A DNA stretch of 34,485 nucleotides from Treponema sp. Its GTDB lineage: Bacteria; Spirochaetota; Spirochaetia; Treponematales; Breznakiellaceae. The position numbers and the translations under genes were made by a program. A model generated the notes under the pieces. That model saw only the letters and a list, made by a program, of their open reading frames with translations. It ran no database searches and was not told the DNA's origin. Shown in pieces: positions 1 to 34,485 of the stretch (its first letter is position 1; each line of letters opens with the position of its first letter). The stretch spans positions 1 through 34,485 of the forward strand of contig JAIROG010000010.1 of NCBI GenBank assembly GCA_031257675.1, in the 5' to 3' direction.

Positions 1-27
1 CGTCGCTTTCCTGGCGCTTGCCAACAA

Positions 28-354
28 CTAATCACTGTATAAATCAAGTATGTCCCCACCCATACTCTTATAGTATTCTTTCCACCCCTTATGTCAACTA
101 TGCGTAACATGAGTTACAACAACAAAACCCCCTTCTCTATTGAATTCCGTCAGCCTATTCACGCTTCTTTCTGTTACTCCATGCCAATAATAAAGAATGC
201 CCCGCCGTTTTGCGGCGGGCATTAACCACAAGGGAATAAAAGAGGACCAATCCTCTTGCAATTCCGCTTGAAACGGCGTAAACTGGCAAGCGCGTTTAGC
301 GCAACCTAAAGGCGGCTTTCCGCCAAGAATAACGCCGGCTTTGAGACCTCTTTT
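28..354 (-). pseudogene. Broken ORF of unknown family with an in-frame TGA
   Basis: Reading the minus strand from 354 down gives an open frame with protein-like composition (residues such as YYWHGVTERSVNRL and FNREGGFVVVTHV). A TGA at 96-94 interrupts it, and the same frame then continues sensibly (HKGWKEYYKSMGGDILDLY) to a TAG at 30-28. No start with a ribosome binding site is visible; the only in-frame ATG is at 222. The upstream part (about 295-354) merges into palindrome-rich DNA and may not be original coding sequence. I do not recognise the family. It could be the 3' end of a decayed gene, or a short gene ending at the TGA. Confidence 0.35.
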
Positions 355-561
355 TTATATAACCGCCGTATGGGCGGTTTTCTGTGTTAAAGCGGGAGCG
401 GCTCCCATAAGGGAGCGTCCGCCCTGATAACCAGCCGGTTATTTTTATAGGGCGTTGGTTTGCATCGCATGATTTCAAAGGGATTTTCAAGACATCCGGC
501 GGCAACGCCGGGACTTCGGGCGGCATTGCCGCGCCTGTTATGGGAGGGAAAAAACGCGCCG
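296..561. repeat. Palindrome-rich GC intergenic block
   Basis: Several short perfect inverted repeats are packed here: AACCGCC/GGCGGTT with a 5-base loop at 361-379 followed by T residues, GCTCCC-ATAA-GGGAGC near 400-415, CCGGCG-GCAA-CGCCGG with a GNRA-type loop at 496-511, and GCGGC-ATT-GCCGC just after. Open frames crossing this block on both strands look like by-products of GC-rich palindromes. It resembles REP/ERIC-like intergenic repeat DNA; other genomic copies cannot be seen from here. Confidence 0.45.
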
Positions 562-626
562 GCTTTGCTTCGCGTATATAAAAATTATAGCTCTTTACAA
601 TATAAAGACGTAGCTCAAGAAAGTAT

Positions 627-641
627 GGGGGGGGGGGGGGG
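627..641. repeat. Poly-G tract, 15 bases
   Basis: An uninterrupted run of 15 G on the plus strand. Runs of this length are prone to slipped-strand length change, and in Treponema pallidum G runs near tpr promoters alter expression. Here no intact gene lies directly next to the tract, so any regulatory role is unproven. Confidence 0.9.
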
Positions 642-770
642 CATCGCCAAACAGCTCGCACACTTTTTTATATACACACCTTTTGCAGGTTTTTGACGCT
701 ATATGACGAGGAGACGGCAAGCTTTGCAATTTTCATCGCCTGAACGGTTTTGAAAGGATAGTTCATTATG

Positions 771-1271
771 TTATGTTATGCGGTTCTTTTTCACTGACAG
801 AAAGTTTTATAGCATCGGCAATAAGCGGCATATACCCCGCAATGCCTTACTTTGTTCCGCATCAGCCATGCAAGGGCTATATGGTCGTTTCGGGAACGCA
901 GGGCTTCTTGCGTCAAATAGCCGTTGTATTCGCCAATGGAACAATCAAAACGATTGACCGAAAGACGCAAGCGGTTCAAAATCAAAATAACGTCCGCCGT
1001 TGGCGGCGCTGGCGATCACGCGCTTGCCCATCGTTTGAACATCTTCATAAGCCGCCCGGCTTGCTTTTTCATTTTGGCAAGCTGCTCCTCAGTGGGGGCG
1101 GCGAATTTCTTTGATAATCCGCTCAATAATGGCTTTGTCTTTGATAACAGCCGGCTGGCTTGATTTTAGTTCCCATGCTATGCGTTCTTTGACTTCAGTT
1201 TACCCCGGTTTAGATAAAAAGACAAGTCCGCCGCCTCGCCGGAGAACAATCTCAAAATCACGTTGCGCCAT
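771..1271 (-). pseudogene. Decayed small gene(s), several frameshifts
   Basis: The minus strand carries short protein-like stretches in different frames, one after another. From ATG 1271 there is MAQRDFEIVLRRGGG, ending at TAA 1200. From ATG 1176 there is GTKIKPAVIKDKAIIERIIKE, then in another frame TEEQLAKMKKQAGRLMKMF, then KRVIASAANGGRYFDFEPL, then IGEYNGYLTQEALRSRNDHIA, and finally MPLIADAIKLSVSEKEP ending at TAA 771. No single frame spans the region. The pattern fits one or two small genes broken by several indels. The family is not recognised. Confidence 0.4.
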
Positions 1272-1274
1272 GCC

Positions 1275-1303
1275 TTGTCCGCGCTGTTCGTGTATGCTAT
1301 TAT
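1275..1303 (+). promoter_or_regulatory. Sigma-70-type promoter of yggS
   Basis: TTGTCC, a 17-base spacer, then TATTAT at 1298-1303. Only nine bases separate the -10 box from the yggS ATG at 1313, so transcription would start at or within a few bases of the start codon. Confidence 0.6.
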
Positions 1304-1312
1304 ATCTCCACT

Positions 1313-2005
1313 ATGTCAATTACAGAAGCGATGCTGCGAGTGCGGGAGCGCATAGAAAACGCCTGCGCCCGTTCCGGAAGGAGCGGCGAAGAAATTCGGC
1401 TCTGCGCGGTTTCAAAGTTTCACGGCGCGCCCGCCGTAGAGGAAGCCTATGACGCGGGACAGCGGCTTTTTGGAGAAAACAGGGTGCAAGAGGCGTCCGG
1501 CAAATTCGCCGAACTAAAGAAAACGCGCCCCGATATACAGGTTCATCTGATAGGCGGACTTCAGCGCAATAAGGCGAAAGCCGCGCTTGGCTTGTTCGAC
1601 TGCATCCAGTCTGTCGATAGAGAGTCCTTGATTGACGAATTGGGCAAACTGACGCTGGCATCCGGCGTAGAGCGAACAATACTGCTTGAAATGCGCACAG
1701 CCGAAGTTTCCAAGTCCGGTTTTCTTGATGCGGACGCCCTGTGCCGCGCCGCGGAAAAGGCGCTCGCGCATCCGTGTCTTGTTCTTTCGGGACTTATGAC
1801 TATGGCGCCTTTCACAGACGATGAGAACGCCATACGCAGGGCATTCAAGACTCTTGTCGCGGCGCGGAATGCGCTGGAAGCGCGGTTTCCCGGGCATTGG
1901 CATTGCCTTTCTATGGGAATGTCCAATGATTTTGAAATCGCCATAGAAGAAGGCGCTACGCTGGTTCGCATTGGAAGCGCGATTTTTGGAGAACGCAATG
2001 TATAG
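1313..2005 (+). CDS. yggS: YggS/PROSC-type PLP homeostasis protein
   Basis: A 230-residue member of the YggS/PLPBP family, single-domain TIM-barrel proteins that bind pyridoxal 5'-phosphate and balance its supply; no enzymatic activity is established for the family. The PLP lysine is K35 in AVSKFH. Other family signatures are FGENRVQEA, IGGLQRNK (usually H-x-IGxLQxNK) and the C-terminal phosphate-binding stretch SMGMSNDFEIAIEEGATLVRIGSAIFG. Length is normal. The ATG has no Shine-Dalgarno and lies nine bases after a good -10 box, so it may be translated from a leaderless mRNA. The stop overlaps the start of the NlpC/P60 gene, so the two are probably co-transcribed. Confidence 0.93.
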   Translation: MSITEAMLRVRERIENACARSGRSGEEIRLCAVSKFHGAPAVEEAYDAGQRLFGENRVQEASGKFAELKKTRPDIQVHLIGGLQRNKAKAALGLFDCIQSVDRESLIDELGKLTLASGVERTILLEMRTAEVSKSGFLDADALCRAAEKALAHPCLVLSGLMTMAPFTDDENAIRRAFKTLVAARNALEARFPGHWHCLSMGMSNDFEIAIEEGATLVRIGSAIFGERNV

Positions 2006-2615
2006 CAATGGGCGCCGGCGGCGCATGACAAAGTTTTGTATGAACAAATATATTCCGGCGGCCGCCGCAGCGTTTGCCGCCATTGTCATCGCGTTCACTT
2101 TGGACAGTTGCGCGACTGCCGGCGCCCAGCTCAAAACTTCGCCATCCGCGTTGCGCCAAAACGTTTTGGTTGAGGCGGAAAACCATCTTGGCGCCCCGTA
2201 TAAAAGCCCGCCGTCCGCGCCCAGGAACTTTGACTGCTCCGGCTTTGTCAAGCACGTGTTCTCAAAAGCGGTGGCTATGCCTTTGCCCGCGGCAAGTCCC
2301 GCATACAGAACCATTGGCAGGGAAATTGATTTTAAGGACGCAAAACCAGGCGATCTGCTTGTTTTTGCGTCCCATCCGGGCGGAACCGCAATAAACCATG
2401 TCGCCATACTCTACCGGAAAAGCCAGACCGGCGCGTTGCGCGGCTCATGGTTAATCCACGCCGTTTCCATTCCAACAAAAACCTCAACCATCAAAGGGAA
2501 TCCCAACAGCGCGGGTGTAGTGATTAGCGAAATGGGAAAGCGAGGGGACGGCGACTGGCGAAACGAATATTTCCTTGCCCGCTATGTATGCGCGCGGCGC
2601 GTTCTCAACGAGTGA
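1998..2615 (+). CDS. NlpC/P60-family peptidoglycan hydrolase, lipoprotein
   Basis: 205 residues. An Arg-rich N-region is followed by a hydrophobic helix (about 17-35) ending in LDSC, a relaxed lipobox of the kind accepted in spirochaetes, with lipidated C38. The NlpC/P60 domain follows: catalytic Cys is C80 in FDCSGF, His is H134 in INHVAIL, and H154 in LIHAV is a candidate third polar residue. This family cleaves peptide stems of peptidoglycan, here presumably from the periplasmic side of a membrane. I chose the ATG at 1998 because GGAG lies seven bases before it; the frame stays open upstream to a TTG at 1971, and ATGs at 2025 and 2040 are alternatives. It overlaps the end of yggS by eight bases. 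Confidence 0.85.
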   Translation: MYSNGRRRRMTKFCMNKYIPAAAAAFAAIVIAFTLDSCATAGAQLKTSPSALRQNVLVEAENHLGAPYKSPPSAPRNFDCSGFVKHVFSKAVAMPLPAASPAYRTIGREIDFKDAKPGDLLVFASHPGGTAINHVAILYRKSQTGALRGSWLIHAVSIPTKTSTIKGNPNSAGVVISEMGKRGDGDWRNEYFLARYVCARRVLNE

Positions 2616-2671
2616 AGCCCAACGGACAAGCGGATGCGTGATCGACGTGATTGCGGGATTCGTCCGCTCTG

Positions 2672-3055
2672 CGCCGCTTTGCGCATCACGCCCGCAAAAC
2701 CGCGACCTTCTTCCAGACATTCCTCACGCCACGCAATCTTGGCGTCGTTCCGGTTCCATTCGGCCAACAATATGTTTGTCACCTCCCAAGCGTTAGCCGC
2801 GTTAGCCGCGTTAGCCGCCCAAAACGCCTTCAGAATGTCATGTTCCACGCAACGTTTCACGGCCACCCTCATCTCCGCGTCCTTCCAACCGCCCTTCGCC
2901 TCATTAAAATAAGGACGTACTACAACAATCTTCACCTCCTGACCCCAATCATAGCGTGTCCATGGATAACGCAAAAACAGGCGCTTTAAGACGCGAATCT
3001 CCGGTTCGAGGTCAGCGCGGGAACCAAGTCTTTCGATGAAACAGACTTTTTTGCA
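2672..3055 (-). pseudogene. Remnant of Rpn/PD-(D/E)XK nuclease-family gene (C-terminal part)
   Basis: The minus strand encodes a stretch typical of the C-terminal half of Rpn-family (PD-(D/E)XK nuclease, 'putative transposase') proteins, which are abundant in treponemes: WKDAEMRVAVKRCVEHDILKAF, then WEVTNILLAEWNRNDAKIAW, then REECLEEGRG. The catalytic N-terminal domain is absent: further upstream the frame runs antisense through the RsbRD-like gene and its promoter. After about 2672 it continues without family character into the NlpC gene. Three Ala-Ala-Asn units come from a 9-bp triplication. I read this as a degraded remnant; the family assignment rests on motif recognition only. Confidence 0.5.
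2790..2816. repeat. Three tandem copies of a 9-bp unit (GCGTTAGCC)
   Basis: Three exact head-to-tail copies of GCGTTAGCC. On the minus strand they encode Ala-Ala-Asn repeats within the Rpn-type remnant, so the expansion kept the frame. Confidence 0.9.
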
Positions 3056-3065
3056 AATAAAACGC

Positions 3066-3094
3066 TTGTGCAGATTTCTTTGTTGTGATATACT
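3066..3094 (+). promoter_or_regulatory. Promoter of the RsbRD-like gene / atp operon
   Basis: TTGTGC, a 17-base spacer, then TATACT at 3089-3094. Six bases (CCACAC) separate the -10 box from the ATG at 3101, with no Shine-Dalgarno between. This is probably the main promoter for the RsbRD-like gene and the ATP synthase operon behind it. Confidence 0.65.
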
Positions 3095-3100
3095 CCACAC

Positions 3101-3613
3101 ATGGTTGATCGAATCCTTATTGATACGCTTGATCTTAAAGCGCATGAGTTTGTGCAACGTTGGAAATATAAATTGCAGAAAGCCCCCCAGTTGAAACACT
3201 ACAACAAGCTTACCGGCGAACAATTGAACGATCATTCGGGCATTTATCCAGTTCTCGCCCATACGCTGGACAGAGGGCTTGACCGCTCGTATGTTGGCGG
3301 TTACTTTGTGGGGCTTGCAAAGGAGCGCAGGAAAGAGGGGTATCCGGTGTCGGAAATCGTGTATGCGGTGGGGCTTGCCCAGCAGACCGTCATTGAGTAT
3401 ATTATGAACGACTTCCTCTTCGACAATCCATTGATGATATATCAGACAATGGACACGATAAACAGGGTGGCGGATTTTTTCTTCCTGGGATGTTTCTATA
3501 TTACCAAAGGATTTCTGGAGGCGACCTACACCGAAATGAACGGCAGAGACGCGGTTTCGGAAGATATCTTGAAAAAATACTTTAAAGACGATTTCTTCTT
3601 TAAGCAGAATTAA
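3101..3613 (+). CDS. RsbRD N-terminal-like (globin-fold) protein heading the atp operon
   Basis: 170 residues, all-helical in appearance. It resembles the RsbRD N-terminal domain, the non-haem globin-fold sensor half of RsbR-type stressosome proteins: DRGLDRSYVGGYFVGLAKERRKEGYPVSEIVYAVGL and the hydrophobic segment IYQTMDTINRVADFFFLGCFYITKGF fit that pattern. No STAS domain follows, so it is a stand-alone sensor-like domain with unknown partner. It starts six bases after a -10 box without a Shine-Dalgarno, and ends 13 bases before atpB, so it is probably the first gene of the ATP synthase transcript. A link between stress sensing and ATP synthase expression or assembly is inference from position only. 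Confidence 0.65.
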   Translation: MVDRILIDTLDLKAHEFVQRWKYKLQKAPQLKHYNKLTGEQLNDHSGIYPVLAHTLDRGLDRSYVGGYFVGLAKERRKEGYPVSEIVYAVGLAQQTVIEYIMNDFLFDNPLMIYQTMDTINRVADFFFLGCFYITKGFLEATYTEMNGRDAVSEDILKKYFKDDFFFKQN

Positions 3614-3626
3614 GGCGCCGCTGGCT

Positions 3627-4367
3627 ATGGATGAATTTCTTGACATAAAAACTGCTTTCACTATTCAGTTGCCGGATGGAACGCCCTCGTTTTTGCGGAG
3701 TCTGTTTCCAAACGGCATCGCCATCACCGAAACGGTGATCGTCTCGTGGGTTGTCATGGGGATGCTCATCGGACTTTCTTTCATATTAACCCGCAATTTG
3801 AAGCGAATCCCCAAAGGGGCGCAGGCGTTGCTTGAAACCGGCGTTGAATTTCTCAACAACTTCTCAAAAAATCAATTTGGGAAATTTTCGACCGTGTTCG
3901 CTCCGTATGTGGGGACGCTTTTTCTTTTTCTGCTGCTCGCCAATATCATGGGCGTCCTGACACCCATTGAAGCGTTTGGCTTTAAGCCGTTGTTTGAAGT
4001 GAAGCCGCCTACGCGGGACATCAATGTCACCGCGTCATTGGCGTGTCTCACCATTTTGCTGGTGATCGTCTGCAACATCAAGGCAAAGGGGCTTTTCGGC
4101 TGGCTTAAACATTTTTTGCACCCCATACCGTTCATGGCGCCGTTTAATATTCTTGAATATGGAACGCGGGTCTTGTCGCTTGCGCTCCGTCTTTTTGGCA
4201 ATATACTGGGCGGGCTTATTCTCATGCATTTGATCGAAGGGCTTGTTCCGGTGGCTGCGCCTATGGCGCTGAGCCTCTATTTTGACTTTTTTGACGGATT
4301 TATTCAGGCGGCGATCTTCACGTTCCTGTCTGTGTTATATATTTCAGAAGCGTTGCAAAAAGAGTGA
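3627..4367 (+). CDS. atpB: F-type ATP synthase subunit a
   Basis: 246 residues, an integral membrane protein of Fo. Hydrophobic helices are visible at about 33-54, 92-113, 135-150, 180-205 and 222-242. The essential arginine is R188 in ALRLFGN, facing the c-ring, and the C-terminal helix has the conserved Gln in GFIQAAIFTFLSVLYI (Q227). TRDINVTASLA is the usual family stretch ahead of the half-channel. Length is normal. It follows the RsbRD-like gene by 13 bases; a 119-base gap precedes atpE. The ribosome binding site is weak. Confidence 0.97.
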   Translation: MDEFLDIKTAFTIQLPDGTPSFLRSLFPNGIAITETVIVSWVVMGMLIGLSFILTRNLKRIPKGAQALLETGVEFLNNFSKNQFGKFSTVFAPYVGTLFLFLLLANIMGVLTPIEAFGFKPLFEVKPPTRDINVTASLACLTILLVIVCNIKAKGLFGWLKHFLHPIPFMAPFNILEYGTRVLSLALRLFGNILGGLILMHLIEGLVPVAAPMALSLYFDFFDGFIQAAIFTFLSVLYISEALQKE

Positions 4368-4445
4368 GCGGCCGGCTTTCATAGAAAAGAGAGCGTAAGA
4401 ACGCAAAACGGCTGTTTTTACGGACAAATGAGGCTTTTTCAAAAT

Positions 4446-4474
4446 TTGGGAAAGCCCACCATATTAACTATTAT
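4446..4474 (+). promoter_or_regulatory. Possible internal promoter before atpE
   Basis: TTGGGA, a 17-base spacer, then TATTAT in the atpB-atpE gap. It could boost expression of subunit c, which is needed in about ten copies per enzyme. However, the atpE Shine-Dalgarno (AAGGAG) starts right after the -10 box, so a transcript from here would probably lack it; the match may be chance. Confidence 0.3.
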
Positions 4475-4486
4475 AAGGAGCGACTT

Positions 4487-4711
4487 ATGACAGGCACATT
4501 AATAGCAATCGGCGCGGGCATCGCGGTTTTCACCGGCATTGGCGCGGGCATTGGCATCGGCATTGCGACATCAGGGTTGATTCAAGCCATAGCGCGGCAG
4601 CCGGAGGCGTCCAATAAGATGATACCGTGGTTCTTTGTCGGCGCGGCGCTTGCGGAGTCAACGGCGATTTACGGTTTGGTCATCGCTATATTGCTTTATC
4701 TGAAAGTGTAG
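4487..4711 (+). CDS. atpE: F-type ATP synthase subunit c
   Basis: 74 residues forming the two-helix hairpin of the Fo rotor ring. Helix 1 is glycine-rich (GIGAGIGIGIATSG), the polar loop is ARQPEA, and helix 2 carries the ion-binding carboxylate E57 in ALAESTAIYGLVIA. S58, T59 and Y62 match residues of sodium-binding c subunits, but the helix-1 glutamine of that site (Q32 in Ilyobacter tartaricus) is Ile24 here, so the coupling ion cannot be assigned safely. AAGGAG six bases before the ATG is a strong ribosome binding site. A preceding gap of 119 bases may carry its own regulation. Confidence 0.96.
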   Translation: MTGTLIAIGAGIAVFTGIGAGIGIGIATSGLIQAIARQPEASNKMIPWFFVGAALAESTAIYGLVIAILLYLKV

Positions 4712-4721
4712 ATCGCGGATC

Positions 4722-5228
4722 ATGCTTGATTTTACCGTAACCTTTGGCATTACCATCCTCAATTTCGTCATCCTTTTTTTCATATTAAAAGCGATTCTTT
4801 TCAAGCCCGTGTCCAAATTCATGGAAGCGCGAGCCGCCAAAATACAGAACGATATTGACAGCGCGGCGAAAGACAAAGAGCAGGCGAGACAGATTCTTGA
4901 GCGGTACGAAATGAAGCTCAAAGATGCGCAAGCCGAAGCCGAAACCATTATTAGAGACGCGCGGAAACAGGCGGCGGCGCAGGCTGACAAAATCGTCGCG
5001 GAAGGCAAGAAAAAGGTGGAGGTTGTCATCGCCAACGCCAACCGGCAGATAGAGGCTGAATATAAGGCGGCGTTCGCCCTGTTTAAAGCCGAAGCGGCCG
5101 GACTTGTCATCGCGGCTTCAAGCCGTCTTTTGCAACGCGACCTGAATCAGGACGACTCATCGCGCTTTGTGAAGCTTCTGTTGCAAGAGCTGGCGGCTAA
5201 CGCGGCCGGCGCGGCTGATAAAGGCTGA
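4722..5228 (+). CDS. atpF: F-type ATP synthase subunit b
   Basis: 168 residues: one N-terminal membrane helix (about 5-28, TVTFGITILNFVILFFILKAI) followed by a long charged, Ala-rich coiled coil (about 35-130) that forms the peripheral stalk, and a C-terminal part that contacts delta. FKPVSKFMEARAAKI is the usual junction. It starts 10 bases after atpE and ends two bases before atpH. Only one b-type gene is present, so a b2 homodimer is expected. Confidence 0.95.
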   Translation: MLDFTVTFGITILNFVILFFILKAILFKPVSKFMEARAAKIQNDIDSAAKDKEQARQILERYEMKLKDAQAEAETIIRDARKQAAAQADKIVAEGKKKVEVVIANANRQIEAEYKAAFALFKAEAAGLVIAASSRLLQRDLNQDDSSRFVKLLLQELAANAAGAADKG

Positions 5229-5230
5229 GT

Positions 5231-5773
5231 ATGGCGGCCGGGTTTGGCGCATTCAGCGCAGAGCGGTGGGCTGAGGCGTTCATCGCCTCCTGTGGTGATG
5301 ACGCTGACGCCGCCTTTGAGGGACTCAAGGCAATGGCGCAAGCGTTCAACGCCTTAAAACGAATAGAGGGAACGGATGACGCCTGTCAAGCGGAAAAAAT
5401 AGCGAGGTCCGCGATGAAAAAAGCCGGCGTGGATTCCATGGGCGTGGAAATCGCGTGCAGGACGCTCGCGCTATTGATACGGCGCGGACTCTTTCAGCGC
5501 AGTCACACGCTCATTGAGGAAATCGGGAAAGCGCTGGATCGTAAAAACGGCGTTCTGATCGCAACTCTTGAAACGGCCGCGCCATTTCCCGCGTCTTTCA
5601 GAAAAAATCTTGAGCAATCGATCAAGGAAACGGCGAAAGCCCGCGAAATCAGGCTGACTGAAAGGATTGCGCCGGAACTGTTGGGCGGTTACAAGCTCCG
5701 TATCGGGACGCGGGTCATTGACGCGAGCGTCAGCTCGTTTTTGCAAAACATGACGAAACAATTTACGCTATAG
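5231..5773 (+). CDS. atpH: F-type ATP synthase subunit delta
   Basis: 180 residues of the OSCP/delta family, which links the peripheral stalk to the top of the alpha3beta3 head. The divergent N-terminal helical domain is followed by the better conserved C-terminal stretch ERIAPELLGGYKLRIGTRVIDASV with SSFLQNM near the end, the family's hallmark. Length is normal. It follows atpF by two bases. A 68-base gap before atpA shows no clear promoter. Confidence 0.93.
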   Translation: MAAGFGAFSAERWAEAFIASCGDDADAAFEGLKAMAQAFNALKRIEGTDDACQAEKIARSAMKKAGVDSMGVEIACRTLALLIRRGLFQRSHTLIEEIGKALDRKNGVLIATLETAAPFPASFRKNLEQSIKETAKAREIRLTERIAPELLGGYKLRIGTRVIDASVSSFLQNMTKQFTL

Positions 5774-5841
5774 AATACGATACACTAACGGTTGCAATCA
5801 TATATGGATAATAATGACGGCGGCCATGTTGAGAGGGATAT

Positions 5842-7350
5842 ATGACAAACTTTGCAGACTTGGCAAAGGTTCTGGAAGAACAGATTCAGCATTGGGAAGG
5901 CAAAGCCTTTTCAAGCTCCGTGGGCTTTGTGGCTGAGACCGGCGATTCGGTCGCAACCATTTACGGGCTTGACAACGCGATCTACGGAGAGTTGGTGGAA
6001 TTTGCGTCCGGCGCGACAGGCATTGTGCTGAATCTCATTGAAAACGGGGTCGGCGTGGTGATGCTTTCCGGGGAAAACCTTGTGAAAGACGGCGAAGAAG
6101 TGCGCGGCACCGGCAAGGTGGCATCCGTTCCTGCGGGGCTTTCCCTCATGGGCAGGGTGGTCAACCCGCTCGGCGAGCCGCTTGACGGCAAGGGATCCCT
6201 TGCCGCGGAAGAATGGCTGACCGTTGAATCGCCCGCGCCGCCAGTCATTGACCGGGGCCCTGTTGACACGCCGCTCCAGACCGGCATACTCTCCATCGAC
6301 TCCATGATTCCCATCGGGAGAGGGCAACGCGAGCTTATCATTGGAGACCGGCAGACCGGAAAAACCGCGATTGCCATTGATGCCATCATCAACCAGAAAG
6401 GCAAGGGCGTATATTGCGTGTACTGCGCCATCGGGCAGAAATCCTCTTCGGTCGCCGCGATCATAAAAAACCTTGAAAAATTCGGCGCGCTTGATTACAC
6501 CTTCGTTGTCTTTGCCTCGGCTTCGGATTCGGCGGCGTTGCAGTACCTCGCGCCCTATTCCGCCGTCGCAATGGCCGAACACTTCATGCGGCAGGGTAAA
6601 GACATGCTCGTGGTCTATGACGATCTTTCCAAACACGCGGTCGCCTACCGTACCATATCTTTGTTGCTCCGTCGTCCGCCTGGGCGCGAAGCCTTTCCGG
6701 GCGATGTGTTTTACCTGCACTCCCGTCTTCTTGAGCGGGCGGCGAAGCTCTCCAAAGAAAAGGGCGGCGGCTCCATCACCGCGCTCCCCATTGTTGAGAC
6801 GCAGGCGGGCGACATTTCCTCCTACATTCCAACCAATGTCATTTCCATTACGGACGGGCAGATATTCCTTGATTCCGAGCAGTTCAACGCGGGTTTCAGA
6901 CCCGCGATTGACGTGGGGCTTTCCGTAAGCCGGGTCGGCGGGTCGGCTCAAACCAAGGCGATCCGAAAAGTGTCGGGACGCCTCAGGCTGGATCTCGCCC
7001 AGTACCGCGAGATGGCGTCTTTCGCCCAGTTCGGCAGCGATCTTGACAAGGCTACGCAGGACAAGCTTGCCCAGGGCGCGCGTCTCATGGAAGCGTTGAA
7101 GCAGCCCCAGTTCACGCCGTGGCGCGTAGAGGATCAGGTCGCCGCGCTCTACCTTTCAGTCAACGGCTATCTTCTGGACGCGCCGGTTGACAAAGCCGCC
7201 TCCTTCATAAAAGAATGCGTGGCGTACATCAGGGAGCGCAACGCCGCCCTGCTTGAGATCATCGCGGAAACCGGCGCCCTGACCATGGGCGTTGAACAGG
7301 ATTTGCGTTCGGCGATAGAAGATTTCAAGAATTCCCGGACAAAAGGCTGA
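5842..7350 (+). CDS. atpA: F-type ATP synthase subunit alpha
   Basis: 502 residues, the usual length. It has an N-terminal beta-barrel, a nucleotide-binding domain with Walker A GDRQTGKT at 168-175 and Walker B around MLVVYDDL (255-262), the arginine finger R364 in [10 protein letters not shown] that reaches the catalytic site on beta, and a helical C-terminal domain. Alpha sites bind nucleotide but are non-catalytic. GAGAGGGA lies just before the ATG as ribosome binding site. atpG follows after three bases. Confidence 0.98.
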
Positions 7351-7353
7351 TTC

Positions 7354-8235
7354 ATGGCAAATTTACGTGATGTGCGCCTGCGGATGCGGGCGATTCGCCA
7401 AACCTTGCAGGTTACCAAGGCAATGAACCTTATCTCAACGTCAAAGCTGAGGAAGGGGAGACGTATGCTTGAGGACACCAAGCCGTATTTCACTCGAATC
7501 CGGAAGTCCATGTACGATATAGTTTCCTGCGTTGATGTTTCGGACAATGAATTCTTCGGCAGAAAGAAAAACCCGTCGTCCCGCGCCGCCGTAGCGGTTA
7601 TATCAAGCGACAAAGGGCTTGCCGGCGGGTTTAACGCCAATATATTCAAACAGGTGAACGCGCTGTGCGGCAGCCTGGAGAACCCGGCTCTCATCACCAT
7701 TGGAACCATTGCCCAGCGGTTTTTCAGCAATTCAAAATATCCGGTTTTGGAGAGCTTTTCGTTTAAATCCCGGCTTCCCACCCTTGACGACGCGAAGTTG
7801 CTCGCGGATTATCTCATTTCGCAGTATTTGTGGGGCGCGTTTGACAGCGTTCACGTGGTGTACACCTACATGTACAGCGCGGTGAAACTTCAACCTGAAA
7901 TTTTGCAGGCGCTTCCCCTTTCCGCTGAAAAAATGCAGGAAGAAATTATGAAAACCGGCGGGGAAAAACGGGTGGAGCTTCAATTTGAGTTTATTCCTTC
8001 GGAAGAGGCGGTGTTTGAAGCGTTGATTCCTATTTATTTGAAAGGAATCGTGTACGGGGCGCTCGTCGAATCCTACGCGGGCGAGCAGAATGCGCGTATG
8101 GCGGCTATGGACGAGGCGTCCAAAAACGCGGAAAACATGCTCGCCAAACTGCAAATATTCTACAACAGGGCGCGGCAGGCGGCCGTCACACAGGAAATGG
8201 CGGAAATTACCGGCGGATCAAATGCTTTAACGTGA
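7354..8235 (+). CDS. atpG: F-type ATP synthase subunit gamma
   Basis: 293 residues, the central rotor shaft. The N-terminal helix (RLRMRAIRQTLQVTKAMNLISTSKLR) and C-terminal helix (NAENMLAKLQIFYNRARQAAVTQEMAEITGGSNAL) form the coiled coil inside alpha3beta3, with a Rossmann-like globular part between (VISSDKGLAGGFNANIF). Length and end motifs are as expected. It starts three bases after atpA and ends 18 bases before atpD. Confidence 0.97.
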   Translation: MANLRDVRLRMRAIRQTLQVTKAMNLISTSKLRKGRRMLEDTKPYFTRIRKSMYDIVSCVDVSDNEFFGRKKNPSSRAAVAVISSDKGLAGGFNANIFKQVNALCGSLENPALITIGTIAQRFFSNSKYPVLESFSFKSRLPTLDDAKLLADYLISQYLWGAFDSVHVVYTYMYSAVKLQPEILQALPLSAEKMQEEIMKTGGEKRVELQFEFIPSEEAVFEALIPIYLKGIVYGALVESYAGEQNARMAAMDEASKNAENMLAKLQIFYNRARQAAVTQEMAEITGGSNALT

Positions 8236-8238
8236 TAA

Positions 8239-9635
<1,397 letters not shown>

Positions 9636-9636
<1 letters not shown>

Positions 9637-10061
9637 TGGCCGCGTTATTCCTGTTTGAAATTCACAAGCCCTACCGCAAGTTTTATTCGGATATGGTGGA
9701 ATGTATTGTCGCGCGGCTTGTCGATGGTGAAATTGGGGTGTATGCGGGGCATACGTTCTTCACCGCTCCCACGCAAGCGGGCGTTGTCAAGATAAAAGAT
9801 AAAAAAGGCGTATGGAACGTCGCCTTTGCGGCTGAGGGAATCCTTGAGGTGAAGGGGCATAAGTCAGTTTTGCTCGTTGATGCGGCTGAATTGCCCGAAG
9901 AAATAGACTATGATCGCGCTGTTGAAGAAAAGAAATGCGCTGAAGATGTCATACATAATGGTGGCGGATTTACATTTGAGGTTGCGCGGGCGAAGATCAG
10001 TCTTGCGCGGGCTGAAGCGCGGTTGAAAGCATGGGGAATGAGGAAGAAAAAAACGGAGTAA
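9636..10061 (+). CDS. atpC: F-type ATP synthase subunit epsilon
   Basis: 141 residues: an N-terminal beta-sandwich (GEIGVYAGHTFFTAPTQAGVVKIKD and VAFAAEGILEVKGHKSVLLVDAAE) and a C-terminal Ala/Glu/Lys-rich helical pair (ARAKISLARAEARLKA) that in other bacteria can act as an inhibitory arm. I chose the ATG overlapping the atpD stop (TAATG); the frame stays open further upstream inside atpD, but that is not family sequence. It is the last gene of the operon. The 76-base gap after it has only a weak GC hairpin and then the ptsI promoter. Confidence 0.93.
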
Positions 10062-10098
10062 GCGTCAGTGGGCGCTTTGGCGCTTCATTTCCCGCCCC

Positions 10099-10128
10099 TT
10101 CACAAGCGCTCCTCCGTTGTGGTAAGAT
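10099..10128 (+). promoter_or_regulatory. Promoter of ptsI
   Basis: TTCACA, an 18-base spacer, then TAAGAT at 10123-10128. Nine bases separate the -10 box from the ATG, with no Shine-Dalgarno, as for yggS and the RsbRD-like gene. Confidence 0.5.
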
Positions 10129-10137
10129 GCTTGTATC

Positions 10138-11859
10138 ATGAAGAAGTTGACGGGCGTTCCCATATCAAAAGGAATCGCCATAGGGAAGGCTTTCTTGTTT
10201 CTGGACGCTGATTTTCCAGAGACGCCCCGGTTTCATATTGAGAACAATCAGATTGACGAGGAATGGGCGCGTTTTCTTGTTGCGGTGGACGAAGCGAAAG
10301 AGAATGTCAAGTCGTTGCGGGGCGTACAAAAATCCGGCGCGGATGAACGGGATGACATACTCAACGCGCATCTTTTGATGTTGGAAGATGTGGAGTTTCA
10401 CACTCAGATAAAAAAACGGCTTGAGCGGAGTCTCGAAAACATTGAAAGCGCCGTATGGGACGTTGGGCGTGAATTTTACCAGATGCTGATGGCATCGCCG
10501 GTGTCGTACCTGAGGGAGCGGGCTGTGGACATTGCCGATGTTACCAAACAGATTCTGAATATTCTGCTTAACATTAAGAAACGCTCCCTTGCGGATTTGA
10601 CCGAAGACGTGATCGTAGTAACCCGCGAGCTTCCGCCTTCCGAAGCCGTCGCCATGAATAAACGGCATGTCAAGGCGTTGGTCATGGGCGCGGGATCCCA
10701 GACAAGCCACACCGCTATTTTGGCAAAGGCGTTTGAAATTCCGGCGGTTTTTGGCATTTCAGCCATTGCCGAAGAAGTCTCGCAGGGCGACACGCTCATC
10801 GTTGACGGCGACTCCGGCGCAGTCATCCTCAAACCGACTGCCAAAAAGATTGAGAAATACCGTGAAATAATCGCGCAAGCAAGCGAAAAAAAAGTTGCGC
10901 AGGAGGCGTTGCGCGATCTTCCGGCGGAAACAACGGACGGCTTCCGCGTCATTCTCAACGCCAACATAGAATTTCCCGAAGAAACGGAGCAGGCGTTGCG
11001 CTACGGCGCCGAAGGCATTGGTCTGTACCGGTCAGAATTTCTTTTTCTGAACACGGGATACGCCGAAGAAGAGGAGCAGTTCCGGGCGTATGCGGATGTT
11101 CTCAAGGCAATGAAGGGCAAGCCCGTCACCGTACGGACGGTTGATGTGGGCGGGGATAAAATCCCGTTGGATATCCGCGTTATTGAAGAAAAAAATCCGT
11201 TGCTCGGCTTGCGCGCCATACGGTTTTCTCTTGCCCATCCCGAACTCTTCAAAGCGCAGTTGCGGGCGATTCTGCGGGCGAGCGTTTTCGGCGTCGTGAA
11301 GATCATGTTCCCCCTGATTTCCGGTCTTACGGAACTGGATGCGGCGCTGTCCATGCTTGAGGAAGCGAAGAAGGAATGCCGGAAAAAAGAGCAGGCGTTT
11401 TCCAGCCATATTGAAGTGGGGTGCATGATAGAAATACCGGCGGCGGCGGTGATTGCGGATATTCTTGCCGAAAAATCCAATTTTTTTTCCCTTGGCGCCA
11501 ATGATCTGGTACAGTATTCGCTTGCCGTTGACCGCAACAACGAGCAAGTCAGCTACCTGTCTCAACCATTTCACCCGGCGATCATCCGGCTCATCAAGAG
11601 GACAATTGATGAGGCGCATAGCGCGGGCATAAAAGCCGCTATGTGCGGCGAGCTTGCCGGCGATCCCAGGGCGACGCTTGTCCTTCTTGGGCTGGGACTC
11701 GATGAATTCAGCATGAACGCCTCGCAGATTCCGCTGGTGAAGCAGATCGTCAGGAAAGCGAGCGTCGAAAAATGCCGCGCCCTGGTGAAAAAAATACTGA
11801 CGTGCAAGACTGTGAAGGATGTGGAGATAATAATGAAAGAAGGGGGCGGCCAACCGTGA
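10138..11859 (+). CDS. ptsI: Phosphoenolpyruvate-protein phosphotransferase (PTS enzyme I)
   Basis: 573 residues, full length. Enzyme I takes phosphate from PEP onto its active-site histidine and passes it to HPr. The histidine is H191 in GAGSQTSHTAILAKA; the PEP-binding domain shows LYRSEF (R298), GLRAIRFSL, FFSLGANDLVQYSLAVDRNNE and the catalytic cysteine C503 in AAMCGELAGD. No HPr or sugar-specific component is nearby; treponemes such as T. pallidum keep enzyme I and HPr mainly for regulation, and that may hold here. Its stop overlaps the GTG start of der by three bases, so the ptsI-der-merR-mtaB genes look like one transcript. Confidence 0.97.
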   Translation: MKKLTGVPISKGIAIGKAFLFLDADFPETPRFHIENNQIDEEWARFLVAVDEAKENVKSLRGVQKSGADERDDILNAHLLMLEDVEFHTQIKKRLERSLENIESAVWDVGREFYQMLMASPVSYLRERAVDIADVTKQILNILLNIKKRSLADLTEDVIVVTRELPPSEAVAMNKRHVKALVMGAGSQTSHTAILAKAFEIPAVFGISAIAEEVSQGDTLIVDGDSGAVILKPTAKKIEKYREIIAQASEKKVAQEALRDLPAETTDGFRVILNANIEFPEETEQALRYGAEGIGLYRSEFLFLNTGYAEEEEQFRAYADVLKAMKGKPVTVRTVDVGGDKIPLDIRVIEEKNPLLGLRAIRFSLAHPELFKAQLRAILRASVFGVVKIMFPLISGLTELDAALSMLEEAKKECRKKEQAFSSHIEVGCMIEIPAAAVIADILAEKSNFFSLGANDLVQYSLAVDRNNEQVSYLSQPFHPAIIRLIKRTIDEAHSAGIKAAMCGELAGDPRATLVLLGLGLDEFSMNASQIPLVKQIVRKASVEKCRALVKKILTCKTVKDVEIIMKEGGGQP

Positions 11860-13235
11860 CATTCGATGTTGGCAAAAAATACGGCAATGCGCCGGCAGTC
11901 GTTCTTGTGGGCAGACCTAATGTGGGAAAATCCACGCTGTTCAACCGCCTCTTGAGGACGCGGCGCGCTATAACCGACCCTACGCCGGGCGTTACGCGGG
12001 ACCCGGTGGCTAAAGACGCCTTTATTCAGGAAAAACCGCTCCGGCTTGTTGATACGGGCGGATTCAAGCTCGATAATAACCGTGTTGACGAGGAAGGCGC
12101 GTTGGATATTCTGGTGGTTGAAAAAACGCTGGAAACCATCAAAACAGCCGATTTGATCGTGTTGCTGCTTGAAGCCGGCGTTTTTACTGCTGAAGACGAG
12201 GAGTTCATCGCGCTTTTGCGCCCCTATCAGAAGAAACTCATCGTTGCGGTGAATAAAACCGAAGGCGGCAGACGGGAGCAGGAATCGTTTAACCTTTTAT
12301 CTTTCGGCTTTGAGCGCCTCCATTTTATTTCCGCTGAACACGGGGATGGTCTCGCGGATCTGGAGGAAGCCATCATCGGCAAGCTGGATTTTTCCAGAGT
12401 CGCCGAGTCCTCCCCTTCCGAAAAAGAGCCTATCCGCATAGCGATTCTGGGAAAGCCGAACACCGGCAAGTCCACCCTGTCGAACCGGCTTGTCGCGTCC
12501 GAAAGCTCTCTGGTAAGCGATGTGCCAGGCACTACACGCGATGTTGTCGAGGGCGCGTTCACCTACAAGAACCGCGATTTTGTCATTTTGGACACCGCCG
12601 GCATCAGGCGGAAATCCAAGGTTACTGAAAATATTGAGTACTATTCCGTGAACCGCGCCATAAAAGCCATTGACGATGCTGACATTGTGTTTCTCCTGAT
12701 TGACGCGCAAGAAGGGCTGTCGGATCAGGACAAGAAGATAGCGGCGCTTGCATCTGACAGAGGGCGCGGCGTTGTCATGGCGCTGAACAAATGGGATGTC
12801 ATGCCTGAAACAAAGAACATCTTTGAAGCCATGCGCGACCGCATCCACTTTTTCTTCGGCAAGATGGAATACGCGCCCATCGTGCCGGTAAGCGCCAAAA
12901 CCGGGTTTGGCGCGGACAAGTTGCTTGACGCGGCGATCCGGCTGTATGGGCAGCTTGCCACACAGATCGACACGGGGCGCTTGAATCAGGCTTTGGAACG
13001 CTGGCTGGAAGAGAGTCCGCCGCCCCAGGGTCCGCAAACCCGTTTCAAGGTGAAATACGCGGTGCAGGTTTCCAGCCGGCCCGTAAAATTCATCTTTTTC
13101 GTGTCCCGCATTCACGCCGTAACCGATTCGTACATTTCATACCTCCGCAACAAAATGAGAAAGGACCTGGGATTCAAGGAAATACCCGTTGAAATAGAGA
13201 TCAGATCGTCACGCGCTCCTAAAAAGTCTCTGTGA
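11856..13235 (+). CDS. der: Ribosome biogenesis GTPase Der (EngA)
   Basis: 459 residues with two tandem GTPase domains and a C-terminal KH-like domain, needed for 50S ribosome maturation. Domain 1: G1 GRPNVGKST at about 19-27, G3 DTGG. Domain 2: G1 GKPNTGKST, G3 DTAG, G4 NKWD (311-314). The domain 1 G4 motif reads NKTE (133-136) instead of NKxD, a conservative but notable change at the guanine-specificity residue. I chose the GTG at 11856, overlapping the ptsI stop, with AGGGGGCGG upstream; the frame stays open further upstream within ptsI but that sequence is not Der-like. Confidence 0.95.
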   Translation: MTFDVGKKYGNAPAVVLVGRPNVGKSTLFNRLLRTRRAITDPTPGVTRDPVAKDAFIQEKPLRLVDTGGFKLDNNRVDEEGALDILVVEKTLETIKTADLIVLLLEAGVFTAEDEEFIALLRPYQKKLIVAVNKTEGGRREQESFNLLSFGFERLHFISAEHGDGLADLEEAIIGKLDFSRVAESSPSEKEPIRIAILGKPNTGKSTLSNRLVASESSLVSDVPGTTRDVVEGAFTYKNRDFVILDTAGIRRKSKVTENIEYYSVNRAIKAIDDADIVFLLIDAQEGLSDQDKKIAALASDRGRGVVMALNKWDVMPETKNIFEAMRDRIHFFFGKMEYAPIVPVSAKTGFGADKLLDAAIRLYGQLATQIDTGRLNQALERWLEESPPPQGPQTRFKVKYAVQVSSRPVKFIFFVSRIHAVTDSYISYLRNKMRKDLGFKEIPVEIEIRSSRAPKKSL

Positions 13236-13253
13236 GCGTGGAAAAGGAGAAGC

Positions 13254-13625
13254 ATGACAGAATTGACCATAGGGGAAGTGGAAGAAATTATCGGCGTAAA
13301 GGCGCATGTTTTGAGGTATTGGGAACAGGAGTTTCCCATGCTCCAGCCCAAACGGGACAAGGCGGGCAGGCACATCTTTTCCGAACGGGACATTCACATT
13401 TTATTCCGTCTGAAACACCTGCTTCACGAGAGGCGGTATACCGTTGAGGGCGCGAGGCGTCAGATGTTTGCGGAACTGTCCGGCGTACGTCAAGGCGTTC
13501 ATGCGCAAATCTCCCTGTTGCGCTCGGAACTGATCGCCTTGCGCCGTGCCATTCAAACGTTGGGTCAAAAATTAGACAAGAGAACATGCTGTCCGTATCC
13601 ATCTACACGCTCGGTTGCAAACTGA
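13254..13625 (+). CDS. MerR-family-like DNA-binding regulator
   Basis: 123 residues. The N-terminal 70 residues form a MerR winged-helix domain: LTIGEVEEIIGVKAHVLRYWEQEFPMLQPKRDKAGRHIFSERDI contains the helix-turn-helix and the YWE motif. A helical dimerisation region follows (SLLRSELIALRRAIQTLGQKL). There is no Cys pair or other obvious effector domain, so a metal-sensing role is not supported. AAGGAG lies five bases before the ATG. It follows der by 18 bases and its 3' end overlaps mtaB by 40 bases in another frame. Targets are unknown. Confidence 0.88.
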   Translation: MTELTIGEVEEIIGVKAHVLRYWEQEFPMLQPKRDKAGRHIFSERDIHILFRLKHLLHERRYTVEGARRQMFAELSGVRQGVHAQISLLRSELIALRRAIQTLGQKLDKRTCCPYPSTRSVAN

Positions 13626-14950
13626 ATCAGCTTGAAAGCGAAGCGATCGCGGGCGCGTTTCGGGACGCGGGATTTTCCGTGATTCCCTTAAACGAAGACA
13701 CTCCCGCGGATGTGATTATTGTCAACACCTGCACCGTAACCTCCAAAGCCGAACAAAAGGCGCGGCGAATCATCAGAAAACTGGCGGCTGGCAATGGGTG
13801 CGTCATCGTGAGCGGCTGTTACGCTCAGATGGACGCCCAAGCCATCGCGGCCATTGACCGGCGGGTTGTCGCCCTTGCAGGAGACCGCAAGAGCGCCCTG
13901 CTTGATCTGCCGGCGGCGCTTGCGCAAACGCCGGAGTCTGTCTGGGAACATCACGCCTCTTTGCCGGACAGCATCTCTCATTTGCTCCATTCGCCGCTTC
14001 CCGATACTACGCGGCTGGAACAATTTCGCTATGCCCCGGACACGTTTTCCTTTCATTCCAGGGCGTTTCTCAAAATTCAGGACGGCTGCGACAGGCGGTG
14101 CGCGTACTGTCGCGTCCGTCTTGCGCGGGGGAGGAGCGTGAGCCTTGAGCCGGATCAGGCGCTCAGCCAGTTGCGCGCTTTTGAAGCGAAGGGCTACCGT
14201 GAAGCCACGCTTACCGGCGTCAACATCAATCAATACAACGCCGGCATGGATTTGGCCGGGCTTGTGGACTATCTGCTCAAAGGCGCGAAACGAATACGGC
14301 TGCGGCTTTCTTCTATTGAACCGGAAGGCGTTACGGAAGCGTTCTGCGCCGCCATAGCGCATGAGCGAGTTTGCCCCCACTTTCACCTTTCGGTGCAAGC
14401 GGGCAGCGACGCGGTGCTTGCGAAGATGAGGCGTCCGTATACGCAGGAGGTTGTGGAAAAAAGCGCCGCCTTGCTCCGTTCCGTAAAAGACGACCCTTTT
14501 CTGTCTTGCGACATTATCGCCGGTTTTCCCACAGAAACAGCGGCCGATTTTGAGAAGACCCTCGACTTATGCAGGCGCATCGGGTTTTCATGGATACACG
14601 CCTTCCCCTACTCGCCGCGTCCGGGAACCGAAGCGTTCTGTTTCAAAGGGAAAGCGCCTGATCGGGAAATTTCCAGCCGCATTGACGCGCTTTTGACGCT
14701 GGCGCATGAAGGGCGGCGTTCCTATATCAACCGGCAAATTGGCAAAAAAGCGGAAGCCGTCATTGAAGCGGCTGACAATGCGCCGGCAGGGTTTGTCGCC
14801 GGCGCTACGGAAACGTACCTCAAAGTGCTGTTGCAAGCGCCGGAAGGCGGCGAAGCCCCTCGCGCAGGCGACGCGGTGTCCTGCACGTTAACGGCCGCCG
14901 CGTATACGCCCTTGCGCCGCGCCTATGACATGCGGGGAACCATACCATGA
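13586..14950 (+). CDS. mtaB: tRNA t6A37 methylthiotransferase MtaB
   Basis: 454 residues of the radical-SAM methylthiotransferase family (MiaB/MtaB/RimO). The UPF0004 domain carries cluster cysteines C11 (LGCKLN), C49 (NTCTV) and C78 (SGCYAQ); the radical-SAM motif is C168-x3-C172-x2-C175 in DGCDRRCAYC; a TRAM-like C-terminal part follows. LGCKLNQLE and the spacing favour MtaB, which makes ms2t6A at position 37 of tRNAs reading ANN codons, over MiaB. The start lies inside the regulator gene, so the two overlap and are probably coupled. It is the last plus-strand gene before the strand switch. Confidence 0.92.
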   Translation: MLSVSIYTLGCKLNQLESEAIAGAFRDAGFSVIPLNEDTPADVIIVNTCTVTSKAEQKARRIIRKLAAGNGCVIVSGCYAQMDAQAIAAIDRRVVALAGDRKSALLDLPAALAQTPESVWEHHASLPDSISHLLHSPLPDTTRLEQFRYAPDTFSFHSRAFLKIQDGCDRRCAYCRVRLARGRSVSLEPDQALSQLRAFEAKGYREATLTGVNINQYNAGMDLAGLVDYLLKGAKRIRLRLSSIEPEGVTEAFCAAIAHERVCPHFHLSVQAGSDAVLAKMRRPYTQEVVEKSAALLRSVKDDPFLSCDIIAGFPTETAADFEKTLDLCRRIGFSWIHAFPYSPRPGTEAFCFKGKAPDREISSRIDALLTLAHEGRRSYINRQIGKKAEAVIEAADNAPAGFVAGATETYLKVLLQAPEGGEAPRAGDAVSCTLTAAAYTPLRRAYDMRGTIP

Positions 14951-14969
14951 AAACAGCATCCCGCATGGC

Positions 14970-15002
14970 GCCGCGCTTCGCCGGTCTTCCGCAATGCGCG
15001 GC
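14970..15002. terminator. GC hairpin between convergent genes
   Basis: GCCGCGC at 14970-14976 pairs with GCGCGGC at 14996-15002 across a 19-base loop, in the short gap between mtaB and the convergent TrpR-like gene. There is no T run, so terminator function is only suggested by position. Confidence 0.25.
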
Positions 15003-15301
15003 TAGGCGTTAGCCGCCGCTATATCCAAGACCCGTTGGAACGCCGAATCGGGCTTCTTGAGTTCGCGGGATCCCCTTGTAATTTTACAGAGGGAAAGCCT
15101 CAGGTCCTGCGCTATCTCACGCTGGGTTTTCTTTTCTTTCAGCGCTTTGACCAACGCCCAGCGAGTCGCAATGTCCGCAGTTTCGGCGGGAGTGAGAAGG
15201 CAATGCAAAAAAGACTCGATAAGTTCCGGGTCGTCTATTTTTGCAAGAACCGAAGAGAGACCACTCAGATTTTCCGCGACACGAGGATCGTCTATGTTCA
15301 T
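15002..15301 (-). CDS. TrpR/YerC-like DNA-binding protein
   Basis: 99 residues of the Trp repressor / YerC-YecD family. LLTPAETADIATRWALVKALKEKKTQREIAQDLRLSLCKITRGSRELKK matches the family core, with the helix-turn-helix in QREIAQDLRLSLCKITRGS. Canonical TrpR proteins regulate tryptophan genes, but no trp gene is nearby, so the ligand and targets are unknown; YerC-like members are often uncharacterised. GGAG lies five to six bases before the ATG. The start overlaps the stop of the HAD gene (ATGA), so it is co-translated with it. Confidence 0.85.
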   Translation of the reverse strand: MNIDDPRVAENLSGLSSVLAKIDDPELIESFLHCLLTPAETADIATRWALVKALKEKKTQREIAQDLRLSLCKITRGSRELKKPDSAFQRVLDIAAANA

Positions 15302-15966
15302 AGTATCTCCAAAAGATCCGAAGGCTTATTAATGATGCGCTCCGCGCCCGCTTTTGACAGAGTTTCAGCGCCCCGAAATCCCCATGCCGCGCCTACCGCA
15401 TGACATCCCGATGCGCGCGCAGTCTCTATATCAATTTCCGAATCTCCCAAAAACACCGTATCCCTCGGATTTGAATCAAAGTCTACAAGGATATCCCACA
15501 CTGGCTCCGGCGAGGGCTTGCGCGGTTTTCCCGCTATTTCGCCGCGCACAACATCAAATGATCCCTGTGGAAAAAGGGCGTTTGCCACGACGTTCGCCAT
15601 TGCGTCCGGCTTGTTGCTGAGAACCGCAGTCTTGAACTTTCTCCGTTTGACCTCTGCAAGCAGTTCCTGTATGCCGGCGTACGGTTTTGTCTTAACAATC
15701 GGCGTCTCCCCGTAAAAACGGGTGGCGTCTGCGGCGAGGCCTGCGGAAAGCGCGTCTGCCTCCGCAGACTGCCGTATGTCAGGGGGCAATACATTGAGGG
15801 CAAGCCGCTTCATGCCCCACCCGACGAGTTTGGCGTACGCTTCTTCAGGAACAAGAGGCAGGTGACGCGCCTCCAGCGCCTTATTCATAAAGAAGGCTAT
15901 ATCCGCGATAGTGTCAACCAGGGTGCCGTCCAGATCAAAAATGACGCTTTTGAATTTCCTTTTCAT
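15298..15966 (-). CDS. HAD-superfamily hydrolase, phosphoglycolate-phosphatase-like
   Basis: 222 residues. Motif I is FDLDGTLVDT with nucleophile D11 and acid D13; motif II is VLSNKPD; motif III lysine lies in KPRKPSPEP; motif IV is FLGDSEIDIETA. A helical cap sits between motifs I and II, the subfamily IA layout of Gph/PGP-type phosphatases. The substrate cannot be read from sequence. I chose the ATG at 15966 because the family begins right at MKRKFKSVIFDLDGT; the open frame extends 11 codons further into the protease gene. It follows the protease stop by 10 bases. Confidence 0.88.
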   Translation of the reverse strand: MKRKFKSVIFDLDGTLVDTIADIAFFMNKALEARHLPLVPEEAYAKLVGWGMKRLALNVLPPDIRQSAEADALSAGLAADATRFYGETPIVKTKPYAGIQELLAEVKRRKFKTAVLSNKPDAMANVVANALFPQGSFDVVRGEIAGKPRKPSPEPVWDILVDFDSNPRDTVFLGDSEIDIETARASGCHAVGAAWGFRGAETLSKAGAERIINKPSDLLEIL

Positions 15967-15976
15967 ATTCACCCCG

Positions 15977-17797
15977 CTACAAGGTGTCCGGCGTATCAAG
16001 ATACGCGGGCAGCCGCATAGATGTCTCCATATATCCCAAACGACGCTTTTTTACGTCAATATCCATAAATACGTACCCTTCTTTTTCCATCACCGAGAAG
16101 CCGCGTATGGTTATGGGATCGTCTTTGGTCAGTCCCGCGTCATCGGCGATGGAACCGCGCAGCACTTTTTTGACCGTGTAGCTAGACGTTTTTCCCAAGG
16201 ATGGCGTCAAAATAAACCCGAACAACGGTCCCGTCATACGCTCCCTGCTGTCTTTTTTCGCGGCTTCGGACAGGGGAAGCGCGGGACGCGCCTGAGACAT
16301 AAGGAGATGCCGCGCCCCGTCCGTTGTTTCCAATGACACCAGCTCGCCCGGGCGGGTGGAAAAAAGCTCGTCCTGCAACGCGGGTATAAGCCCGCCCTGA
16401 TGGGCGCCCACATTCTCTCCATTTATATGCGCTATGACGCCTCCTTCCTTGACATTCAGTTCCGCGGCAGGGGTGAAAGGCGCGACATAGATGATTTCCG
16501 CGCCCTCGGCGGTTTCCGCAAGGACAAGCCCCAGCCAAGGGCGCTCGGCTTGCCCGCCCTTGATAAGCGCGGGCAACGCGGCGACAAGCCGTTCCGCCGG
16601 AATAGCGAAATTCAAGCCCTGATACTGATTCGCGCCCGCGAAAACAACGCCGACAAGCCTGCCGTTCTTGTCAAGAACGGGACCTCCCGAATTGCCTTGA
16701 TTCACAGCCGCGTCTATCTGGACTACGCCGCCCATTTGCAACAACCGCCTTCCTGTGGCGGACACTATGCCCTGAGTAACCGTTCTTTCAAGACCAACAG
16801 GCGACCCTATCGCAATAATGGAATCGCCCACAGCCGGAGCCGCCCAATCCGCAATAGAAAAAACGTATTCAGGCTTAACCGAGGTTTTGATAAGCGCAAG
16901 ATCCATTGCCCTGTCATACCCAACCACTTTGGCGGGCGTACGGGGGCTTGTCGCGTCCCCCATGCGGATATACATACGGGAATATCCTTCATACGCGGGA
17001 TCAACCTCGCTCTGAACCACATGATAGTTGGTGACGAGCAGACCGGAAGCATCCACAAAAAACGCGGAACCCAGCGTCATTGCCGGATACGCCCGCCCTT
17101 TTTCAATATGCGTCCCTTGATCGACAAGCACAGTCGCAACGCCCTTGATCATATCCCGCGGCTGGTCATTCCCCTCCGCATACGCCCGTACATCGGACGA
17201 GATTGCGGCGCGTTTATCCGCATTAGCGGCGGCGGCATCCGCGGCGACGAGAAAATAGGAGGCTGTCCGCCGCTGTTTCACGGTCACCGCGCGGTTCAGG
17301 AAGATCAAAGCGTCGTCAAACGCAAGCGGTTTAAGCGCATGGGCATGAACCGCGGTTATAAACGCTGACAGATCGTCGCCTTTTTCCAGATGGTCTTTGG
17401 CGCCGGCGAGCAAAATATCCGGCTCCAAGCCGGCGCTTTCGACCATGACATCCAGATTCGCCAGGGAACGCGCCATGGACAATGCGTCGTCAAAGCGCTT
17501 TTCTTCAAGGGCTTGCGCCTGACGCGCTTTCAGATTGCCTATCGCCGCATCCCATAACTCGGCGAGCGCACTGTCGCTCTCATCATCTTGCGGGTAATTG
17601 GCGCGGTACACGCCGATGAGATGCAGGGCTTGCGCCGGATTTTCAGAGGCGGATTTCTCAATATCGGCAAGCCTGATTTCACGCGCCGGTTTTGGCGGCG
17701 CAAGACGGCTGGCGATTGCGCTGGAAGAAAGGCACGCAGCCAGACTCAGAGATCCCGCGCACAAGAAAAAAAACGCCGCGGCATGGTACACTTTCAT
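15977..17797 (-). CDS. Trypsin-like (S1C/HtrA-type) serine protease lipoprotein
   Basis: 606 residues. The signal sequence ends in SLAAC with lipidated C22, so the protein is probably membrane-anchored and periplasmic. Residues 40-220 are helical and Ala/Leu-rich, possibly TPR-like. The chymotrypsin-fold domain follows with H259 (VTNYHVV), D299 (RAMDLALIKT) and S370 (GNSGGPV). The C-terminal 170 residues include a PDZ-like stretch (VKKVLRGSIADDAGLTKDDPITIRG). It differs from classical DegP in its long N-terminal helical region. GAGG lies 11 bases before the ATG. It leads an operon with the HAD and TrpR-like genes. The probable promoter is about 260 bases upstream, leaving a long structured leader. 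Confidence 0.9.
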   Translation of the reverse strand: MKVYHAAAFFFLCAGSLSLAACLSSSAIASRLAPPKPAREIRLADIEKSASENPAQALHLIGVYRANYPQDDESDSALAELWDAAIGNLKARQAQALEEKRFDDALSMARSLANLDVMVESAGLEPDILLAGAKDHLEKGDDLSAFITAVHAHALKPLAFDDALIFLNRAVTVKQRRTASYFLVAADAAAANADKRAAISSDVRAYAEGNDQPRDMIKGVATVLVDQGTHIEKGRAYPAMTLGSAFFVDASGLLVTNYHVVQSEVDPAYEGYSRMYIRMGDATSPRTPAKVVGYDRAMDLALIKTSVKPEYVFSIADWAAPAVGDSIIAIGSPVGLERTVTQGIVSATGRRLLQMGGVVQIDAAVNQGNSGGPVLDKNGRLVGVVFAGANQYQGLNFAIPAERLVAALPALIKGGQAERPWLGLVLAETAEGAEIIYVAPFTPAAELNVKEGGVIAHINGENVGAHQGGLIPALQDELFSTRPGELVSLETTDGARHLLMSQARPALPLSEAAKKDSRERMTGPLFGFILTPSLGKTSSYTVKKVLRGSIADDAGLTKDDPITIRGFSVMEKEGYVFMDIDVKKRRLGYMETSMRLPAYLDTPDTL

Positions 17798-17916
17798 ACT
17801 ATCTTAAACCTCACCAAAATAGGTATGGTTACAGCCATTCCCTCGTTAAAGACGGCGCGAGACGAGACGCTTGCGCGGCGCCGCGCGCCTCCGGTTGTTT
17901 GTTCCATATTTCTGAG

Positions 17917-17960
17917 CTTTTCCCAAAACGCGAACTACGTCAGGGTTAGTTTTGGGAAAG
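17917..17960. repeat. Inverted pair of the TTTTGGGAAA motif
   Basis: TTTCCCAAAAC (ending at 17929) and GTTTTGGGAAA (from 17949) are perfect inverted copies, about 20 bases apart. Another direct copy sits at 18022-18032, and further copies occur at 27135-27145, 30646-30656 and, shorter, at 4445-4454, all between genes. Within the protease leader the pair could form a hairpin or bind a dimeric protein. Confidence 0.6.
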
Positions 17961-17967
17961 ACTTCCG

Positions 17968-17993
17968 AAGAAGTGGTCTAAAGCCCACTTCTT
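17968..17993 (-). repeat. Hairpin in protease-gene leader
   Basis: AAGAAGTGG and CCACTTCTT, nine perfect pairs with an eight-base loop. It lies between the predicted promoter (18057-18086) and the protease start, so it would be in the 5' leader RNA. No T run follows on the minus strand, so it is not an obvious terminator. Confidence 0.5.
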
Positions 17994-18056
17994 TTCCCCC
18001 CAAAAACTGTCGCTCTGCGCATTTTGGGAAAGCTTCTTCTTTTAACGCTTTTATAT

Positions 18057-18086
18057 ATGCTACTATAGCGTGGGAAACGTTGTCAA
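18057..18086 (-). promoter_or_regulatory. Promoter candidate for the protease operon
   Basis: On the minus strand: TTGACA (perfect -35), an 18-base spacer, then TAGCAT. Transcription would begin near 18050, about 250 bases before the protease ATG at 17797. The intervening leader has no open frame of note but has two inverted repeats. Confidence 0.5.
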
Positions 18087-18249
18087 GAGGGCAGTCTTGC
18101 GGGACAATGGCGCATGTGCGAATGAAAATGAACCTCCGCGCGACAAGCGCGAACCAAAGCGCGGCTTCTTAAACGTCGCGGGGCAGTTCATTCACTTATG
18201 TAAAAATAAAGCCACTGAAAACCGCCTCAATTTCTAAAATCTGGACATT

Positions 18250-18278
18250 TTGAGCTCACACTGGATTTTTGTTATATA
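18250..18278 (+). promoter_or_regulatory. Promoter-like sequence reading antisense into fumA
   Basis: TTGAGC, a 17-base spacer, then TATATA, pointing right toward the 3' end of fumA, which is on the other strand. An ATG lies six bases after the -10 box (18285), but the 74-codon frame it opens is antisense to fumA and shows no family features. It may make an antisense RNA, or be left from a lost gene. 18100-18240 shows nothing else recognisable. Confidence 0.35.
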
Positions 18279-18322
18279 AGACAAATGTCACCTTCGCCTA
18301 AGAGTCATTCCTTTTCGCCGCT

Positions 18323-19162
18323 TCACAGTGCCGCGCTTGTGTGCCTGCTTGCGTGGCAGTTGATGTTGACCGCCGTCGGAAGCCCTGCAATGTGGGTGGG
18401 CATGGTTTCGATTGCAACAAAGAGCGCGGTCGTTTTTCCTCCGAATCCGGCGGGTCCAATGCCAAGCGCATTAATCTTTTCCAGCAACTCTTTTTCCATA
18501 TCCGCATAGACCGCGTTGGAATGATGCGTTCCAAGCGGACGGAGCAGGGCTTTTTTGGCAAGCAGAGCGGCTTTGTCAAAGCTGCCGCCTACGCCGACTC
18601 CCACAACGATGGGCGGACAGGGATTTGCTCCAGCCTTTTTCACGGTTTCTAGTACAAAGTTTATCACCCCATCCCTGCCGTCACCGGGGTTTAACATGGC
18701 GATGCGGCTCATATTCTCGCTGCCAAAGCCTTTTGGCGCAACCGTAACCGCGACCCCGTCTCCCGCGACAAAATCAAGGTACACAAGAGAGGGGGTGTTG
18801 TCGCCCGAATTACGCCGCTCAAGGGGATCCGTCACAACAGACGCCCGGAGACGGCCTTCTGTCTGCGCCTGCCTTACCCCTTCGTCAACAGCGGCGTAGA
18901 CGCAGCCTTCAATATGCGCGTCACGCCCTATTTCCAGAAACACGCAAGCCATGCCCGTATCTTGGCAAATCGGCATGGACTGTTCCGCCGCGATTTCAAA
19001 GTTTTCAATAATCGCGTCAAGCATATCCGCCGCTATGGGGTAGGTTTCGTGTTTCCGGCATTTCCGTATACGGTCACGCACATCGGCGGGCAGATACGCA
19101 TTCGCTTCAATGAAAAGCCGTTTTACGGTTTCGGTTAAGAGCGGCGCAGGGATAATCCTCAT
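18323..19162 (-). CDS. Class I fumarase, alpha subunit
   Basis: 279 residues, matching the N-terminal domain of iron-sulfur (class I) fumarases, which interconvert fumarate and malate. Candidate [4Fe-4S] cysteines are C66 (MPICQDTGM), C182 (NPCPPIVVG) and C269 (NINCHASRH); VGVGVGGSFDKAALLAKKALLRP is the family core. In the two-subunit form a beta subunit is required, usually encoded next door; no beta-like sequence follows here. It begins 12 bases after mscS and is the last gene of the malic enzyme-mscS-fumarase set, which with malic enzyme would take fumarate to pyruvate. Confidence 0.9.
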   Translation of the reverse strand: MRIIPAPLLTETVKRLFIEANAYLPADVRDRIRKCRKHETYPIAADMLDAIIENFEIAAEQSMPICQDTGMACVFLEIGRDAHIEGCVYAAVDEGVRQAQTEGRLRASVVTDPLERRNSGDNTPSLVYLDFVAGDGVAVTVAPKGFGSENMSRIAMLNPGDGRDGVINFVLETVKKAGANPCPPIVVGVGVGGSFDKAALLAKKALLRPLGTHHSNAVYADMEKELLEKINALGIGPAGFGGKTTALFVAIETMPTHIAGLPTAVNINCHASRHTSAAL

Positions 19163-19174
19163 GGTTGCGGCGCC

Positions 19175-19993
19175 TTATGTTATAAGGCGGACGGTCCTCT
19201 GCGGGAACGGGATGGAAAGCCCGGCGGCTTCTATTTTTTCCTTGATAAGGCGCATGTGCTTCCAATACACATCCCAGTACGCATCGGCAGGCGCCCACGC
19301 CCTCAAAAGAATATTCACCGAACTGTCGCTTAGGGACTGCACCACAATTTGAGGGGCAGGCTCTTGCAGAAAACGCGGCTCCGCATCCACAATTTCACGC
19401 ATGACGCGGTATGCCGTGTCAATGGAATCTCCATAAGATATGCCGATCACCAAATCCATGCGCCGTTTGGCATTCCGGCTGTAATTCTTTATGGGGTTTC
19501 TCCATACGGTGGAATTCGGAGCTGAAATCAGAACGCCGTCCGGCGTTTCAAGTTTTGTGGTGAAAAGATCGAAATCCTTGATCGTGCCCATAAAACCATC
19601 GAATTCGATAAAATCACCCTTGCGGTACGATTTCAGCACAAGCAGTACGATGCCTGCCGCTATGTTTCCCAGCGTGTCTTTCAGCGCAAGCCCCACCGCA
19701 ACGCCGGCGGTTCCCAGCAAGGCGACGAGTCCGGTTGCGTTTATGCCAAAGACATCCAGAATCATTATGAGACATACGATGATAAGCGCGTATTTCAGCG
19801 CCCTCCACAAGAGCGACAACAGGGCGTCGTCAATCTGGGCGTTGCTTGCGCCCACATGCTTGATCAGTTTTCGGAAAATAGTGTAAATAATGATTCCCGC
19901 AATAATAATAATAACGGCGCTAAACAGTTTGTACCCTGCTAAAAAAAAAGCGTCTTTATTGGCGTTTAAAAAATTAAAAATCACCTCGAACAT
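19175..19993 (-). CDS. MscS-family small-conductance mechanosensitive channel
   Basis: 272 residues, typical of E. coli-like MscS. Three membrane helices are visible at about 18-40, 65-85 and 90-120; the pore-lining third helix is rich in Gly and Ala (GTAGVAVGLALKDTLGNIAAGIVLL). A cytoplasmic beta domain (GDFIEFDGFMGTIKDFDLFTTKLETPDGVLISAPNS) and an alpha/beta C-terminal domain follow. It releases solutes upon hypo-osmotic shock. It overlaps the end of malic enzyme by 13 bases and precedes fumarase alpha by 12. Confidence 0.93.
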   Translation of the reverse strand: MFEVIFNFLNANKDAFFLAGYKLFSAVIIIIAGIIIYTIFRKLIKHVGASNAQIDDALLSLLWRALKYALIIVCLIMILDVFGINATGLVALLGTAGVAVGLALKDTLGNIAAGIVLLVLKSYRKGDFIEFDGFMGTIKDFDLFTTKLETPDGVLISAPNSTVWRNPIKNYSRNAKRRMDLVIGISYGDSIDTAYRVMREIVDAEPRFLQEPAPQIVVQSLSDSSVNILLRAWAPADAYWDVYWKHMRLIKEKIEAAGLSIPFPQRTVRLIT

Positions 19994-21456
19994 AGTTTTT
20001 GTTTCTCGCTCGCTTCTTGTATCGCCTCTTTCAGCGCTTTTTCCACCAACGCTTTGGGAGGTTTTACGATGTCTTCCATCTCCTGGAGATGTTTTGCCAC
20101 GCGATGCGCGGCTTCTATATCGGCTTTTGCCCTGCGGTACGCCTCATCACGGGAGAGGGTGACTCGGGCGACGCCTTCATGGATCGCGGTTTCCGCGACA
20201 TCGGCGGCTTCCCGGGCGAACAGTTCCGTTTCGTCCATTGTCGCTATGATGTTGTCCGGTGAAATGCCGCGCTGTTCTGAAAACTCCGCTATGCTGCGGC
20301 TGCACCGGATGACCATGCGGTCTGTGATCTTGCGGCTGCGGACGAGGAGGGCGCCTTTGAGGATGCCGGGAAAACAGATGGAATTGTTCACCTGATTGGG
20401 GAAATCGCCGCGTCCAGTGGCGATGATGAACGCGCCTTCTTCCTTCGCCGCGTAGGGCCAGATTTCCGGCGTTGGATTCGCGCATGCGAACACAATCGCT
20501 TTATCCGCCATGGAGCGCACCCACGCCCTCTTAACCGTGTCTGGTCCGGGCGCGGACAGGGCGATGAGAACATCGGCGTTTTTCATCGCTTCTTCAACTG
20601 AGGCAATTCTCTGGGGATTGGTTTTAAGACAGAGTTCCCATTGCCTGTATGCGCGGGGATCGTTTTCGATGTCGCTTCTGCCGGCATGAAGTCCGCCGTT
20701 GATGTCAAACAGGGTGATCTTGCCGGGGTCTCCGCCAGCCTCCATGATGAGGCGGGACGTCGTAACATTCGCCGCGCCTGCGCCGAGCAACACGATGTGG
20801 ACGCCGCCGAGCGTTTTACCGGCGAGTTTTAAGGCGTTGACAAGCCCGGCCAGTATTACACACGCGGTTCCCTGGGCATCATCATGCCACACCGGAATAT
20901 CGCAGGATTCGCGCAGTTCGTCCAGCGCCCTGAAACAGTTCGGCTGGCTTATATCCTCAAGATTCACCGCGCCGAAGGAGTGTTGGCACATCTTCACAAA
21001 CTCAATGAGCTTTTCGGGATCGTTTTTGCCATCCTTGCCCCGCGAATCAACGCACAGCGCCGTCGCGTCAACGCCGCCCAAATACTTCATAAGCAACGCC
21101 TTGCCCTCCATGACGCCGAGTCCGCCGGCCGGCGTACAGTCGCCGTCTCCCAGTACGCGGGTTGAGTCGGAAACCACCGCAACCAAGTTGCCGCGGTTTG
21201 AGAGCGCGAAGGAGGCGTCATTATCATCGCGGATCACGGTGGAGATTTTCGACACGCCCGGCGTGTACCATGCGTTGAACCAACCCAGCCCCTCAATCGC
21301 GCACTTGGGAATGGTCTGCATCTTCCCGTTGTAGAAACCATGCAAGGCAAGAGAGACGTTTTTGAAAAACAGGGTTTTTGCCCGTGATCTTTCCTCCCCG
21401 GTAAAATGGGGAGGAAAGAAATCATCAATTCTGTCGAATTCTATGCTAGAAGACAT
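19981..21456 (-). CDS. Malic enzyme (malate dehydrogenase, oxaloacetate-decarboxylating)
   Basis: 491 residues. It converts malate to pyruvate and CO2 with reduction of NAD(P). Family features are WYTPGVS with the catalytic tyrosine, a substrate-region stretch VVSDSTRVLGDGD, a lysine in EGKALLMKYLGGVDA, metal-binding acids in NLEDISQPNCF and HDDAQGTA, the dinucleotide fold LLGAGAANV, and NQVNNSICFPGILKGAL. No phosphotransacetylase domain is fused. Coenzyme preference is not assigned. Its start overlaps the stop of the giant Ig-repeat gene by 11 bases, so it is read from the same transcript, and it overlaps mscS downstream. Confidence 0.93.
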   Translation of the reverse strand: MSSSIEFDRIDDFFPPHFTGEERSRAKTLFFKNVSLALHGFYNGKMQTIPKCAIEGLGWFNAWYTPGVSKISTVIRDDNDASFALSNRGNLVAVVSDSTRVLGDGDCTPAGGLGVMEGKALLMKYLGGVDATALCVDSRGKDGKNDPEKLIEFVKMCQHSFGAVNLEDISQPNCFRALDELRESCDIPVWHDDAQGTACVILAGLVNALKLAGKTLGGVHIVLLGAGAANVTTSRLIMEAGGDPGKITLFDINGGLHAGRSDIENDPRAYRQWELCLKTNPQRIASVEEAMKNADVLIALSAPGPDTVKRAWVRSMADKAIVFACANPTPEIWPYAAKEEGAFIIATGRGDFPNQVNNSICFPGILKGALLVRSRKITDRMVIRCSRSIAEFSEQRGISPDNIIATMDETELFAREAADVAETAIHEGVARVTLSRDEAYRRAKADIEAAHRVAKHLQEMEDIVKPPKALVEKALKEAIQEASEKQKLCSR

Positions 21457-24400
21457 AGATTCTTAAGCCTCCGGTGATGCGGAACATGAGCGTCTCCACG
21501 CCGGTAGTTTCGGTGTCGGTGTCAGTTGAGACAAACCAAAGCTGCGGCTCAACGTACAGCGCGATATTGCGGAACATTTTCACTTTTGGAATGGATATTC
21601 TCGGGAATTCAAGTTGCAGGATCAAAGCCGGCAGAATAGTGGGCGACCCGCTCTGCGTCTCGGTGAAATAGGAGAAATTCGCTCCCACCGCTGCGGACAG
21701 TCCAAGCCACGCCCAATCCGGTCCGCCGAACGACCCGAAATTAAGGGCGTACACGCCGGCGATCAGTTTCAGTCCCAAAATATTGCCGTAGAACCGGGGA
21801 GCAGGGGTTCCGAACATGGCGTATTGAGCTTTGGTGAATTGCCCGTACTGGAACTGGAGCTTCACGTTGTCGTCAAAGAAGGAAAGTCCCGCGCCTATGT
21901 CCCACAGGCTGCCGCCCCAGAAATGACCGTCAATATACATGCCTTGCATGAAGCCGGGAACTTCGTAGGATTCCTTGCTCCCGGTTCTCAATGCAAAGTG
22001 AGCGGAATTCACTTCCACATCATCGGTGACGATGCCGGTGAAATCAATCGTTTGATTGTACCGTCCGCCTGCTCTTGGAGAAATAAGCGTTATTACAGGC
22101 GGCGTTTTGTTTATTTGCACCAATGTTTTAGTAACCGCGATTTCCCCATTTTTCATCACCGCCTTGATGAGCAGGTAGTACATCCCCTGTTCCATATTCC
22201 AATCTTCAATGCGGTATTCCCATGCGCCTTTCTTCTTCATGGCGACCGGCTGGAAGGTCTTTCCATTGTCAAAACTCAGCTCCACAAAAGCCGGCGTCTT
22301 CGCCTCAACCGTGGCTTTTGCGGCTTTTGACGCCTTTTTATCGGCAAGCACAGCCAGATCGTCCTCATTTAACACATACCCTGTCAAGCCTCTGAGATAC
22401 GGCCTCTGATAGGCGTAGTCTCCCATGGTGAGCGTGTCGATGGTTATCCACGGACCCGCCCGCTTGTATTCAATCACGCGGGGATAGGAAGCCGTTTCCC
22501 CGCGTCCGCCAAAGTCGCTCTTTACCACTATTGTATTGGCGTCTGGAACAAGCCCCATGTTTTCGTCAAGGGCAAACCGGAAATAACCGGCGTTTGTTAC
22601 GGAAGCGGTCTCAACCACAACTCCATTTATCTCAAGCGAAACGTAGTCCGTTTTATCCACTCCTCCAACATACCCGTACAGGTTGAACTGCCCTTGTACA
22701 GTCTCTCCGTTCATGGGGTACAGAATCTCAATAAAGTTAGGATTCTTGTCTTTCGCCAACTCAATGTACCGGGAAGCGCGGGAGATATTGCCCGCCTTGT
22801 CGGTCGCCTGTATGTCAAGGCTGTAGAGTCCGTCGGGCAAAGCGGAAATGTCAAGCGTTTCAATCAATATGGAATCAGGCTCCCGTACAAGACCGGTCAG
22901 ATGATCGGGAATCGGCTTTCCTTCCGTACTGCGGACGCTGATGACAACATTTTGCAGGCTTATGCCATCGGTCGCCTGCCCGGATATGTTCACTTGCCCA
23001 ACCGTACTGATGCCGTCAACCGGTCTTTCAATCATCAAGACCGGCGGCGTGTTGTCAATGTTGATGAGGCTTGAATACAAGCCGATGATATTGTACTTGT
23101 CCCAAACCTTGATGAACACGACATGGGTGCCGTCTTCCAGAATTTTAGTGTCGAAGCGATACGTCCAGTCCGTAGTTCCATTGGTGTTGTCATACGACAG
23201 TCCGTTGTCAAAAGACACCTGCACTAGAGCTATATCGTTTTTATCGGACGCTGTTCCCTGTATCTCCAAAATTCCGGCGTTCACTACATCAAAGGAGGGG
23301 CTTGACATAACGGCTTTCGGCTCCTCAAGGGATATCCTGAAATTGCGCGTCACAGATTCTCCGCGTATGCCGTACACGTCCTCCGCTGAAATGGTGATAT
23401 GGTGTTCGTTATCGGTAAATTGTAAAAGCTCAAACGGAATGTGGTATGCGTTTTTGACTTCCAGCTCGGTTTCCTGCCCGTCGTCAATGGAGTACCATAT
23501 TTTCGCAACCGCGTCATCATCGTACACCACGCCGCTCACCGCAAAATTAGCGATGATGATCTCGTTCTCTTCCGGCAGATTGATTTCCAGAGACGGAATG
23601 TCCGTTGTCTGGTCTATCTCGAATTCCGTCCATGAATCCAGCGTACCAACATTTTCTGAAACGTCGGTGAAATGGAATTGCATATTGTCAAGCAACGGAT
23701 ACTCTTCTACGCCGACAAACATGCTGATGAAATAAGAAGGTTGATCTATGGGCGTTGTAAACGCCCCAGCGCCAGCCGCGCCAGCCGCTTCCTCCGCGCC
23801 GGCGGGCTTTTCGTAGACTGCGGACGCGAGCCGCCCCTTTTCGATCACCTCAATGCCGATGAGTATCTTGCCGTTCACCTTGACCGGTTCTCCGCCGATC
23901 ATGCAGGGAACAATAAGCCGCGCTGTTGGCGCCGCCGTATCTTTGTAAACAACGAAACTCACCTCGCTGGTTTTGTCCGCCTTGTCTTTTGCTTTGACGC
24001 TCACGGTGACAAGACCGTCCGGAGCGCCGCTCAGGTTCAGCGTCACGTCCGTTGAGTCAAGCGGCAGCCACTCGCCGCTTACATTCAGAGAATAAGATAT
24101 TTCCTGTATCCCATTGCTGTCGTCAACCTCAAATTGTACGTGGACATCGTTCTGAACCCAGATATCGCCCGTTTCGTCACGCAAGGCGATAGCCGGAGCC
24201 TCTGAGTCCGCGATGAAGGAATAGGCGTCCGTGTTGTACGTCCATCCTTCCGTATCGGTGATCATAAAGACGACCTCGTTGTACACGCCGTCTTTGTTGG
24301 CTTTCAGCGCGACAATCCCATTCTCATCAACCGAAACGTCGAGACCGGGCGTATCCCCGTTTATCGCCGCGTCCCGAATGGGTTTCCCGCTGTAAAGACC

Positions 24401-27106
24401 AAACAACGGCGTTTCACCGTCAAGGAGCAGGGTCGCGCCGTCTGAAAGCGTTTTCGGCGACAGCCATCTAAAATTTTCCTCATGGTTGGCGCTTCTCGTT
24501 CCAAGCGGGCGGACTATCACGATGTCGCCGGAATCCTGCGCCTGCGTCTTGTTCTTGTAGATCGCCGTCATGACGACGGTTATCTGCGTGGGCGGCAAAT
24601 CAGGCGGCATGTCCACCGTAACGCGCCGCGCGCCGTTTTCATTTCGTTGCAAGACGCCTTTGACCGTTTTAGCATACCCGCCGCCAGTCGCCGTGAAACT
24701 GAAATCAACCGAAACCACCGGATTATTTTTGGGATCCGGCTCCACCACACTGCCTTGAATCTGGCATCCCTTTAGCGCGGTTTTCTGCGGCGCGTTCATA
24801 GACACCGGTATTCCCGAAACCCACGTCATGCCTTTCACTTCAGGCGTGTCAATCAACTCGATCCTCGCGTCCAATCTATCAAATTCGTTGTTATAGCTGT
24901 TGTCTAGGACATATTCCTCAGACTCATACCTGATGTCATGCGTTGTTGTAACAACGATTTTTACCGCAGCCGATTCCTTGACGCTTCCCCGCCGAATTAT
25001 GAATCGGGCGCCGTCCCGCTCCAAAACGGCGGCGTCGGTCGCCGGTTCAAGCGCAATGTCTTTGACGTCAGATCCCGCGAAATAGCCGGCGAGCGGATAA
25101 TCTCCCACAAAAGTGAAGCGGTTTGTTGCAGCCGGCGCCGCTGATTCAACAGGTTCATCTGCGCCCGTTTCTCCGCCAACGGCAGCCTCTTCGCCGACAT
25201 CCTGCTCCTCCGCCGGCGCTTTAACAGCCTGCGCGCCAGGCGCCTCTTTCTGGACATGTGTGTCGTTGATGACAAAACGGGGCGCATCTTTTATAGATGG
25301 GAGATGAACGGCGGATATATCCGTTACGATAATGTAATCAAGCAGCGCCGTTTCACGCTGAACCGGCGAAACGCCGTTTTTCGCCGCGTTCTTATCCACG
25401 CTTTGCGCTATATCTACAGCCGTTATTAAAAAGGGAACCAGCCCAAAATCAACATCGGCGGGCAGGGGAATTTCCGCTATGGCGGGACCTCCGGCGTTTT
25501 TCGGCAGGGTCAACTTCGCCAGTTTGGGCGCGAGCCCGCCAAACTGGTAAGAGACCGATTGGATCGGCGAACCGCCTGAGACTTCCACAATAAAATACAT
25601 TTCCGTTTCACTCTGGACCTCAAAGCCGGAATAAAAAGGTTTGGTTACGGCATTCTTAACGCCGCCGCTCTGCGTTTGAACGATCTTGATGGAAGGCTTC
25701 TCGCCCGCGATGACAATGCCGGTCACCCGCTGTTTGATTCCTTCAACGCCGAATATGTCCTTCGCCCACACATCCAACGTGTGGATTCCAGGCGCAAGTG
25801 CAGGTACCGCAATATGAAATTCGCCAACCGTTGTTTTTATGCCCGCTTCCCGTATTTCAACTGGGATGGTTCCGTCTATCGCATAGAAAATGCCGCCAAC
25901 TCCGTCGTCATCGGCGGCCGTCCCTCTTATTACAAATCCGCTTCCGTCAACAAGTTGATTTACGGTTGGAGAGGCGAGGCTTACAACCGGCAGATCGTCG
26001 CTCGCGTTTACCGCAATCCGCCGCTTTTTCGAGACGACATTGCCGGAAAGGTCTTTCGCGGTTATTTCAAGCTCAACAAATTTCGCCGTATTATCTAGAA
26101 TTTTGAATTCTTTTGTCCACCATATATTGCCGGCTGTAAGTTCAAAGTTTCCAGAAATGGCGCCTTCAAGATCGCTCGCGCCCTTCCCGATCTTCCATGA
26201 GAGCGATTCCAGTCCGATGACATCCTGAACATAGCCCGCGGCGGTAAAAACGCCGTTTACGGTTTTATCGGGATACACAACCTCAACAACAGGCGGCGTA
26301 TTGTCCACAAAAACGAGGTGCGTGTATATTCCCGCCGTTCCCTGCTTGTCAACCGCTTTGAATCTGATCTTAAGCGGACCGTCGGCAAACGACTTGGTGT
26401 CCAGCGCGACGTTGTAGGTCGCCGCTTGTGTTTTTTTGTCCGTTTTTATAGGCGCATTGATGAACGACGCGGCGTCTTCCGCGCTGAAAGAAAGGGATGC
26501 GGCGCCGTTTCCATCCCATACAGTGCCTTTGAGCGTCACTTTTCCATGAATCAACCCGCCAGACGCGATATTATCAACCGTTATAACCGGAGATCTGCGG
26601 TCAAGATTCCATGAAATCTTCCTGGAGCGTCCGCGCAACCCGTTTATATCAACGCCTGTCGCCGTAATGGAATAAAGACCGTCCTCCATCTCCTTTGTAT
26701 CCAGATAATACGACCAGAATTCTTTCCCTTCGGCTTTGACAACGGTTGAGGGATCGTTGCTGAACGTCAATTCCACATAATCGACCGCATCGTCGTCAAC
26801 GCAGGTTCCCACGACATTAAGGTTGCCCGGCACTCGCATATCCGCGCTGGGATTGGTGATCATAACAACCGGAAGATCAGACTCAGGGTCTATAAAAATG
26901 TTGCTGGGTCCGGCCATTTGTACGTTTGCGCCTTTATCATCGGCTTCCACATAAAAGTTGTACTTTCCCGGCTTCTTGCTGTTGATGTCAACCGTTTCTT
27001 TAAAACCAGCCGGATCGGAAATGGATTGTTTTTCCGTCTTGCCACCCGCCCATGTGGACGCGACCACAATAAAAGAAAAAATGGTGAAAATAATTTTTTT
27101 GCTCAT
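21446..27106 (-). CDS. Giant Ig-repeat surface protein with C-terminal beta-barrel-like domain
   Basis: 1886 residues. An N-terminal signal peptide (hydrophobic 5-16, likely cut after A20 in STWA-GG) has no lipobox Cys. The body is a string of roughly 90-100-residue bacterial Ig-like/cadherin-like modules, marked by recurring NTPPVVEV, DLPVVSLASP, DTAAPTARL, NTPPVLMIERP and KTPPVITLISP and by Gly-Asp turns. An acidic Ala/Glu linker lies near residues 610-650. The last 195 or so residues are different: aromatic, alternating strands (FHWGG-like, LQFQYGQF, YALNFGSFGG, FSYFTETQSG) ending in LRIYVF with a terminal Phe, as in outer-membrane beta-barrels. It may be barrel-anchored and surface-displayed. 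AAAGGGG precedes the ATG. It heads the operon with malic enzyme. Confidence 0.85.
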   Translation of the reverse strand: MSKKIIFTIFSFIVVASTWAGGKTEKQSISDPAGFKETVDINSKKPGKYNFYVEADDKGANVQMAGPSNIFIDPESDLPVVMITNPSADMRVPGNLNVVGTCVDDDAVDYVELTFSNDPSTVVKAEGKEFWSYYLDTKEMEDGLYSITATGVDINGLRGRSRKISWNLDRRSPVITVDNIASGGLIHGKVTLKGTVWDGNGAASLSFSAEDAASFINAPIKTDKKTQAATYNVALDTKSFADGPLKIRFKAVDKQGTAGIYTHLVFVDNTPPVVEVVYPDKTVNGVFTAAGYVQDVIGLESLSWKIGKGASDLEGAISGNFELTAGNIWWTKEFKILDNTAKFVELEITAKDLSGNVVSKKRRIAVNASDDLPVVSLASPTVNQLVDGSGFVIRGTAADDDGVGGIFYAIDGTIPVEIREAGIKTTVGEFHIAVPALAPGIHTLDVWAKDIFGVEGIKQRVTGIVIAGEKPSIKIVQTQSGGVKNAVTKPFYSGFEVQSETEMYFIVEVSGGSPIQSVSYQFGGLAPKLAKLTLPKNAGGPAIAEIPLPADVDFGLVPFLITAVDIAQSVDKNAAKNGVSPVQRETALLDYIIVTDISAVHLPSIKDAPRFVINDTHVQKEAPGAQAVKAPAEEQDVGEEAAVGGETGADEPVESAAPAATNRFTFVGDYPLAGYFAGSDVKDIALEPATDAAVLERDGARFIIRRGSVKESAAVKIVVTTTHDIRYESEEYVLDNSYNNEFDRLDARIELIDTPEVKGMTWVSGIPVSMNAPQKTALKGCQIQGSVVEPDPKNNPVVSVDFSFTATGGGYAKTVKGVLQRNENGARRVTVDMPPDLPPTQITVVMTAIYKNKTQAQDSGDIVIVRPLGTRSANHEENFRWLSPKTLSDGATLLLDGETPLFGLYSGKPIRDAAINGDTPGLDVSVDENGIVALKANKDGVYNEVVFMITDTEGWTYNTDAYSFIADSEAPAIALRDETGDIWVQNDVHVQFEVDDSNGIQEISYSLNVSGEWLPLDSTDVTLNLSGAPDGLVTVSVKAKDKADKTSEVSFVVYKDTAAPTARLIVPCMIGGEPVKVNGKILIGIEVIEKGRLASAVYEKPAGAEEAAGAAGAGAFTTPIDQPSYFISMFVGVEEYPLLDNMQFHFTDVSENVGTLDSWTEFEIDQTTDIPSLEINLPEENEIIIANFAVSGVVYDDDAVAKIWYSIDDGQETELEVKNAYHIPFELLQFTDNEHHITISAEDVYGIRGESVTRNFRISLEEPKAVMSSPSFDVVNAGILEIQGTASDKNDIALVQVSFDNGLSYDNTNGTTDWTYRFDTKILEDGTHVVFIKVWDKYNIIGLYSSLINIDNTPPVLMIERPVDGISTVGQVNISGQATDGISLQNVVISVRSTEGKPIPDHLTGLVREPDSILIETLDISALPDGLYSLDIQATDKAGNISRASRYIELAKDKNPNFIEILYPMNGETVQGQFNLYGYVGGVDKTDYVSLEINGVVVETASVTNAGYFRFALDENMGLVPDANTIVVKSDFGGRGETASYPRVIEYKRAGPWITIDTLTMGDYAYQRPYLRGLTGYVLNEDDLAVLADKKASKAAKATVEAKTPAFVELSFDNGKTFQPVAMKKKGAWEYRIEDWNMEQGMYYLLIKAVMKNGEIAVTKTLVQINKTPPVITLISPRAGGRYNQTIDFTGIVTDDVEVNSAHFALRTGSKESYEVPGFMQGMYIDGHFWGGSLWDIGAGLSFFDDNVKLQFQYGQFTKAQYAMFGTPAPRFYGNILGLKLIAGVYALNFGSFGGPDWAWLGLSAAVGANFSYFTETQSGSPTILPALILQLEFPRISIPKVKMFRNIALYVEPQLWFVSTDTDTETTGVETLMFRITGGLRIYVF

Positions 27107-27176
27107 GGTATGCCCCTTTCCGCTCTGAAACGGATTTTGGGAAAACGGGTGTTAGGACGTTTTCCATCTGGCATTT

Positions 27177-27228
27177 AAAAAGGCTCTGATGTAACACAGT
27201 GAATTATAAAAATCACTTGAGCCTTTTT
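27177..27228. repeat. Nested inverted repeat enclosing the promoter of the Ig-repeat gene
   Basis: AAAAAGGCTC (27177-27186) and GAGCCTTTTT (27219-27228) are perfect 10-bp inverted arms. Inside them AGTGA (27198-27202) and TCACT (27213-27217) form a second pair that flanks the -10 box. The arrangement suggests an operator for a dimeric repressor or a cruciform-forming element. Confidence 0.6.
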
Positions 27229-27231
27229 CAA
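27203..27231 (-). promoter_or_regulatory. Strong promoter of the Ig-repeat/malic enzyme operon
   Basis: On the minus strand: TTGAAA (27231-27226), a 17-base spacer, then a perfect TATAAT (27208-27203). The leader to the ATG at 27106 is about 90 bases. The rest of 27107-27515 is AT-rich divergent spacer with no gene seen. Confidence 0.75.
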
Positions 27232-27515
27232 AACTGGCTGGCGCAATCCTTCGGCGCTGAACCGGAGAATTATGAAAAGCCCCGCCCTCCCGATCACTGC
27301 CGCCATTTGTATGAATAGCCATATTGTAACTATACGCCCTCAATAACGCTTTTGTCAATAGAAATGTAAAAAAATAACTTTCGACAACCAGTCTTTCTCC
27401 GCTTCCGCGTGTAACGGATCGCCTATGACAGACGTAATATAAAATTATCACACATGAATCAAAACAGCGTCCGAACCCTTTTTATCATATAGATTATTAC
27501 AAGGGGTCTGGTTTC

Positions 27516-28340
27516 ATGGAAGAGTTGAGCTTTTACATGCGCCTTTACAGGCAGGGAACGTTGGCAAAGAAAGATCTGGAAGCGATTGTTTTTCAATTTG
27601 TACTTAAAAATCCTCACCGCTTTTACCTGGCGGGACTGGGGAAAGAGCGTTGCGTTGATTATTTGTGCTGGCTGTATCCCAGGTTAAGCGCGGCGATTGA
27701 CGCTTACAAGGACACCGGCTCTTCTTTTGAAGCGTACCTCGCGTCGTTGCTTTTCTGGTCAGCGCATGAATTTTTTTCCAGTGAAAGGGAACATGCCGTT
27801 ACCGAGCGAGCTTGCTGGGAGGCGCGGGCTGGAGAAATTGTCTGTGAGGAGGAGCCAGAGTATTTGGCGGAAAAAGCGCGTCCATTCAGCAATAAAACCG
27901 GAAAGAAACTCAAGGCGAATGAAATTATGGTTTTATTGCTGAAATCATACTTTTTTGTATCGGAAGATTTTTTGGAACGCATAGCGCCTATTGCGGGTGT
28001 AAAGGCGGAGAAACTGATGATGATGATCGAAGATCTCAAGAAGAAACGGGAGCGGCACGATGAGGGCATACGCATGTTGAAAATAAGGATACATAGCCAG
28101 TACTACCGGTGCGTCACGTTTGAAGAACGCCTGCGGCTGCTGGACGATGACTCTCCCAATTACGAAAAAACGAAGGCTCTGCTGGAACGCGGGAGGAAGC
28201 GCCTCGCAAATATGAAAAAACGGCTGGCGGGATTGCGGGTTGATGCAAGCAACCGTCAGGTGGCGGAGATACTTTGCATTCCCAAAGGAACGGTGGACAG
28301 CATACTGTATGCGATAAAAAAGAAATTCGGCGTTACATAA
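27516..28340 (+). CDS. Sigma-factor-like protein of unknown role
   Basis: 274 residues, helical and charged. Residues about 42-92 (KERCVDYLCWLYPRLSAAIDAYKDTGSSFEAYLASLLFWSAHEFF) have the pattern of sigma-70 region 2, including a Y-x-x-x-G-S-F-x-x-Y-L stretch. The last 32 residues contain a region-4-like helix-turn-helix (SNRQVAEILCIPKGTVDSILYAIKKKF). The middle is variable, with a Lys/Glu/Met-rich helix (LMMMIEDLKKKRERHDEGIRM). I do not recognise a named family; it could be a divergent alternative sigma factor or another HTH regulator. AAGGGG lies nine bases before the ATG. It is transcribed alone, away from the Ig-repeat operon, and ends at a strong hairpin. Confidence 0.6.
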   Translation: MEELSFYMRLYRQGTLAKKDLEAIVFQFVLKNPHRFYLAGLGKERCVDYLCWLYPRLSAAIDAYKDTGSSFEAYLASLLFWSAHEFFSSEREHAVTERACWEARAGEIVCEEEPEYLAEKARPFSNKTGKKLKANEIMVLLLKSYFFVSEDFLERIAPIAGVKAEKLMMMIEDLKKKRERHDEGIRMLKIRIHSQYYRCVTFEERLRLLDDDSPNYEKTKALLERGRKRLANMKKRLAGLRVDASNRQVAEILCIPKGTVDSILYAIKKKFGVT

Positions 28341-28394
28341 TGGCGTTTTCACACCCTCTTCGCCGGGCTATGCATTACGCGAACTTTAGTCCGA

Positions 28395-28434
28395 CGCATT
28401 TTTGCAGCCTTTAGGCTGCAAAAATGCGGTTTTT
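28395..28434 (+). terminator. Rho-independent terminator after the sigma-like gene
   Basis: A perfect 15-bp stem (CGCATTTTTGCAGCC with its complement at 28414-28428), a TTTA loop, then GTTTTT. It lies 54 bases after the stop of the sigma-like gene and could work in both directions. Confidence 0.75.
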
Positions 28435-28440
28435 AAGGCG

Positions 28441-28474
28441 GTCTGTCCATAATGCGCCTTCATTATGGACAGAC
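28441..28474. repeat. Perfect 14-bp hairpin
   Basis: GTCTGTCCATAATG and its exact complement around a six-base loop, starting six bases after the first terminator. An AT-rich tail follows but no clean T run. Confidence 0.8.
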
Positions 28475-28494
28475 TCTATTTTATAGAAAGAATA

Positions 28495-28545
28495 GCGGAT
28501 TTGACGAATTTCTTGCGGAAATTCGTCAAATCCGCCGTTTTTTTT
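28495..28545 (+). terminator. Very strong terminator hairpin, 18-bp stem plus T8
   Basis: A perfect 18-bp stem (28495-28512 with 28518-28535), a five-base TTGCG loop, then CG and eight T. This is a textbook rho-independent terminator on the plus strand, but it is the second terminator-like element with no gene between them. Confidence 0.8.
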
Positions 28546-28553
28546 AGCGGAAC

Positions 28554-28581
28554 TTGTTCAATAACTGAAGTTATTGAACAA
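28554..28581. repeat. Perfect 12-bp hairpin
   Basis: TTGTTCAATAAC and GTTATTGAACAA around TGAA, ending 16 bases before the cmk -35 box. Its place next to the promoter makes an operator possible. Confidence 0.75.
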
Positions 28582-28597
28582 CTCCAGTAAAGAAACG

Positions 28598-28626
28598 TTG
28601 AAAACAAAACGGATTGGCATTATAAT
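28598..28626 (+). promoter_or_regulatory. Near-consensus promoter of the cytidylate-kinase-like gene
   Basis: TTGAAA, a 17-base spacer, then a perfect TATAAT at 28621-28626. The leader to the ATG at 28692 would be about 58 bases. Confidence 0.8.
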
Positions 28627-28691
28627 AGAGACGATCTGGAACGTTGGCTGTTCCGGAATGCGCCTTTATTAACGATATAAAAGGAGGACGT

Positions 28692-29228
28692 ATGACGCAT
28701 GAAGCCCTCCGCATAGCGGTTTCAGGAAAAAGCGGGTGCGGGAATACCACGGTAAGCCGCATGGTGGCAGAGAAGCTGGGGTTGAGGTTTATTAACTTCA
28801 CCTTCCGTTCCCTTGCGCAGGAAAAAAATCTTGGGTTGCACGAAGCGCTTGCCCTTGCCTCGAAAGACGACTGGTGGGACAAAGAAGTGGATCGCCGCCA
28901 AGTGAACCTCGCCCGCGAGGAGGGCGGCTGCGTAATCGGTTCGCGTCTCGCCATCTGGATGTTGCCGGAAGCCGATTTGAAGGTGTACCTCTACGCCGGA
29001 CTTGAGACCAGGACGCAACGCATTGTCATGCGGGAAGGCGGCGTTTTTGAGGAGACCGCCGCGTTTACGGCGGAACGGGACCGGCAAGATCGGGAACGGT
29101 ACCTGCGGCTTTACGGCATAGACAATGACGATTATGCGTTTGCCGATCTTGTCATTGACGTTACGTCTCTAACGCCGGAAGAAATAGCCGACTGTATTGT
29201 CAAGCGGGCGGCGCCCGGCGCCACATAG
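28692..29228 (+). CDS. Cytidylate-kinase-like protein (Cytidylate_kin2 type)
   Basis: 178 residues of the P-loop kinase family related to archaeal-type CMP kinases, which phosphorylate CMP/dCMP. The loop at 12-20 reads GKSGCGNTT, where the canonical lysine before Thr is Asn; archaeal CMP kinases also lack it. Other features are the NMP-site region (FINFTFRSLAQEKNLG), CVIGSRLAIWMLPEADLKVYLYA with the GSRLA motif, and the lid EERDRQDRERYLRLYGID-like stretch. I chose the ATG at 28692 because a perfect AAGGAGG lies four bases upstream; an ATG at 28644 in the same frame lacks this. A consensus promoter serves it. Confidence 0.82.
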   Translation: MTHEALRIAVSGKSGCGNTTVSRMVAEKLGLRFINFTFRSLAQEKNLGLHEALALASKDDWWDKEVDRRQVNLAREEGGCVIGSRLAIWMLPEADLKVYLYAGLETRTQRIVMREGGVFEETAAFTAERDRQDRERYLRLYGIDNDDYAFADLVIDVTSLTPEEIADCIVKRAAPGAT

Positions 29229-29320
29229 GGAGAAAAGCATGGATAAGCCGCTTGCAAGATATGTTTTTGTTCGATGATGAGATGTCCACAATCTCCCTCA
29301 AGATAATTTTTAACAAAGCG

Positions 29321-29802
29321 TCAAGCATATTTAAAAAACGGTCGTTTAGCGCGGTGAGGTTCATTCACAGTTTTGAACGGCTCCAAACATGGTTCGTTTT
29401 TCAACAGTTTTGGTATGGACAAGAGGCGCATGCCGTCCTTGAAGGGTAGACTGACCGTCCCTTCAAACGCCGGCTTCCCGCCGCTGAACTCAATGCGATC
29501 CTGTGATGACTGCCGCTTACGGCAAAGCGGTCCCTGTCCCCGCTGAAAAAAGCGAGAGGGTACTCCTTGTCAACGGACACCATGATCATATCCGGCGCGG
29601 TCAAGGATTCCGTATCGTGGTTGTCTACGAGCAGAGTATGCCCGCGAAAGGACACAAAAAGGAACGCTCCCAGAGCTATGTATATGGCGGCCAAAACAAT
29701 GCGTATCGTGGTTTTTTTCGCCGTTCCTTGCGCGCTTTTCTTGCCTTCATCCCTCCTCTGAGGTCTTGCCGGGACAATTCGGCGTTGGCCCGCTTGCGCC
29801 AC
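29321..29802 (-). pseudogene. Frameshifted DUF6672-like membrane protein gene
   Basis: The first frame encodes a membrane helix and the start of a domain (TTIRIVLAAIYIALGAFLFV, then SFRGHTLLVDNHDT and KEYPLAFFSGDRDRFAVSGSHHR). Near 29490-29500 the sense passes to another frame (IEFSGGKPAFEGTVSLPFKDG, then MRLLSIPKLLKNEPC) ending at TGA 29321. This resembles DUF6672-type proteins, small one-helix proteins found behind simple-sugar ABC permeases in treponemes, and here it does follow such a permease. The exact start is unclear (29802 or further in, near 29750). One indel separates the two halves; a sequencing error is possible, but the neighbour is decayed too. Confidence 0.6.
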
Positions 29803-30440
29803 GCGTGAAGAACAAGGGCGAGCGCGATAACCCCGTAACTGAACGCGTCGCGGAAGTATTCGCCTATCATGGCCGAATCAAGATGATCTGTCCAAGTCTT
29901 GCCAGAATGGTTGAAATCACAATCGCTATGATGCGCGTCCGGTCAACCGGAATGCCGGCGGCGTGAGCCACGGCTTGGTCTTGCCCAACAGCTCGCACAT
30001 CCTGCCCAAGTTTGGCGCGCCTGAACCAGATGATGAAAAGGCGCAAGAGACCGATAATCAGGAAATTGGCTATGGGCAATGAGATCATGCCGATACGCGG
30101 TTGCAGCAGGTGATCCGGCGATTGGCGCGCTGAATCCAGAGTCAGCGTGTTTCTGACGCCGTAGCCCCGTCTCAACGTAATGTTGAGGGAATGAACCGGA
30201 ACGACGGCTCCCATGAGGTAAAGAACCACAAACTGGTAAAAGCCGTCCATGAAAAACACCAAGATATAGCCCGTTGCCATTTCTCGCCCTCGCGCCTTGT
30301 TGAGGATCTCGCCGGCCAGCCCAGGAGAGACGCTATGGGAACCGCGATAGGCTTGCGAAAATAAGCCCCGGCGCGCCGACGATGTTCCAGTCAACCGCAA
30401 ATACAAGCCCGATCTGCCCGGACTTTGCGTCCAGCGCCAT
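29676..30440 (-). pseudogene. Decayed ABC-transporter permease (simple sugar / BMP type)
   Basis: Pieces of one permease lie in order on the minus strand. Frame one from 30440 reads MALDAKSGQIGLVFAVDWNIVG. A shift near 30330 leads to GLAGEILNKARGREMATGYILVFF, then YQFVVLYLMGAVVP, IIWFRRAKLGQDVRAVGQDQ and AGIPVDRTRIIAIVISTILARLGQ. At about 29880 the frame stops and a last piece (MIGEYFRDAFSYGVIALALVLHAW) follows in another frame. Roughly 70-90 residues that normally sit between those last two pieces are missing, and the N-terminal helices are absent. The parent family is the RbsC/YufP-like permease of simple-sugar or nucleoside ABC importers. No ATPase, partner permease or binding protein is here. 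Confidence 0.8.
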
Positions 30441-30584
30441 AAAAGTCTTTTGAAACCTGTTCTAGTCGTAAAAGGGAGACTCATTATACCTCATGTAATA
30501 AAGAGCCTGCAAGCGGCTTTTCAAACCATCATGGTTGGGAACAGGCGTATTCGTAACAAATACGGGAGAATATTCACAAAATGC

Positions 30585-30611
30585 TTGACAAAATAAGAAA
30601 AAATAGATACT
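30585..30611 (+). promoter_or_regulatory. Promoter candidate for the OB-fold protein gene
   Basis: A perfect TTGACA at 30585-30590 is followed by an A-rich stretch and GATACT at 30606-30611 (15-base spacer, shorter than ideal). The start codon is 120 bases downstream. 30441-30584 shows no gene. Confidence 0.4.
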
Positions 30612-30730
30612 TTTAATACCAAGCTGATTCCATAACGGACGTAACTTTTGGGAAAACAGGCTGGCTTAATGATGAGCTTAACCAGCGTTTCCTTGAAAAA
30701 AAATGCTTTTTAAGGGGGAGGGAATTGTAC

Positions 30731-31081
30731 ATGAAACGAAATGTGGCGCTTATGATAAGCCTGTTGCTGGCAATGGGATTAAGCGTCGAGGCGCAGGAAG
30801 GCTTCACGGGACCCGGTCTGAGTCCGGTAACCGTTGAGGAAGCGAAAAACCTTCGGGATGATGACCCTGTGGTTTTGCAGGGGAAAATCACGCGATTTTT
30901 GGGCGATGAAAAATATTTGTTTTCAGACGACACCGGAACCATCAGGGTTGAAATTGACAACAGGCTATGGAGGGGTTTCTCGGTTGGTGAAAATGATCTG
31001 GTTGAGATTACCGGAGAGATCGATAAAAATTTCACGCGAGTTGAGGTGGAAGCAAGCGGCATAAAAAAAATAGAGAGATGA
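30731..31081 (+). CDS. Exported OB-fold (BOF / YgiW-YdeI type) protein
   Basis: 116 residues. A signal peptide (MKRNVALMISLLLAMGLSVEAQ) is followed by a bacterial OB-fold domain: TVEEAKNLRDDDPVVLQGKI, then FSDDTGTIRVEID and GENDLVEITGEIDKNF match the YgiW/YdeI/NirD family, periplasmic proteins linked to envelope or peroxide stress in enterics. The ligand is unknown. I chose the ATG at 30731; GGGGGAGGG lies about 10 bases upstream. It stands alone between two decayed loci. Confidence 0.85.
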   Translation: MKRNVALMISLLLAMGLSVEAQEGFTGPGLSPVTVEEAKNLRDDDPVVLQGKITRFLGDEKYLFSDDTGTIRVEIDNRLWRGFSVGENDLVEITGEIDKNFTRVEVEASGIKKIER

Positions 31082-31112
31082 GCCTCCACCGAATGGCTGT
31101 GTGAGGCGAGCG

Positions 31113-31138
31113 GCGCCCCGCTCTAAGGAGAGGGGCGC
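31113..31138. terminator. GC hairpin after the OB-fold gene
   Basis: GCGCCCC-G-CTCT pairs with AGAGGGGCGC around AAGG, with one bulged base. It sits 31 bases after the stop, between convergent loci. No clean T run follows, so it is a probable but unproven terminator. Confidence 0.45.
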
Positions 31139-31177
31139 ATCGCTTATTGTTTGTTGAACTTACAAGAGTAATACTTT

Positions 31178-31970
31178 TCAGGCGCTTTCTGGGGCCGGTG
31201 GCGGGGAGACGCCCCGTACCGAAAACATAGCGTCCATGTAAATAAGAATCTGGTTTCTTGCGCGTACGCCGGTGTTGGCGTCCACATAGAAGCCGCCGTT
31301 CCACTTTGCGCCGCCGGTGAATTCGCCAAACGCCGCGTACATGCCGGCGGAGTTGGTGGGGGAAGCCGTTCCGTCAAGGATGCGCTTCGCATATTCGCCG
31401 ATCCCGGCGCTTGCCGGAAGCCGTATGAGAAAGCCCATGCGTCGAATTTGCCGGATCCGCCCTTTGAGACAACGGCGTCTTCAACTTTCTTGGGGATAGC
31501 CGGGAAATCGTCCGCTTCAACGGAAAGATCAACGTCTTCGCCCCTGACTTCGTACCCCTGCATGCGCTCCTTCAATTCGTTCATTTTGAGTTTGAGCGCG
31601 CCTATTTTTTCGTCAATGTATTTGTACGCTTCGTCAAGAGCCTCGCACGCAAGGTCTTTGCCGTCCAGCCACCGGAGCGGCTCCGCCTCCTCAAGAACGC
31701 CGCTTCGTTTCACCAGACTTCTTTTCAACAGGCTGCCCCATTTCGCGCGCGCACATAGTCCGCCCTCCGGCCGCCGCGCTCAAAACTCCACTTGTATTTG
31801 GAGAATTTGTTGAAATCTCTCAGCCCTATCCTCTCAAGGCGCTCGTATGTTTTCCTCACAATCCGGTAGCATCTATTGTGATCCTCCTCCAACTCATTCA
31901 GGGCGGCGTCAACATCCCCCAGCCGCGCCTCAAGGAATCAATGGGTCGCGCCTCCTCCCCGCAATCGCAT
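31178..31970 (-). pseudogene. Broken gene of unknown family behind the histidine kinase
   Basis: An ATG at 31970 lies one base after the kinase stop. Its frame meets TGA at 31940-31938, then continues as EARLGDVDAALNELEEDHNR, a basic part (RLERIGLRDFNKFSKYKWSF), and RGGRRADYVRAR. A frameshift at a CGCGCG run near 31742 moves to GSLLKRSLVKRSGVLEEAEP, a helical segment with coiled-coil character (KYIDEKIGALKLKMNELKERM) and GEDVDLSVEADDFPAIPKKV. A second shift near 31415 leads to RLPASAGIGEYAKRILDG, then MYAAFGEFTGGAKWNGGFYVD, ending at 31178. One stop and two shifts make it a pseudogene. I do not recognise the product. Confidence 0.6.
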
Positions 31971-31971
31971 T

Positions 31972-34485
31972 TCACAACAACAGCCCCTCCAGCGCCTTGA
32001 GAGCCTCTTTGAAGTCCGACACCAGAATGAAGTCGCTTATTTCGCCGAGTTTTTCTTTTACCTTGACGCTAAATTGTTTTTCGTTGAGCGTCTCAAACAA
32101 TGAGTCAATAGTGTGTATATCTTCATTTTCAAGCGCCGTCTTCAGGCTCAGAAAATCGCGCCTGTCTTCGGCTCCAACCTCCTGATTTTCCGCCCCGCCC
32201 TCAGAATCCTCCCCCTTGGGCAAGACCCGCTCTATGCGTTCAATAATAACCGCGAGACTGTTGCAAAGCAAACCGAGATTCTGTTTGATGAATTCAACGG
32301 ACGCGGACCTTCCGGCCATTTCCAGCCTCATCGCCTCTTCGGAAAGGCTCTTCGCGCCTACGCTCGCGGACGCGCTCTTCAAGGCGTGCACCTGCGTGGT
32401 GAAAATCGAAAGTATGTGCGGATCGGGGGAACTCATATGAATGGTCTGTAGAAAGGAGCAGAGCGTGCCGTACCGCTCCTTGCTGTCTTTGACATACACA
32501 GAGAGGATGTCAAGGTAGCTTTCCACAGAGCCGTTCGCCATCTTCAGCCCCTCCTCAATGTCAACGCCTTCGATTGCGAAATCCACAACGCTTTTCATCT
32601 TTTTATGCATATGGAAGGCCTGCGGCTTCTGACGCTTGGATTTAGGTATCCATTTGAGCAGGACGGCGTCCAGCTTCGACGTATCTATCGGTTTTGAAAG
32701 GTAATCGTCAAACCCTTCGGACATGAACATTTCCCTCATCCCGACAACGGCGTTTGCTGTGAGCACGACAACCGGCAGGGTCTGATATTTTTCGCCTTTT
32801 TCCCTGATCTTGCGCAGAGTCTCTATGCCGTCCATCACAGGCATCATATGATCCATAAAAACAATGTCATATTCGTTCTCATCGATCAGTTTGAGCGCTT
32901 CCATTCCAGACATCGCCGTGTCGATCTTCAACCTATACGGCAGCATCAGCCCTGTGGCGACCCTAAGATTGGTCGGCACGTCGTCGACTATCAGCGCCCG
33001 CGCCGTCGGCGCGCTGAAATGAATCTTCTGCAGCGCATGCTCGGCGAAATCAACTTCTTTCTCAGCGTTCCCATTCAGGACATTCGCCACTGAGATGGCG
33101 TACGCCGGCGTTGTGATGGTCACGCAGTCCGGCGGCATCGACGACGCCTCATTCTGATCGGTCAGAATGCCAACGGTCGCGTTCTGGGCGAACTGAGCCG
33201 TCATCGCGCGGGCGGCCGCGTAGAAATTGGCGTTGATGAACACGAATTTGTACCCCTTCCTTCTCACCGCCGTAGCGAACTCCGCCTCATTCAGCGCAAT
33301 GTCGCATCTCACCCCCAGATCGTTCACCGTGCGGCTGATGGATTCCGCGTATACATTGCGGTTGTCGTACACCAGCACGTCTTTATGGGACGGATCGTCA
33401 ACGACCGCGAACTCCGCGCCGTCCCTTATCTCCTGAACAACGCTGGCGACGAAGGTGCTGCCGGCCCCATACTCGGAATCAACGGTAATGTCCCCGCCCA
33501 TAAGCCTGCACAGACTCCGGGAGATCGCGAGACCCAGCCCCGTCCCTTCCACATTGGTCGGCCTGTCGCTCAGTTGGACAAAATCTCCAAACAGTTTCGC
33601 CATATTCTCTTTCTTTATCCCGATGCCTGTGTCTGAAACCTTAAATTCCAACAGAATGCCGCCTCCTCCCTCCCGCTCTCCGCTTACAAACAGGGAGATG
33701 TATCCTTCCACTGTAAATTTTATGGCGTTTGAGAGCAGGTTCAACAACACTTGCCTCACCCTTGTAATGTCCCCGAACAGGGCTTTCGGCAGCCTGTTGT
33801 CGACATTCACGATAAACAGAATCGGCTTGTCCGCGAGCCTCACTCTGATTATATTGATCACATCATGGATAAGAGACGCAAACGGATACTCCGTGGGGAC
33901 AACTTCAAATTTGCCAGACTCCATCTTGGAGAAATCAAGTATGTCGTTGATTATGGCAAGCAGATTCTCGCTGGATTGCTTTATGGCGATGGCGTCTTCA
34001 TACACGTCATGGCTGACATCCTTCCGCAGAATCAACTCCACCATGCCCAGAATCGCGTTCATCGGCGTACGTATCTCATGGCTCGTGTTCGCCAGAAAAA
34101 GACTCTTCGTTTTCGCGTTCCGCTCGGCTTCAAGCTTCGCCGTCATAATGCCGGTTACGTCATTCATAACCATCATAACACAGCCCGCCGCGTCCATTTT
34201 TCCGTCCTCCGCATAGCGGGTATCCACCAGTTTGAGGGAATAATTGCGGGTCGTATCCCCGGACGCCCCTTCAGCCGGGAGCGTTATGTCCGCGGCGTAG
34301 AACGGCGAGTCCGCCGAAAAGAGCGGCGAGAACAGCCGCTCCGCTTCCGCCGGCAGCGTCTCGCGATCCTTGCCCGAAGAAAGAATATACGCCAAAAGCG
34401 TCTTGTCTTGAGGATTCAGATGATGGCGTTCCAAAAAATCCCGCATGGCGCGGTTATGGTAGCAAAGTTCATGGCTTTCGCCGAA
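31972..34485 (-). CDS. Hybrid sensor histidine kinase with receiver and HPt domains (N-terminus outside window)
   Basis: The frame is open to the window edge, with PAS-like sequence before the first in-window ATG (34446), so the N-terminus is missing. Counting from that ATG: PAS-like remnant 1-100, HisKA with phospho-acceptor H123 (TSHEIRTPMN), HATPase with N-box LLSNAIKF, G1 DTGIGI and G2 GTGLGLAIS (about 200-340), a degenerate receiver without the Asp (355-460), a full receiver with D488/D489, phospho-acceptor D532 (FMDHMMP) and K585 (about 483-600), and an HPt domain with H687 (VHALKSAS). This is a complete His-Asp-His phosphorelay; the final output regulator is not in the window. No membrane segment is visible here. 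Confidence 0.92.
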   Translation of the reverse strand, partial: FGESHELCYHNRAMRDFLERHHLNPQDKTLLAYILSSGKDRETLPAEAERLFSPLFSADSPFYAADITLPAEGASGDTTRNYSLKLVDTRYAEDGKMDAAGCVMMVMNDVTGIMTAKLEAERNAKTKSLFLANTSHEIRTPMNAILGMVELILRKDVSHDVYEDAIAIKQSSENLLAIINDILDFSKMESGKFEVVPTEYPFASLIHDVINIIRVRLADKPILFIVNVDNRLPKALFGDITRVRQVLLNLLSNAIKFTVEGYISLFVSGEREGGGGILLEFKVSDTGIGIKKENMAKLFGDFVQLSDRPTNVEGTGLGLAISRSLCRLMGGDITVDSEYGAGSTFVASVVQEIRDGAEFAVVDDPSHKDVLVYDNRNVYAESISRTVNDLGVRCDIALNEAEFATAVRRKGYKFVFINANFYAAARAMTAQFAQNATVGILTDQNEASSMPPDCVTITTPAYAISVANVLNGNAEKEVDFAEHALQKIHFSAPTARALIVDDVPTNLRVATGLMLPYRLKIDTAMSGMEALKLIDENEYDIVFMDHMMPVMDGIETLRKIREKGEKYQTLPVVVLTANAVVGMREMFMSEGFDDYLSKPIDTSKLDAVLLKWIPKSKRQKPQAFHMHKKMKSVVDFAIEGVDIEEGLKMANGSVESYLDILSVYVKDSKERYGTLCSFLQTIHMSSPDPHILSIFTTQVHALKSASASVGAKSLSEEAMRLEMAGRSASVEFIKQNLGLLCNSLAVIIERIERVLPKGEDSEGGAENQEVGAEDRRDFLSLKTALENEDIHTIDSLFETLNEKQFSVKVKEKLGEISDFILVSDFKEALKALEGLLL

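Follow-up and report, generated by a model that had tools for sequence, protein, structure and literature searches.

The question raised by this locus is whether a protein that resembles sigma factors at both of its ends, and whose gene is transcribed divergently from an Ig-repeat surface-protein operon of Treponema sp., is itself a sigma factor, i.e. a subunit directing RNA polymerase to promoters, and, if so, of which kind. A first-pass annotation of the window, the whole stretch of 34,485 nucleotides that was analysed (contig JAIROG010000010.1), had proposed a divergent sigma factor or a new regulator family. The open reading frame is confirmed as a conserved gene, with relatives that are 46-92% identical and contain nearly no internal stops, and it is present in a single copy in the source genome, which may belong to a termite-gut lineage. 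Its parts, and the evidence for each, are:

27516..28340, plus strand: gene for the divergent sigma-like protein of 274 amino acids, member of a class-wide family (open reading frame list)
27567..27800, plus strand: sigma region 2-like domain, residues 18-95, D48YLCWLYPRL...Y64...F71EAY74L (HMM, profile-profile comparison, fold, conservation)
27915..28031, plus strand: middle helix-turn-helix (HTH)-like module, residues 134-172, LLLKSY..SDDFLERIA..G (profile-profile comparison, conservation, weak Sigma70_r3 matches)
28032..28235, plus strand: basic helical hairpin, residues 173-240, with model helices 164-208 and 214-240 (model, conservation, composition)
28236..28331, plus strand: sigma region 4.2-like HTH, residues 241-272, SNRQVAEILCIPKGTVDS (HMM, profile-profile comparison, conservation)

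Homologues were found by sequence search in 173 of 200 genomes of the source's family and by profile search in 288 of 394 genomes of its order. A more diverse family profile, which was applied to Spirochaetia genomes of at least 95% completeness, detected full-length relatives in 225 of 267 genomes and 94 of 100 genera. The members are 274 to 387 amino acids long, and most genomes carrying the family have one copy; some members of one genus (g15) possess up to four (genomes G052 and G053). The family is absent from a genus with genomes of 0.9-1.9 Mb (f7/g99), which is probably Borrelia, and from a 1.1 Mb genome of a second genus (g65), probably that of T. pallidum. Both possess rdgB, but with no member of the family adjacent to it; this argues for loss and against poor detection, so that the factor has probably been lost in these genome-reduced lineages. 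No relative was found in the viral collection searched, literature searches returned no description of the family, and no mapping onto the family was obtained for the T. denticola sigma loci named in PMC2965109. The family is also unrecognised by the curated databases Pfam and NCBIfam.

The NCBI sigma-70 model TIGR02937 matches the window protein over residues 56-270 (4e-5), with a score of 23.3 bits that fails its curated cut-off of 42.9 bits. The same model matches 25 of 27 family members (best 6.9e-8) and 29 of 34 in another set of diverse members (best 4.5e-9), and Sigma70_r4_2 matches 19 of the 27; for single curated models, every match to the family scores under the respective cut-off. 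Since an HTH alone could produce matches to sigma models, the N-terminal 125 residues were tested separately. These fragments were matched most commonly by TIGR02937 (8 of 33 members, best 5.5e-5) and Sigma70_r2 (5 of 33, best 1.5e-5). The N-terminus of the window protein itself is under detection in the same libraries, and its likeness to sigma factors becomes visible only through the family.

For profile-profile comparisons, 97 family members were aligned with 43 ECF or 71 mixed sigma sequences, and reversed profiles served as controls. The whole protein reached 95.6-97.0%, with 97.0% (E 1e-10) against all sigma sequences, the N-terminus alone 94.3-95.3% against the ECF and all-sigma profiles (reversed, 0.2-0.4%), and the C-terminus alone 95.3-95.6% (95.6% with ECF). 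Reversed controls mostly scored 0.2-2%, the short C-terminal piece up to 11-14% against reversed RpoD and FliA. With a shallow profile of three ECF sequences, region 2 was matched at just 1-6%, in the correct register, and deeper profiles resolved the match. When family profiles were searched against PDB sequences, the output was noise from coiled coils and generic HTHs, its weak matches including sigma HTHs; the N-terminal profile matched nothing. HTH families other than sigma factors, such as the LuxR type, are also matched by the C-terminal HTH taken alone.

The full-length AlphaFold model, which was built from six close relatives only, is of low confidence (pLDDT 51) and was not used for a structure search, yet its helices agree with the layout derived from conservation. 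Residues 1-112 folded alone gave a better model (pLDDT 70, pTM 0.62), whose sole Foldseek match in the PDB was, weakly (E 3.3), S. aureus sigmaB in an RNA polymerase open complex. When seven chains were realigned, the best five were sigma region 2 or sigmaB, with Z-scores of 6.6-7.3 over 87-91 residues. These structural scores are each modest, and their weight rests on their agreement. Both end domains are homologous to sigma regions 2 and 4.2: the former is recovered by HMMs, profile-profile comparison and fold, also from the N-terminus alone, and the latter by sigma models and profile-profile comparison, with generic HTH families matching it too.

Within region 2, residue 48 is acidic (D/E) in 90 of 97 members, F71 is kept in 86 and Y74 in 84 of the 97. 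The Q-E pair of region 2.2, which normally contacts core RNA polymerase, is found in none of the 97; in ordinary sigma factors these positions hold Q in 48 and E or D in 55 of 71 sequences, in the family they are hydrophobic or aromatic in almost every member. The D..QE motif of region 2.2 is typical of the sigma-70 superfamily, but not strictly defining, and loss of the Q-E pair alone does not exclude sigma identity. Region 2 is followed by a linker, residues 96-133, which varies across the family, and by the HTH-like module with a constant length of 39 amino acids. This module aligns weakly with both FliA region 3 (23.5%) and ECF region 4 (22.3%), and Sigma70_r3 gives weak matches in 4 of 34 members. 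The hairpin has a median length of 68 amino acids (5-95% range 67-72) and a lysine plus arginine content of 27-29%. A GreA-like acidic tip on the hairpin was considered and dropped, because acidic residues are only mildly enriched there (23% versus 13%). Conservation within the family peaks at the motif N-x-x-V/I-A-x-x-L-x-I-P-K-G-T-V-D-S, which is located in the terminal HTH.

ECF factors (group IV), in which a short linker connects sigma 2 to sigma 4 without further domains and which comprise about 190 amino acids in total, are the best profile-profile partners of the family (94-96%). Like E. coli sigmaE, with whose region 2 the N-terminal model aligns over 87-88 residues, the family combines a sigma 2 with a sigma 4.2 domain; however, around 150 residues lie between the two, the Q-E pair is missing and no adjacent anti-sigma gene was seen. 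The fixed-length module and the 68-residue basic hairpin between the sigma domains, together with the absent Q-E pair and a length of 274-387 amino acids, show that the protein is not an ordinary ECF factor. With the three-domain factors of group III (FliA/sigma28, sigmaB), the family may share a sigma 3-like middle HTH, aligned to EEIAKELGI of FliA, and the single Foldseek match, S. aureus sigmaB, belongs to this group; in contrast to group III, the family matches FliA and RpoD only weakly in region 2 (2-5%) and carries its hairpin inserted before region 4. The SigI model weakly matches the N-termini of 5 of 33 members (best 0.0043) and is outscored by the generic sigma model; whereas SigI factors combine region 2 with a special C-terminal domain, the family ends in an ordinary region 4.2-like HTH. 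The first-pass annotation was thus right about the region 2-like stretch (Sigma70_r2 and TIGR02937 matches of N-terminal fragments) and about the region 4-like HTH (GerE and Sigma70_r4_2 matches). Its view that the protein is neither a standard sigma-70 nor an ECF factor agrees with the missed curated cut-offs and the additional module and hairpin, and the proposed divergent sigma factor of an unrecognised family is supported as homology. The fold comparison and homologue search that it had suggested revealed neither an N-terminal fold unrelated to region 2 nor membership of a known non-sigma family. Its Lys/Met-rich helical middle is indeed predicted to be helical, but the composition is Lys/Arg-rich.

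The surroundings of the gene bear on what the protein might control. The following elements were located:

27329..27358, minus strand: canonical TTGACA-18-TATAGT promoter of the divergent Ig-repeat operon (sequence, conserved in relatives)
27424..27447, plus strand: degenerate TATGACA-NN-TGTCATA palindrome followed by an AT block (TATGACAGACGTAATATAAAATTA), conserved upstream, with the palindrome copy at 27424-27439
27456..27464, plus strand: GAATCAAAA element, which follows the palindrome and is conserved (many relatives have GAAnCAAAA)
28395..28535, plus strand: three consecutive terminator hairpins (28395-28428, 28440-28475, 28495-28535) between the gene and a kinase gene

In the source's family, the palindrome ATGACA-NN-TGTCAT is found about 60-100 bp 5' of the start codon, with at most two mismatches in 20 of 35 upstream regions versus 1% of shuffled sequences, and it is probably an operator or promoter element. 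It is also located upstream of the homologues L015-L032 and L247-L276. Exact copies elsewhere precede other genes, many of which encode exported proteins; within the same spirochaete family, these include genes for a recurrent secreted protein (MAAKS..GFD..F.YHFDRADRE), a SurA-like protein and an M48-like lipoprotein. The palindrome-bearing genes possibly form the regulon of a dimeric regulator. Just 5' of the start codon, six loci (L016, L017, L025, L252, L259 and L272) carry conserved CAAAA and CCGATA(T/A)AC elements around 21 nt apart, a pair that may be an unusual, possibly autoregulated promoter. A sigma28-type promoter based on the CCGATA element was rejected because its spacing is wrong.

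Across the class, rdgB (Ham1) lies directly downstream on the same strand at 55 of 75 loci, commonly with gaps of less than 60 bp or overlaps, and a gene for an nrnA-like DHH phosphoesterase directly upstream at 38 of 76; farther away, clpP, clpX and lon often occur on the upstream side and pepF or flagellin genes on the downstream side. In several genomes of the source's own family, rlmJ replaces rdgB. A recurring anti-sigma gene was not seen beside the family gene at the loci examined. In another family of the same order (f3), the nrnA-factor-rdgB cluster continues into flagellin and fliD genes in many genomes (for instance L132, L133, L134, L137, L161 and L162), and a conserved secreted protein of 130-190 amino acids without a Pfam match is encoded between lon/argF and nrnA (L134:4915-5337 and equivalents). 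The usual gene order is nrnA, factor, rdgB(-pepF), frequently preceded by clpP-clpX-lon. This setting suggests a function in housekeeping or stress, and not the control of a surface antigen.

The first-pass annotation had suggested that the factor could control the surface-protein gene beside it. It correctly noted strong terminators behind the gene, as all three hairpins are strong and have T-rich tails, and the downstream kinase gene has a promoter-like site of its own beyond them; in total, four inverted repeats, all perfect or nearly so and three of them terminator-like, follow one another at 28395-28600. The idea that the factor is a dedicated regulator of the adjoining Ig-repeat operon draws on the divergent arrangement, which is retained at L002, L003, L004 and L006. 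However, the homologue search found this neighbourhood to be limited to these nearest relatives, other neighbours occur elsewhere, and the Ig gene is preceded by a conserved canonical sigma-70 promoter, TTGACA-N17/18-TATA[CG]T, in all five genomes with the arrangement (N17 with TATACT, or N18 with TATAGT as in the window). Control of the surface-protein gene is thus unsupported, and a dedicated regulator of this kind is extremely improbable. It is also very unlikely that the protein binds DNA without any relationship to sigma factors and resembles them only through a generic HTH plus helices. The matches of the HTH to LuxR-type and other families and the PDB sequence searches, which singled out no sigma factors for the N-terminus, would fit this explanation, but it is already disfavoured by the N-terminus alone, which finds region 2 by two HMM libraries, by profile-profile comparison, where the reversed controls were clean, and by fold.

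The main rival is an accessory factor of sigma origin that has given up transcription initiation and acts as a regulator, either by binding the polymerase or by binding DNA with two HTHs joined by the basic hairpin. The exchange of the Q-E contact pair for hydrophobic or aromatic residues, the fixed lengths of the long hairpin and of the second HTH-like module, and the conserved recognition-helix motif KGTVDS are all consistent with such a protein; however, F71 and Y74 of region 2.3 are near-invariant, as in working sigma factors, and the overall conservation of region 2 matches what is expected of a domain that still works. We therefore consider an accessory factor unlikely. The homology, conservation, architecture and synteny established computationally argue for a strongly diverged member of the sigma-70 superfamily, near-universal in Spirochaetia and usually encoded by a single gene, which is probably an alternative sigma factor. 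Polymerase binding, promoter recognition and a role in stress or housekeeping are inferred. In such an alternative sigma factor, the N-terminal domain would dock onto the beta-prime clamp helices of RNA polymerase and open the -10 element by melting, and the C-terminal HTH would bind the -35 element and the beta flap. The sigma 3/4-like module and the basic hairpin, which take the place of the customary short linker, could lie along the polymerase channel or make contact with DNA, so that the factor would combine a modified polymerase contact with an inserted hairpin. More tentatively, the family might represent a separate, class-wide sigma lineage of spirochaetes with a hydrophobic polymerase surface in place of the Q-E pair, a basic hairpin in or beside the holoenzyme and a conserved, as yet undescribed regulon.

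A near-universal, class-wide transcription factor that has been missed by curated databases would alter the picture of which sigma factors spirochaetes possess, and the family makes it possible to test directly how strongly the contact of a sigma factor with the core enzyme can be modified. Furthermore, the gene seems to have been lost from lineages with reduced genomes (probably Borrelia and T. pallidum), and this would be relevant to how regulation became simpler in these bacteria.
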